NCBI GenBank assembly: GCA_028710895.1
Contig: JAQTTH010000014.1
Span: forward strand, 1-64,000
DNA from: Paludibacter sp.
GTDB lineage: Bacteria > Bacteroidota > Bacteroidia > Bacteroidales > Paludibacteraceae
DNA: 64,000 nucleotides
Direction: 5' to 3'
The notes under the pieces are model-generated. The model worked only from the letters and a program-made list of their open reading frames with translations, made no database searches and was not told the DNA's origin. Positions within the stretch are counted from its first letter, which is position 1, and every line of letters begins with the position of its first letter. This document shows, piece after piece, positions 1 to 64,000 of this stretch. The translations under genes and the position numbers were made by a program.

Positions 1-348
<348 letters not shown>

Positions 349-660
349 ATCTTTTTTTTATTTGCTCGGATGCTATCTCTTTTTTTGATTTATTAGAAAA
401 TTGACGTGGTATAAAAAATATTATTTACTATCTCTAGTAAAATCACATTTATAAAAAATGTTCCCTTTCCTTATACTACATTATTTGTTGTTCATGTATT
501 CTCAAAGATCGATGCTTAAAACCCCTAAAACCATTTGGTTTTTTGGTGACACACTTCACAGTGTGTTTGCGTTTCAAGACTTCTTGTGTTATCACAAAAC
601 AGCTCCCTGTTTTATAATCTTGTTTCTGTTTGTTTCGCTCTCAAATTTTACAAGCGAAAC
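349..660 (-). other. rRNA operon leader
   Basis: About 310 bases separate the nearest promoter (667-697) from the 16S 5' end. The stretch has no credible gene. It contains a perfect 7-bp hairpin (549-555 pairing with 560-566, TCAC loop) and a second small stem (TTGTG/CACAA) near 588-598. Such leader stems often pair with the 3' flank of 16S for RNase III processing, but that partner is outside the window. Two short open frames in this stretch (219-404 and 458-688) look non-coding. Confidence 0.6.
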
Positions 661-666
661 GGGCTG

Positions 667-697
667 CAAAGGTAATGCTTTCTTTTAAACTACCAAA
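667..697 (-). promoter_or_regulatory. rRNA promoter P1 (proximal)
   Basis: On the minus strand this reads TTTG, 19 bases, TACCTTTG, a perfect match to the Bacteroidetes housekeeping promoter (-33 TTTG, -7 TAnnTTTG). The -33 element is 694-697 and the -7 element 667-674. Confidence 0.85.
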
Positions 698-781
698 TGT
701 TTTCGAAAAATAAAATCAGTATTGTTTGACCCATTTTCTATTCAGTATTTGTATTACCGTGCTTCTCTCTCAAAGCGGGTG

Positions 782-813
782 CAAAAGTAGTCGCTTTTAT
801 AATACAAACCAAA
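782..813 (-). promoter_or_regulatory. rRNA promoter P2 (distal)
   Basis: On the minus strand this reads TTTG (810-813), 20 bases, TACTTTTG (782-789). It is a second consensus promoter 115 bases upstream of P1, giving the tandem arrangement usual for rRNA operons. From here to the end of priA (814-1104) I see nothing but AT-rich spacer. Confidence 0.75.
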
Positions 814-1104
814 TCTTTTCTGCAAATATTTCTGCTATAAAACATATAATACAACCTAAAACCCTAAAACAAAACCACTTTTAAACCGAAATATTTTTGA
901 AATATTATTTTGGATGCGCCAGATTTTCTTTGAAAAGCCTGAAAATCCACAGGAATCATTACAATTTGAGACTAATTCAATGAGTGCTTCTATTGAAATT
1001 TATAGCATTTCCAGGGTATAAAAGACAGATGCAACTGTAAAATGTGGAAAAAGTTTCGAAAAAATTATGAGAAAAGAGGAAGGGACAGGAAAAAATCTAA
1101 GAAA

Positions 1105-3564
1105 TCACATGGGGTCAACATCCAAATTTACCCACAAGGCTTTGAATTTTGACTCAGAAATTATCTGATTTGTAATCTGACGAAGGATATCTTTTGCTTT
1201 TTCGGGAGAAGCTTCCACTTCAAATTTGAGCAAAATGTGCTTTATGTGCATATTTTGGATGCGCGAAACAGCCGGAACATTGGGTCCGAGCACGCGATTC
1301 CCGAAAACAGCACGCAAATCGACAGCCATACGGGCTGCCGCCTGGTTCAAAATATTGGGATCGCGATGCCGAAGCACGATTTGAATCATGCGATAAAACG
1401 GTGGATATTTGAAAAGTTTCCGCTCGTCGCACTGGGTTGAATACATGGCTGCATAATCGTTGCGAATAACCTGCCCAATAATGGAATGTTCGGGTAAAGT
1501 AGTTTGAAGAATCACAGTACCACGCTTATTCTTTCGCCCGGCTCGCCCACTAACCTGCGCCATTAATTGGAACGCGCGCTCGTGCGCGCGAAAATCGGGG
1601 AAGTTGAGCATGTTGTCGGCATTGAGAATACCAACGAGTGAAACACACTCGAAGTCAAGTCCTTTAGACACCATTTGCGTGCCAATGAGAATATCCACTT
1701 TGTGTTGTTCGAAATCGGTAATGATTTTTTCGTACGATTTTTTGGAACGTGTTGTATCCAAATCCATTCGACTTACCCTTGCAGCAGGAAAGATCTCCTT
1801 TATTTCATCTTCAATTTTTTCAGTTCCAAAACCTTTAGTAGAAAGCGTACCGGGTATTTTACAAGCCGGACAAATAGTTGGAATGGCTTCGGTATAACCA
1901 CAATAATGACAGGTCAGCGTATTAAACGCTTTATGAACCGTAAGACTTACATCGCAGTTTTTGCAATGCGGCACGGAGGCACAGGCCTTACATTCTATAT
2001 AAGGTGCATAACCCCGCCGATTCTGGAAAAGAATTATCTGTTCTTTATTCTGAAGAGCTTTACCAACACGCTCAAGCAACACATCTGAGAAATGGCTTTC
2101 CATTTGCTTTTTGCGGTAAGCCTCTTTGGTATCGACTACAAGAATTTCGGGCATGGCCATATCTTCGTGGCGCTGATTCAACTCCACAAAACCAAATTTA
2201 CCATTTTTTGCATTGAAATAGGTCTCGATAGCCGGTGTAGCGGTGCCCAACAAGGTTTTTGCTCCGTGCATCGAAGCAAGCACAATGGCTGCATTACGCG
2301 CATGATAGCGCGGAGCCGGGTCGTATTGTTTATAACTCGACTCGTGCTCTTCGTCTACAATGATTAATCCTAATTGACGAAAAGGGAGAAAAATGGAGGA
2401 ACGAACGCCGATTATAACATCGTAACTTTTATCGTTGAGCATATTATTCCAGATTTCAACACGCTCAGCATCCGAAAATTTAGAATGATACACGCCCAAA
2501 CGTTTACCAAAAACACGTTTGAGTCGGGTTGTGAGTTGAGTAGTGAGCGCAATTTCGGGAACCAGATATAAAACCTGCTTGCCTTCGGCCAGTGCTTTAT
2601 TTATAAGGTGAATATATAATTCAGTTTTGCCGCTCGAAGTTACGCCGTGCAGCAAAATTACTTGTTTCTCGATAAATTGCTTTTCTATTTCTTTGAAAGC
2701 AACTTGCTGAAACTCATTCAACGGATATACCTCGGCGGTTTGAACTTCGGAAACGTCCAATCGACCTATTTCCTTCAAATACGTTTCAAGAACACCACGC
2801 TCTATCAATCCAGTCAAAACCGCAGCAGATACGCCCGTTTTTTCCAACAAATCTTTACGGGCAACTTCGCGTTGTTTAGCGGGAATGAGGCATTTCGACA
2901 AATCGATATATATCATCAGCACTTCCAACTGCTTTTTAGCCCGGCTCAGGTCTTCAAAAATCTTGCGCAGGTTATCTTCCTGAGAAGCTTCAGCAGTCAA
3001 CCGAACAAAGGTTTCGGTTTTTGCACGGAATTTATCGGTCAGTTCCTCGCTGATTTCAACAGCCCCTTTTCCGAGCAATTTATTCAACGTGGGCATTACA
3101 TCGCGTATCTCGGTAACTTTATTGAGTTCCGTTACAGTAACAGGTTTACCTTCGGACAAAGCCATCAATACCTTTTCTTCCTTTTCGGACAGGACAGTTT
3201 CAGCTTCAAAATCGGGATTGATGCACACACGCGTTTCGCTTTCCAACTTCAAACCGGCCGGAACAGCCGCCTGATACACGTCGCCCAAAAAAGCCTGATA
3301 ATAGGAAGAAATCCATTCCCAAAACTTCATTTGCGGCCGACGAAGAATGGGCTCGTTATCCAGCAAACATACAATATCTTTAGCCTCGTAAATGGTTGGC
3401 ATCACCGTGTGAACCAAATATACCACGGCAGTGTACATTTTCTTTTTACCAAACGGCACCACCACCCGCATGCCAATACGCACTGCATCGGCCCATTCGT
3501 CGGGAACAGAATAGGTAAAAGTATTGGCCAATGGCAATGGGAGTATGACGTCGACGTATTTCAT
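1105..3564 (-). CDS. priA: Primosomal protein N' (replication restart helicase PriA)
   Basis: 819 residues, full length for PriA, the 3'-5' DNA helicase that recognises stalled forks and reloads the replisome. The order is N-terminal DNA-binding region (about 1-100), winged-helix region, then helicase core with Walker A GVTSSGKT (307-314), DEEH box (404-407) and GTATP (440-444). Eight zinc-binding cysteines lie in pairs at about 525/528, 534/537, 552/555 and 565/568, inserted between the helicase lobes as in all PriA proteins. The start gives MKYVDVILPLPL, the conserved PriA N terminus. It is monocistronic, with its own promoter at 3620-3650 and a palindrome in the leader. A 312-codon open frame on the opposite strand (2647-3585) is a shadow of this gene. 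Confidence 0.97.
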   Translation of the reverse strand: MKYVDVILPLPLANTFTYSVPDEWADAVRIGMRVVVPFGKKKMYTAVVYLVHTVMPTIYEAKDIVCLLDNEPILRRPQMKFWEWISSYYQAFLGDVYQAAVPAGLKLESETRVCINPDFEAETVLSEKEEKVLMALSEGKPVTVTELNKVTEIRDVMPTLNKLLGKGAVEISEELTDKFRAKTETFVRLTAEASQEDNLRKIFEDLSRAKKQLEVLMIYIDLSKCLIPAKQREVARKDLLEKTGVSAAVLTGLIERGVLETYLKEIGRLDVSEVQTAEVYPLNEFQQVAFKEIEKQFIEKQVILLHGVTSSGKTELYIHLINKALAEGKQVLYLVPEIALTTQLTTRLKRVFGKRLGVYHSKFSDAERVEIWNNMLNDKSYDVIIGVRSSIFLPFRQLGLIIVDEEHESSYKQYDPAPRYHARNAAIVLASMHGAKTLLGTATPAIETYFNAKNGKFGFVELNQRHEDMAMPEILVVDTKEAYRKKQMESHFSDVLLERVGKALQNKEQIILFQNRRGYAPYIECKACASVPHCKNCDVSLTVHKAFNTLTCHYCGYTEAIPTICPACKIPGTLSTKGFGTEKIEDEIKEIFPAARVSRMDLDTTRSKKSYEKIITDFEQHKVDILIGTQMVSKGLDFECVSLVGILNADNMLNFPDFRAHERAFQLMAQVSGRAGRKNKRGTVILQTTLPEHSIIGQVIRNDYAAMYSTQCDERKLFKYPPFYRMIQIVLRHRDPNILNQAAARMAVDLRAVFGNRVLGPNVPAVSRIQNMHIKHILLKFEVEASPEKAKDILRQITNQIISESKFKALWVNLDVDPM

Positions 3565-3582
3565 GTTGGTTTATTAAACGCG

Positions 3583-3608
3583 TAGAGACGCACGGCCGTA
3601 CGTCTATA
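3583..3608. repeat. Imperfect 26-bp palindrome in the priA leader
   Basis: The sequence is centred between 3595 and 3596 with ACGGCCGT at its core and GACG/CGTC outside it; 22 of 26 positions are symmetrical. It lies between the priA promoter and the priA start, so it would form a hairpin in the transcript. It resembles short REP-like intergenic palindromes, but I see no second copy in this window. Confidence 0.6.
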
Positions 3609-3619
3609 CAATAATAACG

Positions 3620-3650
3620 CAAAGGTAGCAAACTATTGAGAAAGGACAAT
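3620..3650 (-). promoter_or_regulatory. priA promoter
   Basis: Minus-strand ATTG (3647-3650), 19 bases, TACCTTTG (3620-3627). The -7 element is perfect and the -33 differs from TTTG at one base. Transcription would begin near 3613, about 50 bases before the priA ATG. To the right, 3700-3925 is extremely AT-rich spacer (over 85% A+T by eye) with no gene. It contains a TATATTTG at 3903-3910 that could serve the next gene, though without a good -33 element. Confidence 0.7.
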
Positions 3651-3930
3651 TGACTAACAAATAGATTCGGAGGAAAATAAATTGAGGAGGAATAAGTTGA
3701 TAATAAAGGTTGAATATATTTACAATGTTTCTAAAGATAACTTATATTTTTTATATATCTATATTTAGAAATATTATTTCTATAAATACAAATTATATAT
3801 CTAATTCAATATATTTATATTCTAATGTACGAAATTATATATCTATTACAATAAATATTATTTTTATATTGATTTGTAAAATAGTATATCAAATATATTA
3901 TTTATATTTGTAACTTTATAATTTATTATT

Positions 3931-4626
3931 ATGGAAGAATTAAATAATATTACAGACAAAGTAAAAAATGTAAAAAGACGTACATATCAATCATTAGATA
4001 GTTGGATTGAGAAAATGAAACTTGCTTTTGGAAATGCATCTCACCAAAGTATTTACCCCATTTTACTAACTGTGGGATATGACGAAGCGAAACTCGACAC
4101 GCTAAGAGGAAAAGTCACGGAACTTGAAAGCCTGGATCAGACACAAAATGAAGCACGAGCCGAACAAGTGGCTGCTACCGAAACCGCTGACAAAAAACGC
4201 AAGGAAATAAATGCGTTGTACCTCAAACATCGCTCACTCCTCAAGATTTTGCTGGGCGGAAATACCCTGGCAAGTGCATCGTTGAAGCTAAACGGACAAC
4301 GAAAAAAATCGTATGGCGATTGGTTTCAGGATGTAAGTAGTTTTTATGCACAACTTGCACAAAACTCCGAACTAGGTGCACAAGCCGCAAGTGTGGGAAT
4401 AAGTCAGGCTGTAGTTGAGTCGCAAAAACAATTGCTCGCCGGACTACAACTACTGAAAGAAACACAGCGAAACAAAACAGCCAATACGCGCATGGCCACC
4501 GAACAGCGCAACAAAGCTTTCGAAGAACTACGGCCGCTCTACTCGGAATATATTAAGTATGCGCGGATTTTGCTCGCCGGCAATCAGGTACTCGAAGCCA
4601 TAGGCGTTACAGTGAAACGGAAATAA
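3931..4626 (+). CDS. Conserved helical protein of unknown function
   Basis: 231 residues, no recognised domain. The sequence is almost entirely alpha-helical and falls into two halves of similar look. Each half has a long charged helix, then a motif with LLKILLGGN (about 105-113) or YARILLAGN (about 214-222), which suggests an internal duplication or paired helical bundle. There is no signal peptide or membrane segment, so it is probably cytoplasmic. Base composition changes sharply from the AT-rich upstream spacer to normal coding sequence. Another cytosolic helical orphan of similar style lies at 37947-38426, but I cannot show homology. It stands alone, 60 bases before the dihydrouridine synthase gene. 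Confidence 0.7.
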   Translation: MEELNNITDKVKNVKRRTYQSLDSWIEKMKLAFGNASHQSIYPILLTVGYDEAKLDTLRGKVTELESLDQTQNEARAEQVAATETADKKRKEINALYLKHRSLLKILLGGNTLASASLKLNGQRKKSYGDWFQDVSSFYAQLAQNSELGAQAASVGISQAVVESQKQLLAGLQLLKETQRNKTANTRMATEQRNKAFEELRPLYSEYIKYARILLAGNQVLEAIGVTVKRK

Positions 4627-4685
4627 TTACCCGAAAAGGATACAAATAAAACAGTACCTTTACCTACTAAACATAAACTTACTCC

Positions 4686-5624
4686 ATGCAACTATACCTC
4701 GCCCCACTTCAGGGCCTTACCGACTGGATTTTTCGCGAATCGTACTCCCAGCATATCGGGCAGTTCGACAAAACATTTACGCCATTTGTGCGGGTGCAGG
4801 GAGGTGAATTTTATCGCCCAAGTCAGTGCAAGGACCTGCTACCGGAGCATAACACGTTTCAAAAACCCGTTCCACAGTTTTTGGGGAATGATGCCGAATC
4901 GTTTAAACGTTTTGAGGAATTGTGTGTTGAACATGGTTACCCGGAAGCAAATATCAACATGGGATGCCCCTACCCCATGGTTACCGGAAAGCGAATGGGT
5001 GCAGGATTGTTGGCACAACCAACCGAAGTGGCAACGCTGCTTGAAGGTGTTTTTGCCGACACAAAACTGAAGATTTCTGTCAAATGTAGATTAGGCATGG
5101 AAAGCACTGAGGAATTTAAAGAGTTGATTCCTGTCTTTAATTCGTTTCCACTCGAAGAAATCATTATTCATCCGCGCGTTGGCAAGCAGCAATACAAAGG
5201 AGAAGCCGATGTGGAAGCTTTTGCCCGCTACGCTAAACAGTTGAAACATCCGGTGTGTTACAATGGTGATATTCTAACTGTCGCGGATGTGGAACGGATT
5301 CGTGAGCTGGCTCCACAAGTCGACCGTATAATGATTGGGCGTGGAATTCTCCGAAATCCTTTCTTATTAGCCGAACTTCGCCAACAGGAACTTACAATAA
5401 AGGACAAAGTGAACATGCTTCGAGGCTTTCATACAGCTATTATTGAACACTGCAAACAAAAATATTCAGGCGATTTGCATTTTTTGAAACGGTTGGAAGA
5501 AATGTGGGAATATCACGCCGAAGCATTTGAAAATGGCCATAAAATATACAAGCTGGTGAAAAAGAGTAAAACACTGGATCAATACGAGGCAGTGATTTTT
5601 AAAGCAATAAACGAATTGGGATAA
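4686..5624 (+). CDS. dus: tRNA-dihydrouridine synthase
   Basis: 312 residues, full length for the flavin-dependent Dus family, which reduces uridine to dihydrouridine in tRNA D-loops using FMN and NAD(P)H. The N terminus LAPLQGLTDWIFR is the FMN-binding opening of the TIM barrel. NMGCPYP (91-97) carries the catalytic cysteine (C94), KISVKCRLGM is the central tRNA/FMN loop, and IMIGRGILRNPF near 215-226 is the phosphate-binding end. The shortish C-terminal helical domain resembles the DusC-type branch, but the exact tRNA position modified cannot be told from sequence. It may be co-transcribed with the membrane protein gene that starts 5 bases after its stop. Confidence 0.93.
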   Translation: MQLYLAPLQGLTDWIFRESYSQHIGQFDKTFTPFVRVQGGEFYRPSQCKDLLPEHNTFQKPVPQFLGNDAESFKRFEELCVEHGYPEANINMGCPYPMVTGKRMGAGLLAQPTEVATLLEGVFADTKLKISVKCRLGMESTEEFKELIPVFNSFPLEEIIIHPRVGKQQYKGEADVEAFARYAKQLKHPVCYNGDILTVADVERIRELAPQVDRIMIGRGILRNPFLLAELRQQELTIKDKVNMLRGFHTAIIEHCKQKYSGDLHFLKRLEEMWEYHAEAFENGHKIYKLVKKSKTLDQYEAVIFKAINELG

Positions 5625-5629
5625 AATAT

Positions 5630-7123
5630 ATGATTGAAGAGCACATAAAAGTACACGATAAGTTCTCGTTAGAATTCAAGATTGGATTCAACGCGAATAA
5701 AACGCATAAAACAAACGATTTTGCCATGAATATTTGGATGTTCATTCCAAATAGTCTGGACATAAACCGCTTTACTTATAGCAAAACCAACTTTTACCGC
5801 GATCTTAAATCCAATATTCGTCAGATAACTCCGGTATACAAGTTAAGCGAAATGGCCGATGGATCCGCTTCGCCTCTGAATTTACTCCGAAACTCGCTGT
5901 ACAGTTTTGCACAGCAACCAACGCCCACCAATCAGGAAGATTACGAGTATCATGTAAAGATGTTTCAGTCGATACTCAAAAGCTCTATGCGCGAAGAAGT
6001 GAAGCAGATAACAAGTGCTGCACTTTCCGAAACTCTCTATTTCACAGAAGAATATATCCGATTGACTTTGGATATTTCGGCAAAATATCGCGAATTAATC
6101 AAAATCATAGACATCCCCGAAATCGATAAATCACTCAGGGAATACCTGTTATTTGGCGACGAGTTTATGAGCAACGTCCTCGAATTTCAAACATTCAGAC
6201 TTATTGACCGGTTAAAGGCAAAGGATCCACAAATTTTTGAACTAGTCAAAAAGGACTTATTGGAAATAATCTACAGGGAAATAGCTTATCGCAGGGAAAT
6301 GGGATTCTTACAGGTCGAAAAAGGCACTGAAAAGAACAACCACGACCTGGTAAACCGATTGAGTTTACTCAAAAAATACATCGACAGTCATTTATATCTC
6401 AATATCGACAAACGCAAAGATGGCGTGTTGGTTGAGCAATTGCTATTCAGCCTGGCAGCCGGTATATCCATGATTTTTGCTACTGCCATTGGATTCTCCA
6501 TTCAACAACGGTACGGGAGTTTCACAATGCCACTTTTTGTGGCTTTAGTTGTGAGCTATATGCTCAAAGACCGGATTAAAGAAATGACCCGCTATTACTT
6601 TGCCCACAAAATGGGAACACGCTACTTCGACCACAAAGCCACTATGAACATCAACCAACGTGATATTGGTTGGGCAAAGGAAAGCATGGACTTTGTATCG
6701 GAAACCAAACTACCACCCGAAATCGTAAAAGCACGAAACAGTACTTCCATTATCGAAGCCAATAACCGCGCAAGCAGTGAAAAGGTCTTGCTTTATCGAA
6801 TGCTCATGAAAATGAATCGTGAAAAATTAAATCTGAACAGCGAATTCAGCACTAATGGCGTAAACTCAATTATCCGGTTCAACTTCTCGGAGTTTATCCG
6901 CAACATGGATAATCCTGAGTTTGCCTTATATTACCCCGAAGATGAGAATGGGTTTGAAGTGATTGAAGCAGAAAAGCTTTATTACGTAAACCTGATTATT
7001 GAAAAGAAAAACGATGCGCAAAACGAAATAAAACGCTACCGAATTGCATTAAACAGGGATGGTATTAAGAAGATTCAGAAATTCGAATCCAATAATCCTC
7101 TCTTGATTACGCCGACTATATGA
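5630..7123 (+). CDS. Conserved membrane protein of unknown function
   Basis: 497 residues, not recognised. The long N-terminal part (1-265) is soluble and mostly helical. Two adjacent membrane segments follow at about 271-291 and 297-312, separated by a short loop, and then a roughly 180-residue cytosolic C-terminal domain. There is no signal peptide or catalytic motif I can name. The start is 5 bases past the dihydrouridine synthase stop, so the two genes are probably co-transcribed. The HD-hydrolase gene follows 46 bases downstream on the same strand. The two-helix hairpin between cytosolic domains suggests an inner-membrane protein with both ends inside. Confidence 0.75.
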   Translation: MIEEHIKVHDKFSLEFKIGFNANKTHKTNDFAMNIWMFIPNSLDINRFTYSKTNFYRDLKSNIRQITPVYKLSEMADGSASPLNLLRNSLYSFAQQPTPTNQEDYEYHVKMFQSILKSSMREEVKQITSAALSETLYFTEEYIRLTLDISAKYRELIKIIDIPEIDKSLREYLLFGDEFMSNVLEFQTFRLIDRLKAKDPQIFELVKKDLLEIIYREIAYRREMGFLQVEKGTEKNNHDLVNRLSLLKKYIDSHLYLNIDKRKDGVLVEQLLFSLAAGISMIFATAIGFSIQQRYGSFTMPLFVALVVSYMLKDRIKEMTRYYFAHKMGTRYFDHKATMNINQRDIGWAKESMDFVSETKLPPEIVKARNSTSIIEANNRASSEKVLLYRMLMKMNREKLNLNSEFSTNGVNSIIRFNFSEFIRNMDNPEFALYYPEDENGFEVIEAEKLYYVNLIIEKKNDAQNEIKRYRIALNRDGIKKIQKFESNNPLLITPTI

Positions 7124-7169
7124 TAAATTGCCAGACAAGTCCGAAAAAAATTAATAGATTCAATTTCAA

Positions 7170-7709
7170 ATGATCAATACTCTCCAAATTATTGAAAAAT
7201 ATTATCCAATTGACACCGAAGGGCATTATGTATTGGTCAAACACAGCGAAGATGTGAGAGCAAAAGCGCTGGAAGTTGCAGCTAAACACCCGGAACTGAA
7301 ACTCGATACAGAGTTTATTTCGGAAGCTGCTATGTTACACGATATTGGGATATTTTTGTGCGACGCTCCGCGCATTTTTTGTCACGGAACACACCAATAT
7401 ATTGAGCATGGATATCTGGGAGCTGATTTACTGAAAACATTGGGCTTACCGCTTCATGCATTAGTTTGCGAGCGTCACACCGGAGTAGGATTGAGCCTGA
7501 AAACGATACAAGCTGCCGGTTTACCACTACCTCAACGCGATATGTTACCTGTTTCATTAGAAGAACAAGTGATTTGCTATGCCGATAAGTTTTATTCTAA
7601 AACTCAGCTAAACGAAGCCCACGATGTAGAACGAATTAGAATTTACCTGAGCAGATTCGGCGAATCAGAAGTTCGAAAATTTGACGAGTGGCATGTTCTT
7701 TTTGGATAG
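7170..7709 (+). CDS. HD-domain phosphohydrolase
   Basis: 179 residues. The HD superfamily motif is LHDIG (H57, D58), preceded by a candidate first metal histidine (H25 in KHSED) and followed by HGTHQYIEHG and ERHTG histidines and the aspartate in YADKFY. These are the metal ligands of a small HD hydrolase, a family that cleaves phosphate esters such as nucleotides. The substrate cannot be deduced; the protein is smaller than dGTPases or Rel proteins. It is last in a same-strand run after the dihydrouridine synthase and the membrane protein. It ends 5 bases before the convergent DUF3078 gene, with no recognisable terminator between them. Confidence 0.85.
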   Translation: MINTLQIIEKYYPIDTEGHYVLVKHSEDVRAKALEVAAKHPELKLDTEFISEAAMLHDIGIFLCDAPRIFCHGTHQYIEHGYLGADLLKTLGLPLHALVCERHTGVGLSLKTIQAAGLPLPQRDMLPVSLEEQVICYADKFYSKTQLNEAHDVERIRIYLSRFGESEVRKFDEWHVLFG

Positions 7710-7714
7710 TAAGC

Positions 7715-9142
7715 TTAGTTCAGCAACTTGTAGGCAAATCCGAAGCTAAGCAACTCTTTGAATTGGATACCTGCTTTCTCGCCAATAATCGTGTTGTCGT
7801 AGCGTGGATTAAGCGAAAGTCGGGTAGATAAATACCGGTTAATTGTGAAATTACCCACAATTTCCCAATCAATTTCCACTTTCTCATAATTCGTATAAAA
7901 GTTCAATCTTGAGTCAACTTGCAATTCTCTGAATGGAGAATATGAAAGCTGTGCTTTAAAAGAACTACCTATTTCACTAAGCACGTGTTCACCACTTTTG
8001 ATACCAAACAAATTTGGCGAGACATTGATTATATCATTCACATAGATATATTTATACGAAACCGGCGAAACCATTACAGAAAATATTTTGCCACACTTGT
8101 AATCAAGCCCCATACCGATATTCAAACGTACGGGGGTTAAGAACGAGGATTTCAAATCTTTCGAACTAACCGATTTGTAATTTTTAAAAAACTGAGTGGA
8201 AAAGTCGACTGAACCACTATAAAACAGGTTTCCACCGGCTTTTATACCAAGCTTACTGTTTATTTTAAAATTGTCATCATTGGTATTTACAGTTCTGAGT
8301 GCTTTCGGGTCGTTGAATACGGAATTAAAGCCCATTCTCCATTCACCATAGTTTTCCCATTGAATAAATTTTTTGTTGTCGTAATTGAGTTGCCCCGTCA
8401 AAATTCCTAAAACCGACATGGTACTATTTCCCCCTTGATACCAGTTCTCAGAAGCCATATTCTGCGAAAATTGAAGCAAAGAATTTGCCTTACGTAACCA
8501 CGGACCAAGTTGCTCTTGTTTCACAATAAGTTTACGCCTTCCGGGATTAACAACTTGTTCTTCGTTTACAAACTTTACATCCAAAATTGGTTTAGTGGCT
8601 ATAAACTGACTTTTATTCCCGTTAGGATCAGGTAATTCGTCAAAAAACATAGCATATAGATGAGCAGCATGCTGTGAAATGTCTTTTCTTGCATCGTTCC
8701 TCAAATTTGTTATGATCTGATCTGCACTTAAAACCGGAACCGGCTTAATTAGCGCATCAAAAATGGTTGTTGATTTTTTGCCAAAATACAGGAAATGGAA
8801 ATCCGGATTTTTATCCCACGAAAATTCAGGTAACTTCTGAAAAACGAGCTCAATAATAAGTGGATTAGCCAAAAGCAGCAACGAATCAATTTTGACCGGC
8901 TCTATGTAAGTTGGTATTTTATAGCTGGAGATAAAATTTCCTGTTGGTTTTAAAACCGAATCCTGCTTAATGGGCCTGGAAGGCTCGAGACTTAGAATTG
9001 GAGCAGTATCCAATACACTGTCTGTGTCAAGTACATCGCCAAAACTTGCAATAATACTATCAGGATGTTGTGAAAATATCACTGCATTCACATGCAAGCT
9101 AATCATAATCAATACAAAACCAATGAGTGCCTTAAACTTCAT
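7715..9142 (-). CDS. DUF3078 family exported protein
   Basis: 475 residues with an N-terminal signal peptide (hydrophobic 5-20, cleavage about 22). The C-terminal half matches the Bacteroidetes DUF3078 pattern: NWYQGGNS, GQLNYDNKK and WENYGEWRMGFNS at about 230-275. Alternating amphipathic strands continue to a terminal aromatic-rich strand (FGFAYKLLN). This suggests a beta-barrel or other outer-membrane-associated protein; the family function is unknown to me. It converges on the HD-hydrolase gene and is preceded by rmuC, which reads the same way and ends about 70 bases upstream. Confidence 0.82.
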   Translation of the reverse strand: MKFKALIGFVLIMISLHVNAVIFSQHPDSIIASFGDVLDTDSVLDTAPILSLEPSRPIKQDSVLKPTGNFISSYKIPTYIEPVKIDSLLLLANPLIIELVFQKLPEFSWDKNPDFHFLYFGKKSTTIFDALIKPVPVLSADQIITNLRNDARKDISQHAAHLYAMFFDELPDPNGNKSQFIATKPILDVKFVNEEQVVNPGRRKLIVKQEQLGPWLRKANSLLQFSQNMASENWYQGGNSTMSVLGILTGQLNYDNKKFIQWENYGEWRMGFNSVFNDPKALRTVNTNDDNFKINSKLGIKAGGNLFYSGSVDFSTQFFKNYKSVSSKDLKSSFLTPVRLNIGMGLDYKCGKIFSVMVSPVSYKYIYVNDIINVSPNLFGIKSGEHVLSEIGSSFKAQLSYSPFRELQVDSRLNFYTNYEKVEIDWEIVGNFTINRYLSTRLSLNPRYDNTIIGEKAGIQFKELLSFGFAYKLLN

Positions 9143-9209
9143 AACTAAATCCTTTATCTTTTTCTGAAATTGGGCACAAAATTACAACGAATTGTTGTAA
9201 AATTCGTTG

Positions 9210-10550
9210 TCAATAATTCTCAAACCCTGTAGGAAGAGATTTATTTCCGGTTTTTGCACCCAGTTCTTTTATTTTCTCGGCAGTTCGGATTATGTTTCCG
9301 TTACCATCTTTCATTTTTTTCATCGCGTCGTCGTACGAGCTGGATGTTCTATCAATATTGGCTTTAATCTTAGCCATATCCTCGGCAAATCCAATAAATT
9401 TATCGTACAAAGAGCCACTCAAACGAGCTATTTCCTGCGCATTTTTGGTTTGATTTTCCTGCTTCCATATTGACGAAATAGTTCGTAAAGTAGCCAACAG
9501 GGTTGTTGGGCTTACAATTACAATTTTTCGTTCCCAAGCATAAGCAAATATCTCGCTATCACCCTGAACTGCAACGGAAAAAGAAGCTTCAATGGGCAAA
9601 AACATCAACACGAAATCGGGAGTATTGATGTTTTGTGCATTCTGATAATTCTTTTCGCTAAGTAGTTTTACATGACTTCTCAACGAGTTGATATGTTCCT
9701 TCAGATAAACAACACGTTGTTCTTCTGTATCTGCAGACATCAAACGTTCGTAAGCAACCAACGATACTTTCGAATCAATAATAATATGCTTATTATCCGG
9801 CAAATGAATTATAACGTCCGGACGCTGAACGCTTGAATCAGCTCCATCCACAACTTCTTCACGCTCATACTCCTGCCCTTTGGTCAATCCCGAACGCTCC
9901 AAAACCCGCTCCAGAATCACCTCACCCCAGTTTCCTTGCTTTTTCACATCACCTTTCAACGCTTTGGTCAGGTTATTCGCCTCCTCGCTTATGCGTGTAT
10001 TCAATTCAGTGAGCTTTCGAACTTCCTCACGCAGACTTATCTTATCACGCAATTCTTTGTCGTACGTCTCGTCTACCTTTTTTTCGAAAAGCTGAATACG
10101 CTCCTTTAAGGGATTCAGAATTTCACTCAAATTCTTATGATTCGACAAAGAAAATTCATCTGAACGTTCTTTCAAAATCTTTGTTGCGATGTTCTCGAAC
10201 TCCGTTGTAAGACGTTTTTGAAGCTCTTCAATCTCATTTTTCTGATTTTCGAGCTTCTCAGATAAATTATCATTGATTGCCTTCAGCGCTGCAACTTCCA
10301 TGCCACGATTGTTAGCAATCCCAACTTGCTGAGTTAATTCATTTTGCAAATGCTCAATTTCCAGCAGTTTCAACCGAACAGTTTCCTGAGCTACGGACTT
10401 TTGCTTTTCAGCCTCCGATTGTAATGAAATCAATGATTTCTCATTCGCCTCATATTTAGCACGTTGTATGGAGTGCTTGCGTGAGACTATTAGCCACGCC
10501 AGTAAAAAACCAACCAGAAAAACAAAAGCAGTCAGTATAATATATTCCAT
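9210..10550 (-). CDS. rmuC: DNA recombination protein RmuC
   Basis: 446 residues. An N-terminal membrane anchor (about 3-22) is followed by a long coiled coil (about 25-190) rich in E, K, L and N. Next is the conserved RmuC domain with KQGNWGEVILERVLERSGL, RPDVIIHLPD and HIIIDSKVSL, the last resembling the restriction-endonuclease-like fold (D...DSK). RmuC limits recombination between short inverted repeats in E. coli and is thought to act as an anchored nuclease. Length and domain order are typical. The small ribbon-helix-helix-like gene at 10597-10806 lies just upstream on the same strand. Confidence 0.93.
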   Translation of the reverse strand: MEYIILTAFVFLVGFLLAWLIVSRKHSIQRAKYEANEKSLISLQSEAEKQKSVAQETVRLKLLEIEHLQNELTQQVGIANNRGMEVAALKAINDNLSEKLENQKNEIEELQKRLTTEFENIATKILKERSDEFSLSNHKNLSEILNPLKERIQLFEKKVDETYDKELRDKISLREEVRKLTELNTRISEEANNLTKALKGDVKKQGNWGEVILERVLERSGLTKGQEYEREEVVDGADSSVQRPDVIIHLPDNKHIIIDSKVSLVAYERLMSADTEEQRVVYLKEHINSLRSHVKLLSEKNYQNAQNINTPDFVLMFLPIEASFSVAVQGDSEIFAYAWERKIVIVSPTTLLATLRTISSIWKQENQTKNAQEIARLSGSLYDKFIGFAEDMAKIKANIDRTSSSYDDAMKKMKDGNGNIIRTAEKIKELGAKTGNKSLPTGFENY

Positions 10551-10596
10551 TATGATTGGAGAGTTTGAATGTGAGGATTGAAAGTAAAGCTAAAGT

Positions 10597-10806
10597 TCAA
10601 TCAAATAAAGTAGGATGGTCTTCTTCCATCTTTTTAATGATGGCAAGCATAATCGTTTCGCGAATAAATTTAGACTTATTTTGCACTTTATATTTTGAAA
10701 TATAACGATTTAATGCTTTAGTTTCTTCATCATTCAGCGTAAAAATTTGCCTGTGAGTACGCAAGTTATTACGTTTCGAAACCGGGATTGTTGTCTTTTT
10801 TGCCAT
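10597..10806 (-). CDS. Small basic protein, possible ribbon-helix-helix DNA-binding protein
   Basis: 69 residues, not firmly recognised. The basic N terminus (MAKKTTIPVSKRNNLRTHRQ) is followed by IFTLNDEETKALNRYISKY and then SKFIRETIMLAIIKKMEED. A beta strand, a helix, and a helix beginning with an N/S-K-S-xF-I-R signature is the pattern of small ribbon-helix-helix proteins. It has no toxin-like partner: rmuC follows after 46 bases and a divergent nuclease gene (yraN) lies upstream. It is probably a real gene because the start, length and composition are coherent. Confidence 0.7.
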   Translation of the reverse strand: MAKKTTIPVSKRNNLRTHRQIFTLNDEETKALNRYISKYKVQNKSKFIRETIMLAIIKKMEEDHPTLFD

Positions 10807-10962
10807 GGAGGATCGTTATTGCGCACAAAAATAATATTATCCTGTCAATCTTAACCTCATTAAAACAAAAATCTGTATTTTTGACAAAAGTTTTATAGAT
10901 TAATACCGATTTTCATTCGGCTTATTTGCATTTTTAAGAATATCCATTCATTATCCTAATTT

Positions 10963-11328
10963 ATGGCTGATCACAATGACTTGGGAAACATAGGCGAAGA
11001 AAGAGCACAAGCCTATCTGAAATCAAAAGGGTTCAATTTACGACATGTAAAGTGGGTAACCGGCAAACTGGAGCTTGATATTGTTGCCGAAAAAGATGGT
11101 TGGCTGGTTATAGTAGAGGTAAAAACCAGATCGACTGAAACGTTTGAACACCCACAGGAAGCTATTACGAACAGAAAAATAAGAAATCTTGTCAATGCTG
11201 CCCACGAATATATCTTTCAGTTTGACTGGAAGGGTGAAACACGATTTGATGTAATTTCTGTAATCCCGCACGGGCAGGAATTTATAATTGAACACATTGA
11301 AGATGCATTTTTAGCTCCCGTAAATTAA
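10963..11328 (+). CDS. yraN: YraN/UPF0102 family putative endonuclease
   Basis: 121 residues, normal for the family. NDLGNIGEERAQAYLKSKGF at the N terminus and ELDIVAEKDGWLVIVEVKTRS give the PD-(D/E)xK-type active site (about D39, E52, K54). The family is thought to be a structure-specific nuclease related to archaeal Holliday junction resolvases, but its cellular role is not established. The gene stands alone ahead of pyrE and diverges from the small RHH-like gene. In many bacteria yraN neighbours ribonuclease HII, which is not seen here. Confidence 0.88.
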   Translation: MADHNDLGNIGEERAQAYLKSKGFNLRHVKWVTGKLELDIVAEKDGWLVIVEVKTRSTETFEHPQEAITNRKIRNLVNAAHEYIFQFDWKGETRFDVISVIPHGQEFIIEHIEDAFLAPVN

Positions 11329-11440
11329 AAGTGAATTTAAATTCCATCATAGAATTGGATTTATTCATATTTCGACCCATTTCTGCATATTAATGCACTT
11401 TTATTTCGTGAAAAAATGTTTTAAAATATCTTTTTTTATG

Positions 11441-11471
11441 TTTTATGTCTCAACATGTTTGCGTACTTTTG
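11441..11471 (+). promoter_or_regulatory. pyrE promoter
   Basis: TTTT (11441-11444), 19 bases, TACTTTTG (11464-11471). The -7 element is a full match and the -33 differs at one base. Its position rules out the longer in-frame start at 11445 for pyrE, because that codon lies inside the promoter. It implies a leader of about 60 bases before the ATG at 11538. Confidence 0.7.
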
Positions 11472-11537
11472 CAGCACGATAGAACCAAACAATATGAAGT
11501 AATTATTGTTTCTTGTTTATTACAAAAACTACTCAAA

Positions 11538-12173
11538 ATGAAAACATTAGAAAAAAGTGTAGCTGAAAAACTACTTAAGATTAAAGCCGTAAAATTGCAA
11601 CCTAATAACCCTTTTATATGGGCATCCGGTTGGAATTCTCCAATATATTGTGATAATCGCAAAACACTTTCTTATCCACAAATCAGAAATTTCATCAAAA
11701 TTGAACTTGCACGTTTAATTCTGGAAATGTATCCTGATGTAGAAGTAATTGCCGGTGTTGCAACAGGAGCTATTGCACAAGGTGCATTAGTGGCTGATGA
11801 ATTGGGATTGCCGTTTGTGTATGTTCGCCCTACTCCAAAAGATCACGGACTGGAAAATATGATTGAAGGTGATTTACGTCCACGTCAAAAAGTAGTTGTT
11901 ATTGAGGATCTTATCTCTACAGGTGGTAGCAGCTTAAAAGCAGTTGATGCTATTCGCAACGATGGTTCGGAAGTACTTGGCATGTTGGCTATTTTCACTT
12001 ATGGTTTCCCCGTTGCAGAGCAAAAATTCAAAGCTGCAAAAGTAAAACTGACTACTTTGTGTACGTACGAAGCTGTTTTAGCAGAAGCTTTATCGACAAA
12101 TTATATTGCTGCTGAAGATATTGAAACACTTCAGGAATGGCGCCAAAGCCCATCAACCTGGAAAATTGTTTAA
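11538..12173 (+). CDS. pyrE: Orotate phosphoribosyltransferase
   Basis: 211 residues from the chosen ATG; the open frame extends to 11445 but that part overlaps the promoter. PyrE joins orotate to PRPP to make orotidine 5'-phosphate in pyrimidine synthesis. Recognisable parts are the hood region SGWNSPIYCDNR, the AGVATGAIAQGAL loop, RPTPKDHG (catalytic loop), and the PRPP-binding signature VIEDLISTGGSS (about 121-132). Downstream lie a SRPBCC protein gene and argH on the same strand, with gaps of about 110 and 27 bases, so read-through is plausible. Confidence 0.96.
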   Translation: MKTLEKSVAEKLLKIKAVKLQPNNPFIWASGWNSPIYCDNRKTLSYPQIRNFIKIELARLILEMYPDVEVIAGVATGAIAQGALVADELGLPFVYVRPTPKDHGLENMIEGDLRPRQKVVVIEDLISTGGSSLKAVDAIRNDGSEVLGMLAIFTYGFPVAEQKFKAAKVKLTTLCTYEAVLAEALSTNYIAAEDIETLQEWRQSPSTWKIV

Positions 12174-12283
12174 AAAACATTTTATTTGTATTTGAACATA
12201 TATAGATTTCTGATGTTTTACCTACTCACAAATCTAGCTACTTTAAGTACACATTATAAATGTTCAAAACGTAAATTAAGTCT

Positions 12284-12700
12284 ATGACAACATACGAAAG
12301 CGATATAAAAACCATTTCTTCAAACGAGGAAGTGGTTTTTGGCATACTAAGCGACCTGAATAACATTCAGAAATTAAAAGACAATCCGGCTCTTGCTGAC
12401 AAAGCTAAAGACATCCAATTTGATACAGATAGCTGTAGTTTTTCTGTAGAAGGTTTTGGAAAAGTTGGGTTTCGTATCATTGAACGTGAACCTTTCAAAA
12501 CCATCAAACTTGCATCTGAAAATGCACCGGTTCAGGTTAATGTATGGATTCAACTGAAACAGGTTGCCGAAAACGACACGCGCCTGAAACTAACCTTAAA
12601 GGCCGAACTTCCTACCATGATTAAAATGATGGTAGACAAAAAAATTAAAGAAGGTATTAATCTGATTGCCGATATGCTTGCAAAGACATTAAACCAATAA
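12284..12700 (+). CDS. SRPBCC/START-like small protein
   Basis: 138 residues. It has the layout of a polyketide-cyclase/START-like fold: an N-terminal strand (TTYESDIKTISS), two short helices (NEEVVFGILSDLNNIQKL), a central curved sheet ending with KLTLKAELP, and a long C-terminal helix (MIKMMVDKKIKEGINLIADMLAKTL). Such proteins bind hydrophobic ligands; the ligand here is unknown. There is no signal peptide. It sits between pyrE and argH on the same strand, and I recall a similar neighbourhood in Bacteroidales. This may mean co-expression rather than a shared pathway. Confidence 0.8.
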   Translation: MTTYESDIKTISSNEEVVFGILSDLNNIQKLKDNPALADKAKDIQFDTDSCSFSVEGFGKVGFRIIEREPFKTIKLASENAPVQVNVWIQLKQVAENDTRLKLTLKAELPTMIKMMVDKKIKEGINLIADMLAKTLNQ

Positions 12701-12727
12701 ACCGACTTTATTCAAACAATCTCTGCT

Positions 12728-14065
12728 ATGGCAACAAAACTCTGGGAAAAAAGCACACAGGTGAATGCTAAAATAGAAGCATTTACTGTTGGTCGCGATC
12801 GTGAAATGGACGTTTATCTGGCTAAATACGATGTACTTGGTTCAATGGCGCACATTCGAATGCTTCAGTCAGTTGGTTTATTGGAAGCCAATGAGTTGAA
12901 AAGCTTGTTGGTTGAGCTCAAAAGCATTTACCAACTGGCTGAGAATGGCTCTTTTGTCATCGAAGATGGTGTAGAAGATGTTCATTCACAGGTAGAAATG
13001 CTTCTTACTCGCAAATTGGGAGATATGGGTAAAAAAATCCATAGCGGACGTTCACGAAACGATCAGGTTCTGGTGGACTTAAAACTTTTTGCGCGAGCAG
13101 AGATCGAAAAAACGGTGTCGACAGTAAATGATTTGTTCGAAGTACTAATTTCGCAAAGCAACCGCTATAAAGAAGTTTTACTTCCCGGCTATACACATTT
13201 ACAGGTTGCCATGCCATCGTCGTTTGGACTTTGGTTTGGAGCTTATGCCGAAAGCCTGGCTGACGATTTGCAATTATTACTTGCCGCTTATAAAATTACG
13301 AACAGGAATCCGCTTGGATCGGCTGCGGGTTACGGATCATCATTCCCACTCAATCGTCAAATGACAACCGATTTACTGGGCTTTGACAGTATGAATTACA
13401 ATGTGGTTTATGCTCAAATGGGACGCGGAAAAATGGAACGTACGGTAGCTAATGCTTTGGCCGGTGTAGCCGCAACCATTGCAAAACTGGCTTTTGATGC
13501 TTGTATGTTCACTTCGCAAAACTTTGGGTTTATTCGCTTGCCTGATGAATTCACTACAGGTTCAAGCATTATGCCGCACAAGAAAAATCCGGATGTTTTT
13601 GAGTTGACACGTGCCAAATGCAACAAACTCCAATCGCTCCCGCAGCAAATAATGCTGATAACCAACAATCTGCCATCGGGTTATTTTCGTGATTTACAAA
13701 TTATCAAAGAGGTTTTTGTTCCTGCATTTGCAGAACTAAATGATTGCCTGGAAATGACAGCGATGATGATGTCGCAAGTAGAAATAAACACTGAAATTCT
13801 AAATGATTCTCGGTACGATTATCTCTTTAGTGTGGAGGAAGTAAATCGGCTGGCTTTGAATGGCATTCCTTTCCGTGATGCATACAAGCAAGTTGGACTA
13901 GAAATTGAAGCTGGAAATTTCAAACCCAATAAAACAGTGAATCACACTCACCAGGGCAGTATTGGAAACTTATTCAATGAAGAAATATCTATTTATAAAG
14001 ACTCTGTTTTATCTCAATTTAATTTTGAAAAAATTCATGAAGCTGAAATGAAATTGATTCAGTAA
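12728..14065 (+). CDS. argH: Argininosuccinate lyase
   Basis: 445 residues, full length for the fumarase/aspartase superfamily. It catalyses the last step of arginine synthesis, splitting argininosuccinate into arginine and fumarate. The opening LWEKSTQVNAKIEAFTVGRDREMD is shared by Bacteroidetes ArgH. DVHSQVE and HSGRSRNDQV (105-114) bind substrate, GYTHLQVAMP carries the general acid/base histidine, and GSSIMPHKKNP (278-288) is the family signature with the flexible catalytic serine loop. A strong terminator follows at 14084-14127. The matching synthase argG and the regulator argR are at 25.4-27.9 kb, so the pathway is split between two loci in this window. Confidence 0.97.
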   Translation: MATKLWEKSTQVNAKIEAFTVGRDREMDVYLAKYDVLGSMAHIRMLQSVGLLEANELKSLLVELKSIYQLAENGSFVIEDGVEDVHSQVEMLLTRKLGDMGKKIHSGRSRNDQVLVDLKLFARAEIEKTVSTVNDLFEVLISQSNRYKEVLLPGYTHLQVAMPSSFGLWFGAYAESLADDLQLLLAAYKITNRNPLGSAAGYGSSFPLNRQMTTDLLGFDSMNYNVVYAQMGRGKMERTVANALAGVAATIAKLAFDACMFTSQNFGFIRLPDEFTTGSSIMPHKKNPDVFELTRAKCNKLQSLPQQIMLITNNLPSGYFRDLQIIKEVFVPAFAELNDCLEMTAMMMSQVEINTEILNDSRYDYLFSVEEVNRLALNGIPFRDAYKQVGLEIEAGNFKPNKTVNHTHQGSIGNLFNEEISIYKDSVLSQFNFEKIHEAEMKLIQ

Positions 14066-14083
14066 AATTTTTATAAATCACTT

Positions 14084-14127
14084 AAGAGAGCCTCATTCTG
14101 TAGAATCAGAATGAGGCTCTCTTTTTT
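14084..14127 (+). terminator. Rho-independent terminator of argH
   Basis: A perfect 17-bp stem (14084-14100 with 14107-14123), six-base loop and T run. It lies 19 bases after the argH stop. The stretch 14128-14427 that follows contains no gene. TATATTTG at 14284-14291 is a possible -7 element for the DUF3857 pair, without a clear -33 element. Confidence 0.92.
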
Positions 14128-14427
14128 GTACAAAATCAATTCTGAAAATACATTGAATATTTCTCCACTCGAAAAACAAGTTAATTGTAACATTATGAAA
14201 GATTTACAAATTTCAACAAAAATAATTTTCCGAAAGATGTGAAAAAATCAATTTTAATATAACAAATTCTAAATAAATGTCATTATATTTGCATAAAATA
14301 CAATTTAACCGGTGGCTTTATTGCTGTATCATTTATACAGAGCTTTTATATTTTCATTCTCAATACACCTTTCAAATAGAATTCCAAATAAATCAAAAAA
14401 TATTCAATAACTCAAATTAATTCTGAT

Positions 14428-16311
14428 ATGAAATCTAAAAATAGTGCAAAAAAAATTTTCATTTCGGTTATTCTATTTTCATTTGTTTTTGTAGCTGCAG
14501 CCCAGAAACCTCCGATGAAATATGGAAAAGTTGATCAGGCTGATCTGGATATGAAAGTATATAGCCCTGACTCAAGTGCTTCAGCAGTTTTATTGTGCAA
14601 CTACGGTTATTTTGATTCGAATAATATGCAATTTGTACATCAGATGCGTATTAAAATTTTAAAGGAAGAAGGAAAAATCCGGGGAAATTTTTCAGTTCCA
14701 GCTGCAGAAAAAACAAGCGTAAAGGGTCAAACAGTAAATCTGGAAAATGGCGTACCGGTAATTACAAAACTCAACAAAGATGGAATTTTTATTGAAAGAG
14801 TAACTAAGGATGTCTATCATGCGCGTGTTGCTATGCCCAATGTGAAGGTTGGCTCAGTACTGGATATTGAGTTTTATTATCAGGGTCTACCTTCATTTTG
14901 GTCTTTTCAAGATACTTACCCAATCCGTTGGAGTGAACTGATTCTTGAACAAAGCACCTATTTTTCTTTTAGAAAGAATTTTGTTGGATACACGGCACTT
15001 TCAGAAGGAACTGACGACAGATGGGTGGCAAAAAATGTTCCTGCATTTAAAACTGAGCCATATATAAACAACTATGAAAATTATCTGACACGTTTCAATA
15101 TAGAACTCTCGAGCATACATATACCGGGTTATTTATATAAAGATTATGCTACAACCTGGGAAGCTGTAGCAAAAACATTAAGAGAAAGTGATGACTTTGG
15201 TGCTCGCATAAACTCAATCAGTTTCTTTCTAAATGCACTTGAGAAAGAAATTAAAGAGAAAACAACTGTACCCGAGGAGCGTATGGAAAAAGCTTACGAA
15301 GCCATAAAAAAGATAAAATGGAATGATGAAGAATCTATTTGGCCAACAAACACAGGCTTAAACTATGCTTTAAACAAGAAAATCGGCAATGTCGCTGATG
15401 TTAACTTAACTCTTGTTTTATTACTACGAAAATTAGATCTTGATGCAAATCCTGTAGTTCTTAGTACTCGTAGTAACGGTATCTTACCACCATTTTCTGT
15501 TAGTCTGGATAAATTAAATTATGTAATTGCCGATGTTGTAATTGGAGATAAAACATATTTATTGGATGCTACCGAGGAGAATCTACCATTGGGCATGCTA
15601 CCCGAGCGTACAATTAATGGCCGAGGACTTGTAATCAAAAATGAAGGCCAGGATTGGATTGATTTAAATCCAACAAAAAAAGATAAGTCAGTTTCAATGT
15701 TAAACCTGAAACTAAGTCCGGATGGCACAATGAAGGGTGAATGGAATTTGTCATACTTTGATTATGGCGCACTTGAAAAAAGAATCTCGTATAAGAAATT
15801 CAACAGCCAGGATGATTATTTAAAATCTACCGAAAGCAAGTATATTGGTATGTCTATTGAAAATTATGCAATTGAAGGTATCGATACTATTCAGCAAACT
15901 TTAAAAGAAACGATGAGTGTCGTTTTAAAGAATAAAGCCACTAAAGCAAACAATCAGCTATATATCAGCCCAATTCTTTTAGACAAATATTCAGAGAATC
16001 CATTTAAAGCTGAAGAGAGGGTATATCCTGTGGATTTTGTAACTCCAATAGAAAGAACGCAAATGTTTTATCTTGAATTACCGGACGGTTATAGTATTGA
16101 GCAATTGCCCAAAAACATAAAAATGACGTTGCCGGAAAACACTGCCAGCTTTCAGATGCTTTCTACTGTAAATGAGAACACTGTACAAGTTTTATTTAAA
16201 TTATCAATAAACAAGTCAGTATTCTACCAAGCCGAATATCTGGATTTAAAGACTTTCTTTGATGAATTGGTAAAAAAACAATCGGAAATGTTGATAATCA
16301 AAAAAGTATAA
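14428..16311 (+). CDS. DUF3857 / transglutaminase-like exported protein, apparently non-catalytic
   Basis: 627 residues with a signal peptide (hydrophobic 9-24, cleavage after AAA/Q). The DUF3857 domain spans roughly 45-210. The C-terminal part has the transglutaminase-like pattern of this family: GNVADVNLTLVLLLRKLDLDANPVVLSTR (from about 320) and LNYVIADVVIGDKTYLLDATEE (from about 363). Family members with activity carry Cys, His and Asp. Here the cysteine position in GNxADxN is alanine and the histidine position is replaced in LNYVIA, leaving only the aspartate of LLDAT. It is therefore likely a pseudoenzyme or scaffold acting in the periplasm. The start codon of the next gene, which has an intact triad candidate, is 4 bases downstream. 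Confidence 0.87.
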   Translation: MKSKNSAKKIFISVILFSFVFVAAAQKPPMKYGKVDQADLDMKVYSPDSSASAVLLCNYGYFDSNNMQFVHQMRIKILKEEGKIRGNFSVPAAEKTSVKGQTVNLENGVPVITKLNKDGIFIERVTKDVYHARVAMPNVKVGSVLDIEFYYQGLPSFWSFQDTYPIRWSELILEQSTYFSFRKNFVGYTALSEGTDDRWVAKNVPAFKTEPYINNYENYLTRFNIELSSIHIPGYLYKDYATTWEAVAKTLRESDDFGARINSISFFLNALEKEIKEKTTVPEERMEKAYEAIKKIKWNDEESIWPTNTGLNYALNKKIGNVADVNLTLVLLLRKLDLDANPVVLSTRSNGILPPFSVSLDKLNYVIADVVIGDKTYLLDATEENLPLGMLPERTINGRGLVIKNEGQDWIDLNPTKKDKSVSMLNLKLSPDGTMKGEWNLSYFDYGALEKRISYKKFNSQDDYLKSTESKYIGMSIENYAIEGIDTIQQTLKETMSVVLKNKATKANNQLYISPILLDKYSENPFKAEERVYPVDFVTPIERTQMFYLELPDGYSIEQLPKNIKMTLPENTASFQMLSTVNENTVQVLFKLSINKSVFYQAEYLDLKTFFDELVKKQSEMLIIKKV

Positions 16312-16315
16312 CATC

Positions 16316-18223
16316 ATGCTTAGAAAAATTCAGCTAGGAACTATTCTACTCTTTACTATTGCCAGCTTATCGGCAAAAGAATTGAAATACCCAGTTAGTG
16401 CAATTCCTTCGGCATTAAAAGAAAATGCGCACACCGTGATTAGGCTTTATCAACAAGAGTTAGAAATAAAATCTGAAAAATCAGCTGTGGTCAATATCAC
16501 AGAGGTTCGCACGATATTAAATAAAAACGGTGAGAGCGATAGCTATTTCATGGAACTCTACAGTCCATTGAATAAAATAATATCCGTAAAAGGGAAAGTT
16601 TATAACGAAGAGGGTAAACAAATTAAAAGTCTTGGTGCAGATGATGTTCAGGATCATAGTTATATAAACGATTTTTCGATGTATGAGGATGAAAGAGTTA
16701 AGTATATTGACCCTAAAAATATGTCCTACCCATTCACGGTTGAATACACGTACGAAATTGAGCTGAAGCAGACTCTGTTTCTTCCAAGTTGGAGTCATGC
16801 AAGCGAGAATACTTCCTATGAAAATTCAATATTTATAGTTAAAGCACCGGCTGGATACCAATTACGGTACAAAGAATATAATCTGCCGACCCCGGTAACT
16901 AAAACCACTTTGGATGGAAAAGACTTATACACATGGTCGCTTACGAATCTTAAAGTCAGAACAGATGAACCAATGTCAGCAATTACAACGCCCGATTATC
17001 CTCTTGTAAGATTAAAACCTTCTAATTTTGAAGTTGGTGATACAAAAGGCTCTATCGAGAGTTGGAAAGAATTGGGCATTTGGGTTACAACATTAATCGA
17101 CAAGAAAGATCAACTACCGGAAGCAACAGTTACCAAGGTAAAAGAGTTAACCGCTTCTTGCAAATCTGATTTTGAAAAAATCAAAAAAGTATATGAATAC
17201 ATGCAATCTAAGACAAGGTATGTCAGCATTCAGGTTGGTATAGGTGGCTGGAAACCATTTGACGCAACGGTAGTTGATAAATGCTCATATGGAGATTGTA
17301 AAGCGTTATCAAACTACACAAAAGCATTATTATCGACTGTCGGAATAAAATCACACTATATATGTGTAGATGCCGGAGCAAAAACAAGTAACATCGACAC
17401 AGATTTTCCATTATATCATTTTAACCATGCAATGCTTTGCGTTCCTCTCAACAAAGATACGATATGGCTTGAATGTACAAATCAACGAATGCCATGTGGT
17501 TACAACGGTGATTTTACCGATGATAGAGATGCTTTATTAGTTGATGGAGAAAATAGTAGATTGGTTCACACACGGAAATATTCTGCTGAAGAGAATTGTA
17601 TTAACCGCTGTTCAAAAGTTGTTATTAAGGATGAATTTACTGGTATTGCAACTGTGAATGCTAATTACAAAGGGTTGTGTTACGATGATTTAATGCCAAT
17701 TTATTATGCCGATAATGCCGATAAACTAAAAAGAGTAACCCAACGCATTGAACTGCCGTCATTCACTCTCAACAAATTTGACTATACCGAAAATAGAAGC
17801 ATGACTCCCTCATTTGATGAGCATCTAAATATCACTGTAACAAATTACATCCAAAAACTCGTGGGTGATGTGGCTTTGCTACCTCTTAATTTCATGAATA
17901 AACTAACTTCGATTCCGGAGAAAGTCCGAAACCGTAAAACTGAAATGTGCATTCGCAGGCCTTATATGGAAAATGATACGGTCATTTATCAGTTACCAAG
18001 AGAATATGAAATAACCGAACTGCCGGGCAAATCTGAAATTACAGGGAAATTTGGGAAATATACTGCTTTGGTGACCGCAAAAGCTGGCAATATAACCTAC
18101 ATACGACATTTCGAATTATTTAAAGGTAGCTTTCCTCCAGAGGCATATAGCGAATTTAGAAATTTTCTGGAAGAAATATCAACTGCTGATGGAGCAGTGG
18201 CAAGTATGAGGAAGATAATGTAA
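16316..18223 (+). CDS. DUF3857 / transglutaminase-like exported protein, catalytic residues present
   Basis: 635 residues with a signal peptide (about 1-20, cleavage after SLSA). DUF3857 covers roughly 40-220. The transglutaminase core follows, with WKPFDA, YGDCKALSNYTKALL (C328), FNHAML (H371) and WLECTN. The last is where the family normally has an aspartate (WLDCT), so glutamate 386 would complete the triad. The enzyme could act as a periplasmic cysteine peptidase or amidase; the substrate is unknown. It follows its paralogue by 4 bases, so the two are surely one operon. The region to 18616 downstream has no further gene. Confidence 0.88.
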   Translation: MLRKIQLGTILLFTIASLSAKELKYPVSAIPSALKENAHTVIRLYQQELEIKSEKSAVVNITEVRTILNKNGESDSYFMELYSPLNKIISVKGKVYNEEGKQIKSLGADDVQDHSYINDFSMYEDERVKYIDPKNMSYPFTVEYTYEIELKQTLFLPSWSHASENTSYENSIFIVKAPAGYQLRYKEYNLPTPVTKTTLDGKDLYTWSLTNLKVRTDEPMSAITTPDYPLVRLKPSNFEVGDTKGSIESWKELGIWVTTLIDKKDQLPEATVTKVKELTASCKSDFEKIKKVYEYMQSKTRYVSIQVGIGGWKPFDATVVDKCSYGDCKALSNYTKALLSTVGIKSHYICVDAGAKTSNIDTDFPLYHFNHAMLCVPLNKDTIWLECTNQRMPCGYNGDFTDDRDALLVDGENSRLVHTRKYSAEENCINRCSKVVIKDEFTGIATVNANYKGLCYDDLMPIYYADNADKLKRVTQRIELPSFTLNKFDYTENRSMTPSFDEHLNITVTNYIQKLVGDVALLPLNFMNKLTSIPEKVRNRKTEMCIRRPYMENDTVIYQLPREYEITELPGKSEITGKFGKYTALVTAKAGNITYIRHFELFKGSFPPEAYSEFRNFLEEISTADGAVASMRKIM

Positions 18224-18616
18224 TAATATAATTACTTTAAAGGATCAAACGGCATAGCCAATACTAATTACGAGTTTTCACATCCTCATTGGAAGGTTTA
18301 GGTCTGAGGATTTATTTCCTATGTTCACTACACCCGAAAAATTGACTACACCGTTTTATCCTTTTATTGAGATTACTATATTCTGGTTTAATAATAGTGT
18401 TTTACTCTGCAGAAACCTAAACTTCATAATGCTAAGGTAGCCCTATTAAATTCATTTTCCAAATTTAGTTCTGACTTTTTTTTGGACATCTTAATTTATA
18501 GTTGACTGTTTTATAGCTATTTATCTTTTACAAAACGATTATTTTTGGACATAGTTAAACCCAACAACTATATTGTGTTAATATATTTCAGATATGTACA
18601 ATACCAGGTAAATAAA
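18224..18616. other. Intergenic region between convergent genes
   Basis: I see no gene here. It contains two copies of TTTTTGGACAT (ending 18489 and 18552) 63 bases apart, similar to four copies at 21539-21623. It also contains a short inverted repeat, TCCTCA/TGAGGA, near 18283-18315. No clear T-run terminator is visible for either flanking gene. Confidence 0.5.
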
Positions 18617-20254
18617 TTAATGAATATCAGAAGTAAACTGCTTGAGGAAATCATTCAGGTCTTTGGTACTTTTGAGTTCCAACTTTTGCGCTAGACGTTG
18701 TTTTAGTTTATATAAACTGTGTGCAGTGGCATCAAGAATCAAGATTCTATCAGAATTTGGAATATCAAGCAAATTCAGGCAACACCAAATAATTTCTTTA
18801 TGGGTTATTGATGGATATTTCTCAAGAAGTACATCTACTATATTATTAAAGGCATGATTCATTTCACAGGAAAAAGCATCCCAATTATCGATATGCAATG
18901 ATTGCTCATAGAGCTGTCGATCCAATCTCTCCCGTTCCACTGCCGATGCTTGCTTTCGCAACTCTTTTTGCAACCCTCTTGCCTCCTGAATCTTATTGCT
19001 TAGGTTCTGAACAACAAAAGCCTGTTTATTCGTTAATTCATGCTTATAAAGATCCACCTGATTCTTTCTGTGTTTGTTCCTTCGCTGAAGCACTAAAACT
19101 GTTGCAATCACAACCAACAAAACAAACATTAGAATAGACACAATCCAAATCATATTTCGTTTTGTTCCTTGCGTCTCTTGCGCTCTATCATGCAGATTTT
19201 CAAGCACAGTGGCTTTTGTTTGAGCTTCAAGTGTTCGTACAGAGTCTGTATAATTCTGATATTGGGTCATATATTTACCCATCAGTTCTAAATGTTTACG
19301 CAGATATTCGCAGTTTACAAGAATTCGGTAACAGTCACGTCGTGCAGAGAAGCTTGCTGGGGATTTTAATGATTTCTGTGCATAAAGTGTTGCTGAGTCA
19401 ATTTGATTTAAATCAAAAAACAAATCGGCTAAAACAAAGCATCTTATAGCATAATTTGTCGACCTAGATGGATATTGCAAACTTTTTCTGAGATAATTTT
19501 GGGCAGAGTCAAATTGCTTAGTCCAATAATAATTAGTACCGATCTCCTGAAATACATAACCTTTTAGTATTGAGTCAGATGTTTGAGATAAAGCTTGACG
19601 ATAAAAGTATTCAGCTTTTTTATAGTTTTTCAAAAAACGATAAGTCCTTCCAACACATATGATTCTGTAACAAGCCTCATTCCCTGCATCAGCTCGTTTA
19701 AAATAGGCAATCGACTTAGCAAAATAATTTAACGATTCCTTATTGCCCCCCTGCATTGAAATGATATCCCCCAGATTCGAATAAATTCCGCCTAACAAGT
19801 AGAAATCTTCATAATTATTCAGGCAGTCTAAAGCGTTCAAGAACATTTGAGTAGCAGCATCATACCTCTGAACCTTTCGAAGCATTCTGCCTTTAAAAAA
19901 ATATGCCTTAGCTAAGTTTATATTTTTGTTTGTCCTTAAAAAATAGTCAATTGAGAAATCGATAAGAGAGTCCGGCTGCAAGGGCATATCCAATTTATCT
20001 AAAGTCTGAAAAAGGAGTAATCCGTATAAGGCTCGATTAGATTCTGACCTGTATTGATTAGGTGGAAGGTTTTGTAGAATATACAAAGCGGAATCAGGCT
20101 TTGTTTCTATTATTTGCTCGGCTAGTTTCAGTTCATTGGGTACAACTGAGCAACTGGAAACCAAACAAAAAGAAAGTATCAGAAAAAGCTTTCCGATACT
20201 ACATAATAAAGTTTGAAATGTTATACTAGTTTGAGTCTGAAATCTGAATCTCAT
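18617..20254 (-). CDS. TPR-repeat lipoprotein/membrane regulator with C-terminal HTH (paralogue 1)
   Basis: 545 residues from the chosen ATG. The open frame extends to 20281, but TATTTTTG at 20279-20286 (minus strand) overlaps that codon, favouring the later MRFRFQ start. A lipoprotein-type signal ends LVSSC. Then come about six TPR helices (roughly 70-340), a coiled segment, one membrane helix (IWIVSILMFVLLVVIATVLVL), a cytosolic coiled coil and a C-terminal helix-turn-helix-like region (HKEIIWCCLNLLDIPNSDRI, SLYKLKQRLAQKL). This is the one-piece membrane-sensor/regulator architecture common in Bacteroidales: TPR outside, DNA binding inside. It is highly similar throughout to the gene at 21688-23274, so the two are duplicates. 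Confidence 0.82.
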   Translation of the reverse strand: MRFRFQTQTSITFQTLLCSIGKLFLILSFCLVSSCSVVPNELKLAEQIIETKPDSALYILQNLPPNQYRSESNRALYGLLLFQTLDKLDMPLQPDSLIDFSIDYFLRTNKNINLAKAYFFKGRMLRKVQRYDAATQMFLNALDCLNNYEDFYLLGGIYSNLGDIISMQGGNKESLNYFAKSIAYFKRADAGNEACYRIICVGRTYRFLKNYKKAEYFYRQALSQTSDSILKGYVFQEIGTNYYWTKQFDSAQNYLRKSLQYPSRSTNYAIRCFVLADLFFDLNQIDSATLYAQKSLKSPASFSARRDCYRILVNCEYLRKHLELMGKYMTQYQNYTDSVRTLEAQTKATVLENLHDRAQETQGTKRNMIWIVSILMFVLLVVIATVLVLQRRNKHRKNQVDLYKHELTNKQAFVVQNLSNKIQEARGLQKELRKQASAVERERLDRQLYEQSLHIDNWDAFSCEMNHAFNNIVDVLLEKYPSITHKEIIWCCLNLLDIPNSDRILILDATAHSLYKLKQRLAQKLELKSTKDLNDFLKQFTSDIH

Positions 20255-20402
20255 TGGAAAATTATCATTATTAATCTGCAAAAATACACATTAATAATTA
20301 CAAATTAACGCCAACATCAATACATGTATAATAATTTTCATAAGAAACTAATGATGACAACTTTAATTACAATTTCCCATAATATAAATATTATAGTTGC
20401 AA

Positions 20403-20942
20403 TTATGACTTAAACAACCATTGCCGAAATGCGATACCACATGCAGGAATATTATCTATCTCATTCTCTGATTTTTCCATTGTACGAGTAACATTTGCAT
20501 GCAAATCTCTAGCTATTAATTGACTTGTAGGTTCACTCACAAAGGCACCCTCAGCCACTCCTACTTGCTCTCCGATAATCTGAACAGTTGTGTTGGAGAT
20601 AGCAGCACTCAAAACGCTACCATGCATTAATGTTACATCAATCCAATTAATATTCGGATTCCAATCGTGATTGTAAAACGACCCTTTGATAATGGGACGC
20701 ATTCTAACAAGGCCTGTGTTTACGTTATGACCCGTCACAACCATTTCAGCTGATTTCTGATTAAAGCGATTAATGATATCAAGGACTTGCTCCCGATTTA
20801 TATCTAAACCATCTTTCATTATCTCATCAACAATTTCAGTAACACCAACCTTACCTTCAGAAGAAACCTGTGCATACAACTCTGTAGAGTTTTTAGTCAA
20901 TCTGTTTTTTATCAACCATGCTTTCAATACATTTTTCATCAA
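20403..20942 (-). CDS. HU-like / DUF4469 protein
   Basis: 179 residues. The N-terminal part (LKAWLIKNRLTKNSTELYAQVSSEGKVGVTEIVDEIMKDG) resembles the IHF/HU-like fold of the Bacteroides Bvu_2165-type family. The middle and end (VRMRPIIKGSFYNHDWNPNINWIDVTLMHG) fit a DUF4469-like beta-rich domain. These proteins are found near secreted-protein and regulator genes in Bacteroidales; the function is not known to me. There is no signal peptide. It is flanked on both sides by the TPR regulators and DUF3244 gene, all on the minus strand, with 118 bases after the DUF3244 stop-side hairpin. Confidence 0.75.
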   Translation of the reverse strand: MMKNVLKAWLIKNRLTKNSTELYAQVSSEGKVGVTEIVDEIMKDGLDINREQVLDIINRFNQKSAEMVVTGHNVNTGLVRMRPIIKGSFYNHDWNPNINWIDVTLMHGSVLSAAISNTTVQIIGEQVGVAEGAFVSEPTSQLIARDLHANVTRTMEKSENEIDNIPACGIAFRQWLFKS

Positions 20943-20992
20943 ACTTGAGTTTTATATCGTTAACTAAACTATTTCCATTTACATAAGTTGAA

Positions 20993-21022
20993 TAACGAGG
21001 TGGAAATTAACCCACCTCGTTA
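20993..21022 (-). terminator. Hairpin downstream of the DUF3244 gene
   Basis: A perfect 11-bp stem (20993-21003 with 21012-21022) and 8-base loop begins 11 bases past the stop of the DUF3244 gene. The T run after it on the minus strand is weak, so it may terminate inefficiently and allow read-through into the DUF4469 gene, or it may protect the mRNA end. Confidence 0.6.
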
Positions 21023-21033
21023 TAAGAATTTAA

Positions 21034-21423
21034 TTACAATTGAAAGGTTCCTTTCAGAACGGTTCTACTATACGTAATTTTCAGAGTATAATTTCCGCTA
21101 TCGAAAACACTTGTATCAATTACAGCTCCTTGAGTTGAATTAGTATCAATTGATACTTGATAAACAACATTTCCAGTTTCATCTAAAATTGAAATTGTAG
21201 CTATACCTACAGGACGACTAAAATCAACAATTAATTCTGGGTCGTTTAATGTTGCTGTGACCGTATTGACGGTTGTTGATACGGTTCTGGTCAACATCAT
21301 AGGACCGATACTTCCTGGATCGGTTTTTTGAAGCGGAACGTCAACGGCAAAACTACTTTCAAAAGGAAAAATAGCCAATGATAGCATAAAGCTAATAAAA
21401 AGAAATAAATTAAGCTTTTTCAT
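21034..21423 (-). CDS. DUF3244 small secreted protein
   Basis: 129 residues with a signal peptide (hydrophobic 5-26, cleavage after SSFA). The mature part is about 100 residues of predicted beta sandwich: VTATLNDPELIVDFSRPVGIATISILDETGNVVYQVSIDT, then GNYTLKITYSRTVLKGTFQL. This matches the DUF3244 family of small exported Bacteroidetes proteins, which resemble the beta-sandwich of T9SS C-terminal domains. It lies between the two TPR regulators on the same strand. The TNGGACA repeats at 21539-21623 lie 116-200 bases upstream of its start, the expected position for regulator binding. Confidence 0.82.
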   Translation of the reverse strand: MKKLNLFLFISFMLSLAIFPFESSFAVDVPLQKTDPGSIGPMMLTRTVSTTVNTVTATLNDPELIVDFSRPVGIATISILDETGNVVYQVSIDTNSTQGAVIDTSVFDSGNYTLKITYSRTVLKGTFQL

Positions 21424-21538
21424 AAAAATAATATTTAAAATAATTGAACATAGGATATTGGAGAATCAAAAGGTATCTTTTCAAGGTGCTAAGTTATGCA
21501 TAGCCGATACTACAACCAAATTTTGTGGCAAAATAAAT

Positions 21539-21623
21539 TAGGACACGCGATTTTATACTACATTCATTTGTAGTAAGTTACGATTGGACACTCAAGTATT
21601 TTTAGGACATGAGAAATTGGACA
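21539..21623. repeat. Four TTnGGACA motifs upstream of the DUF3244 gene
   Basis: GGACA preceded by TT, TTA or similar occurs at 21541-21545, 21586-21590, 21605-21609 and 21619-21623, all in the same orientation. The last two are 14 bases apart. Two more copies sit at 18484-18488 and 18547-18551, next to the other TPR regulator. They could be binding sites of these regulators, but this is inference from position. Confidence 0.5.
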
Positions 21624-21650
21624 AAAAAAATAGCCCATTTAAGGCTATTT
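21621..21650 (-). terminator. Terminator of TPR regulator paralogue 2
   Basis: On the minus strand an AAATAGCC/GGCTATTT stem (21628-21635 with 21643-21650, 7-base loop) is followed by a run of T. It lies 38 bases after the regulator's stop codon. Confidence 0.75.
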
Positions 21651-21687
21651 CAAGGAGGGCAAAACAGAAAAACTATAAACTGTATAA

Positions 21688-23274
21688 TTATTTCCCTTCA
21701 GAAAACTCTTTTAGTAATTGATTGAATTCTTTTGTACTATTCAAATTCATTTTTTGAGTTAGTCGTTGCTTAAGCTTATACAAACTTCCGGGCTGAGTAT
21801 CTAAAATCAAAGCAATATCCGTGTTTGAGACATCCAACAGAAAAAGACAACACCAAATCATTTCTTTACGATTGATATCAGTATATTTATTTTCAAGATT
21901 AGTTATAAGATTATTGAATGTTTTATCCATTAATTTTTTGAACATCTCCCAATCATTCACATGCAAGAAATTATTATATAATTCTTTATCCATTAACTCA
22001 CGTTCTTTCAACGAAGCTTTTTTGTACAAAGTTGCCTTAGACAATTTGGCCTCATCAATTTTTTGAATCAAACTATCTCTTAAGAGAACTTGTTTTTCAT
22101 TCAATTTCTCTTCAACCTGTTCAAGTTCCTTTTCTTTTCCTTTATTTCTGTTCCGCAATCGATTTACAATAAACAAACTCAACAGTATAATAACCGGTAT
22201 TATACTACCCAATAAAAGCAAATAATGTTTTGTCTTGCTAACTCTACCATTCGTTTGATACAAGTTCTCTAACACGGTGGTTTTTGTTTGCGACTCAACT
22301 TTCCGAACCGAATCGGAACAAGCTTGAAAATGCGTCATAAAAACAGCCATCTGTTTAAAGTTCCCTTTCAAATACTCAGTATTGGCCAGCAGTCGATAAC
22401 ATTCACGTTGTACGAAAAAATCTGCTGGATATTTTAAAGCTATTGAAGCATATTGATAGGCAGAATCATATTTTTCTATATCGAAAAATAAATCAGCCAA
22501 ATTATAACAACGAATAGCATAATTAGTGCTTTTAAACGGATAACGAATGCTCATTCTAAGGTAATATTGTGCCGAATCATATTGTTTTGCGGAATAGTAA
22601 TTTATTCCAATCTCTTGCAAGGCAACTCCATTGAAAATTGAATCTTTTGTTTGAGCCAGCGCTTGAAGATAATATCTATGTGCAGATTTATAATCCTTTG
22701 CAAGTCGATAAGTTCTTCCAATAGCAAGTATTCTATAACTGGCATCAATTGCTTTCTCTGCTCGTTTAAAACAATCAACAGAAAGTCGGTATTTATTAAG
22801 TGCCTCTTTATAATCCTTCTGAATAGAGCAAATATCTCCCATATCAGCATAGATTTTGCCCAATAGAGCATAATCCTTTATATCCTGACTACAATCTAAT
22901 GCTTTGAGATACAAGACAGTTGCATCATCATATTGTTGTGCTGCTTTATAAATCCGTGCCTTATAAAGATAGCAAACAGCTAAGTGTTGCCTATCATTGG
23001 AATTTCGGTAGTATTTAAACGAGAAATCTATAAGTGAGTCCGGCTTCAATGGCATATTTTTTTTATCCAATGCCTCAAAAAGGAGTACTCCATATAATGC
23101 TCTATCGCCATCAGACATCAAATGTGCAGATTTCATTCGTTGCAAAATATGGAGGGCTGAATCGGGGGAGGTTTCAATTACGCGTTCAGCAAGCTTCAAC
23201 TCATTAGGCATAAGAGAACAGCCTACCAAGAGAAAGCATAAAAAGGCAATTGTGATACTGAGTTTGAAACGCAT
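21688..23274 (-). CDS. TPR-repeat lipoprotein/membrane regulator with C-terminal HTH (paralogue 2)
   Basis: 528 residues from MRFKLS. An upstream ATG at 23313 exists but would sit almost on the transcription start. The lipoprotein signal ends LLVGC. TPR helices (GKIYADMGDICSIQKDYKEALNKY and following) fill roughly 60-330, then one membrane helix (LLLLGSIIPVIILLSLFIV), a long coiled coil, and a C-terminal domain (RKEMIWCCLFLLDVSNTDIA, SLYKLKQRLTQKM). It is similar to paralogue 1 over its entire length, including the C-terminal DNA-binding-like region, so gene duplication around the DUF3244/DUF4469 pair is likely. Its promoter is at 23321-23351. Confidence 0.82.
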   Translation of the reverse strand: MRFKLSITIAFLCFLLVGCSLMPNELKLAERVIETSPDSALHILQRMKSAHLMSDGDRALYGVLLFEALDKKNMPLKPDSLIDFSFKYYRNSNDRQHLAVCYLYKARIYKAAQQYDDATVLYLKALDCSQDIKDYALLGKIYADMGDICSIQKDYKEALNKYRLSVDCFKRAEKAIDASYRILAIGRTYRLAKDYKSAHRYYLQALAQTKDSIFNGVALQEIGINYYSAKQYDSAQYYLRMSIRYPFKSTNYAIRCYNLADLFFDIEKYDSAYQYASIALKYPADFFVQRECYRLLANTEYLKGNFKQMAVFMTHFQACSDSVRKVESQTKTTVLENLYQTNGRVSKTKHYLLLLGSIIPVIILLSLFIVNRLRNRNKGKEKELEQVEEKLNEKQVLLRDSLIQKIDEAKLSKATLYKKASLKERELMDKELYNNFLHVNDWEMFKKLMDKTFNNLITNLENKYTDINRKEMIWCCLFLLDVSNTDIALILDTQPGSLYKLKQRLTQKMNLNSTKEFNQLLKEFSEGK

Positions 23275-23320
23275 AGTTGGAAATGCATTATTGAGAATTA
23301 CGTTTGAATGCATTTAAATG

Positions 23321-23351
23321 CAAAACTACATATTTTTATTCATTTCGAAAA
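23321..23351 (-). promoter_or_regulatory. Promoter of TPR regulator paralogue 2
   Basis: Minus strand TTTT (23348-23351), 19 bases, TAGTTTTG (23321-23328). The -7 element is a full match and the -33 is off by one base. Transcription would start at about 23314, which favours the downstream start codon at 23274. Confidence 0.6.
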
Positions 23352-23435
23352 CCTAATTCATGTGAGTAGTTTGTACAATTTAGATAAAAGATTCTTTAAT
23401 TTATTCAACGGGCTAATACTGAGTAGACAGTTTAA

Positions 23436-24125
23436 TTAAGCCACTGCAAGTGTAAAGACACTGATTCGAATTCCGTCTACAGCCAATAAGGCCTTTAAGC
23501 AAGCTTCGAGAGTTGAACCTGTGGTTAACACATCGTCAACCAGTAATACATGTTTACCCTTTAATGTTTCTATATCCGACAATTTGAATATGCCGTCCGT
23601 ATTTTCATATCGCTCATATACATTTTTCTTTGTTTGTGTTGTATTTTCATACAAACGCACTAAGCTATTGGTATCTTGCGGTTTCCCTAAAATAACCGAC
23701 AATCCACTTCCAATCAATTCACTCTGATTATAACCACGTAATTTATATTTTTGAGGATGGAGTGGCACGGGAATTATAACATCAACAGACTCAAAATCAG
23801 GCGAGTCAAGCAAATCAACTGCTGCATACTTTCCCAAAGTTTCACCGATTTCTTTATTACCCTTATATTTTAGGCTATGAAGTACTTTTTGAAAAGGTGA
23901 ACCTTTCTGAAAAAAGAAAAATGCTGTCGCACGAAAAACCGGAACTTTTCCCCAAAATCTTTTTTCTATTGGATTATCCTTTATTAAATGAAAATTGGTT
24001 TTGGGGATATTATGCAAACAAATCGCACATATGTGTTGTTCATTTTTAAGCAAGTTGTTGCCACAAACAACACATAAATCAGGAAAAAGCAAGTCGAACA
24101 AGTCATTTAATGGATTGAATTTCAT
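23436..24125 (-). CDS. comF: ComF family phosphoribosyltransferase-like protein
   Basis: 229 residues, normal for ComF/GntX. The N terminus has a four-cysteine zinc motif: C18/C21 (CVVC) and C33/C36 (CAIC). The C-terminal part is a phosphoribosyltransferase fold with the PRPP loop VLLVDDVLTTGSTLEAC and the conserved IPVPLHPQKYKLRGYNQSE. ComF is linked to DNA uptake in naturally competent bacteria, but homologues are widespread and the substrate is unsettled. It lies downstream of dgkA on the same strand, with 63 bases between. Confidence 0.92.
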   Translation of the reverse strand: MKFNPLNDLFDLLFPDLCVVCGNNLLKNEQHICAICLHNIPKTNFHLIKDNPIEKRFWGKVPVFRATAFFFFQKGSPFQKVLHSLKYKGNKEIGETLGKYAAVDLLDSPDFESVDVIIPVPLHPQKYKLRGYNQSELIGSGLSVILGKPQDTNSLVRLYENTTQTKKNVYERYENTDGIFKLSDIETLKGKHVLLVDDVLTTGSTLEACLKALLAVDGIRISVFTLAVA

Positions 24126-24188
24126 CTTCCATAAACTTTTTATAGCATAATAATCAGCTTATTATTACTGTAATTGATATGAATATTC

Positions 24189-24560
24189 TTATTGAAAATA
24201 TGGTGCAAGTATATACCATACTTTGGGAACAAAAATTAAAAGACCAATTATTACTGAGATTATAGCACAAAGCAATACAGCACCCGCTGCAATGTCTTTT
24301 GCTTTGCCGGCAAGTGGATGAAGTTTTGGGGAAGCCAAATCAACAACATTTTCAATGGCTGTATTCATCATTTCCATTCCGAATACCAAACCAATGCACA
24401 GCAGGCACATAATCCACTCGGAAATACTAATTGAAAACAGAAATCCAAATACTATAACTAAAATGGCAATTACAATATGAATCTTCATATTTGGTTCAGT
24501 AGTGAATACGACACGCATTCCCTTGCCAGCATAACCAAAACTTCGAATTCTCTTTTTCAT
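24189..24560 (-). CDS. dgkA: Diacylglycerol kinase (DgkA/undecaprenol kinase type)
   Basis: 123 residues from MKKRIRSFGYAG; the longer frame to 24668 runs back through the efp terminator and is not used. It has three membrane helices (HIVIAILVIVFGFLF, WIMCLLCIGLVFGMEMMNTAIE, GAVLLCAIISVIIGLLIF). The family motif EMMNTAIENVVDL and the following AKDIAAGAVL provide the active-site glutamates and asparagine. It phosphorylates diacylglycerol or undecaprenol at the inner membrane; the Gram-positive-like short form often prefers undecaprenol. Between efp and comF, same strand. Confidence 0.93.
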   Translation of the reverse strand: MKKRIRSFGYAGKGMRVVFTTEPNMKIHIVIAILVIVFGFLFSISISEWIMCLLCIGLVFGMEMMNTAIENVVDLASPKLHPLAGKAKDIAAGAVLLCAIISVIIGLLIFVPKVWYILAPYFQ

Positions 24561-24591
24561 TAACTTTGATAATTTATTGTTGTACAAATGT

Positions 24592-24630
24592 ATAAAAAAA
24601 TCCGGCAAACAATTATGTTTACCGGATTTA
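24592..24630 (-). terminator. Rho-independent terminator of efp
   Basis: On the minus strand a stem TCCGGTAAAC/GTTTGCCGGA (24617-24626 with 24601-24610, one mismatch) with a 6-base loop is followed by seven T (24594-24600). It lies between the efp stop and the dgkA start, which shows the longer dgkA frame is not genuine. Confidence 0.9.
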
Positions 24631-24668
24631 ATCAAAAAATATTTTTTATAGCATACAGTTACTGACAA

Positions 24669-25235
24669 CTATACCTTTACACGGCCAAGATAAGAGCCAT
24701 CGCGTGTATCAATTTCAATAGTTTCACCCTCTGTAATAAACAATGGAACCCGTACAGTAGCCCCTGACTCAACACTGGCAGGTTTAAGTGTATTAGTAGC
24801 CGTATCACCTTTCAAACCAGGCTCAGTATAAGTTACTTTCATTTGTACTTTAACAGGCATGTCGGCATATAACACCGTGTCGGTAGAAGCATCAGACACA
24901 ACTTCTACGCTCATACCCTCAAGAAGAAAATCAACACCGTTAATAAGCTCTTTACTTATTGGATGTTGGTCATATGTTTCCTGATTCATGAAAATAAAAT
25001 CATCTGCTTCTTTATAAACGAATTGAAAAGGTCTGCGTTCTACACGAACATCTTCCAGTTTTTCACCAATATTAAAACGTCGTTCAATAACACGACCGTC
25101 AACCACATCTTTAAGCGTTGTACGCATAAAAGTATTGCCTTTACCTGGCTTTACATGGAGAAATTCTATAACAAAATACAACTTTCCATCCATCCGGATG
25201 CATGTTCCATTTTTGATATCTTGGGCATTCATCAT
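24669..25235 (-). CDS. efp: Translation elongation factor P
   Basis: 188 residues, standard three-domain EF-P. It relieves ribosome stalling at consecutive prolines. Domain I has the conserved loop KPGKGNTF with K32 (K31 if the second Met is the start) at the tip, the residue modified by lysylation or rhamnosylation in other species. The middle S1-like domains end in ITEGETIEIDTRDGSYLGRVKV, the EF-P C-terminal signature. No modification enzyme is in the window. Its efficient terminator follows. It lies between the argG terminator-like hairpin and dgkA. Confidence 0.97.
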   Translation of the reverse strand: MMNAQDIKNGTCIRMDGKLYFVIEFLHVKPGKGNTFMRTTLKDVVDGRVIERRFNIGEKLEDVRVERRPFQFVYKEADDFIFMNQETYDQHPISKELINGVDFLLEGMSVEVVSDASTDTVLYADMPVKVQMKVTYTEPGLKGDTATNTLKPASVESGATVRVPLFITEGETIEIDTRDGSYLGRVKV

Positions 25236-25323
25236 AAAGTAAAATTTTATATATTTATTTTTTCAGGCTGCAAAATTACGATTTTAATTCTATATATCAA
25301 AATTAATTGATATTCACTATATT

Positions 25324-25358
25324 AATAAGGCCTCTACAAAATTTGCAGAGGCCTTATT
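25324..25358 (-). terminator. Terminator-like hairpin after argG
   Basis: A perfect 12-bp stem AATAAGGCCTCT/AGAGGCCTTATT (25324-25335 with 25347-25358, 11-base loop) lies 23 bases past the argG stop. The T-rich tract is weak on the minus strand and stronger on the plus strand, so direction is uncertain. Confidence 0.7.
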
Positions 25359-25381
25359 CGTGTTTTTTAGTTTTATTGTTT

Positions 25382-26581
25382 TTATTTATTATTACGTTTT
25401 TGAACGTTGTAATAAATTTTCATTTGGTTGCCCAGAATCTTTGTAAAGCCCTTCACATCGTCGGCACTCCATGCGCGATTCACCTCACCATATTCACCAA
25501 AATCAGTTTTCATAAGATCGAATGTACTCTCTACACCAACCAATGTATAATTGTATGGGCGAAGCTTCACAATCACGGTACCTGTTACATTTTGTTGTGA
25601 GCTTTGCAGAAATTGCTCAATGTCGCGCATTACCGGCTCCATATATTGAGCTTCGTGAAGAAACATACCGTACCAGTTACCCAATTGGTCTTTCCAATAT
25701 TGTTGCCATTTGGTAAGTGTGTGCTTTTCAAGCATTTTATGTGCATTGATAATCAACAGTGGTGCTGCAGCTTCGAAACCTACACGACCTTTGATACCGA
25801 TAATTGTATCGCCAATATGCATATCGCGACCGATACCGTATTTATTCGCAATTTCTTCGAGTTGATTAATCAACAACACTTTGTTATCATTCTTCTGACC
25901 ATTGATAGCAGAAACTTCACCATTTTCAAATTCAATAGTTACCGTTTCTTCACCTTGTTTTTCAACCTGGCTTGGATAGGCCTCTTCAGGTAAAGTCTGT
26001 TCTGATTTAAGCGTTTCTTTACCACCTATTGAAGTACCCCAAAGCCCTTTATTGATAGAATATTCCATCTTTTTGAAATCGGCATCAAAACCATGATCTC
26101 TCAAATAATTGATTTCATATTCACGAGTCAACACCATGTCGCGGGTTGGAGTGAGAATCTTGATTTCAGGAGCAATAACATCAAAAGTCAAATCGAAACG
26201 AACCTGATCATTCCCCGCACCGGTACTTCCGTGAGCTACATAATCAGCTCCTATTTCCTTTGCATAATTAATAATTGCAATTGCCTGAAAAATACGTTCT
26301 GAACTTACCGAGATAGGATAAGTACCGTTACGAAGCACGTTTCCAAATACCATGTACTTGATACTTTTCTCGTAATATTCCTGCGTAACGTCTAATGCAA
26401 TATGAGATTTTGCACCTAAACGGTAAGCTTTATCTTCAATAACTTTCAATTCTTCCGCACTAAATCCTCCCGTGTTTGCAACAGCGGTATGCACTTCGTA
26501 TCCTTTTTCCTGAGCCAAATACATGGCGCAAAACGATGTATCCAATCCACCACTAAATGCTAATAATACCTTTTCTTTCAT
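25382..26581 (-). CDS. argG: Argininosuccinate synthase
   Basis: 399 residues, normal for the ATP-dependent enzyme that joins citrulline and aspartate. The start VLLAFSGGLDTSFCAMYLA gives the SGGLDTS ATP pyrophosphatase loop (10-16). ERIFQAIAIINYAKEIGADYVAHGSTGAGNDQVRFD is the conserved citrulline/aspartate site, and the later REYEINYLRDHG fits the type 1 synthetase. The acetyltransferase gene lies 68 bases upstream on the same strand, then argR, so this is an arginine operon. argH is elsewhere (12.7 kb). Confidence 0.97.
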   Translation of the reverse strand: MKEKVLLAFSGGLDTSFCAMYLAQEKGYEVHTAVANTGGFSAEELKVIEDKAYRLGAKSHIALDVTQEYYEKSIKYMVFGNVLRNGTYPISVSSERIFQAIAIINYAKEIGADYVAHGSTGAGNDQVRFDLTFDVIAPEIKILTPTRDMVLTREYEINYLRDHGFDADFKKMEYSINKGLWGTSIGGKETLKSEQTLPEEAYPSQVEKQGEETVTIEFENGEVSAINGQKNDNKVLLINQLEEIANKYGIGRDMHIGDTIIGIKGRVGFEAAAPLLIINAHKMLEKHTLTKWQQYWKDQLGNWYGMFLHEAQYMEPVMRDIEQFLQSSQQNVTGTVIVKLRPYNYTLVGVESTFDLMKTDFGEYGEVNRAWSADDVKGFTKILGNQMKIYYNVQKRNNK

Positions 26582-26649
26582 CTTTCTTAAATCTTATATC
26601 AACAAAATAGTTGTAAAAACTACTTGTTTTCAATTACAAATACGCTACC

Positions 26650-27273
26650 TTATTTTTCTGCTTTGGGATCAAACAACATTCCGGTGCATAAACAATGCTT
26701 ACGCGATGTACGCTGCAGGATATCGTAATTCACACAACTCTGGCAACCTTTCCAAAAAGCTTCGTCATCTGTTAATTCTGAGAATGTTACAGGTTTGTAA
26801 CCCAACTCTGAATTAATCTTCATAACGGCTAGCCCTGTTGTTAGACCAAAAATTTTTGCATCAGGATATCGCTGACGGGATAGTTCAAAAGCTTTACGTT
26901 TAATACGTTTAGCCAATCCATTACCACGATACTTATCAACAACTATGAGACCTGAATTTGCTACAAATTTCTTATTGCCCCAAGTTTCGATGTAGCAAAA
27001 TCCTGCAAATTCCTCTCCTGCTAAAGCAATTATTGCTTTTCCTTCTTTCATTTTTTGCTCGATATACTCGGGCGAGCGTCTGGCTATACCTGTTCCGCGA
27101 ACTTTTGCGGCTATTTCTATAGTGGTCAGAATTGTTTCAACATATTCCAGGAAACGCTCATCAGCAATTTGTACCGTTATTTCGTCAACGGCAATCTCTT
27201 TGTCCATAATCAATCTTGAATGAGTTCTGTTTACTTTTACAAGAAACTCTTTTGCACGACACACAACGTTCAT
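26650..27273 (-). CDS. GNAT family acetyltransferase in the arginine cluster
   Basis: 207 residues. A GNAT fold is visible from residue 35 to about 165: IAVDEITVQIADERFLEYVETIL, IALAGEEFAGFCYIETWG, and the acetyl-CoA loop VDKYRGNGLAKRIKRKAFEL (R/Q-x-x-G-x-G/A). A cysteine-rich C-terminal tail CQSC...CLC is unusual and may bind metal. It sits between argR and argG on the same strand, with its own promoter. Glutamate N-acylation is the first step of arginine synthesis, and some Bacteroidales use succinyl intermediates, so a role as N-acyl-glutamate synthase is a reasonable guess. It is not proven by sequence. Confidence 0.78.
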   Translation of the reverse strand: MNVVCRAKEFLVKVNRTHSRLIMDKEIAVDEITVQIADERFLEYVETILTTIEIAAKVRGTGIARRSPEYIEQKMKEGKAIIALAGEEFAGFCYIETWGNKKFVANSGLIVVDKYRGNGLAKRIKRKAFELSRQRYPDAKIFGLTTGLAVMKINSELGYKPVTFSELTDDEAFWKGCQSCVNYDILQRTSRKHCLCTGMLFDPKAEK

Positions 27274-27342
27274 TTTTACACCTTTAAACCACCGATTGAA
27301 TAAATCGGTACAATTTCATTTTGTTTTTTTCAAAAAAGACAA

Positions 27343-27375
27343 CAAAGATAGGTAAAATGAAAGTTGTCAGCAAAT
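27343..27375 (-). promoter_or_regulatory. Promoter of the GNAT-argG genes
   Basis: Minus strand TTTG (27372-27375), 21 bases, TATCTTTG (27343-27350). Both elements match the Bacteroidetes consensus, with spacing 2 longer than ideal. It lies in the gap between the argR stop and the acetyltransferase start. Confidence 0.55.
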
Positions 27376-27385
27376 TATTTCCATA

Positions 27386-27856
27386 TTATTCCTTCTCGGA
27401 AAACGTGATATTCATCATCTCGAGAATATCTTCACGCGAAACACCTTCGCGGGGAATTACCAAAATCGTGTCATCTCCGGCTATTGTTCCTAAAACCTGT
27501 TCAGAGGCTTTGTTGTCAATATCCCATGCAATTGCACTGGCATATCCGGGTTTTGTTTTTACAACTCCCAATTGACCCGAGAACTCAAGACTTAATACTG
27601 CACCATGTGCAATTAAAGTGTTCAAGGTTCCTGAGTTTGGAAGTGGCTTGTTGTAAGATGGCAAAATGTACTTGTAAGCTCCGTTCGACAGAGGAGTTTT
27701 AGCCACTTTCAACAATTTCAAATCACGCGATAGGGTTGCCTGCGTTACTTCGCACTGTCGCTCACTGAGCATTTTGAGTAATTCCTCCTGACTACCAACA
27801 ACGGTCGACCGAAGAATTTCTGAGATAATCTGTAAACGATTCCGTTTATTCTTCAT
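27386..27856 (-). CDS. argR: Arginine repressor
   Basis: 156 residues from MKNKRNRLQIISEIL. The frame continues to 27925 but that start lies upstream of the promoter. The N-terminal winged helix-turn-helix (about 5-65, SERQCEVTQATLSRDLKLLKV) has the SR-DL core that contacts ARG boxes. The C-terminal oligomerisation domain (about 85-150) binds arginine: GVVKTKPGYASAIAWDID and the later GTIAGDDTILVI with the GDD loop. It senses arginine and represses biosynthesis genes. It is the first gene of the argR, acetyltransferase, argG run. Confidence 0.95.
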   Translation of the reverse strand: MKNKRNRLQIISEILRSTVVGSQEELLKMLSERQCEVTQATLSRDLKLLKVAKTPLSNGAYKYILPSYNKPLPNSGTLNTLIAHGAVLSLEFSGQLGVVKTKPGYASAIAWDIDNKASEQVLGTIAGDDTILVIPREGVSREDILEMMNITFSEKE

Positions 27857-27882
27857 AAATGCATAATTATTTAGATTTCGGG

Positions 27883-27913
27883 CAAAAGTACAACATTTTT
27901 TGTATATAGCAAT
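27883..27913 (-). promoter_or_regulatory. argR promoter with overlapping palindrome
   Basis: Minus strand ATTG (27910-27913), 19 bases, TACTTTTG (27883-27890). A 6-2-6 palindrome, ATGACT-AA-AGTCAT, lies at 27912-27925 and overlaps the -33 element, a plausible operator for autorepression. The promoter excludes the longer argR start at 27925. Confidence 0.65.
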
Positions 27914-28000
27914 GACTAAAGTCATAATTATTCTGAATTAATTACTTTTTATTGCAAATAACACCACTTTTAGTATATTTATAGAATAAAGTCGCATTTA

Positions 28001-28047
28001 AAGCGAATAATAATCCATTACACAAAACAACGGATTATTATTCGCTT
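28001..28047. repeat. Perfect 16-bp inverted repeat between argR and uvrA
   Basis: Arms 28001-28016 and 28032-28047 are exact inverted copies (AAGCGAATAATAATCC) around a 15-base spacer. It lies in the 361-base divergent region between argR and uvrA, not directly downstream of any gene and without a T run, so it is not an obvious terminator. The rest of this spacer holds a TATCTTTG (28161-28168) that may be the uvrA -7 element, but no well-placed TTTG. Confidence 0.7.
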
Positions 28048-28205
28048 ATTTCGCTACAACCTGACAACATTGGTAGCAACGATTTCAATTAATATGGACG
28101 CCGGCTACAACTATTGGTATAATTAATTGTTCTGGTTTAATTATTCCTCAGGAATGATGTATCTTTGCAGGTCAATCAAAATTGATAGTCAGTTTTAATA
28201 TATAA

Positions 28206-31016
28206 TTGCCAGGAATAGTGTCAAAACAAGGAAATATAATCGTAAAAGGAGCCAGGGTTCACAACCTCAAAAACATTGATGTAGAGATTCCACGCAACAA
28301 ATTAGTCGTAATTACAGGTTTGTCGGGTTCAGGAAAATCATCATTAGCATTCGACACGCTTTATGCCGAAGGTCAACGCCGCTATGTGGAAAGTTTGTCA
28401 TCTTACGCACGGCAGTTTTTGGGCAGAATGAGCAAACCCGAAGTAGATTTTATCAAAGGAATTCCACCGGCGATAGCTATTGAGCAAAAAGTAAATACGC
28501 GCAATCCACGCTCAACAGTTGGAACCTCAACCGAAATATACGAATACATAAAACTGCTTTACGCCCGAATTGGTAAAACCTACTCACCTGTTTCTGGCGA
28601 ATTAGTTCAACGACATGAAGCAGAAGATGTGATTGAAGCAGCCATGGCTTTTACTGAAGGAACAAAGCTGGTTGTACTAACACCCGTAATTCCAACAGGA
28701 GACAGAACACTTGCCGAACAACTTCAAAGTTTGGTACTGCAGGGCTTTAGCCGTGTAGAGGTGGACGGAGAAACTCTTCAAATACAGGATTTTTCGAAAA
28801 CTCTTACTTCCAAAGCATTTAAATCGGATGTGTATTTGCTCATCGACCGCTTGGTGGTTGAACACTCGCAAACAGCCATCAGTCGATTGACAGACTCAGT
28901 TGAAACTGCATTTTTCGAAGGAAATGGGTCTTGCATACTTAAGGTAATTACCGAAAGTGAAACAAAACTGCTCTATTTCTCCAAGAAATTTGAAGCCGAT
29001 GGGATGGAATTTGAATTACCAAGCGTTCACACCTTTAGTTTCAATAGCCCCATTGGCGCCTGCCCAACTTGCGAAGGTTTTGGACGCGTAATTGGAATCG
29101 ATGAAGATCTGGTGGTTCCAAACAAGACCCTGTCCATTTTTGAAGATGCTGTTGTTTGCTGGAAAGGTGAGGTAATGAGCGAATGGAAAAAAAGCCTGAT
29201 TCATTCGGCCGGCAAGTTTAATTTTCCAATACATAAACCCTATTACGAACTGACCGACGAACAGCGTCAACTACTTTGGTCAGGAAATAAATACTTCGAG
29301 GGACTAAATGCATTCTTCAAACACCTGGAATCCAACCAATACAAAATTCAATACCGGGTAATGTTGGCTCGCTACAGGGGTAAAACAATTTGCCCCGATT
29401 GCCACGGAAGTCGACTAAAAAAGGAAGCCTCATACATCCAAATTGTAGGCAAATCAATTTCGGAACTGGTTCTCATGCCCGTCAGCACCCTGAACAATTT
29501 CTTTGATACTATTCAACTTGACGAACAGGATGCAGCCATTTCGAAACGGTTACTCGTTGAGATTACAAATCGCATCCACTTTCTGATGGATGTTGGATTG
29601 GGCTATCTAACTCTTAACCGGTTGTCCAATTCGCTTTCAGGTGGTGAGAGTCAACGTATAAATCTGGCCACATCGCTTGGAAGTAGTCTTGTGGGATCAT
29701 TGTATATTTTGGATGAACCAAGTATTGGACTCCATTCCCGCGACACACATTTATTAATCAAGGTATTGAAACAACTTCGAGATCTTGGGAATACCGTTGT
29801 CGTAGTTGAGCACGATGAAGAAATTATGCGTGCGGCTGATTATCTGATTGACATAGGACCTAATGCCGGAAGGTTGGGTGGAAATGTCGTTTATCAGGGA
29901 ACGCTGGATATGAAAGCTTCAAAATCTGACATAGAGAATTCGTACACACTGAAATATTTAAAAGGACTGGAAGAAATTCCAACTCCCGTTCAACGTCGTA
30001 AATGGAATAATTACATCGAAGTGCTCGGAGCGCGTGAAAACAACCTGAAAGGCATAAACGTAAAATTTCCACTCAATGTAATGACAGTCGTAACAGGTGT
30101 CAGCGGCTCAGGAAAATCGTCGCTCGTACGGAACGTTTTTTATGCAGCACTAAAAAAACACTACGGTGGTGTTGCTGATAGAACCGGACAATTTGGAGCA
30201 TTGAAAGGAAGCATGTTACTGGCAAAAGATGTTGAATTTGTAGATCAGAACCCGATTGGACGATCTTCACGTTCAAATCCTGTAACCTATATCAAGGCCT
30301 ATGATGAGATACGAAAACTGTTTGCCGACCAGCAACTTTCGAAGCAAATGAATTACACAGCCTCTCATTTTTCGTTCAATACCGAAGGTGGACGTTGCGA
30401 AGAGTGCCAGGGCGAAGGAACAGTAACGGTGGAAATGCAATTCATGGCTGATTTGGTACTCGAATGTGAACATTGCCATGGAAAACGTTTCAAGCAGGAT
30501 ATACTTGATGTACAGTATAAAGGAGTCAATATCTTTGATGTACTTGAAATGACTGTCAATCAGGCTATCGAGTTTTTCGGAGCGCAAACCGGTAATACGG
30601 AAAAGAAAATCGTAAAGCGATTAAAGCCTCTGCAGGATGTTGGGGTTGGATACGTAAAACTCGGGCAATCGAGCAGTACACTTTCGGGCGGAGAAAGCCA
30701 GCGCGTAAAGTTAGCTTCATTTTTAGCCAACGAAAAACCCGAACCAACCATTTTCGTGTTCGATGAACCAACTACCGGACTTCACTTTCACGACATAAAA
30801 ACATTGATGAAAGCCTTTGATGCTCTAATTGCAAAAGGTCACACAGTAATCATCATTGAACACAACATTGAAGTTATCAAATGTGCCGATCATATTATTG
30901 ACATTGGCCCCGAAGGTGGCGAGAAAGGTGGAAACCTTGTATTCGAAGGAACTCCCGACGATATCGTAAATTGCAAGAATTCCTATACAGGAAAATTTCT
31001 CAAAGGGAAAATATAA
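28206..31016 (+). CDS. uvrA: Excinuclease ABC subunit A
   Basis: 936 residues, full-length UvrA, the damage-recognition ATPase of nucleotide excision repair. It has two ABC ATPase halves. The first has Walker A GLSGSGKS (about 38-45) and signature LSGGESQRI near 480; the second has GVSGSGKSS (about 632) and [11 protein letters not shown] near 835. Zinc modules include [18 protein letters not shown] and CEECQGEG...CEHCHGKRF. No ATG is available: the frame opens with TTG at 28206 or GTG at 28218, and the latter gives [19 protein letters not shown], the usual N terminus. A terminator at 31040-31075 follows. Confidence 0.96.
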
Positions 31017-31039
31017 TCTGAACGAGAAATATACAATCG

Positions 31040-31075
31040 AAAAAGGCTGTTTGAAACTAATCAAACAGCCTTTTT
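31040..31075. terminator. Bidirectional terminator between uvrA and the M6 protease gene
   Basis: A perfect 15-bp stem (31040-31054 with 31061-31075, loop AACTAA) has A/T runs on both sides. It can serve uvrA on the plus strand and the protease gene (stop at 31091) on the minus strand. Confidence 0.9.
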
Positions 31076-31090
31076 CGAATAAATATGTTT

Positions 31091-33361
31091 TTAAATTCCG
31101 CTACCCTGGAGTGTGATTACTTTATCAGGGCTTAATCCACCACCAGAAATGGTAAGAACTGCTGTGTGAGCTCCGGTAGAAGTTGGTTTATACGTTATTG
31201 TAACATTACTTCCGGCTGTTGCATTCGCAGCATCTTTTGTAAGCGAACCCACCGAAACAGTAAATAACGCAGCATCAGTTCCCGTCAAAGCAACAGTCAA
31301 AGCACTTGTAACATCAGTTGTTTTGATATTAATTACCTTAGTACTTACTACATTTAATTTTGTCGCAGGGAACTTCAGCAAATTATCAACTTTACCAAAA
31401 TAAGTGGCAGGTGCGTTCGGATCGAATGGCACAGTTGCAGTTCCACTCAACGAAGTTGTAACTGTAGTCGCCCCAGTGCTTGTAATGCTTATTTGATCGT
31501 TTTGAGCTCCCGCAACAGCAGGATTATATCTAATTTGAAGAGTTTCACTAACTACTCCGGCAGTTGGAACAATTGTCAAATTCTTTACCCAGGTACCCGA
31601 AGAAGACAATTTGATATCGTAGTTTGTTTTATTAACCAATGTGACATCTACATTATTAGTCAATGCCGTGCCACTCAATTGAACACTTTGAACAGCCGAT
31701 GGCGTTCCAACAGTTGTTGAGAATGCCGAAAGTGTACCGGTTGTTGAAACTGTTGGCCCCTGTTGACCACCCATCAATTTGAATGTAACATTGCTGGCAG
31801 TTTTTGTGATTGAAGTAATAGGGCGATTTATATTTGTTCCCGACCAGGTTGTTGGGGTATACGAACCGGTTGTGAATGCAGTACCGGGAGTAGTGGTCTG
31901 ACCACTCAATGGCTGCAGATAAACACGCATATGACTGGCAAGGGTCTGTGTAGAACCTGTATAATTGTTTGGTGTATTTGCATCCCACTGAGATTGAAGG
32001 AAATCAATGTGCCATACACACATACCTTCAGCAGGTAAATAAGTATCCCATCCTGTTTTCTGACGATATTCTACCAAAAAGAACTCTGCCGGACTCGGAG
32101 CAGCACCATTCAAATTGTGCGTAGTGGCTGAAAGTAAGAATGCCTGATTATCTGTGTTGGCCGGTTGAGTTGTTCCCTGATACAAAGGAAGTAAAGTTAT
32201 ATCCGATGGAGTACTAATTTGCTGTGGAGTCAGGTATCCTAAAAAGAATCTCTCGTAGGCCGAATAAGCCGGAGGCGTACAACCGCTGTTACTATATGCA
32301 CCATAATCCATAATATCCCATTCGTTCAGTGTATTGCTTTGAGTGCCGGAAGTGTCGTAATAATCGGGCAATCCCAATACGTGACCAAACTCATGACAGA
32401 ATGTTCCTATACCGCACATATTTGTTCCGGTAGTTCCTTTTAATTCTGATGTACATGAATAGTCATTTACAATTTTACCATCAAATGTTTTAGTTCCTGT
32501 AAATCCGGCATCGGTCAAACTCCAGCGGTGAGGCCAAATTGTATTTGCAGCTGCACCTTCAGCTTCGTTGTACCCTGCATAATATACAAACACGTTATCT
32601 ACTGAACCATCATTATCTGTATCAAACTGCGTGAAATCAAGTCCGGCAGCATCGGCTGCAGCACAAGCATCAGCAATCATTTGATCCGGATGAGTATCGT
32701 TCCCATTTGCATCGTTAGCACCATAATAAGCCAGCGTTTGTGGCAGGGTTACAGGGCCAACAACAACGAAGTTCGGGGCAAATTTGCCGTAAGTACTTGC
32801 CATAAAATAGTCCTTTGCAGAACCTGTTCCACCATTAGCACTATATCCCGATTGAGTTACAAGGTTTTGAAATGATGTTTGCGGAGTTGCAACACCAAAA
32901 GCCTTATCTTTAAAGTTAGCTAAGATAACCAGCGCTTTGGGCGAACCATTCAATGGATATGCTTTTCTGGGGCCGGTTGCAGCACTTGTAAGCATTCTTG
33001 ATTTCATTGAACGTGATGCTACAGCCTTTAAAGCAGCTTTATTCACCGATTTCAGAAACAGCAAATCGGAAGCTGATCGCTTAGTTGTATTTTGAGCAAC
33101 AACAGCACTTTCAGTCAATTCGCCGGCAGTGCTAACTGTAGCATATGTATAAAAACCCTTTGCGTTTTGTTTTACAAGATAACCATCTTCGGTAGTCTGA
33201 TAGTGACGAAACTCATCACCCTGAAGACGAATTGTCAATTGAGTACCATCCGGTTGGGTGATATTAATCGGGAATGGATATGCTCTTACAGCAAAAACCG
33301 GCACAAACGCCATTTGACAAAAAAAGGCACCGAGTGCCAGGAGTAGAACTTTTTTATTCAT
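31091..33361 (-). CDS. M6 family secreted metalloprotease
   Basis: 756 residues with a signal peptide (about 1-24). The catalytic domain (about 130-440) has HEFGHVLGLPDYYD, with zinc ligands H323 and H327 and catalytic E324. D247-D255 (DTDNDGSVD) resembles a calcium-binding loop. This fits the M6 peptidases, relatives of immune inhibitor A. The C-terminal third carries two or three immunoglobulin-like repeats of the choice-of-anchor type (VTLVNKTNYDIKLSSS, KVINIKTTDVTSALTVALTGTDAALF). No classical T9SS sorting tail is obvious. The promoter is likely TACATTTG at 33401-33408 (minus strand). The gene stands alone, converging on uvrA. Confidence 0.9.
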   Translation of the reverse strand: MNKKVLLLALGAFFCQMAFVPVFAVRAYPFPINITQPDGTQLTIRLQGDEFRHYQTTEDGYLVKQNAKGFYTYATVSTAGELTESAVVAQNTTKRSASDLLFLKSVNKAALKAVASRSMKSRMLTSAATGPRKAYPLNGSPKALVILANFKDKAFGVATPQTSFQNLVTQSGYSANGGTGSAKDYFMASTYGKFAPNFVVVGPVTLPQTLAYYGANDANGNDTHPDQMIADACAAADAAGLDFTQFDTDNDGSVDNVFVYYAGYNEAEGAAANTIWPHRWSLTDAGFTGTKTFDGKIVNDYSCTSELKGTTGTNMCGIGTFCHEFGHVLGLPDYYDTSGTQSNTLNEWDIMDYGAYSNSGCTPPAYSAYERFFLGYLTPQQISTPSDITLLPLYQGTTQPANTDNQAFLLSATTHNLNGAAPSPAEFFLVEYRQKTGWDTYLPAEGMCVWHIDFLQSQWDANTPNNYTGSTQTLASHMRVYLQPLSGQTTTPGTAFTTGSYTPTTWSGTNINRPITSITKTASNVTFKLMGGQQGPTVSTTGTLSAFSTTVGTPSAVQSVQLSGTALTNNVDVTLVNKTNYDIKLSSSGTWVKNLTIVPTAGVVSETLQIRYNPAVAGAQNDQISITSTGATTVTTSLSGTATVPFDPNAPATYFGKVDNLLKFPATKLNVVSTKVINIKTTDVTSALTVALTGTDAALFTVSVGSLTKDAANATAGSNVTITYKPTSTGAHTAVLTISGGGLSPDKVITLQGSGI

Positions 33362-33721
33362 AAAAAGAAGTTTTGACTATATATTATGATTTCAAGTTGG
33401 CAAATGTAGTAAAAATTTTTGATTTTGCTTTTCGAACAAGTTAATTAATTCGCTTTTTGCTTATATTCATTCAGAAAAGTGACATTTTTTCAGTTTTTGC
33501 GATACAGTTTTGTAATATCCAATTAAAGAACCATCATTTTGATAATGAGATTTTTTTGAATAAACAAAGATGATTGTACAAAAAACAACACTGCAATTAT
33601 GTCACTAACAGTCTGATAACAAATGCCATAAAGGCATATAAAACCTATTGGCATCTTGTTTGCAATAACCGAAATGAAAATAAAAACAACATGTTTAATT
33701 TAAAGATAGGAGGATAAAATT
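33362..33721. other. Divergent spacer between the protease and hsp20
   Basis: No gene. On the minus strand TACATTTG (33401-33408) may be the -7 element of the protease gene. Before hsp20 there is a small inverted repeat ATGCC-ATAAA-GGCAT near 33626-33640 with further GGCAT half-sites downstream, and a strong ribosome-binding site (AGGAGG) about 8 bases before its ATG. Confidence 0.5.
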
Positions 33722-34159
33722 ATGTCACTCGTTCGATTCACAAATCAGGTACCTTCCATGTTTGACCGTTTATTTGAAGGCGATTTATTCGATTGGTCAA
33801 ACCGCAACTATTCACTTACAAACACTACTTTACCATCAGTAAATATTAAAGAGAATGCTGATGCGTACAAAGTAGAAGTAGCAGCACCCGGATTCGACAA
33901 GAATGATTTCAAGCTGCAGCTCGATCACGATTTGCTAACAATTTCGTCAGAAAAGAAGGTTGAGACCGAAGCAAAAGAGGGCGAACGTTTCACAAAGCGT
34001 GAGTTCAGTTATCAATCATTCAGCAGGTCGTTCACCTTACCACAAACTGCCGATGGCGATCGTATTGAGGCAAGCTACGAAAATGGTATTTTGAATGTAA
34101 GCATTCCGAAAAAGGAAGAAGCAAAACCAAAGCCAACACGAATGATTGAGATCAACTAA
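33722..34159 (+). CDS. Small heat-shock protein Hsp20
   Basis: 145 residues, the right size for an ATP-independent holdase. The alpha-crystallin domain spans about 37-130, ending in the GILNVSIPKKEE signature (IxI/V-type C terminus, MIEIN). PSVNIKENADAYKVEVAAPGFDKNDFKLQLD is the classic opening. It starts with AGGAGG at the correct distance, a strong Shine-Dalgarno sequence that is unusual in this phylum and suggests high expression. A good terminator follows at 34189-34219. Probably heat-inducible, inferred from family only. Confidence 0.93.
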   Translation: MSLVRFTNQVPSMFDRLFEGDLFDWSNRNYSLTNTTLPSVNIKENADAYKVEVAAPGFDKNDFKLQLDHDLLTISSEKKVETEAKEGERFTKREFSYQSFSRSFTLPQTADGDRIEASYENGILNVSIPKKEEAKPKPTRMIEIN

Positions 34160-34188
34160 CCCGGATGTTGGAACAAATTACTTAGTCG

Positions 34189-34219
34189 GAGTACGGCTTT
34201 CGGGCCGTACTCTTTTTTT
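34189..34219 (+). terminator. Rho-independent terminator of hsp20
   Basis: A perfect 9-bp stem GAGTACGGC/GCCGTACTC (34189-34197 with 34204-34212) with a TTTCGG loop and a T run. The next 190 bases include an inverted CCCCTAAAGGGG element near 34273-34284 and a second related CCCTTTAGGGGG at 34348-34359, without a gene. Confidence 0.9.
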
Positions 34220-34413
34220 ATACACATAAGTAAGTGTGTAATGTGAATTAATTATACTCTTTATATCCGCCCCTAAATCCCCTAAAGGGGACTTTTGCCG
34301 GGTAGAAAAGTTGATGGTTTCTACAATTCACGGGCTTAGGTAGCACCCTTTAGGGGGTTGGTGGCAGTTGAGAAAGATTTATTAAAAAACTAATTATAGC
34401 TACCTATTTATAT

Positions 34414-34710
34414 ATGGAAACATTTCAGGAAATAATAAACGGCGAAAAGCCTGTATTGGTTGACTTTTTTACCACCTGGTGTGGTCCGTGCAAAACCATG
34501 AGCCCGATTGTAGAGGCGGTTGGGAAAGAAATGCTCGGACAGGCACGGGTGTTGAAGATTGATGTAGACAAGAATCAGGCATTGGCTGCACAATATCGCG
34601 TTCAGGCTGTACCAACATTTATCATATTCAAAAAAGGAGCAGTTGTATGGCGCAACTCCGGTGGGGTTGATAAGAACACTTTAAAGCAACAAATGCGTAA
34701 TTTCATTTAA
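34414..34710 (+). CDS. trxA: Thioredoxin
   Basis: 98 residues, slightly short but complete. The redox-active WCGPCKT (W22, C23, C26) and the cis-proline motif VQAVPTFIIFKKG identify a classical cytosolic thioredoxin; no signal peptide. It reduces protein disulphides using thioredoxin reductase, which is not in the window. It stands alone between hsp20 and sppA. Confidence 0.94.
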   Translation: METFQEIINGEKPVLVDFFTTWCGPCKTMSPIVEAVGKEMLGQARVLKIDVDKNQALAAQYRVQAVPTFIIFKKGAVVWRNSGGVDKNTLKQQMRNFI

Positions 34711-34832
34711 AATTGATGATTCAATTGAGCACTATTTTCAGAATAACAATAAGGATGCTTTGTTAATCGGAAAATAATGTTTTTCTTTGTACTTTAGTTC
34801 ATTTATAGAGATCAACTCAAATTCATTATCTT

Positions 34833-36596
34833 ATGAAACAATTTTTGAAATTCACGCTTGCAACAATAGTTGGTATTATTCTGGCATCATTACTTGGTGT
34901 GCTTATTTTATTTGGAATAGTTGGCGCAGTGGCCGGATCGGCCGAAAAGGTTACAACACTTAAACCAAACTCGGTATACGAACTGGATCTGGCAGGCACA
35001 TTGATTGACCGCTCGAAAGACGATGAATTTTCGGCTGTGTTTGCCGAAGCCATGGGACAACATAAAGAAACTACTATTGGCCTTGATGATATTCTGGCCA
35101 ACATAGCCAAAGCCAAAGCCGATGAAAACATTGTTGGGATATACCTCAAAGGTGGCTCGTTGGAAGGTGGTATTGCATCCATCAAAGAAATCAGAAATGC
35201 CTTGATCGATTTCAAAAAATCGGGCAAATTCATTATTGCCTATGCCGACAACTATTCTCAACGCAATTATTACCTGGTATCAGTAGCCAACAAAATATTA
35301 CTGAACCCTATAGGTATGCTCGAACTGAAAGGACTTTCGGCTCAAACCATGTTCCTCAAAAACACCCTCGACAAACTGGGTATCGAAATGCAGATAGTGA
35401 AAGTGGGTACGTTTAAATCGGCTGTTGAACCGTTGGTAAATACCAAAATGAGCGATGCCAACCGCCTTCAGGTAAACGTGTTTATGAATTCTATCTGGAA
35501 AACATTGATAACCGAAGTTTCCGATTCGCGTAAAATTCCGGTTGATTCGCTCAATAAGTTTGCCGATGAAATGTTGATGTTCCAGGCAACCGAGAAGTCA
35601 ATCCAATATAAACTGGTGGACAAACTCGTTTACATTCAAAGTGTAGACAGTATTATAAAGAAAAGCATCAAGAAATTCCCGAAAGACGAAGATCTCACTT
35701 TTGTGTCGAATTCCGAAATGACTAAATTGCCCGACACCAAGAAATATGATAAAAACAAAGTGGCTGTGATTTATGCCATTGGCGATATTACCGATTCCGA
35801 AGGCGAAGGAATTGTTGCCGACAAAATGGTGAAAACAATTGATGATGTTGCCAAAGATTCGGCAGTGAAAGCAGTTGTATTCCGTGTAAGTTCTCCGGGT
35901 GGTAGCGCCTATGCTTCCGAACAAATCTGGCATGCGCTCAGCTTGCTGAAAGCTAAAAAGCCGTTGATAGTTTCGATGGGTGATTATGCCGCTTCGGGTG
36001 GATATTACATTTCGTGTATTGCCGACAAAGTGGTGGCGCAACCCAACACCATCACCGGTTCAATTGGTATTTTCGGTGTTATTCCAAACATTGCCGGACT
36101 AAACGAAAAAATCGGATTGACCTACGACGGTGTGAAAACAAATAAAATGAGTGATGCCATTTCCATTAACCGTAAATTCACACCCGAAGAACGCGATTTG
36201 ATGCAAAACTTCGTGAACCGCGGATACGAACTGTTTGTAAAACGTTGTGCCGACGGTCGTAAAATGACTATCGATCAGATTAAATTCATTGCCGAAGGCC
36301 GTGTGTGGACGGGTGAAGATGCACTGCGCATTGGATTGGTAGATAAACTGGGTGGACTGAACGACGCCATTAACCTGGCCGTTGCAAAAGCCAAACTGAA
36401 AACATACAATATTAAAGAGTATCCCGAAAAAGAAGATTTCACAGCGAAACTGATGAAAAGCCTGGGTAAGGATATTGAAACCCGCGTAATGAAAGCGCAA
36501 CTGGGCGAACAATACTCGCTGTTCCAGAAAGTGCGCGACGTAAGTAAGATCAATGGTATTCAGGCCCGCATGTCGTACGACCTGATTATTCAATAA
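34833..36596 (+). CDS. sppA: Signal peptide peptidase SppA (67 kDa type)
   Basis: 587 residues with one N-terminal membrane anchor (about 7-33). It belongs to the long form with two tandem domains. The general base lysine is K195 in VGTFKSAVEPL and the nucleophile S388 in GDYAASGGYYIS, forming a Ser/Lys dyad across the two domains. SPGGSAYASE and TGSIGIFGVI surround the site. It degrades released signal peptides in the membrane. A terminator follows at 36627-36660. It is followed by a large nested inverted repeat (36682-36825). Confidence 0.94.
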   Translation: MKQFLKFTLATIVGIILASLLGVLILFGIVGAVAGSAEKVTTLKPNSVYELDLAGTLIDRSKDDEFSAVFAEAMGQHKETTIGLDDILANIAKAKADENIVGIYLKGGSLEGGIASIKEIRNALIDFKKSGKFIIAYADNYSQRNYYLVSVANKILLNPIGMLELKGLSAQTMFLKNTLDKLGIEMQIVKVGTFKSAVEPLVNTKMSDANRLQVNVFMNSIWKTLITEVSDSRKIPVDSLNKFADEMLMFQATEKSIQYKLVDKLVYIQSVDSIIKKSIKKFPKDEDLTFVSNSEMTKLPDTKKYDKNKVAVIYAIGDITDSEGEGIVADKMVKTIDDVAKDSAVKAVVFRVSSPGGSAYASEQIWHALSLLKAKKPLIVSMGDYAASGGYYISCIADKVVAQPNTITGSIGIFGVIPNIAGLNEKIGLTYDGVKTNKMSDAISINRKFTPEERDLMQNFVNRGYELFVKRCADGRKMTIDQIKFIAEGRVWTGEDALRIGLVDKLGGLNDAINLAVAKAKLKTYNIKEYPEKEDFTAKLMKSLGKDIETRVMKAQLGEQYSLFQKVRDVSKINGIQARMSYDLIIQ

Positions 36597-36626
36597 AAGT
36601 TTTTGCGTTTTTTTATATTATTAGTG

Positions 36627-36660
36627 AAAAGAGACCGGGTGCGACGCTTGGTCTCTTTTG
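36627..36660 (+). terminator. Rho-independent terminator of sppA
   Basis: A perfect 10-bp stem AAAAGAGACC/GGTCTCTTTT (36627-36636 with 36650-36659) with a 13-base loop and T-rich tail. Confidence 0.85.
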
Positions 36661-36681
36661 TTTTCCTAATTCCCAGTTTTA

Positions 36682-36825
36682 GATGTCAGGGCTACGCCCC
36701 TTGCTTTTGTATTTCTGTTTGAACTACGAAGATTTCAGGGCTACGCCCCTATTTTAGCAACGTAGTTGCGATATCTTCGTAGAACATAACACAGCCTTTT
36801 ACAAAAGGGGCGTAGCCCTGACATC
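36682..36825. repeat. 144-bp nested inverted repeat with GGGCTACGCCCCT modules
   Basis: The outer 21-bp arms (36682-36702 and 36805-36825) are exact inverted copies. Inside are a third copy of the CAGGGCTACGCCCCT core (36735-36749), a 10-bp pair CTACGAAGAT/ATCTTCGTAG (36724-36733 with 36773-36782), and an inner 5-bp hairpin GCAAC-GTA-GTTGC (36757-36769). All four are nested, so the strand can fold as one long hairpin. It has no coding potential. It looks like a REP/MITE-type intergenic element. Confidence 0.85.
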
Positions 36826-36955
36826 AAAAAAAAGAACGAAGATTGTTCTTTCAAATACCAACTCTTCGACTCCTCATCTTCCAGTTTTCTAAAACCAATA
36901 TCCCTTACAAGTTTCGAAACCCCAACATAAAACTACTGAAATAGAAAATTTCTAT

Positions 36956-36963
36956 TATCTTTG
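36956..36963 (+). promoter_or_regulatory. -7 element for the queuosine-precursor transporter
   Basis: TATCTTTG matches TAnnTTTG; no TTTG is present at the standard distance. A perfect 15-base palindrome ATAGAAA-A-TTTCTAT lies just upstream at 36941-36955. It would start transcription near 36970, just before the candidate riboswitch. Confidence 0.5.
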
Positions 36964-36986
36964 CAGTCGCTTTTGCAAACTGCAAA

Positions 36987-37021
36987 ACGTGTGCTTGAAT
37001 ACCACGTAAAAAACAAGAAAA
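36987..37021 (+). promoter_or_regulatory. Candidate preQ1-I riboswitch
   Basis: Stem P1 is ACGTG (36987-36991) with CACGT (37003-37007) and an 11-base loop. After six A (37008-37013), CAAG (37014-37017) pairs with CTTG (36994-36997) in the loop, forming the H-type pseudoknot of preQ1-I aptamers. C37002, directly before the P1 3' strand, occupies the ligand-pairing cytosine position. The A-rich tail and start codon proximity (ATG at 37022) fit translational control. The gene downstream transports a queuosine precursor. The match is by structure, not a search. Confidence 0.6.
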
Positions 37022-37702
37022 ATGAAAAAACAAGTTTCCGTCGCCTTTATGGTGTGTGGGCTGCTGTTTACAGTATGCCTTATCGTTTCCAACATTGTTG
37101 AGCAAAAACTGATTTCCATTGGAGGAATCGAAGCCACAGCCGGCCTGCTCATATTCCCTGTTTCCTATATTATCAACGACCTGATAGCCGAAGTGTGGGG
37201 CTATCGCAAAGCGCGCCTCATTATCTGGAATGGTTTCCTGATGAATTTTCTGGCCGTCATTGTTTTCCGCCTCAGCATTTGGGCACCGGGTTCGGTTCAT
37301 TTCACCAACCAGGTAGCATTCGAATCCGTGTTGGGAAACACCGAGCGCATAGTAGCAGCCAGCTTCATCGCGTTTCTGTTTGGTTCGTTCCTCAACGCCT
37401 ACGTGATGAGTAAAATGAAGATTATGCAACACGGACGGGGCTTCTCCATACGTGCCATAGCCTCTACCATTGTGGGCGAAGGAGCCGATTCCATTATCTT
37501 TTTCAGCATTGCCTTTTCGGGTATCATCCCCATGCAGGCCCTGCTGATGCTGATACTCACACAAACAGCCATGAAAACCGGCTATGAAATTATTGCACTA
37601 CCCATCACAAACCTTTTGGTAAAGTACGTGAAAAAACACGAAGAAACCGATGTGTACGACACCGACATATCGTACAATCCACTCAGGGTAAAAGATATCT
37701 AA
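37022..37702 (+). CDS. yhhQ: Queuosine precursor transporter (YhhQ/VUT family)
   Basis: 226 residues with about six membrane helices. Conserved features of the VUT_1/YhhQ family are FPVSYIINDLIAEVWGYRKAR, the central IVGEGADSIIFFSIAF and ALLMLILTQTAMKTGYEI. It imports preQ0/preQ1 or queuine-like bases for tRNA queuosine synthesis. The candidate preQ1 riboswitch immediately upstream supports this role. A perfect terminator follows at 37738-37773. A long open frame on the opposite strand (36905-37564) is a shadow. Confidence 0.92.
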   Translation: MKKQVSVAFMVCGLLFTVCLIVSNIVEQKLISIGGIEATAGLLIFPVSYIINDLIAEVWGYRKARLIIWNGFLMNFLAVIVFRLSIWAPGSVHFTNQVAFESVLGNTERIVAASFIAFLFGSFLNAYVMSKMKIMQHGRGFSIRAIASTIVGEGADSIIFFSIAFSGIIPMQALLMLILTQTAMKTGYEIIALPITNLLVKYVKKHEETDVYDTDISYNPLRVKDI

Positions 37703-37737
37703 AGCAAACAAAAACTACGGAATTCAACACAACATAA

Positions 37738-37773
37738 AAATCCGCTTAATACACTGGTATTAAGCGGATTTTT
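37738..37773 (+). terminator. Rho-independent terminator of yhhQ
   Basis: A perfect 15-bp stem AAATCCGCTTAATAC/GTATTAAGCGGATTT (37738-37752 with 37757-37771), four-base loop and T run. It lies 35 bases after the stop. Confidence 0.93.
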
Positions 37774-37946
37774 ATTTAAACGAAAAAAGTACACTGTACT
37801 ATTTGTGAACACATATTAATTTTTAGTAACAAAATATAAAGCAGATGTGAAATTTTAAAAGTTAATCATACATTTACAACCATTATTTTAATCGAACAGA
37901 ATAATACAATTAATTACAATGTCAAATTTTTAAATCTGTAGTAATC

Positions 37947-38426
37947 ATGGCAAATCTCATTTCAGCCACTTTTTCGGAAGAAGACGAAAAGAAAGCAATG
38001 GAGTTATTGGCACAACTCAAAGCCCTGTTCCCGTTTGGGATTAAACTGTCGGAAGATCAAAAAAAGCATCTCACCCGACTGGATGATGGACGCATACCTT
38101 TTGCGGACAAAGGATTGTTTTATGGCGGACAACAACCGCTTATTGTACCACCGTTTACCGATCTGGCAGAGTACAAAAAAGACCTCGACTTTGTAAAAGC
38201 TACCCGCCGCGTGGGAGCCGAACTTCTGAGCCTGGCCGAAATGATGGACGACTCACGCGTTGCCGCAGGCAGCGATGCTTATCAGGCTTCCCTCTCTATC
38301 TACAGCTCTGCCAAGGCAGCCGCCAAGCAAGGCGTACCGGGTACCCAAACCATTGTGGACGAAATGGGAAAACTGTTTGAAGCGCAACGCAACAACGCAA
38401 GACCGAGCGAACCCACTGCAAAGTGA
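37947..38426 (+). CDS. Conserved helical protein of unknown function
   Basis: 159 residues, mostly helical, with a central glycine/proline-rich loop (LDDGRIPFADKGLFYGGQQPLIVPPF). No signal peptide and no membrane segments. Lysine and alanine dominate the later helix (SSAKAAAKQGVPGTQTIVDEMGKLF). I do not recognise it. It is separate from neighbours (165 bases after the transporter terminator). Its stop codon overlaps the first unit of the repeat region that starts at 38423, so the 3' end of the gene has been incorporated into or overwritten by that repeat. Confidence 0.72.
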   Translation: MANLISATFSEEDEKKAMELLAQLKALFPFGIKLSEDQKKHLTRLDDGRIPFADKGLFYGGQQPLIVPPFTDLAEYKKDLDFVKATRRVGAELLSLAEMMDDSRVAAGSDAYQASLSIYSSAKAAAKQGVPGTQTIVDEMGKLFEAQRNNARPSEPTAK

Positions 38427-38634
38427 GGCAAGGCTAACTCCGAGCTAAGCAAGCCTAACTAAAAGTGAGGCGAGGCTAACTTAGAGTGAGGCAAGGCCAG
38501 GTACAAAGTAAGCAAGCTTAGCTAAAAGCCGGGCTTGCTTATGTTTTAGGTAGGCTAGCCTAACTTTTACCCGGGCTAAGCTAACTTTTACCCGGGCTGG
38601 CTTGGGTTGAAGTTAGCCTTGCCTGGCTTCTGAA
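38423..38634. repeat. Degenerate repeat array with about 21-bp period
   Basis: Variants of AAGTGAGGCAAGGCTAACT occur in both orientations. Examples are an exact 18-bp direct repeat (CTAACTTTTACCCGGGCT at 38560-38577 and 38581-38598, 21 apart) and an exact inverted 14-mer pair (38426-38439 with 38611-38624). About eight units can be seen. The array can fold into long hairpins. There are no conserved spacers as in CRISPR. The bases from 38635 to 38786 contain a TATATTTG at 38690-38697 that may be the -7 element of the next gene. Confidence 0.8.
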
Positions 38635-38786
38635 AGTTCAAAAGCTAAACTTGTTTGGGTTTAGCGGGAATTATTTAAAACCAATTAACTATATTTGCAA
38701 AGAAATAATAGTGCTTGGTTGGAATATGAGAATCTGGTGATTATATATTGATGTTAGGGGGCATAGTAAAAAAAGAAAAGAGAAAT

Positions 38787-39413
38787 ATGGAGCACGAATT
38801 CCAGACACCTTTAGGAATTATTCGTTGTGGATTTTACAATGACAGCATTGAAAACTCGACTAAAAAAACAACATATAAAAATGGCTATTCTGAATCTTTT
38901 ATGACTGTTGGTCACAAAATCGAAATCGTTTCTTTCAAAATCAGACAACCACTTTATAACGGTGAAACAGTAGTTGACACAAATGCCTGGATTTTTAGAA
39001 TTGAGAAAAACAATGATATAAAGGAAGATATAGAAACTTACTGTCTTTTTGAAAAGAACAGTGACAATATTGAGTTTGACATTGCAGCAGGTGAACATTT
39101 AGACTCAATACAGGCAGAAAACAAAGACTGGACTTTACATATTGGAACTGAAGACGGGGAAATGCTAAACTCAAGAGCCGCGAATAACGACTGGCTTCCA
39201 AAAAGACTAGAAAACAAAGTTGAGACTTATCAATCAATTACAGATACGAGACAGAATGGATTTATAACAAAAATCCCAAGTTTGAATAATGGAGAGAAAA
39301 TTCATATTCAATACTTGACTGCTTACGACAAGAAAGATAACAATCAAGTGAACACTTGGCTGGCGGTTGATGAATCTATTCGAAATTTAGAGAACTGGAT
39401 TGGACTAACATGA
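38787..39413 (+). CDS. Hypothetical protein, accessory gene
   Basis: 208 residues from MEHEFQTPLG; 13 extra upstream codons (from 38748) are possible. No recognised domain. It is beta-rich, charged and hydrophilic, with a repeated DK/NN loop style and no signal peptide or membrane segment. AT-rich codon use differs from housekeeping neighbours, in line with an acquired gene. It is followed by a 25-bp repeat (39451-39475) that is shared with the end of the next gene. No function can be assigned. Confidence 0.6.
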   Translation: MEHEFQTPLGIIRCGFYNDSIENSTKKTTYKNGYSESFMTVGHKIEIVSFKIRQPLYNGETVVDTNAWIFRIEKNNDIKEDIETYCLFEKNSDNIEFDIAAGEHLDSIQAENKDWTLHIGTEDGEMLNSRAANNDWLPKRLENKVETYQSITDTRQNGFITKIPSLNNGEKIHIQYLTAYDKKDNNQVNTWLAVDESIRNLENWIGLT

Positions 39414-39450
39414 CAAAACAATAAACTACGACCCCTTAACACAAACTTTT

Positions 39451-39475
39451 CAGTCCAAATATAGGAGACGAAACT
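39451..39475 (+). repeat. 25-bp repeat, first copy (intergenic)
   Basis: CAGTCCAA-AT-ATAGGAGACGAAACT. It matches 23 of 25 bases of the copy at 40139-40163. Read in frame it would give SPNIGDET, like the SPSIGDET end of the downstream kinase, but an in-frame stop lies just upstream here, so this is not an intact coding region. Confidence 0.8.
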
Positions 39476-39626
39476 AATTTTAGTTCAAGTCTGAGCAAAG
39501 CCCACAAACTTCCGGCGATTAAAACCTGTCCTTTAGGATATGTTTGTAAACTGAGAAAATGTTGATGTCTGTCGTTGGGATTTATAATCCGAAATAAACC
39601 GTCTGTAATTAAATGAAGTTATTTAA

Positions 39627-40166
39627 ATGAAAATAGCAATAACAGGAGCACACAGGGTTGGAAAAACAACCCTGGCAGAAAAACTTCAGGAATATCTGGT
39701 TGATTACGAACTCAGAATGGAACCTTATCACGAGTTGACCGAATTAGGATATGAATTTTCGGAGCAACCGAATGTATCTGACTTTTTAGAGCAACTGGAC
39801 TATTCAATAACCCAAATTTCGACGAGTGATAGGAATGTGATTTTTGACAGATGCCCGATTGATTTTTTAGCATACATCCAAGCAATTGATGGATCGGGCA
39901 ATATACAGTCAATCTTCACCAAAGTAGAGAGCATAATATCGGAATTAGACTTGCTTGTATTTGTACCGATAGAAGAACCTGATTTAATAATGGGTGACAT
40001 ATCAGATTTTCAAGAACTCAGAGAGAATGTAAATGAAATAATAGCGGATTGGATTGGGGATTTTGGAGTTGATGTAATCGAAGTTAGAGGTACCTTATCG
40101 AATCGACTGGAACAAATACTCAGTAAAGTTACCCCCAACAGTCCAAGCATAGGAGACGAAACTTGA
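39627..40166 (+). CDS. P-loop NTPase / AAA-type kinase-like protein
   Basis: 179 residues. Walker A GAHRVGKTTL (7-16), then a Walker-B-like IFDRCPIDFLAYI (about 72-84), and a lid-type region near 130. This resembles small nucleoside/nucleotide kinase-like AAA proteins, for example NadR-kinase-type. No substrate can be inferred. The C terminus (VTPNSPSIGDET) is encoded by the second copy of the 25-bp repeat, so the last residues appear to come from an inserted repeat. It is in the accessory stretch between the hypothetical gene and the T9SS protein. Confidence 0.8.
   Translation: MKIAITGAHRVGKTTLAEKLQEYLVDYELRMEPYHELTELGYEFSEQPNVSDFLEQLDYSITQISTSDRNVIFDRCPIDFLAYIQAIDGSGNIQSIFTKVESIISELDLLVFVPIEEPDLIMGDISDFQELRENVNEIIADWIGDFGVDVIEVRGTLSNRLEQILSKVTPNSPSIGDET
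40139..40163 (+). repeat. 25-bp repeat, second copy (in the kinase 3' end)
   Basis: CAGTCCAA-GC-ATAGGAGACGAAACT, 23 of 25 bases identical to 39451-39475 in the same orientation. It encodes the last residues NSPSIGDET and the first base of the stop is next to it. Confidence 0.8.
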
Positions 40167-40216
40167 ACTAGACACAAAGTGCAAATAAATAAACTTGAAA
40201 GAAAAAGGGAGAAGCT

Positions 40217-41236
40217 ATGAAAACACACAAAATTCTAATCATTCTCGGCATTATGCTAATGTTGGTTTCCGCAGGTAAGGCGCAAAGCCACAGTTACGTT
40301 ATTACTCCTTCCCGTGAAGGCAAGTTTATTACTTCGATACCCAATTTAAAAGTACCCAATACAACACCTTTATCCAAATTAGCAGCAACTCGTAAAAACT
40401 CTACTACAGATGATTATTATCCATTCCTGAATAATTCGAAATGGTTTACATTGGATAATACTTTTGAAGGATATGTTAGTCAATTTAGTTATACAAGTGG
40501 AGATACAATTATAAACGACAATCATTATTATGTGATAAAATATAAAATAATTAAACTTCCTAATGGCAATAATAATCCTTATTCAAACGGAAGTGGCATA
40601 ATGTGCTATTTAAGAGAAGACATCACAAACAAGCAAGTGTATCTAAATAAGTGGGGTAATAAAAGAGAACATTTATTGTATGATTTTAATCTTACCACGA
40701 ATAACAAAATGCCTTATGATACTACTTTTACTCTAACAAAGATTGATACAGTTGAAATAGCTGTCGGTAAGAGAAAACGTTTTACATTTCAGGATAGTGC
40801 AAATAATAAGGCCATATGGATCGAGGGGGTTGGAAATATATCAGACCCTTTTTCTCCGAATTTAACTGTTCCGAATTATGTGCAATTAATTTGTTCATAT
40901 CAGAATAATGTGATTATATATGATGAAGGTGAAGTAAATGGGGTAAACTGCACTATGTATAAAGATGCAGAACTTAAACTGGAAGAATTGGAGCTGCTAT
41001 CCTGCAAGTTATACCCAAATCCTACAAGAGGAAAATTTCGGGTATCGGTAGAGAACGAAGAACCTATACAGTCGGTAAAAATATTGGATTTAAGCGGCAA
41101 GATACTAGCCAATATTGGTGATAACCTGGATTTAAAATATTTAGATTTGAATATATCCGGGATGATGAAAGGTACCTATATATGTGTAGTTCGCACCCGA
41201 AATAAGATTAAATCGTTTCAGGTGATTAAAGAATGA
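40217..41236 (+). CDS. T9SS-secreted protein with C-terminal sorting domain
   Basis: 339 residues with a signal peptide (about 1-22, cleavage after GKAQ). The body (about 30-260) is beta-rich, asparagine-rich and not recognised. The last 75 residues form a type A sorting domain: LYPNPTRGKFRVSV, then VKILDLSGKILANIGD, then ISGMMKGTYICVVRTRNKIKSFQVIKE. This directs export through the type IX secretion system, with cleavage and attachment to the cell surface. A GGGAG-type ribosome site precedes the ATG. A terminator follows at 41292-41330. Composition is AT-rich compared with neighbours. Confidence 0.86.
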   Translation: MKTHKILIILGIMLMLVSAGKAQSHSYVITPSREGKFITSIPNLKVPNTTPLSKLAATRKNSTTDDYYPFLNNSKWFTLDNTFEGYVSQFSYTSGDTIINDNHYYVIKYKIIKLPNGNNNPYSNGSGIMCYLREDITNKQVYLNKWGNKREHLLYDFNLTTNNKMPYDTTFTLTKIDTVEIAVGKRKRFTFQDSANNKAIWIEGVGNISDPFSPNLTVPNYVQLICSYQNNVIIYDEGEVNGVNCTMYKDAELKLEELELLSCKLYPNPTRGKFRVSVENEEPIQSVKILDLSGKILANIGDNLDLKYLDLNISGMMKGTYICVVRTRNKIKSFQVIKE

Positions 41237-41291
41237 TATATAATTATTGAATAAACAAGTCACAGAATTGCGCTATTAAAACCCAAAAACA

Positions 41292-41330
41292 AAGAAGCTG
41301 TCTTCAACAAAATGTTGTGGCAGCTTTTTC
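41292..41330 (+). terminator. Terminator of the T9SS protein gene
   Basis: Interrupted stem GAAGCTG-tctt-CAACA/TGTTG-tgg-CAGCTTTTTC ending in a T-rich run, 50 bases downstream of the stop. Confidence 0.7.
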
Positions 41331-41342
41331 TTTTTCATATAG

Positions 41343-41373
41343 TTTGCTAAAATGTAAAAAAATAGTATTTTTG
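41343..41373 (+). promoter_or_regulatory. radC promoter
   Basis: TTTG (41343-41346), exactly 19 bases, TATTTTTG (41366-41373), a full consensus. Transcription should start near 41379, which is the first base of the radC ATG; the transcript may therefore be leaderless. Confidence 0.85.
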
Positions 41374-41378
41374 ACCCC

Positions 41379-42083
41379 ATGCTAACCGACGACAAACGAT
41401 TGACAATTCGTGAGTGGGCTGAGGACGACCGTCCGCGCGAGAAAATGATGCTGAAAGGCGCTGCGAGCCTTTCGGATGCTGAGTTATTGGCAATTTTGAT
41501 AGCCATTGGCAACAAAGACGAATCGGCCGTGGAACTGGCCCGCCGCATTATGCGCGAATGCCGGGATAACATCAACGAACTGGCTCAACTAACCGTGAAC
41601 GACCTGTGTAAACGCTTCAAAGGGATAGGCAAAGCAAAAGCTATCACCATTATGGCAGCGTTGGAACTTGGGCGGCGGCGCAAAACCAACGAAATAGTGG
41701 AACGCACAAAAATTACGTCGAGCATCGATCTGTTCGATTTGTTTGAACCGCAGTTGGTGGATTTACCACACGAGGAGTTTTGGGTAGGATTGCTCAACGG
41801 AGCCAACAAAGTGATAGAAATAAAACGATTGACGCAGGGTGGCAGTCGGCAAACGGTGGTGGATATACCCATGTTGCTGAAAATGGCGTTGGAAAAATCG
41901 GCGCTTTCGGTGGTGGTGGCACACAATCATCCTTCGGGACAAAACCGCCCGAGCCACGAAGACGAACAAATAACCCGACGCATAAAAGCAGGTTGCGAAG
42001 CCATTGGCATTGGCTTTCTCGACCATATCATTATTGCAAAAGGACAATATTATAGTTTTGCCGACGAAGGGAAAATGGGTTGA
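41379..42083 (+). CDS. radC: RadC family DNA repair protein
   Basis: 234 residues, normal for RadC. The N terminus LTIREWAEDDRPREKMMLKGAASLSDAELLAILIAIG is highly conserved and shows the start is correct; there is no other methionine to use. It contains a helix-hairpin-helix (LCKRFKGIGKAKAITIMAALELG) and the JAMM metalloprotease motif AHNHPSG (H182, H184), with S192 and D195. The repair role of RadC is debated. Its stop codon is the first three bases of the left 52-bp inverted repeat, so whatever inserted there did so exactly at or beside the stop. Confidence 0.95.
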   Translation: MLTDDKRLTIREWAEDDRPREKMMLKGAASLSDAELLAILIAIGNKDESAVELARRIMRECRDNINELAQLTVNDLCKRFKGIGKAKAITIMAALELGRRRKTNEIVERTKITSSIDLFDLFEPQLVDLPHEEFWVGLLNGANKVIEIKRLTQGGSRQTVVDIPMLLKMALEKSALSVVVAHNHPSGQNRPSHEDEQITRRIKAGCEAIGIGFLDHIIIAKGQYYSFADEGKMG

Positions 42084-42132
42084 TGTGATGATGTGATGAT
42101 TCTTTGATGTGATAATGTGATGATGTAATGAT
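42081..42132. repeat. Left 52-bp inverted repeat of the four-helix-bundle element
   Basis: Made of TGATG/TGATAATG-type units. It is 50/52 identical to the reverse complement of 42531-42582, with mismatches at arm positions 45 and 50. It starts with the radC stop TGA. Confidence 0.95.
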
Positions 42133-42168
42133 TTTGGAATTAAGTATACACTTTAAAAATAATGATTT

Positions 42169-42513
42169 ATGGAAAGAAGAAATGAAATTCTGGAATTGAG
42201 TTTTGAGTTTGCTCTTGATATTATTATATTTACAGAGTTATTGGAGGAACAGAAAAAATATATAATCGCAAGGCAACTTCTAAAATCGGGCACATCAATT
42301 GGAGCCAATGTGAGAGAATCTCAAAACAGCGAAAGTAAAGCTGATTTTATTCATAAATTAAAAATTGCCGCCAAAGAAGCCGAAGAAACAGAATACTGGT
42401 TACTTCTATGTCAACATTCACCAAGTTACCCTTACAATCCAGACTTGACAACAAAACTAATCAGCATCAAAAAATTACTCTCCAGTATAATTTCGAAAAT
42501 GAAGACTCAATAA
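42169..42513 (+). CDS. Four-helix-bundle protein (23S rRNA intervening-sequence protein family)
   Basis: 114 residues. The family signature is visible: LSFEFALDIIIFTELLEEQKKYIIARQLLKSGTSIGANVRESQNSESKADFIHKLKIAAKEAEETEYWL. The SGTSIGANV(R/E)E core is characteristic of this family. Similar proteins are encoded in the intervening sequences of some 23S rRNA genes and as accessory proteins (Avd) of diversity-generating retroelements. Here the gene sits between two 52-bp inverted repeats, 36 bases after the left and 17 before the right, so repeats plus gene form one 502-bp unit. No reverse transcriptase or transposase is present. The function is unknown. Confidence 0.92.
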   Translation: MERRNEILELSFEFALDIIIFTELLEEQKKYIIARQLLKSGTSIGANVRESQNSESKADFIHKLKIAAKEAEETEYWLLLCQHSPSYPYNPDLTTKLISIKKLLSSIISKMKTQ

Positions 42514-42530
42514 AATCAACACATCACCAC

Positions 42531-42582
42531 ATTATTATATCATCACATTATCACATCAAAGAATCATCACATCATCACATCA
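42531..42582. repeat. Right 52-bp inverted repeat of the four-helix-bundle element
   Basis: Reverse complement of 42081-42132 with only two differences. It ends 15 bases before the ATG of the ABC ATPase gene. The following bases contain another GATGTGA-like unit. Confidence 0.95.
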
Positions 42583-42597
42583 CCTAATCTTCACATC

Positions 42598-43491
42598 ATG
42601 ATATTATTAGAAGTAGAAAACGTAGTAAAACAATATGCAGGACATCGCGCCCTCGATGGGGTGAGTCTGACGGTACCCGAAAATTCGGTGTACGGATTGC
42701 TTGGACCGAATGGTGCCGGAAAAACGACGTTGATTCGAATTATCAACTGTATAACGGCCCCCGATAGCGGCGAAGTACGCCTCAACGGCAAACGCATGAC
42801 GACTGCCGATGTGCAGCAGATTGGCTATTTGCCCGAAGAACGCGGACTGTACAAAAAAATGAAGGTGGGCGAACAGGCTTTGTACCTGGCACAGCTCAAA
42901 GGCATGACCAAACAGGACGCACTGAAAGCACTGAAATACTGGTTCGAGAAATTTGAGATTCAGGCCTGGTGGGATAAAAAGGTGGAAGAACTATCGAAAG
43001 GTATGGCACAAAAAGTGCAATTCATCACCACCATTCTTCACGACCCGAAACTGCTGATATTCGATGAACCTTTCAGCGGTTTCGACCCCGTAAATACCGA
43101 CCTGATGAAGCGAGAAATTCTGGAACTGCGCGACAAAGGCGCTACCATCATTTTCTCGACCCATAACATGGAAACCGTCGAAGACCTCTGCGAGAATATC
43201 TCGCTGGTCGATAAATCGAAAATTGTGCTTCAGGGAAATGTGGCTGACATCAGGGCTTCGCATGCCACCAATACCTTTGTGGTTCGGTCGGTGAACGCGT
43301 TCGAAGCAAACGGCTTCGAACTGCTTTCGCAAACACAGAAGAATAACATTTTCGAAAGTACCATAAAGAAAGCGCATACCGAAAGTAATAATTCGCTTTT
43401 GGGCGCCTTAATCCAAAAAACGGAAATACTCTCTTTCGAAGAGTTGCTACCAAGCATGAACGATATATTTATTAATACGGTATCACGATGA
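42598..43491 (+). CDS. ABC transporter ATP-binding protein (NatA-like)
   Basis: 297 residues. Walker A GPNGAGKTT (37-45), signature LSKGMAQKVQF (about 133) and Walker B LLIFDEPFSGFDP are present. The C-terminal extension after the ATPase domain (DKSKIVLQGNVADIRA...) is typical of ABC-2 exporters of the NatA type. It pairs with the permease at 43488, whose start overlaps its stop (ATGA), so they are translationally coupled. Together they resemble the Na+ exporter NatAB, but the substrate is not established. The right repeat of the four-helix element lies 15 bases upstream. Confidence 0.92.
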   Translation: MILLEVENVVKQYAGHRALDGVSLTVPENSVYGLLGPNGAGKTTLIRIINCITAPDSGEVRLNGKRMTTADVQQIGYLPEERGLYKKMKVGEQALYLAQLKGMTKQDALKALKYWFEKFEIQAWWDKKVEELSKGMAQKVQFITTILHDPKLLIFDEPFSGFDPVNTDLMKREILELRDKGATIIFSTHNMETVEDLCENISLVDKSKIVLQGNVADIRASHATNTFVVRSVNAFEANGFELLSQTQKNNIFESTIKKAHTESNNSLLGALIQKTEILSFEELLPSMNDIFINTVSR

Positions 43492-44804
43492 GCAAGATTT
43501 CACTGATTATAAAACGGGAATATACAACGCGGGTAATGAAAAAATCATTTATCCTGCTCACATTCCTCACGCCTGTACTTTTTGCCGGAATGATTGCGCT
43601 TGTAGTGTGGCTCGGCGGTATCAAGGACGACAAAATGAAAACAATTGTGGTGGTCGACAGAACACATTTGTACAAAGATGTTTTCAAAAGCAACGAATCA
43701 TACGCGTTCGAATTTACAGATAAATCAATCGAAGACGTCAAAAAGCAAAACGAAAAAGACGAGCATTTTGCAGCACTGCTGTACATTACCGGCGACCTGA
43801 AAACCGATTCGAGCGCTGCTACCCTATTCTCGGCCAAGCAGGTAAACATGGAACTAAAAAGCTATGTGGCAGGCTTGCTCAATAAATACATCGAGCAGCA
43901 AAAACTGGCTTCGTACAATATCCCGCACCTGAAAGAAATGGTTGAGAAATCCCGTACAGATATCGAACTAAAAACGATTAAGTGGGGCGAAAACGGAAAC
44001 GAGAAACAAGGCTCAGCCGAACTGGCCCTGATTATCGGAATGATTTCGGCGTTTATTATCTATATGTTTATCGTCATTTACGGTGCTCAGGTAATGAGTG
44101 GCGTTGTGCAGGAAAAAACAAACCGCATTGTGGAAGTAATTATCTCGTCGGTAAAACCGTTCGAGTTGATGATGGGGAAAATCATTGGTATTGCCATGGT
44201 GGGTCTCACCCAGTTTTTACTTTGGGTTGTGCTTACCGGAGTTATTTCGCTCGCCGTGGGGTCATTCTTTGGAGGAAACGTGGATGTGACTTCGCTGCAA
44301 AAAGCAGGTCAAATGGGTATGCAAACTATGCCAACCAACGCCATGCCAGCCGAAATGCAAACATTAATCACTGCTTTGAGCAGTCTGAATTACGTTGAAA
44401 TAATATCACTGTTTATCGTCTATTTTCTGGGTGGTTATCTGTTGTACGCATCGCTCTTTGCAGCCATTGGCTCGGCTGTTGATAACGAAACCGACACACA
44501 GCAGTTCTCGTTGCCGATTATGCTTCCGATCATTTTTGCCATTTATGCAGGTATTTTCAGTGCCGAAAATCCCGACGGTCCGCTGGCATTCTGGTGCTCG
44601 ATGATTCCATTCACATCGCCCATCGTTATGATGGTGCGGCTTCCTTTCGATGTGCCTGTTTGGCAAATCGCACTCTCACTCACTATCCTTGTGTTGTCGT
44701 TTATTGGCACAACCTGGATGGCAGGCAAAATTTACCGGACGGGAATTTTGATGTACGGCAAAAAAGTGACCTGGGGAGAATTGTTGAAATGGCTGCGATA
44801 TTAA
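43488..44804 (+). CDS. ABC-2 type permease (NatB-like)
   Basis: 438 residues. One N-terminal membrane helix (KSFILLTFLTPVLFAGMIALVVWL) is followed by a 130-residue extracytoplasmic domain, then five membrane helices from about 180. Conserved ABC-2 features include QVMSGVVQEKTNRIVEVIISSVKPFELMMGKIIG. It forms the membrane part of the exporter whose ATPase ends in the overlapping ATGA. After the stop a hairpin TGTCATCAC-GAATT-GTGATGACA occurs near 44838-44860 without a T run. Confidence 0.92.
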   Translation: MSKISLIIKREYTTRVMKKSFILLTFLTPVLFAGMIALVVWLGGIKDDKMKTIVVVDRTHLYKDVFKSNESYAFEFTDKSIEDVKKQNEKDEHFAALLYITGDLKTDSSAATLFSAKQVNMELKSYVAGLLNKYIEQQKLASYNIPHLKEMVEKSRTDIELKTIKWGENGNEKQGSAELALIIGMISAFIIYMFIVIYGAQVMSGVVQEKTNRIVEVIISSVKPFELMMGKIIGIAMVGLTQFLLWVVLTGVISLAVGSFFGGNVDVTSLQKAGQMGMQTMPTNAMPAEMQTLITALSSLNYVEIISLFIVYFLGGYLLYASLFAAIGSAVDNETDTQQFSLPIMLPIIFAIYAGIFSAENPDGPLAFWCSMIPFTSPIVMMVRLPFDVPVWQIALSLTILVLSFIGTTWMAGKIYRTGILMYGKKVTWGELLKWLRY

Positions 44805-44954
44805 TTAAATGTTTCAACTGATAGAATAGGAAAACATGTCATCACGAATTGTGATGACAGCAATAAGCAGATCGATAAGCCACGACGCCCTATCGGCTAT
44901 ATAACCCCTGAGCAGGATTAATATCATTCCTATTACTCAATAAACTAATTACAG

Positions 44955-45383
44955 ATGAAAATAAGGATATTACTACTTTTGGTCATTTTCTGTATAACGT
45001 TGAACGCACAGCAAAAAGACACAACGCAAACAAGGTGGAACATTGATAATTGCGTAAACCGTTTCAAAAAAGAGAAAATTCAACCCACTAAAGCGGGTTA
45101 TCAATATTGGTTTGCCGATCCGAACTTTGCAAATGGGCGCTCACTCAAAATGAGTGTTGTAAAACCCGGAGATGCCACTCACCCGCCTCATAAACATATT
45201 GAAGATGAGTTTTTCTTTATTCTCGAAGGCACGGCTAAGTTTTATCTGAATGGCGATTCAACTGTTTGTGGACCGTACACCAGTTTTTATTGCCCATCGA
45301 TGGTAGAACATGGAATCAGAAACGCGGGCGATACCGAACTGAAGTACCTTGTAATAAAAGATTATCCCGTAAAAAAGAAATAA
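44955..45383 (+). CDS. Exported cupin-domain protein
   Basis: 142 residues with a signal peptide (1-18, cleavage after LNA/Q). The cupin motifs are present: PPHKHIEDEFFFILEGTAKFYLNG (first motif with two histidines and a glutamate) and YCPSMVEHGIRNAGDTELKYLVI (second motif with a histidine). These would bind a metal, likely in the periplasm; the reaction is unknown. The LD-carboxypeptidase gene begins one base after its stop, so the two are co-transcribed. Confidence 0.87.
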   Translation: MKIRILLLLVIFCITLNAQQKDTTQTRWNIDNCVNRFKKEKIQPTKAGYQYWFADPNFANGRSLKMSVVKPGDATHPPHKHIEDEFFFILEGTAKFYLNGDSTVCGPYTSFYCPSMVEHGIRNAGDTELKYLVIKDYPVKKK

Positions 45384-45384
45384 A

Positions 45385-46278
45385 ATGACTCCCCAATTCT
45401 TACAACCCAACGATCAAGTCCGCATAGTTTCTCCATCCGGTTCAATAAATCCGGATTTCATCGACGGTACAAAAATTACACTTACCTCCTGGGGGCTTGA
45501 AGTTACCGAAGGTGCATTTGCCCGTACAGAATTCGGACGGTTTGCAGGAACACAGGAACAACGCATTGCCGATTTACAACAAGCTTTGGACGACTCATCG
45601 GTAAAAGCTATTCTGTGCAGCCGGGGTGGTTATGGCCTTGCCCAAATTATCGACAAACTCGATTTCTCGAAATTCATAGTAAGTCCGAAATGGCTTATTG
45701 GATTCAGTGACATTACAATTTTGCACAACACCATTACAAATTTGGGGGTTTCATCCATTCATGGCATTATGGCGAAACATCTGACGGAGTTGCCTGCCGA
45801 TTCCGATCAGGTACTGCACCTGAAAGAAATGCTGTTCGGAGAATTCCCAACCTATACTATTTCAGGTCATCCTTTAAATCGTCAGGGAAAAGCCGAAGGC
45901 AAATTAATTGGTGGCAATCTATCGGTTTTAATGGGGTTACGGGGCAGTAAGTACGATTTGCCTTATAAGGACAATGTCCTTTTTATCGAAGACATTGCCG
46001 AAAAGCCCTACCACATCGACCGCATGATGCAGAATCTTCGTTTTAGCGGGGCACTATCGGAGCTTGCCGGGCTGGTTGTTGGCCAGTTCAGCGATTGTGA
46101 CGAAGATCCACTTATGAAACAAACTATTGCTGAGATTATTGCCGGAGCTGTAAGCGACTATGATTATCCGGTTTGTTTCAATTTTCCGGCTGGCCATGTC
46201 GAGTATAATTTGCCTTTACTTATGGGATCAAAAAACAACTTAAATGTAGTTGGTGACTCTGTAAAATTGCAATTTTAA
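45385..46278 (+). CDS. LD-carboxypeptidase (peptidase family S66)
   Basis: 297 residues. Conserved parts are LQPNDQVRIVSPSGSI, CSRGGYGLAQII, LIGFSDITILHNTI (nucleophilic serine in GFSD), KLIGGNLSVLMGL, FIEDIAEKPYHIDRMM (catalytic glutamate) and FPAGHVEYNLPLLMG (histidine). These form the Ser-Glu-His triad. S66 enzymes remove the terminal D-alanine from murein tetrapeptides during recycling, or process microcin. No signal peptide is present, so cytoplasmic. It begins just after the cupin gene. Confidence 0.93.
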   Translation: MTPQFLQPNDQVRIVSPSGSINPDFIDGTKITLTSWGLEVTEGAFARTEFGRFAGTQEQRIADLQQALDDSSVKAILCSRGGYGLAQIIDKLDFSKFIVSPKWLIGFSDITILHNTITNLGVSSIHGIMAKHLTELPADSDQVLHLKEMLFGEFPTYTISGHPLNRQGKAEGKLIGGNLSVLMGLRGSKYDLPYKDNVLFIEDIAEKPYHIDRMMQNLRFSGALSELAGLVVGQFSDCDEDPLMKQTIAEIIAGAVSDYDYPVCFNFPAGHVEYNLPLLMGSKNNLNVVGDSVKLQF

Positions 46279-46378
46279 TATTTTTATACATTTATGACAA
46301 GGAAATCGGAGGTATGAAAATATATCCCCTTTTTCCTTAAAAAGTGAAAATTGCTCCTGTTTTGTACTTCAAAAATCT

Positions 46379-46386
46379 TATCTTTG
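46379..46386 (+). promoter_or_regulatory. -7 element of the LysM/NlpC-P60 gene
   Basis: TATCTTTG fits TAnnTTTG. The base at the standard -33 position is not TTTG. It is 31 bases before the ATG at 46418. Confidence 0.45.
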
Positions 46387-46417
46387 CAAGTATTCAATCA
46401 TTTAGCAGCAGTTTTCC

Positions 46418-48637
46418 ATGTCTTTTCAAAAACACACATTGTTCATTCTCAGCACCTTTCTATTCATCGCAAACTTCACTTCGAAATTGCATGCTGAAAT
46501 GCTACAACCGTCTGCTTCAGATTCGATACAAACCCATTATTTAGCTCCAACCCAAATTGCAATTACTGATTCCATCGTAAATTATGGAAAAATGTTTCTG
46601 GACAAACCATACCGGTATGGATCGCCCGGAACCGAAAGTTTCGATTGCTCAGGGTTCACTTCCTATGTTTATCGCAATTTCGGGTATAACCTTCAACGGT
46701 CTTCCGCTGAACAGGCTCAACAGTTCGACACAGTTGGTCGAAACCGCCTCAAAACCGGCGACCTCGTGTTCTTCTCCGGCAGTCGCAGAAGCAAACGTGT
46801 TGGCCACGTAGGAATTGTTGTAACAGCCAAAGAAGATGGAAATTTCGACTTTATTCACGCATCCGTACAACGAGGTGTTACTATTTCAAGCTCCACCGAG
46901 TCATATTACAGTAGGCGCTACATCAAGGCAAATCGCGTAATTGCCGGAAATAGCCTACTGGCTGTTGTTCCGGGATTATCGGCGAATCAAAATGCAAACA
47001 CACAGATTGATAATACATTCCCTGTAACTACACCGGTTAAACAATCAACAAAAACGATCCCTGCTAAATACCATCGTGTAAAACGCGGTGAAACCCTATC
47101 GTCTATTGCCGAGAAGTTTGGACTTTCTGTAGCCGAACTAAAAAGTAAGAACGGAATCAGAGGAAGTAAAATCAGCCTGAAACAAAATCTCAAAGTTAAA
47201 GACGAAGAAACCTATACTGTTGTTGAGCCCGTACAACTTGCAACCAATAAACCTACCGAAACACAACCAAGCAGTACCACCACTAAAACCGAGACTGCTG
47301 CTGCAGTAGCATCACACATTGTAAAGAAGGGCGAATCTCTTTTTACAATATCCAAATTGTACAATATGACTGTTGATGAATTAAAAAAAATCAACAACAT
47401 GCTAACCGGAAGCATTCGTCCCGGCCAGGAGCTAAAGCTAAATCAACCAACTACTGTAACAGAAAAACCTGCCGTAGCCAATACAGAACCAACTCCGGTG
47501 AAAGCCACTACCCACAAAGTCATTTCGGGCGAAAGCTTATTCAGCATTGCAAAAATGTATAATGTATCTGTCGAGGATTTGAAGAAACTGAATAGCTTAG
47601 TTGATGGAAAAATTAAACCCGGACAGGAAATAAAGATTACTCAGCCTACCCAAACATTAGCAAGTGCAGCAGAACCAGTGAAGTCTGTAACTGCTGTCAA
47701 AACAATTACCCATAAAGTAAAGAAGGGGGAAAGCCTGTTCCTGATTGCCCAAAACTACAATGTTTCAGTTGATGAACTAAAGAAACTGAACAATCTGACT
47801 GTTGGGAAAATCAAACCCGGACAAACAATAAAGATAAACCAACCAACCGAAACAATGGCAAGTGTTGCTGAACCGGCTCAACCCGTAAGTGCAGTAAAAA
47901 CAATTACACACAAGGTAAAAAGTGGTGAAAGCCTGTTTATTATTGCCCAAAACTACAATGTATCAGTTGATGAACTAAAGAAACTAAATAACCTGACTGT
48001 TGGAAAAATCAAGCCAGGACAGACAATAAAAATAAACCAACCGACTGAAACATTAGCAAATGCAAAAGAATCGGCTAAAACGGTAAGTACGACAAAAACG
48101 ATTACTCACAAAGTAAAAAGTGGTGAAAGCCTATTCCTGATAGCGAAAAACTACAATGTATCAGTTGACGATTTAAAGAAGCTGAATAACCTGTCGGATG
48201 GAAAAATTAAACCGGGGCAAGAAATCAGAATCGGTCAGGGAACAGAAATAGCAGACAACTCTGTTGAAACTGCCAAAACTGAAGCAGCTGTAAAGACCGT
48301 AAAACACAAAGTGACTAAAGGAGAGAGTCTGTTCTCTATTGCCAAAGACAATAATACAACAGTGGAAGAACTGAAGAAACTGAACAATCTTACAACCAGC
48401 GAAATTAAATTTGGTCAGGAACTAGAAATAAATCAGGGGACAAGATCAATTGATAACAATAAATCCAAAGTCGAAACTAAAACCAAAAGCATTCACCACA
48501 AAATCAAATCGGGTGAATCATACTATTCAATTGCCCAAAAATTTGGCTGCACCATGAATGAACTTAAAGAATGGAACAGTAAACTGGGAAGCAAACTCAA
48601 GATTGGTGATGTTTTGGTTATTCAACAGAAAAACTAA
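46418..48637 (+). CDS. NlpC/P60 peptidoglycan hydrolase with eight LysM repeats
   Basis: 739 residues with a signal peptide (about 1-26). An NlpC/P60 domain spans about 50-175: FDCSGFTSYV with C77, then VGHVGIVV with H130 and FIHASV with H147. It hydrolyses murein stem peptides. Then eight LysM modules follow, from about 222 onward; seven open with G(E/V)(S/T)L or similar, separated by linkers rich in proline and threonine. Modules 4, 5 and 6 are nearly identical in sequence, a sign of recent tandem duplication. LysM domains bind peptidoglycan. It is separated from recO by 13 bases, converging. Confidence 0.94.
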   Translation: MSFQKHTLFILSTFLFIANFTSKLHAEMLQPSASDSIQTHYLAPTQIAITDSIVNYGKMFLDKPYRYGSPGTESFDCSGFTSYVYRNFGYNLQRSSAEQAQQFDTVGRNRLKTGDLVFFSGSRRSKRVGHVGIVVTAKEDGNFDFIHASVQRGVTISSSTESYYSRRYIKANRVIAGNSLLAVVPGLSANQNANTQIDNTFPVTTPVKQSTKTIPAKYHRVKRGETLSSIAEKFGLSVAELKSKNGIRGSKISLKQNLKVKDEETYTVVEPVQLATNKPTETQPSSTTTKTETAAAVASHIVKKGESLFTISKLYNMTVDELKKINNMLTGSIRPGQELKLNQPTTVTEKPAVANTEPTPVKATTHKVISGESLFSIAKMYNVSVEDLKKLNSLVDGKIKPGQEIKITQPTQTLASAAEPVKSVTAVKTITHKVKKGESLFLIAQNYNVSVDELKKLNNLTVGKIKPGQTIKINQPTETMASVAEPAQPVSAVKTITHKVKSGESLFIIAQNYNVSVDELKKLNNLTVGKIKPGQTIKINQPTETLANAKESAKTVSTTKTITHKVKSGESLFLIAKNYNVSVDDLKKLNNLSDGKIKPGQEIRIGQGTEIADNSVETAKTEAAVKTVKHKVTKGESLFSIAKDNNTTVEELKKLNNLTTSEIKFGQELEINQGTRSIDNNKSKVETKTKSIHHKIKSGESYYSIAQKFGCTMNELKEWNSKLGSKLKIGDVLVIQQKN

Positions 48638-48650
48638 GCATTCGTTCCTC

Positions 48651-49376
48651 TCAATCAAACAAACTTTGTAACACCGCCAACGAATGCAGCCCGTGGAAAT
48701 CGGGGATATGCAGCCTGTAATACTCAACCATATATTCAAGCAGTTTAAGGCGCCTCTGACGCGACAAAGTCAATTGATGCATCGTTGCATAGTCCGAGCT
48801 CAATAAAGCCGCAAAATCGACAGTAACTTCAGGCAACATGTAATGTGTATGCAGAGGTTTGCTTCGTTGAAAAACGCCATTCATCAAATCAAAGTACAAA
48901 TCTGTCTCCTCATCATCCTGATTGGGTTCAAAACCCAGGTAGCGTGTCAGCTTAAGCAAAAACACCAAATGGAAATTGGCTAACCCCGCTTCGCAACAAT
49001 CAAGCTGTTGAATTGAATTCTCCAGGAAAAGAAACAAGCTTTCATCGGGTTCGGTTTGACGTAACGTACGAAAAAGCATTTCAGATAGAAATAAAGCCAA
49101 CGAATTCTTTACAGGGTCATACGGTATACCCGTAAATTGATGCTCCATGCGCATATCCTTAATCCGCTGTATATCTTTACCCGGAGTATGCGACACATCC
49201 ATTTCCACAATCGACAGTGGTTGTAGAAATGCCGGACGACAGACCGACTTCTTCTTATTTATGCCATGAACCATATACGAAACACGTCCGAATTGTTGCG
49301 TATAAATGGTGATAATGGTTGTAGAATCAGTATGTTTTATCGAGTGTAATACAATTCCGGTTGTTTTTACCTGCAT
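48651..49376 (-). CDS. recO: DNA repair protein RecO
   Basis: 241 residues, normal length. The OB-fold opening (VKTTGIVLHSIKHTDSTTIITIYTQQFGRVSYMVHGIN) is the RecO signature, followed by a helical C-terminal region (FRTLRQTEPDESLFLFLENSIQQLDCCEAGLANFHLVFLLKLTRYLGFEPN). The four cysteines of the classical zinc motif are not complete here, as in many Bacteroidetes members. RecO helps load RecA with RecR. It converges on the LysM gene. Confidence 0.93.
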   Translation of the reverse strand: MQVKTTGIVLHSIKHTDSTTIITIYTQQFGRVSYMVHGINKKKSVCRPAFLQPLSIVEMDVSHTPGKDIQRIKDMRMEHQFTGIPYDPVKNSLALFLSEMLFRTLRQTEPDESLFLFLENSIQQLDCCEAGLANFHLVFLLKLTRYLGFEPNQDDEETDLYFDLMNGVFQRSKPLHTHYMLPEVTVDFAALLSSDYATMHQLTLSRQRRLKLLEYMVEYYRLHIPDFHGLHSLAVLQSLFD

Positions 49377-49519
49377 AATTAGGACTATTTGGTTTACAAA
49401 AGTAAGAAAATATCTGTTCCAAAACAGCCAAACAAGGCAGTATCTCTAAAAATTTCATACTCTGACATATTGACAAATAGCAATTTATGAAATAATTAGA
49501 AATATTTCCACAAAAGGCT

Positions 49520-49550
49520 TTGCCAATTAAAAAAAGTGCCGTATATTTGC
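49520..49550 (+). promoter_or_regulatory. tRNA-Glu promoter
   Basis: TTTG (49520-49523), exactly 19 bases, TATATTTG (49543-49550). It is a perfect match to the Bacteroidetes consensus, 46 bases before the tRNA start. Confidence 0.92.
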
Positions 49551-49595
49551 ACCCGCAATTGAGAGCAACTATTCTCTACTGCAATGACCATAAAT

Positions 49596-49667
49596 GGTCC
49601 CTTCGTCTATCGGTTAGGACGCCAGGTTTTCATCCTGGAAAGAGGGGTTCGACTCCCCTAGGGACTA
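49596..49667 (+). tRNA. tRNA-Glu (anticodon TTC)
   Basis: A complete cloverleaf: acceptor GGTCCCT (49596-49602) with AGGGACT, D arm CGTCTATCGGTTAGGACG, anticodon stem CCAGG/CCTGG with loop TTTTCAT giving anticodon TTC, and T arm AGGGG-TTCGACT-CCCCT. The first base pair is G-U. CCA is not encoded. It shares the transcript with rpsT, 43 bases downstream. Confidence 0.96.
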
Positions 49668-49710
49668 CAAAGAAACAAGAATTTTACCGATTTAAAAAAA
49701 TAAGATTGAG

Positions 49711-49965
49711 ATGGCAAATCATAAATCATCTATTAAAAGAATTCGTCAGGCCGACAAGAAAAAATTGCACAACCGCTATTATGCAAAAACAGCTCGTAAC
49801 GCTGTTCGCAAATTGCGCACAACTGCTGATAAAACTGTAGCTACAGAAATGTTGCCAAAAATCAGTGCAATGCTAGACAAATTGGCTAAACGCAATATCA
49901 TTCACAAAAACAAAGCAAGCAACTTGAAATCTAAGTTGGCTGTTTACGTGAACAAATTAGCATAA
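49711..49965 (+). CDS. rpsT: 30S ribosomal protein S20
   Basis: 84 residues, the standard length. [35 protein letters not shown] is the typical lysine/arginine-rich opening, and the protein is nearly all helical. It binds 16S rRNA in the body of the small subunit. It probably comes from the tRNA-Glu promoter; a strong terminator follows at 49986-50017. Confidence 0.97.
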
Positions 49966-49985
49966 TAGCTTCTTATTATATACAG

Positions 49986-50017
49986 AAGCCCTTTTCCAAT
50001 TGGAAAAGGGCTTTTTT
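49986..50017 (+). terminator. Terminator of tRNA-Glu/rpsT
   Basis: A perfect 12-bp stem AAGCCCTTTTCC/GGAAAAGGGCTT (49986-49997 with 50002-50013), AATT loop, T run. The 250 bases that follow, up to the next gene, contain only AT-rich spacer and a TTGAATATCATTTCAATAA inverted repeat near 50175-50193. Confidence 0.95.
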
Positions 50018-50269
50018 GTCATATCCACTATTGATTACAAGACACCTCGATTATATAGTATTTCAATATTAAATAATCGTCACAGTTAGCAGAACAACCC
50101 TGCCAGCTATCAGCCAACCTGAATATGCTTTACGAATAGTAAAAACACAGCCTGCAGCATAAAAAAAAGAGCTTATTGAATATCATTTCAATAAACTCAT
50201 CACTAATGTTGCACTTAAAGCTATTTTAAAGCCCCCAGACAACTAAACCTGAATTTCCACAGGGATTTT

Positions 50270-50902
50270 CTAGTCAATTTTATTTTGCGCCAAATTGGAC
50301 TCTTTAAACGTCAGTTTGCAAACCATACGAAAATCTATACTAATCCATTCGCTCACCTTGATTAATCCCATCATTTCAACAGGAGGTTGCAATCCAAAAT
50401 CGCGAATATTTATTTTCTTTCCACCAACAACTGAAATATATTCATTCTGCGTATTAGATGAAACAGGAATAGAATATTGATGTGTGACACCCGTAATCGT
50501 AATATTAACCGATGCATTTCCTTTTGAATAGGCACTCTTCTCGTTACCCGGTAATGTTTCAATGTAATTCAGCTGCACTTTTATAGCAGGATAAGTATCA
50601 GACTTAATCAGTTTTTTAAAATCCCGAAGTGCCATGACATTATCCGATGAAAAATTATTAACCTGAATAGCCAACTGATTTTGACTCAGATAAATTTTAT
50701 TCTGATTTTGACTCGCCGTCATTGTAATGCTGCGACCCAACAATTTTTCACCATTATGAATCAGCCTAAAGCCAACAACATTGGTCGACCCATTTATTGC
50801 AAGCCAGCTATTCTTCAGCAAATCAACCTTTACAGTTGTTTGAGAATGCAATAAGCTTGTAAACAGGACAAGTACCAATATCAGACTATTAAATTTCTTC
50901 AT
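50270..50902 (-). CDS. YceI-like periplasmic protein (paralogue 1)
   Basis: 210 residues from MKKFNSL with a signal peptide (about 1-21). It has the lipocalin-like beta-barrel pattern of YceI proteins: DLLKNSWLAINGSTNVVGFRLIHNG, then DFKKLIKSDTYPAIKVQLNYIET, GNASVNITITGVTHQYSIPV and INIRDFGLQPPVEMMGLIKVSEWISIDFRM. YceI proteins bind isoprenoid-type lipids and are often stress-induced. It is divergent from the canonical family but clearly related to the gene at 52404. It is last in the YceI, porin, YceI cluster. Confidence 0.85.
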   Translation of the reverse strand: MKKFNSLILVLVLFTSLLHSQTTVKVDLLKNSWLAINGSTNVVGFRLIHNGEKLLGRSITMTASQNQNKIYLSQNQLAIQVNNFSSDNVMALRDFKKLIKSDTYPAIKVQLNYIETLPGNEKSAYSKGNASVNITITGVTHQYSIPVSSNTQNEYISVVGGKKINIRDFGLQPPVEMMGLIKVSEWISIDFRMVCKLTFKESNLAQNKID

Positions 50903-50988
50903 TACCTGCTGCAATATACTACTTTTTACTGAATAAACCGGTAAGAAAAACTCTTACCGGTTTATAAAATTTTAATCTTATTCTATTA

Positions 50989-52341
50989 TTAGAATGAAAT
51001 TACAGCTTCAGCGCTCAATCCGTGGAACTCAGCACCATTCAAGATATAATTTACATTAGGAACATTGCTGTATACTTGTTTTGAGTATTCAACTTTAGCC
51101 ATGATGTTTTTTGTAACATACCAGCCACCACTGATTGCCAAACGGCTAACACCAATTTTGTATGCAGGAACAGGAGCAAGAACTGTTGTTGAGTTTGCAG
51201 TACCGGCTGCAGCTGCTACATTCGCAGAAACTGTATTCCAACGACCGCCAACAAAGAAGTTCTCTGCTTTTCCTAAACGAAGAACAAGGTCAGTGGCAAA
51301 TTGATTAGCACTACGTTCTACTTTTTCAGCAGGAGTACGTCCTTTTGCAGATTCAATAGTAGTAAACGATTCAACTGAAAGAACATCTAAAACATTATAT
51401 TTCAGGAACAAGTTACCCATGTAAGTTGTAAGTTTGTCGGTCAAACCTGGGTTGAAACGGCCATTAAATGCAGTTCCGGTACCTGGGGCAGCATTGTATA
51501 AAATTGCTGAGTAATTAGAACCGGTACGGTCACCACCAAACAATGTGTTTGAAAGAGCACCTGAAGTTGTATAAATAGAACCGGTAATACGAGCACGGAA
51601 TTTGTCTGTAATTTGTTTATCATAACCCAATTTTGCAATGAAAGAAGGGTTGTGAAGACCGTTTGAGTATTTATAAGCTGCCAAAGTCGTGTCAATATAT
51701 GCCAAACTTGGATTTAAATTACCGTTGGTAATAGAAGCAACTCCAACAATACCATTGTAGTTAACATCAGCTTCAGCACCAATTTCAGTTGCAAACTCAT
51801 CCATAATATAGTTTTCCATAAATGGATTATAGATTGCATTACCACCATCAGAACGACGGAAGTGAGCATCACCATAGTTAACATCCATTTGACCAACCTT
51901 GATAGAAGTATACTTCATGATGTTATCTAAAACATCCAATTTGATAAATGGAATTTTGTCGAATTGAACATAACCACCTTTTACCCATGTTTCATTGTGG
52001 TGTTTTGAAGCAAGATATAAAGTTACCTGCAAAGTAACACCATCAGCCAAATAGCTATTGATATTCAAATTGGCCATAGACAATGCAAAGTTCGAAGAGT
52101 TTTTGAACAAAGCTTGTGTGTTTTTTGTCGGATCCTGATTTGTTACTTTGTTGCTATTTGTCAATGCAATGTAAGGCATTGAGATAGAACCACCAAATTC
52201 AACTTTTGGACCTGTAAACTGAGTATCAGTTTTCGGAGTTTCAAATACATTAACACCAGTCTGATCTGTTGCTCTCAATTGAGCAAACATTGTGCTACTT
52301 ACTAAGAGAGCAGCTGCTACTGTAAAGATTGATTTCTTCAT
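50989..52341 (-). CDS. Outer-membrane porin-like protein
   Basis: 450 residues from MKKSIFTVAAALLVSSTMFAQ (signal peptide, cleavage after FA/Q); ten upstream codons are probably not used. The mature part is a set of alternating short strands, typical of a 16-18-stranded beta barrel, ending in an aromatic terminal residue (F). Motifs such as YIALTNSNKV, IKVGQMDVNYGDAHFRRSDGGNAIYNPFMENYIMDEF and RITGSIYTTSG resemble phosphate-selective-type porins of Bacteroidetes. The substrate is unknown. It lies between two YceI genes on the minus strand. Confidence 0.82.
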   Translation of the reverse strand: MKKSIFTVAAALLVSSTMFAQLRATDQTGVNVFETPKTDTQFTGPKVEFGGSISMPYIALTNSNKVTNQDPTKNTQALFKNSSNFALSMANLNINSYLADGVTLQVTLYLASKHHNETWVKGGYVQFDKIPFIKLDVLDNIMKYTSIKVGQMDVNYGDAHFRRSDGGNAIYNPFMENYIMDEFATEIGAEADVNYNGIVGVASITNGNLNPSLAYIDTTLAAYKYSNGLHNPSFIAKLGYDKQITDKFRARITGSIYTTSGALSNTLFGGDRTGSNYSAILYNAAPGTGTAFNGRFNPGLTDKLTTYMGNLFLKYNVLDVLSVESFTTIESAKGRTPAEKVERSANQFATDLVLRLGKAENFFVGGRWNTVSANVAAAAGTANSTTVLAPVPAYKIGVSRLAISGGWYVTKNIMAKVEYSKQVYSNVPNVNYILNGAEFHGLSAEAVISF

Positions 52342-52403
52342 TTTACTTGCTTTTTTGTTTTTGTTATTCAAAATAATTTAATTTATAGTAAGAAAATTGT
52401 TCT

Positions 52404-52997
52404 TTAGTTTATTGCAGGACCTTCAAATGTCACACTATATTTAAGCGTAATGCCATCACCCACCTTCATCATTCCCATCATGGCTGTTGGAGGAGTCATT
52501 TTGTAATCAGTCATTTTCAAAGAATAACTGCCTTCGAACTTGTAAACTCCGGGTTTAATCACCTTTCCTACAGATTTCAATACTACTTTTCTAGTTACTC
52601 CGGCAATAGTCAAATTGCCAATAGCTGTAACACTAATATCATTGCCATTAACCTGCAATGAACTTGCATCAGTAAGTTTAAATGTTATTGTAGGATATTT
52701 ATCTGCATTAAAAGCCTCATAGGTTTTAGTATCCATCAGTTTTTCGTTGCTTTTGATACCTTTAACCGGAATCTCAATAATCATAGTTTGAACCTGTTTA
52801 GAACTATTGATAACAAGCTCACCACTAGCCTGAGTAGCCTTACTTTCAAAGTTATGGACATTGGTTGTTCCAAGAATTGTCATGCTAAAAGTCTTTGGAT
52901 TAAGTTTCAGGCTCTGAGCATTTAATACATTAACTGACATCATTACAATGCTAATAAATAGCACAATAACATGTTTTGATTTCATTGTTTTAATCAT
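52404..52997 (-). CDS. YceI family protein (paralogue 2)
   Basis: 197 residues with a signal peptide (about 1-27). The YceI pattern is clear: SMTILGTTNVHNFESKATQASGELVI, YEAFNADKYPTITFKLTDA, ISVTAIGNLTIAGVTRKVVLKSVGKV, YKMTPPTAMMGMMKVGDGITLKYSVTF. It is expected to be periplasmic and to carry a lipid. First gene of the three-gene cluster, with 62 bases before the porin. Three 23-bp palindromes lie upstream (53053-53260). Confidence 0.92.
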   Translation of the reverse strand: MIKTMKSKHVIVLFISIVMMSVNVLNAQSLKLNPKTFSMTILGTTNVHNFESKATQASGELVINSSKQVQTMIIEIPVKGIKSNEKLMDTKTYEAFNADKYPTITFKLTDASSLQVNGNDISVTAIGNLTIAGVTRKVVLKSVGKVIKPGVYKFEGSYSLKMTDYKMTPPTAMMGMMKVGDGITLKYSVTFEGPAIN

Positions 52998-53052
52998 AAT
53001 TTAATTTGTTTGTAGTATTTAGTGTATTGATAGTGTCGTATTTTATACTTTC

Positions 53053-53075
53053 AATCCTATAGGATTTATAGGATT
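53053..53075. promoter_or_regulatory. Rrf2-type operator candidate, site 1
   Basis: AATCCTA, 9 bases, TAGGATT; perfect 7+7 palindrome. It lies 56 bases upstream of the YceI start codon, where a repressor would block the promoter. Confidence 0.65.
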
Positions 53076-53160
53076 TAAGTAAACAAAAAAACTTATAATC
53101 GCATTCTCAAATAATTCATTCTAAATTTCTGCATCTCCATCCCTTCTATATCCACCCCGC

Positions 53161-53183
53161 AATGCTATAACATTGATAGCATT
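53161..53183. promoter_or_regulatory. Rrf2-type operator candidate, site 2
   Basis: AATGCTA, 9 bases, TAGCATT; perfect. Same spacing as the other three sites. It lies about 164 bases upstream of YceI. Confidence 0.65.
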
Positions 53184-53237
53184 TGTTTAGAAAAAAAATG
53201 TCTAGGTTAAAATTCAGCTCTTGTAGCAATAATTACT

Positions 53238-53260
53238 AATCCTATAGGATTGGTAGCATT
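53238..53260. promoter_or_regulatory. Rrf2-type operator candidate, site 3
   Basis: AATCCTA, 9 bases, TAGCATT; same spacing and one mismatch (C/C) between arms. It lies close to the 3' end of the Rrf2 gene. Confidence 0.6.
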
Positions 53261-53318
53261 ATTATGCAAAAAAAATAATCAAATCTCAATCAACTATACA
53301 TATATAACAAAACTACAA

Positions 53319-53765
53319 TTAAGTTGTTTGTTCTGTTATCAATAAATCCTTGCACTCGTAATAAGTATCTTCAATGATCTGTTCAAGATTTTTACGCCTT
53401 AGTATATTTGTAAAATCATCCCTAAATTCATTCCAGTAGTTTCGTCCCTTACAATCATGCAAAGACCGATCGCAATAATTGAGATTATTGATACACTCAA
53501 TAATAGTTATCTGCTCAAATGCAGTATATATATCCAACATACTAATGTCCTTTGGCTCTTTCGTCAATTTATAACCACTTCCTTTACCCTTAGAATTAGT
53601 AATCAATCCCTTCAACTTTAGAGCTGAGATGATTGGATCTAAATATTTCAATGAAATATGCTGACTCTTAGCAATATCTTTTTGTAACACGCCGCTTGGT
53701 TCAGTTGAAATAGCAATCTCTATAATTGTTCTTAGCCCGTACCTTATTTTTGTGTTAACTCTCAT
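53319..53765 (-). CDS. Rrf2 family transcriptional regulator, probably Fe-S type
   Basis: 148 residues from MRVNTKIRYGLRTIIEIA; 22 extra codons upstream (to 53831) are in a promoter-like region and are not used. The winged helix-turn-helix (about 1-85) includes LQKDIAKSQHISLKYLDPIISALKLKGLI. Three cysteines, C91, C98 and C105, stand where IscR and NsrR hold a 2Fe-2S or 4Fe-4S cluster, so redox, NO or iron-sulphur sensing is likely. An operator candidate (53806-53828) overlaps its promoter and three more lie between it and YceI, so it probably regulates itself and the YceI-porin cluster. Confidence 0.9.
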   Translation of the reverse strand: MRVNTKIRYGLRTIIEIAISTEPSGVLQKDIAKSQHISLKYLDPIISALKLKGLITNSKGKGSGYKLTKEPKDISMLDIYTAFEQITIIECINNLNYCDRSLHDCKGRNYWNEFRDDFTNILRRKNLEQIIEDTYYECKDLLITEQTT

Positions 53766-53805
53766 ATTAAAGAAATATTTCCGCAAATATATTGCAAAAT
53801 TTCCA

Positions 53806-53828
53806 AATGCTATCACTTTAGTAGCATT
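53806..53828. promoter_or_regulatory. Rrf2-type operator candidate, site 4 (autoregulation)
   Basis: AATGCTA, 9 bases, TAGCATT; perfect. The -7 element of the regulator is TATATTTG at 53784-53791 (minus strand), so the site covers the -33 position (53811-53814), as expected for repression. Confidence 0.7.
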
Positions 53829-53998
53829 CAAAGCCTCTATTTAGAATAATTACAAATTAAAATACATAAAAAAACATATATTCAAAAATACAATACACTG
53901 ATAACAAATCATTTACATTAGAGAAAAATATCTCTATTAAAAAACATTAATTCAAAAAATACAGCATAAACTAATGAATTACAGCTGTTTACTACAAA

Positions 53999-56854
53999 TC
54001 AATGTGCCTCCAACCAGTTTATTCCCACACCACAATCAGCAATTAACGGAACCTGAAGCTTGATGGCATTTTCCATTTCTTCAACCACTACCTTGCGAAC
54101 AGCATCCAGTTCGGCCGTTGGAACAGTGAAATTCAACTCATCATGAACCTGCATTGTCATCTTTGCCTGCGAGTTCTCTTTTTCAAGTCGGTGCTGAATA
54201 TGAACCATGGCAATTTTAATGATATCAGCAGCCGAGCCTTGAATAGGCGCGTTAATAGCATTGCGTTCGGCAAAACCCCGAACGATGCTGTTTTGTGAAT
54301 TGATGTCCGGTAAAAACCGCTTGCGACCAAACAATGTCTCCACATAACCCATTTCCTTTGCCTTTTGAATGGCGTTATCCATGTATTTTTTTACATCGGG
54401 ATAGGTTGCAAAATACCCATCAATCAACTCCTTGGCTTCTGCACGTGGTATGCCTAAACGGTCGGACAGCCCAAACACCGATATTCCATAGATAATTCCA
54501 AAATTAGCTGTTTTGGCTTTGCGACGCATATCTGAGGTAACTTCACCGAGCGAAATCTTATATATTTTAGCCGCAGTAGCCGTATGAATATCGTGTCCGC
54601 TATTAAATGCTTCGAGCATATTGACATCTCCACTAAGATGCGCCATAATGCGTAGTTCAATTTGAGAATAGTCGGCACTTAGGAAAAGGCTATCCGCGTC
54701 TGGGATAAATGCTTTGCGGATTTCCTTGCCTTGCGCATCCCGAATAGGGATATTTTGCAAATTGGGATTTGTAGAGCTGAGCCGGCCGGTGGCAGCAACG
54801 GTTTGATTATACGATGTATGTACTTTCCCTGTAACAGGACTAATGAGTTGTGGCAAAGCATCTATATACGTACTCAATAGTTTCTTTAACCCGCGATAGT
54901 CCAGGATTTTCCCAATAATAGGATGCTTTGATCGAATTTTTTCCAGGACATCCTCAGCAGTTGAATATTGACCTGTCTTTGTTTTCTTGGCTTTGTCATC
55001 CAATTTTAATCGGTCGAACAGCACTTCGCCAACCTGCATGGGTGAACTGACATTGAATTCGAATCCGGCTATTTCATGAATTTCCTTTTCAATTTTTAGC
55101 ATCTCTGCTGTCAGAATTTCTGAACTTTGGCGCAATGCCTCACTATCGATGCGAACACCGGTTCTTTCCATCACTGCAAGAACCTTTAAAAGCGGCATTT
55201 CAATTTCATAGAAAAGATTTTCTAGCGCATTTGCTTTTAGTTCGGTCTCCAGAATTTGTTTCAGACGGAAAGTTACATCAGCATCTTCGGCAGCATAATC
55301 ACAAAGTTTCTCAATCTCTACCGAACGAATATCGGGCTGGTTCTTTCCTTTTCCACCGACCATTTCTTCGTAGTGTATTGTGCGATACTTGAGGTAAATT
55401 TCGGCTAAATAATCCATTCCGTGACGTAATTCGGGCTGTACCAGATAGTGTGCAATCATTGTATCGAAGAATTTACCGCTGAGTTCAATGCCATATTGAG
55501 CCAACATCAATAAATCGAACTTAATGTTTTGTCCAATCTTTTCGATATGATCACTTTCGAACACAACCTTAAACTCCCGAACAACCTGACGTGCTTCATC
55601 CTTATCAATCGGCAAAGAAACATAATAGGCCTCGCCCTCTTTAAAACAAAATGACATTCCAACTAAATCGGAAGTAAACATATCCAAACCAGTTGTTTCT
55701 GTATCGAAGCAAAATGACTTTTGCATAAAGAGTTTCGAAACCAAATCGGAACGTTTCACTTTATTATCTACAAGTATATAATTGTGAGGAGTTTCATTAA
55801 TGGATCTCAATCCTGTGAAATTTTCGTCAAGAACAGGCATTTCCTTCACAACCGCTTGCTGCACTTTTGGGGCAACTTCTTCCTGTTCGTTTCCATCATC
55901 GAATAATGACATTTGTCCCGGACTTGACTTTTTCTTGCCTGCAAATGCTATACTTGGCAGGGGTTGATCGGGAGGAAGTGATGTAAATGGATTGACACCC
56001 ATTTTGGCTGACATGGTGCGAAATTCCAACTCATCAAACAAAGCTCTTAGCTCCGGTTCGTTCCGTGGTTCAACTTCCAAACTTTTCTCATCAAAATCGA
56101 TAGGTACATCTATTTTAATCGTGGCCAAAAAGCGAGAAAAGATAATCAGTTCGCGGTTTTCTTCCACTTTCGTTTTCAATGCTCCTTTCAACTCGGAAGT
56201 GCGCTCAAGAAGTGTATCGATACTTCCAAATTCTTTCAGAAGTTTCACTGCCGTTTTCTCACCAACTCCGGGACAACCGGGAATATTATCGGATGCATCG
56301 CCCATCAAACCAAGCAAATCGATTACCTGCTCGTGACTATCTAAATCGTATTTTGCTTTGACTTCATCAGGCCCCATTACTTCAAAACCACCCGTGTGCT
56401 TGGGGCGATACATGAAAATATTATCGGAAACTAATTGCCCGTAATCTTTATCCGGGGTGAGCATATATACCTGGAAGCCTTCTTTTTCGGCCAATTTTGC
56501 CATTGTTCCAATAACATCATCAGCTTCAAAACCCGGAACTTCAAGAGCCGGAATATTATACGCCTTAATTAAGTCCTTGATAATTGGCACTGCCAACCGG
56601 ATATCCTCCGGAGTAGACTCCCGTTGAGCTTTATAAAGATCGTAGGCTTCATGACGAAAAGTTTTACCCTTTGGGTCAAAAGCTACAGCAATATGGGTAG
56701 GCTTTTCGCGTTTCAATACATCTTCGAGCGTATTTACAAATCCATAAATGGCTGAGGTATTTAATCCCTTTGAGTTAAAACGTGGCGCACGAATAAAAGC
56801 GTAATATGCACGATATATGATGGCGTAGGCATCTATTAAAAAAAGTTTTTTCAT
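53999..56854 (-). CDS. polA: DNA polymerase I
   Basis: 951 residues, full length. The 5' nuclease domain (about 1-290) begins FLIDAYAIIYRAYYA and has GDASDNIPG(C)PGVGEKTA. The proofreading exonuclease motif DTETTGLD starts at D384 (E386 also present), so proofreading is likely intact. The polymerase domain has DYSQIELRIMAHLSGD, RRKAKTANFGIIYG and MQVHDELNFTVP. The linker between nuclease and exonuclease has QMSLF (314-318), a beta-clamp-binding motif. Acts in Okazaki fragment processing and repair. The gap to the next gene (56855-57104) shows no other gene. Confidence 0.97.
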   Translation of the reverse strand: MKKLFLIDAYAIIYRAYYAFIRAPRFNSKGLNTSAIYGFVNTLEDVLKREKPTHIAVAFDPKGKTFRHEAYDLYKAQRESTPEDIRLAVPIIKDLIKAYNIPALEVPGFEADDVIGTMAKLAEKEGFQVYMLTPDKDYGQLVSDNIFMYRPKHTGGFEVMGPDEVKAKYDLDSHEQVIDLLGLMGDASDNIPGCPGVGEKTAVKLLKEFGSIDTLLERTSELKGALKTKVEENRELIIFSRFLATIKIDVPIDFDEKSLEVEPRNEPELRALFDELEFRTMSAKMGVNPFTSLPPDQPLPSIAFAGKKKSSPGQMSLFDDGNEQEEVAPKVQQAVVKEMPVLDENFTGLRSINETPHNYILVDNKVKRSDLVSKLFMQKSFCFDTETTGLDMFTSDLVGMSFCFKEGEAYYVSLPIDKDEARQVVREFKVVFESDHIEKIGQNIKFDLLMLAQYGIELSGKFFDTMIAHYLVQPELRHGMDYLAEIYLKYRTIHYEEMVGGKGKNQPDIRSVEIEKLCDYAAEDADVTFRLKQILETELKANALENLFYEIEMPLLKVLAVMERTGVRIDSEALRQSSEILTAEMLKIEKEIHEIAGFEFNVSSPMQVGEVLFDRLKLDDKAKKTKTGQYSTAEDVLEKIRSKHPIIGKILDYRGLKKLLSTYIDALPQLISPVTGKVHTSYNQTVAATGRLSSTNPNLQNIPIRDAQGKEIRKAFIPDADSLFLSADYSQIELRIMAHLSGDVNMLEAFNSGHDIHTATAAKIYKISLGEVTSDMRRKAKTANFGIIYGISVFGLSDRLGIPRAEAKELIDGYFATYPDVKKYMDNAIQKAKEMGYVETLFGRKRFLPDINSQNSIVRGFAERNAINAPIQGSAADIIKIAMVHIQHRLEKENSQAKMTMQVHDELNFTVPTAELDAVRKVVVEEMENAIKLQVPLIADCGVGINWLEAH

Positions 56855-57104
56855 GTTTTTAGCTGGAGTCTAACGTGTAGTGAAAGAATGAACAGATTAC
56901 ATTTAAAGAGAGTTCACAAAATTGATATCAAAAAAAGTTTTTCATCTAAAAAAAGAACATAAAACCTTAAAATAAGGCAGTTGACTCTTAATATCAGACA
57001 GCATAATATCAATTTGAGTGTAAAAGTAATTAAAATTTACGCAGAAATAATCTTAAATAGTTAAACAAACGCCAAAATTGTTTACTTTTGCAACGCACAC
57101 CAAA

Positions 57105-58091
57105 ATGAGCGTTCCGATGAACTTTATTGAATCCATTAAACGGCCAATCTTAAACGAGATGCAATTGTTTGCAAAAACATTTGCAGAATCACTGAGCACA
57201 GACAATCCTATGCTCGAAAGTGTAAACGAATATGTGCTTCAGAAAAGTGGAAAGCAACTGCGCCCCATGATGGCAATGCTCTCTGCGAAAATGTGTGGTC
57301 CGGTAAATCAGGATACTATTAATGGAGCGCTGTCATTAGAGTTGTTACACACAGCCAGCCTCATTCACGACGATGTCGTTGACGATACGACTGAACGTCG
57401 TGGCAAACCATCAGTAAATGCCCGTTGGACCAACAAAATAGCCATTTTGTCCGGAGATTATATACTTTCAAAAGCTCTTAGTTGTGCAGTAAAAACAAAT
57501 AGCCTTCCCATTATAAAAGCAATTGCCAACATAGGCATGCAACTTTCCGATGGGGAACTTTTGCAATTAGTAAATGCAAGAATCACCTCATCCACCGAGG
57601 AAAACTACTATACAATCATCCGTAAAAAGACAGCATTACTTTTCTCTACCTGTACTGAAGTTGGCGGATTATCTGTAAATGCTGACGAAAAGTCGCTGGC
57701 TCATTTACGCAATTTCGGGGAATACCTGGGTATTTGCTTTCAGATAAAAGATGACATTTTCGACTACTCTACTGACATTCAGATTGGTAAACCGACAGGC
57801 AATGATATTCGCGATGGTAAAGTTACGCTGCCATTAATTTATGTATTGCTCAATACAGCGGGAGAACTGCGCGATAAAATTCTTTCGTGGGTTGAAAATA
57901 AAGATTTTACTCCTGAGAATATTGAAACAATTACTCAATACACGCACGACAACGGTGGAGTGAAATATGCGATTGCCCAAATGGAAGCATTCAAAAACAA
58001 AGCCATCGAAGAACTCAATGGCTTTGCAGACAGCGAAGAAAAGAAATCGCTTATTTTGTGTGCAGAGTATGCTGCCAGCAGAGAATTTTAA
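57105..58091 (+). CDS. Polyprenyl diphosphate synthase
   Basis: 328 residues from MSVPMNFIES; the frame extends by a TTG codon at 57078 but that overlaps TACTTTTG at 57083-57090, a likely -7 element. The first aspartate-rich motif LIHDDVVDDTTERRG and the second QIKDDIFDYS (DDxxD) bind the prenyl diphosphates with Mg. GKQLRPMMAML also matches long-chain trans-prenyltransferases. It probably makes octaprenyl- or similar chain diphosphate for menaquinone; chain length cannot be fixed here. It converges on deoC with 4 bases of overlap at the stops. Confidence 0.93.
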   Translation: MSVPMNFIESIKRPILNEMQLFAKTFAESLSTDNPMLESVNEYVLQKSGKQLRPMMAMLSAKMCGPVNQDTINGALSLELLHTASLIHDDVVDDTTERRGKPSVNARWTNKIAILSGDYILSKALSCAVKTNSLPIIKAIANIGMQLSDGELLQLVNARITSSTEENYYTIIRKKTALLFSTCTEVGGLSVNADEKSLAHLRNFGEYLGICFQIKDDIFDYSTDIQIGKPTGNDIRDGKVTLPLIYVLLNTAGELRDKILSWVENKDFTPENIETITQYTHDNGGVKYAIAQMEAFKNKAIEELNGFADSEEKKSLILCAEYAASREF

Positions 58092-58966
58092 AAGTATTTC
58101 ACTTCTTTTCCCTCAATGGAGCTAAGCAGGTTGTTAGCAAGACGACTGGCACCAAAACGGAACATCGTATTATTCAACCATTCATTTCCCAACACCGATT
58201 TTACAATCGTATAATGCTTAACGGCATCTTCTGTTGTTACAATGCCTCCGGCTGGTTTGTAACTCACCTTTACACCTGTCTTTTCGTACCATTCTTTGAT
58301 AGCCTGACACATTACGTAAGTTGCTTCCAATGTTGCCGCAACCGGAATTTTACCTGTTGATGTTTTGATGAAATCTGCACCAGAAGCCATTGCCAATATA
58401 GAAGCTTTTTTGATATTCGATGCTGATTGTAAGGCACCTGTCTCCAAAATTACTTTTAGATGAGCCTCGCGGCAAGCTGCTTTTATCTCCGAAAGCTCTT
58501 CGTACACCTCCTGATAGTTGCCTTCGAGGAATTTGCCAATTGAAATAACCACATCAATTTCTGTAGCACCTTCCATCACGCACATAGCTGTTTCGGCCAC
58601 TTTTACTTCGATAAATGTTTGTGAAGCTGGGAAACCTGCCGAAACCGCAGCAATACCAATGTTTTCGGTCAGATGTTCTTTTACTACCGGAACCAAAGAC
58701 GGATAAACACAAATGGCACCTACATTTGGCAGATGTGGAAATTTTGCTTTAAAACCATTCACTTTCTCCACCATCGAAATGATTTCGGCATGCGTGTCAG
58801 TTCCATTCAACGAAGTCAAATCAATCTGATTCAAACATTGTTTATACACTCCTACAGTATCGTTTTCGGCATAATGTGCTGAAAGAATTTTTTCAATATC
58901 TTGTTTTACACTTTCGTCGCTTACATTGCAATCGTATTGCTTAAAAAGGTCGTCAAATTTGCTCAT
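58088..58966 (-). CDS. deoC: Deoxyribose-phosphate aldolase
   Basis: 292 residues. The TIM-barrel aldolase cleaves 2-deoxyribose 5-phosphate to acetaldehyde and glyceraldehyde 3-phosphate. The Schiff-base lysine is K201 in DFIKTSTGK, and the second essential lysine is in VSYKPAGGI. EIDVVISIGKF is the class signature. About 40 extra N-terminal residues versus the E. coli enzyme are common in Bacteroidetes. It is preceded by the MazG-like gene on the same strand, with 88 bases between. Confidence 0.95.
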   Translation of the reverse strand: MSKFDDLFKQYDCNVSDESVKQDIEKILSAHYAENDTVGVYKQCLNQIDLTSLNGTDTHAEIISMVEKVNGFKAKFPHLPNVGAICVYPSLVPVVKEHLTENIGIAAVSAGFPASQTFIEVKVAETAMCVMEGATEIDVVISIGKFLEGNYQEVYEELSEIKAACREAHLKVILETGALQSASNIKKASILAMASGADFIKTSTGKIPVAATLEATYVMCQAIKEWYEKTGVKVSYKPAGGIVTTEDAVKHYTIVKSVLGNEWLNNTMFRFGASRLANNLLSSIEGKEVKYF

Positions 58967-59054
58967 ATCTTTAGAGTTAATTAGTTGAACTGGTAATTAG
59001 TTGATTGATTAGGTAATTGAAAGTCGGCAAGTGCCTTTAAACGACAACTCTGAA

Positions 59055-59384
59055 TTACTGGCTGAGTTTATCGTTTTCGAGGTGGCGGGTTTTATCCCGA
59101 TCTGTTTTCTTTTGCATATTCTTTTCGAATGCTTCGGTGAGGTCTATCCCGGTTTGATTGGCTAAACAAATAAGTACCCAAAGCACATCAGCCATTTCGT
59201 CGGCAAGATTGGCTTCTTTATCGGATTTTTTGAAAGATTGCTCACCATACGTACGGGAAATAACACGCGCCAACTCACCTACTTCTTCTGTGAGAATGGC
59301 CATATTGGTCAATTCGCCAAAGTATCGGACGCCATAGGTTTTAATCCAATCGTCCACTTGCTTTTGAGCCTCTTCCAGTGTCAT
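59055..59384 (-). CDS. MazG-like nucleotide pyrophosphohydrolase
   Basis: 109 residues, one MazG-like domain. Metal ligands are in EEVGELARV and DEMADVLWVLICLANQTGIDL (ExxE then ExxD pattern). Proteins of this size act as house-cleaning pyrophosphohydrolases on (d)NTPs; the substrate is unknown. The start codon lies beside the psd stop (59385), so they are co-transcribed. It precedes deoC in the same direction. Confidence 0.9.
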   Translation of the reverse strand: MTLEEAQKQVDDWIKTYGVRYFGELTNMAILTEEVGELARVISRTYGEQSFKKSDKEANLADEMADVLWVLICLANQTGIDLTEAFEKNMQKKTDRDKTRHLENDKLSQ

Positions 59385-60056
59385 TTAATCTTCGTTTAAA
59401 CGGGCAATAATAGTCTCATTACCTGTTGTTGAATCGCCAACCTGAACAAAAATCTCTGTATCAAGCGGGAAATATAAATCAACGCGGGAGCCAAATTTAA
59501 TGAATCCAAGATGCTCATTCAAATGACATTTTTTACCGGCATGTGCATAAGTTACAATACGACGAGCCAAAGCCCCTGCAATTTGACGAACCAAAACCTG
59601 CGTTTTGCCTTCCGACTCCAAAACCACTGTTGAACGCTCATTTTCGGTGCTCGATTTAGGCAAAAATGCCGCCATATGCCTTCCACTGTGATGAATTGAT
59701 TTTACAACAGTTCCTTTAAATGGGTACCAATTTGCATGCACATTAAAAACCGACATAAAAATAGAAACCTGAATCCGTTTATCGCCGAAATATTCCAATT
59801 CGTCGGTCGGTTCAACAACTACAATAGTTCCATCGGCAGGTGCAACCACCATGCTTGGGTCATCCAGATACACTTTGCGGGGCGGATTGCGGAAGAAATA
59901 AGCAAAAAAGAACAATAATAAAGCAGAAATGATTATGTTTATTATCGGCACTATACCCAGAAAATGGGTATAAATGTATAGGTTCAACAACAATAGAATT
60001 AATGCCAGAGTCCCCAGAATTAACCTACCTTCTTTATGTATTCTAACGTATCTCAT
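59385..60056 (-). CDS. psd: Phosphatidylserine decarboxylase proenzyme
   Basis: 223 residues, the short Psd form. It has one or two membrane helices near the N terminus (about 11-53). The self-cleavage site is GS in FIKFGSRVDLYFP (G189-S190), which gives a small alpha chain with a pyruvoyl group. Upstream, VAPADGTIVVVE and FMSVFNVHANW are typical of the family. It makes phosphatidylethanolamine. It diverges from purB, separated by 269 bases, and is first in a psd, MazG-like, deoC run. Confidence 0.94.
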   Translation of the reverse strand: MRYVRIHKEGRLILGTLALILLLLNLYIYTHFLGIVPIINIIISALLLFFFAYFFRNPPRKVYLDDPSMVVAPADGTIVVVEPTDELEYFGDKRIQVSIFMSVFNVHANWYPFKGTVVKSIHHSGRHMAAFLPKSSTENERSTVVLESEGKTQVLVRQIAGALARRIVTYAHAGKKCHLNEHLGFIKFGSRVDLYFPLDTEIFVQVGDSTTGNETIIARLNED

Positions 60057-60173
60057 AAATTGTTTAATTTTGCTGTAATCAGGTAAAAACAGTATTACTT
60101 TTGTGTTCGTAGTTTTAATTGTGATAACAAAAGTATAGAAAAAGAATCAGTGCTGCAAGTGAGCTTAACAAAC

Positions 60174-60204
60174 TTTTCTAATCCGATAGAATTGATTAAC
60201 TTTG
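60174..60204 (+). promoter_or_regulatory. purB promoter
   Basis: TTTT (60174-60177), 19 bases, TAACTTTG (60197-60204). The -7 is a full match and the -33 differs at one base. It lies about 120 bases before the start codon at 60326 and inside or just before the longer in-frame start at 60209, favouring the later start. Confidence 0.65.
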
Positions 60205-60325
60205 CAGCTTGTTTTTCGCCAAAAATCGAAATGTATTTTGGGGAAGGCAGACATCCCTGTATTTCTTTTTTGATTGTAAATGCAACAATCTTACAAACTG
60301 TAAATTAGTAAATTATATACAAATC

Positions 60326-61669
60326 ATGAACTTATCCCTTCTTACCGCTATTTCCCCTGTTGATGGTCGTTACCGTACAAAAACCGAAGCTTATGCAGCC
60401 TATTTTTCAGAATATGCCCTTATCCGTTATCGCGTTTTAGTTGAGGTTGAATATTTTATTGCACTTTGCGAAATTCCATTGAAACAGCTGGAGCAGGTAC
60501 CTGTTTCGGTTTTTCCAAAACTTCGCTCGCTATACACTGAATTTTCGGAAGCTGATGCACTACGGGTAAAAGAAATTGAAGGGGTAACCAATCACGACGT
60601 GAAAGCAATTGAGTATTTTCTGAAAGAAAAATTTGATTTATTGCATCTGCAACCCTTCAAAGAATTTATTCATTTTGGATTGACATCACAAGATATCAAT
60701 AACACGGCTGTTCCAACTTCTATCAAAGAAGCATTAATCAATGTTTATTATCCTGAGTTAGATGCGTTGGTACAGAATCTGACACACCTTGTTGACGAAT
60801 GGCGCGATGTGTCTATGTTGGCTAAAACTCACGGACAACCTGCTTCGCCAACCCGTCTTGGTAAAGAAATAATGGTCTATGTGAACCGTTTGAACCAACA
60901 ATTGGCAGCACTCAAACAAACTCCAAATTCGGCTAAATTCGGTGGAGCCACAGGAAACTTCAATGCTCACCAGGTAGCTTACCCACTTATAAACTGGAAA
61001 GACTTCGGAAATAAGTTTGTTGCTGAAAAGTTGGGTCTGGAACGCGAACAATGGACCACTCAAATTTCGAATTACGACAATCTGGCTGCTCAGTTCGACG
61101 CGATGAAACGCATAAACACCATCCTGATTGACTTTTGCCGTGATATCTGGACCTATGTTTCAATGGAATACTTCAAACAGCGCATCAAAGCTGGCGAAGT
61201 TGGTTCATCGGCTATGCCACACAAAGTGAATCCGATTGATTTTGAAAATGCCGAAGGAAACCTGGCCATTGCCAATGCTTCTTTCGAGTTTTTATCGGCA
61301 AAACTGCCGGTATCCCGTTTACAACGCGACCTGACAGATAGTACTGTTCTTCGCAATATCGGTGTACCATTTGCACATACAATGATTGCAACACAAAGCA
61401 TTCTGAAGGGATTGGGCAAATTGTTGCTGAACGAAACTGCTATTTACCGTGATTTGGACAATACCTGGGCAGTAGTTGCTGAGGGCATTCAAACCATTCT
61501 TCGTCGCGAAGCATACCCATCGCCTTACGAAGCATTGAAAGCCTTGACCCGTGTAAACGAAGGAATTACCGAAAAATCAATTCGCGATTTCATCGAAACA
61601 CTCGATGTGAGTCAGTCGGTAAAAGAAGAATTGAAACGTATCACTCCACGTAATTATACCGGAGTTTGA
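60326..61669 (+). CDS. purB: Adenylosuccinate lyase
   Basis: 447 residues from MNLSLLTAISPVDGRYRTKT. The frame continues to 60209 but is not typical there. It catalyses two steps of purine synthesis, releasing fumarate from SAICAR and adenylosuccinate. HFGLTSQDINNTAVP and KTHGQPASPTRLGKE are active-site regions; SSAMPHKVNPIDFENAEGN is the fumarase-superfamily signature. Its stop TGA is the first three bases of TGATGTGAT, like the sequence at the radC stop. An ABC exporter follows 70 bases downstream. Confidence 0.97.
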   Translation: MNLSLLTAISPVDGRYRTKTEAYAAYFSEYALIRYRVLVEVEYFIALCEIPLKQLEQVPVSVFPKLRSLYTEFSEADALRVKEIEGVTNHDVKAIEYFLKEKFDLLHLQPFKEFIHFGLTSQDINNTAVPTSIKEALINVYYPELDALVQNLTHLVDEWRDVSMLAKTHGQPASPTRLGKEIMVYVNRLNQQLAALKQTPNSAKFGGATGNFNAHQVAYPLINWKDFGNKFVAEKLGLEREQWTTQISNYDNLAAQFDAMKRINTILIDFCRDIWTYVSMEYFKQRIKAGEVGSSAMPHKVNPIDFENAEGNLAIANASFEFLSAKLPVSRLQRDLTDSTVLRNIGVPFAHTMIATQSILKGLGKLLLNETAIYRDLDNTWAVVAEGIQTILRREAYPSPYEALKALTRVNEGITEKSIRDFIETLDVSQSVKEELKRITPRNYTGV

Positions 61670-61700
61670 TGTGATAAGATGTTGATTTGATAATGTGGTG
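61667..61700 (+). repeat. Partial TGATG-rich repeat after purB
   Basis: TGATGTGATAAGATGTTGA followed by TTTGATAATGTGGTG resembles the 52-bp arms at 42081 and 42531, but with several changes. As at radC, it begins with the gene's own stop codon. No partner arm is visible nearby. Confidence 0.55.
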
Positions 61701-61739
61701 TTGAAATCTTTGCTTTCTTGTAACTTGTAACTAAAAAAC

Positions 61740-63578
61740 ATGTTCAAATTCATTACGCTCCTAAAGCGATTTATTCCGCCTTACAAAAAGTACGTTGTCC
61801 TTTCGATGCTGTTCAATCTGCTTTCGACAGTTTTCAGCTTATTTTCGTTTGCGGCTATCATTCCTGTCCTTCAATTGCTTTTTGGACTGGAACATTCCGA
61901 TAAAAAATTTAAAATCTGGACCTGGCACGATAGCATCAGCCATATAGTTGACGGCGTAAAGAACAATTTTTTATATTCAGTTGAACACGCCATTCAATCG
62001 GTGGGACCAAGCGCAGCATTGCTTTATTTGGGTTTATTTCTGGTTGTGATGACGGCATTTAAAGTGGGGACAGCCTATCTGGGTTCATTTTACATGATTC
62101 CTATTCGTACGGGTGTTTTGCGGGATTTACGCAATCAGTTGTACGCGAAAATCATTAGTCTACCGATTGGATTTTTCACCGACGAGCGAAAGGGTGATAT
62201 TATGTCGCGTATGACCGGTGATGTGAACGAAGTGGAAGTGTCCATTATGAGTTCGCTGGATATGGTATTCAAAAATCCGGTAATGATTTTGATTTACCTC
62301 GGTGTAATGTTTGCTATGAGTTGGGAACTTACCATTTTTGTATTAGTACTGCTACCGTTCAGCGGTTGGTTGATAGGCAAAATCGGTAAATCGCTTAGAA
62401 AACGCTCCACACTGGGACAAGAACAAACCGGCGAACTGCTCTCACAAATTGAAGAAACCCTTGGCGGACTTCGGGTTGTTAAGGCATTTAACGCCGAACA
62501 CAAACTGGAAGCCCGGTTTAGCATTTTGAATGAAAAACTGCGTAAAACATTTAACCGCTTAAACCGCCGCTACAACCTGGCACATCCTGTAAGTGAATTG
62601 CTTGGCACAATGGTTATCGCGATTCTACTTTGGTTTGGAGGCGTACTTATTATCGGACACCGAAGCCAGATTGACGCAGCTCAGTTTATTTATTATATCG
62701 TCATTTTTTATAGCATCATTGCTCCTTCGAAAGATTTGTCGAAAGCATCTTATAGCATTCAGAAAGGGCTTGCATCGCTCGACCGCGTGGATATGATACT
62801 CCAAAGCGAAAACACGATAAAAAATCCAAAGAACCCGGAAACACTTCATCCTTTTTCGGATAAAATAGAATTCCGAAATCTGAGTTTTAAATATGAATCG
62901 GAGTGGGTGTTACGCGATATAAACCTGATTGTACCGAAAGGGAAAACGATAGCGTTGGTTGGCCAATCGGGCTCCGGTAAATCAACGTTGGTTGACTTAT
63001 TGCCCCGTTATTACGACCCGGTAAAGGGTGAGATTTTGCTCGACGGAATAAACATTAAAAAATACAACACCCACGATTTACGCTCTCTGATGGGCAATGT
63101 GAATCAGGAAGCTATTTTGTTTAACGACACATTTTACAACAACATTGCCTTTGGCGTTGAAAATACCACCATGGAGCAAGTGATAGAAGCAGCCAAAATT
63201 GCGAATGCACACGACTTCATTTCGGCGACAGAAAATGGTTATGAAACCAGCATTGGCGACCGGGGAGGCAAACTCTCAGGCGGACAGCGCCAACGGGTAA
63301 GTATTGCACGGGCCATACTTAAAAATCCACCCATTTTAATATTGGACGAAGCCACATCGGCGCTTGATACCGAATCGGAAAAAATGGTTCAGGAGGCACT
63401 CGAAAACCTAATGCTCAACCGAACCACACTTGTTGTAGCCCATCGTTTGTCGACAATCAAACGTGCCGATGAAATTTGTGTGCTGCACGAAGGAAAAATT
63501 GTTGAACGTGGTAAACACGACGATTTAATAACCCTCGATGGGTATTATAAACGATTATGCGATATGCAATCGTTTTAG
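61740..63578 (+). CDS. ABC transporter, permease-ATPase fusion (MsbA-like)
   Basis: 612 residues. Six membrane helices in the first 330 residues, with the exporter coupling segment RMTGDVNEVE. The ATPase half has Walker A GQSGSGKST (about 411), Q-loop NVNQEAILFN, signature LSGGQRQRVSIARAIL and ILDEATSALDTESE, then the H-loop VAHRLSTI. It is a half-transporter that works as a homodimer, probably exporting lipid A precursor or another lipid; the substrate is inferred from family only. A terminator follows at 63607-63642. Confidence 0.93.
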   Translation: MFKFITLLKRFIPPYKKYVVLSMLFNLLSTVFSLFSFAAIIPVLQLLFGLEHSDKKFKIWTWHDSISHIVDGVKNNFLYSVEHAIQSVGPSAALLYLGLFLVVMTAFKVGTAYLGSFYMIPIRTGVLRDLRNQLYAKIISLPIGFFTDERKGDIMSRMTGDVNEVEVSIMSSLDMVFKNPVMILIYLGVMFAMSWELTIFVLVLLPFSGWLIGKIGKSLRKRSTLGQEQTGELLSQIEETLGGLRVVKAFNAEHKLEARFSILNEKLRKTFNRLNRRYNLAHPVSELLGTMVIAILLWFGGVLIIGHRSQIDAAQFIYYIVIFYSIIAPSKDLSKASYSIQKGLASLDRVDMILQSENTIKNPKNPETLHPFSDKIEFRNLSFKYESEWVLRDINLIVPKGKTIALVGQSGSGKSTLVDLLPRYYDPVKGEILLDGINIKKYNTHDLRSLMGNVNQEAILFNDTFYNNIAFGVENTTMEQVIEAAKIANAHDFISATENGYETSIGDRGGKLSGGQRQRVSIARAILKNPPILILDEATSALDTESEKMVQEALENLMLNRTTLVVAHRLSTIKRADEICVLHEGKIVERGKHDDLITLDGYYKRLCDMQSF

Positions 63579-63606
63579 AATTAGGAGTCGAGATTTTGAG
63601 AAAACA

Positions 63607-63642
63607 TGAAAAAGCCAGTTCAACATTGAACTGGCTTTTTCA
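63607..63642 (+). terminator. Terminator of the MsbA-like gene
   Basis: A perfect 15-bp stem (63607-63621 with 63628-63642), loop AACATT, T run within the stem's 3' arm. It lies 29 bases after the stop codon. Confidence 0.9.
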
Positions 63643-63807
63643 CATCCAGAATAGCAACCTTTAGAGAATCTGAGAATAAATGAAGTAAATAATTGAACAA
63701 AAAGAATTAAGATTTAAACTTATTTTATATATTTGTAGCGAAAATTGTGATAATATGATCTGAATACTAAAATTAAACCAGAATAATATTTAAAAAACTG
63801 AACAACG

Positions 63808-64000
63808 ATGAAAACAAAATTCTTCCTGCTTTGCCTGTTTCTTGTATCATTTTCGGTAATTGGATATGCACAAGATGAAACAACGACTACGACAACCACA
63901 GAAACAACTCCGGCACAAAAGCCAAAGCCAAAAATTTGGTTTGGTCCCCGCTTCGGTCTTGATTTATCACATTTCACCTACGATGTAAATAATATAAAAA
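63808..64000 (+). CDS. Exported protein, 5' part (truncated by window edge)
   Basis: The frame opens MKTKFFLLCLFLVSFSVIGYAQ, a signal peptide with cleavage near 20, then a threonine-rich linker (DETTTTTTTETT), then KIWFGPRFGLDLSHFTYDV. The last part is typical of the first strand of a PorT/OmpA-like outer-membrane beta barrel. Only 64 codons are visible and the frame is open at the end. TATATTTG at 63728-63735 is a possible -7 element. An open frame on the opposite strand (63720-63977) is a shadow. Confidence 0.75.
   Translation, partial: MKTKFFLLCLFLVSFSVIGYAQDETTTTTTTETTPAQKPKPKIWFGPRFGLDLSHFTYDVNNIK

Follow-up and report, generated by a model that had tools for sequence, protein, structure and literature searches.

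An IVP-family gene between inverted octamer arrays at a radC junction of Paludibacter sp., a probable copy of a widespread compact element

The window, a stretch of 64,000 nucleotides from one contig of Paludibacter sp., carries between radC and the gene of an ABC transporter ATPase a compact unit in which a single gene of the four-helix-bundle IVP family is enclosed by two inverted repeat arrays. The features of this region are as follows.

41379 to 42083, forward strand: radC, the upstream host gene; the left arm opens with its stop codon TGA
42066 to 42132, no strand assigned: extended left half of the inverted repeat; its partner is 42531 to 42597, with 88% complementarity
42081 to 42132, forward strand: left arm, about six octamers, TGATGTGA-like, family consensus RATKTGNN
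42169 to 42513, forward strand: IVP gene (four-helix-bundle, PF05635/TIGR02436), 114 aa
42531 to 42582, reverse strand: right arm, the same octamer array inverted; it pairs with the left arm at 50 of 52 positions
42531 to 42597, no strand assigned: extended right half of the inverted repeat, reaching up to the ABC start codon
42598 to 43491, forward strand: ABC transporter ATPase, the downstream host gene; it starts 15 bases past the right arm
43488 to 44804, forward strand: putative ABC permease (next ORF), with a 4-bp overlap (ATGA) with the ATPase gene in the window

The 52-bp arms had been described in the initial annotation, and their agreement was reproduced by direct comparison and by searching the element against its own genome, which gave an arm-to-arm match of 96% over 52 bp, i.e., 50 of 52 positions. 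The coordinates likewise place the radC stop at the opening of the left arm and the ABC start 15 bases beyond the right one, as had been stated. A repeat search extended the inverted repeat to 67 nt per half, with 88% complementarity and 398 nt between the halves, and resolved each arm into a tandem array with an 8-bp unit. The ORF at 42169 to 42513 is the sole one of at least 60 aa within the element. Its product scored 76.1 bits against Pfam PF05635 (23S_rRNA_IVP; cut-off, 33.8) and 88 bits against TIGR02436 (cut-off, 24), in line with the earlier assignment of one enclosed four-helix-bundle gene, and 2rld (E = 2.8e-23) is a relative of it in the PDB. The single gene of the element matches only PF05635 in Pfam, and the element encodes neither a recombinase nor a reverse transcriptase. 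The radC product of the window ends in GKMG, one residue longer than the GKM of several same-genus relatives. Rfam returned zero matches for 41800 to 42900 up to E 1, which rules out a known RNA family there, and a promoter and terminator scan gave a weak result, with 8 promoter-like sites against 3.3 expected, all of them consensus matches only. Two aspects had been overlooked in the initial annotation, namely, that the arms are octamer arrays and that the same architecture is general to the IVP family.

The arms were scored across the family by aligning the 200 bp upstream of each gene with the reverse complement of the 200 bp downstream, with a threshold of 15. The 118 IVP loci comprised 8 from the window's own genome, 80 retained from a set of 131 close relatives, and 30 among the best matches in a Bacteroidota sample of 296 genomes, where an IVP match was found in 235 of 296 genomes and in 0 of 14 control genomes. 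Two loci (L088 and L136) were left out of the scoring because their flanks were too short. The threshold was reached by 93 of the remaining 116 (own genome, 7/8; close relatives, 70/78; Bacteroidota sample, 16/30). Among other ORFs of these loci 2 of 266 did so, and among mononucleotide shuffles 12 of 1160. Forty further Bacteroidota loci from the same genome sample, fetched to guard against picking, gave 26/40. The plasmid records, all 25 among the tblastn matches listed, gave 24/25 (L193 scored 11), in a set that contains closely related records such as three from Planktothrix, and the viral contigs gave 7/9, with the near-copies L236/L237 and L241/L242 kept in the counts. Four near-duplicate pairs (L037_RA, L045_RA, L111, and L160) were also kept in the arm and lag counts where present, and the gene end in the unannotated L180 and both gene ends in L174 were assigned by hand. 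The loci below the threshold number 23 of 116, 14 of 40 (further Bacteroidota), and 2 of 9 (viral). Absence of the repeats from other members of the protein family had been named beforehand as an observation that would count against the element; instead, 150 of 190 loci reach the threshold, and the copy in the window is one of them. A one-off feature of the radC locus is ruled out, as arms are found across own-genome, relative, plasmid, and viral loci.

Among lags of 5 to 11 nt, the best lag within the flanks was 7 or 8 at 195 of 197 IVP loci, near-duplicates included. In the first 133 loci it was 8 in 86 and 7 in 47, with no other value, while other ORFs gave 7 or 8 in 122 of 271 cases and shuffled flanks in 35 of 133. 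When lags of 4 to 15 were allowed, 7 or 8 was retained in 120 of the 133, with 14 in 8 loci, 15 in 4, and 12 in 1. The later sets gave 14/15 (plasmid), 39/40 (Bacteroidota), and 9/9 (viral), the plasmid exception being L189, which has a 40-bp inverted repeat and a best lag of 5. The arm logo of the 8-nt unit, from which arms with autocorrelation below 0.56 were left out, has the consensus RAT(G/T)TGNN and about 6 bits, and the orientation of the octamer relative to the gene was constant in 67 of 69 left arms and 67 of 68 right arms, the logo having been fitted to those same arms. The 7-nt unit shows little consensus (2.8 bits). Read by eye, a different 8-nt unit, around ACAAAG, accompanies some IVP proteins. 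The sister proteins L170 and L178 have quite different repeat units, which indicates that the spacing is kept rather than the sequence.

The period was then set against the protein phylogeny. On a tree of 128 IVP proteins, 114 of them with a clear period label, the period changes 6 times over four phyla, compared with a shuffled mean of 32.1 and 0 of 500 shuffles as low, on a tree built from few alignment columns with 54 of 125 inner branches unresolved, with near-copies included and with labels taken from the flanks. L174, a 35-aa frame, and the four near-duplicates named above were left out of the tree, the latter also being left out of the wobble test, the unit logo, and the neighbor count; 15 of the 133 loci had no clear period label, and most of these are in the tree but outside the change count. 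One clade of 15 rows (SH-aLRT, 97) is entirely 7-nt and mixes Cyanobacteria, Treponema, Chloroflexota, and Bacteroidota. Furthermore, a single operon in the relative G028 has an 8-nt element at the radC-ABC junction and a 7-nt element at the ABC-permease junction. Since the period follows the protein tree and two periods occur in this one operon, the repeat step is a property of the element, not of the host or the place. Judging from the sequences compared, the architecture of an IVP gene between inverted arrays is general to the family across phyla, and the repeat period evidently goes with the protein clade, even as the repeat sequence may differ between sister proteins. A direct coupling between protein and array is very probable.

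Thirty loci around the ABC gene were compared, from the window's genome, 28 others of the genus, and one of the order. The radC end and the ABC start were resolved by script in 16 of the 30, and the IVP element is present in 4 of these 16 (G000, G034, G021, and G028); at the remaining resolved junctions the genes are 23 to 366 bp apart and no IVP element lies between them, and more gene-free junctions are found at L033, L035, L038, and L053. The ABC and permease genes overlap by 4 bp in seven genomes, while an IVP element occupies this junction in G018, G028, and G034, the last of these copies being decayed, with in-frame stops when read by eye. The possibility had been raised at the outset that all relatives would carry the same gene and arms at this locus with no empty site, and junctions without the element do exist. 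The terminal inverted repeats and element-free sites by which a transposon or MITE is recognized are thus both found here.

A close copy also occurs at a different place in another genome (L061). The L061 protein shares 93.75% identity with that of the G021 copy (L060/L045) and 92.9% with that of the G028 copy, and no homology between L061 and those copies was found in the 1.5-kb flanks compared. The L061 copy sits between the dUTPase gene (dut) and an iron-containing alcohol dehydrogenase gene, and its DNA homology to the G028 copy begins with the first nucleotide of the dut stop codon and breaks off 7 bp short of the following start codon, the outer parts aligning array against array. In the relative L060 the dut end has no element, and the distance from dut to the IVP gene of L060 itself is about 2.4 kb; consequently, the dut case is possibly a rearrangement with its breakpoint in an array, not a fresh insertion. 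On the left side of the L060/L045 copy, N makes up half of the adjacent 200 bp. In a check for target-site duplication at dut, the left junction was readable and the right junction of the relative carries other sequence. Taken together, the alignments show that one and the same junction holds the element in some genomes and is short in others and that close gene-plus-array copies stand at different junctions. We think it highly probable that the element inserts as a unit, a probability that we have lowered because rearrangement could also explain the dut case.

The orientation of the neighbors was taken from open frames, not annotation, and of 129 loci the 106 flanked on both sides by a long open frame were kept. 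Relative to the IVP gene, both neighbors were co-directional in 86, both opposed in 7, convergent in 10, and divergent in 3. By this count the element lies mostly between co-directional genes, and it leaves both whole. The earlier view of a discrete insert that leaves its neighbors intact is supported by the filled and short junctions within one genus and by the copy behind the dut stop. The idea that the element targets stop codons fared less uniformly: the array does abut an upstream stop at several sites, and a targeting rule does not follow, as selection against intragenic inserts gives the same picture. Because the array step is not a multiple of 3, its own stop codons are available in every frame. 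On plasmids, IVP genes lie between cas2 and cas1 or beside cas1, between hsdS and hsdR, between DUF1156 and Swt1 genes, and beside DISARM, MmeI, and BREX genes. Additionally, 18 genes of the IVP family have been listed in cas loci, according to the accessible part of that source (PMC3936711).

Among known systems, the nearest kind is that of the IVS elements. In the part of the literature available to us, the 23S rRNA IVS has an IVP-family ORF inside a stem formed from terminal inverted repeats, and the fragmented RNA is tolerated (PMC4990558); IVP ORFs are also described in rRNA intervening sequences of CPR bacteria, within both 16S and 23S genes (PMC11270868). The window element, in contrast, lies between radC and ABC ATPase genes, and its arms are arrays of 8-nt units. 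It is not in rRNA, which rules out a strict ribosomal IVS. The Avd proteins of diversity-generating retroelements (DGR) resemble the family in that some IVP members are distantly related to them in sequence. With the Avd profile NF033474, L143 reached 34.9 bits and L178 16.5 bits, both under the curated cut-off of 80, and the window protein had zero matches at E 0.01; with the profile unmatched, a DGR part is ruled out for the window element, whose adjoining genes are radC and the ABC ATPase gene. REP/RAYT elements and MITEs are likewise small, intergenic, and inverted and have gene-less forms; unlike them, the window element has tandem arrays as arms, and its protein matches PF05635 only, with no Y1 transposase gene within the element.

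The heptamer repeats of cyanobacteria are known as STRR. The window copy falls outside a definition of STRR as tandem intergenic 7-nt units, since its units are 8 nt long; other IVP members have 7-nt units. In the accessible text of one study (PMC4692102), heptamer arrays are described in Calothrix, Nostoc, and Xanthomonas, those of the GGGNATC type being found in Xanthomonas and Nostoc, and two Xanthomonas genomes contain 70 and 75 inverted heptamer pairs. The Xanthomonas and Nostoc arrays are similar to the arms studied here in being short-unit (7-nt), intergenic repeats between aligned ORFs, and they differ in that the window copy has 8-nt units and a gene and that the Nostoc repeats form few pairs. 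As far as its accessible text goes, PMC4692102 does not mention 23S, S23, or four helix. The TAACTGA repeats are intergenic 7-nt arrays in Beggiatoaceae, Cyanobacteria, and Bacteroidetes for which horizontal spread is suspected and S1, Csp, and Csr proteins have been proposed as binders (accessible part of PMC4679880). They share with the arms the arrangement in intergenic arrays of 7-nt units across distant phyla; unlike the arms, they concern a single heptamer and are nearly all direct, and the accessible text of PMC4679880 contains no mention of 23S, S23, intervening, or four helix. In these portions of the two sources, few of the heptamer arrays of Nostoc PCC 7120 are paired (PMC4692102) and nearly all of those in a Beggiatoaceae genome are direct (PMC4679880), which makes a simple origin as remnants of IVP elements a poor fit. 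In the open-licence PMC literature, no paper linking IVP genes with 7- or 8-nt arrays was found.

IVP/S23 proteins are described as having no known function in the accessible parts of PMC4990558 and PMC11270868, and the former calls the Xanthomonas IVP protein a homopentamer. The sequence relatives of the window protein in the PDB, 2rld and 2gsc, have five chains per entry. In 40 aligned IVP proteins Q36, S56, and E73 are invariant, and S40, S43, N47, E50, D59, K63, E70, and W77 are among the residues conserved at 90% or more.

We consider it rather probable that the window copy is one of a widespread kind of compact element, in which inverted arrays of 7- or 8-nt repeats stand on either side of an IVP gene. 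A bolder reading goes further and carries a probability of roughly 0.38: these elements would form a new self-spreading class, in which a pentameric four-helix-bundle protein serves as a 7-/8-nt ruler that builds, copies, or recognizes inverted arrays around its own gene. The class would be the hidden source of the STRR, TAACTGA, GGGNATC, and RATKTGNN arrays in cyanobacteria, Beggiatoaceae, xanthomonads, and Bacteroidota, with the rRNA IVS as an offshoot, and it would move without a known transposase or a reverse transcriptase of its own. In the mechanism that we envisage for the compact element, the IVP protein, probably as a ring, would bind the array and measure its spacing of 7 or 8 nt, its target probably being single-stranded or hairpin RNA or DNA. 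Paired with each other, the mirrored arrays would give a long RNA or single-stranded DNA hairpin. The transcript may fold into a long stem that is cut by RNase III, by analogy with the 23S rRNA intervening sequences, and an operon would then be cut between its genes, where cutting may do little harm. The protein would promote the spread of its own element and, in trans, of gene-less arrays, and insertion into DNA would be supplied by a host enzyme or another one. That the IVP protein is needed for movement falls slightly short of an even chance in our estimation.

An alternative view is that the IVP protein is a resident RNA-binding regulator serving the host, which autoregulates via its own arrays, has other arrays as targets, and is not mobile, being only sometimes transferred together with its sites. 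Values of dN/dS are 0.03 to 0.24 in the 19 of 26 close pairs for which they were computable, many with saturated dS, and thus the IVP protein is kept. Most IVP pairs of at least 85% identity have homologous flanks, as do many at 75 to 85%; since most close pairs share neighbors, inheritance in place is the common case. Low dN/dS and shared flanks are compatible with a host role and equally with a selfish one. A regulator with remote targets would also agree with gene-less arrays beside the ends of other open frames, as at L006 and L017, where an array comes right after the stop codon that ends an open frame, 318 codons long at the former and 104 at the latter. Such a role is harder to reconcile with junctions that do and do not carry the element within one genus, with the decayed G034 copy and its in-frame stops read by eye, with unrelated kinds of neighbors that include plasmid defense genes, and with several copies per genome, and we regard it as unlikely.

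The selfish part could instead be RNA only, as proposed for the 23S intervening sequences, with the RNase III-excised stem being what matters and the protein dispensable or decaying. The RNA strand of 42066 to 42600 folds at -146.8 kcal/mol (z = -8.4), with 0 of 100 shuffles equally good, and in Coxiella RNase III excises the 23S IVS, whose ORF of the IVP family is decaying (accessible part of PMC4990558). Nevertheless, dN/dS is well under 1, and what is conserved is periodic arrays, not just any stem. Nor did the wobble test reach significance, with 231 wobble-compatible and 196 incompatible arm transitions in 105 loci scoring at least 15 (p = 0.10; per locus, p = 0.28), and this explanation appears improbable. 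Concerted evolution of the arms was not detected (0.530 within versus 0.543 between orthologues). Processing of the stem at the RNA level can be put forward only tentatively.

It is also conceivable that the arrays came first, through slippage or another array-forming process in operon gaps, and that IVP genes, moved otherwise or by rearrangement, settle or survive only inside them. Array-like sequence without a gene was read by eye at radC-ABC junctions, e.g., in G017, G019, G002, and G023, and would suit this order of events. In the window's genome, octamer arrays occur also away from its 8 IVP genes, several of them inverted, and in this genome arrays without a gene evidently exist alongside IVP elements. 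A strict three-unit octamer pattern matched 43 of 296 Bacteroidota genomes, 42 of 235 with an IVP match and 1 of 61 without (Fisher p = 4e-4, uncorrected for relatedness). A backward control pattern matched 27 of 296, namely, 26 of the 235 that have an IVP match and 1 of the 61 that lack one (p = 0.02); consequently, either the association of array and gene is not special to the octamer unit or relatedness contributes, and the control matches suggest other array families or a shared background. Octamer matches exceed IVP matches in some genomes, with 21 against 1 in G185, and G082 has an array match and no IVP match; the dut case, possibly a rearrangement, points the same way. An origin of the arrays before the gene is nonetheless improbable as well, given that the period tracks the protein clade across phyla, that two periods occur in one operon, that the arrays are mirrored on both sides of the gene, and that only 1 of 61 IVP-lacking genomes has octamer matches. 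Finally, a chance inverted repeat in low-complexity sequence would find some footing in the low complexity of short-unit arrays and in the loci below the threshold, but it is ruled out by the arm-score, repeat-lag, and folding controls and retains next to no probability.

The tie between period and clade joins IVP proteins, which are described as having no known function, to heptamer arrays of cyanobacteria and xanthomonads for which the accessible parts of the sources name no owner gene of the IVP family. IVP genes found among cas and other defense genes may be inserts between the genes of an operon and not parts of those systems, a reading that matters for the mining of defense islands. A poorly understood protein family and a group of long-unexplained short repeats would appear to be complementary parts of a single mobile element.

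The ABC-permease junction, which adjoins the radC-ABC junction in the same operon, carries an IVP element (an IVP gene between inverted arrays, or arms, of 7- or 8-nt units) at locus L046 in genome G028, L049 in G018, and L037 in G034, whereas in seven other genomes the same junction is a 4-bp ATGA gene overlap. The arms of this element, measured in G028 and G018, are of the 7-nt type. On plasmids, IVP elements adjoin or separate defense genes (L169, L171, L174, L176, L187, L188, L191, and L193), among them cas2/cas1, hsdS/hsdR, DISARM, MmeI, BREX, and DUF1156/Swt1.

Two comparisons concern the surroundings of the element. The IVP proteins of L128 and L137 are 87.6% identical, and part of the sequence upstream of the IVP gene in L128 matches sequence on the downstream side in L137; thus, the element and its neighbor seem to have swapped positions. 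Diverged homologous neighbors on both sides of the element are common to L065, L067, and L070, whose records carry the names of three distant Bacteroidota groups. Consequently, this may be an old site or a neighborhood that was transferred together.

Arrays of the octamer (8-nt unit, consensus RATKTGNN) also occur in the window's genome at a distance from any IVP gene (L005, L006, L007, L017, and L022). Several of these are inverted hairpins, and those at L006 and L017 lie immediately 3' of an open frame's stop codon.

Other repeats were also observed. A Nostoc plasmid (L189) has a 40-bp inverted repeat around its IVP gene without the 7- or 8-nt step. Nine loci (L195, L196, L199, L201, L209, L211, L212, L220, and L221), left out of the IVP protein tree, have 8-nt arms with another unit, recognized by eye around ACAAAG, and their IVP proteins are mostly alike at their start. 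Finally, the control pattern (the octamer read backwards) was found 43 and 33 times in a single Bacteroidota genome, G316, which suggests a further array family with a different unit behind these matches.
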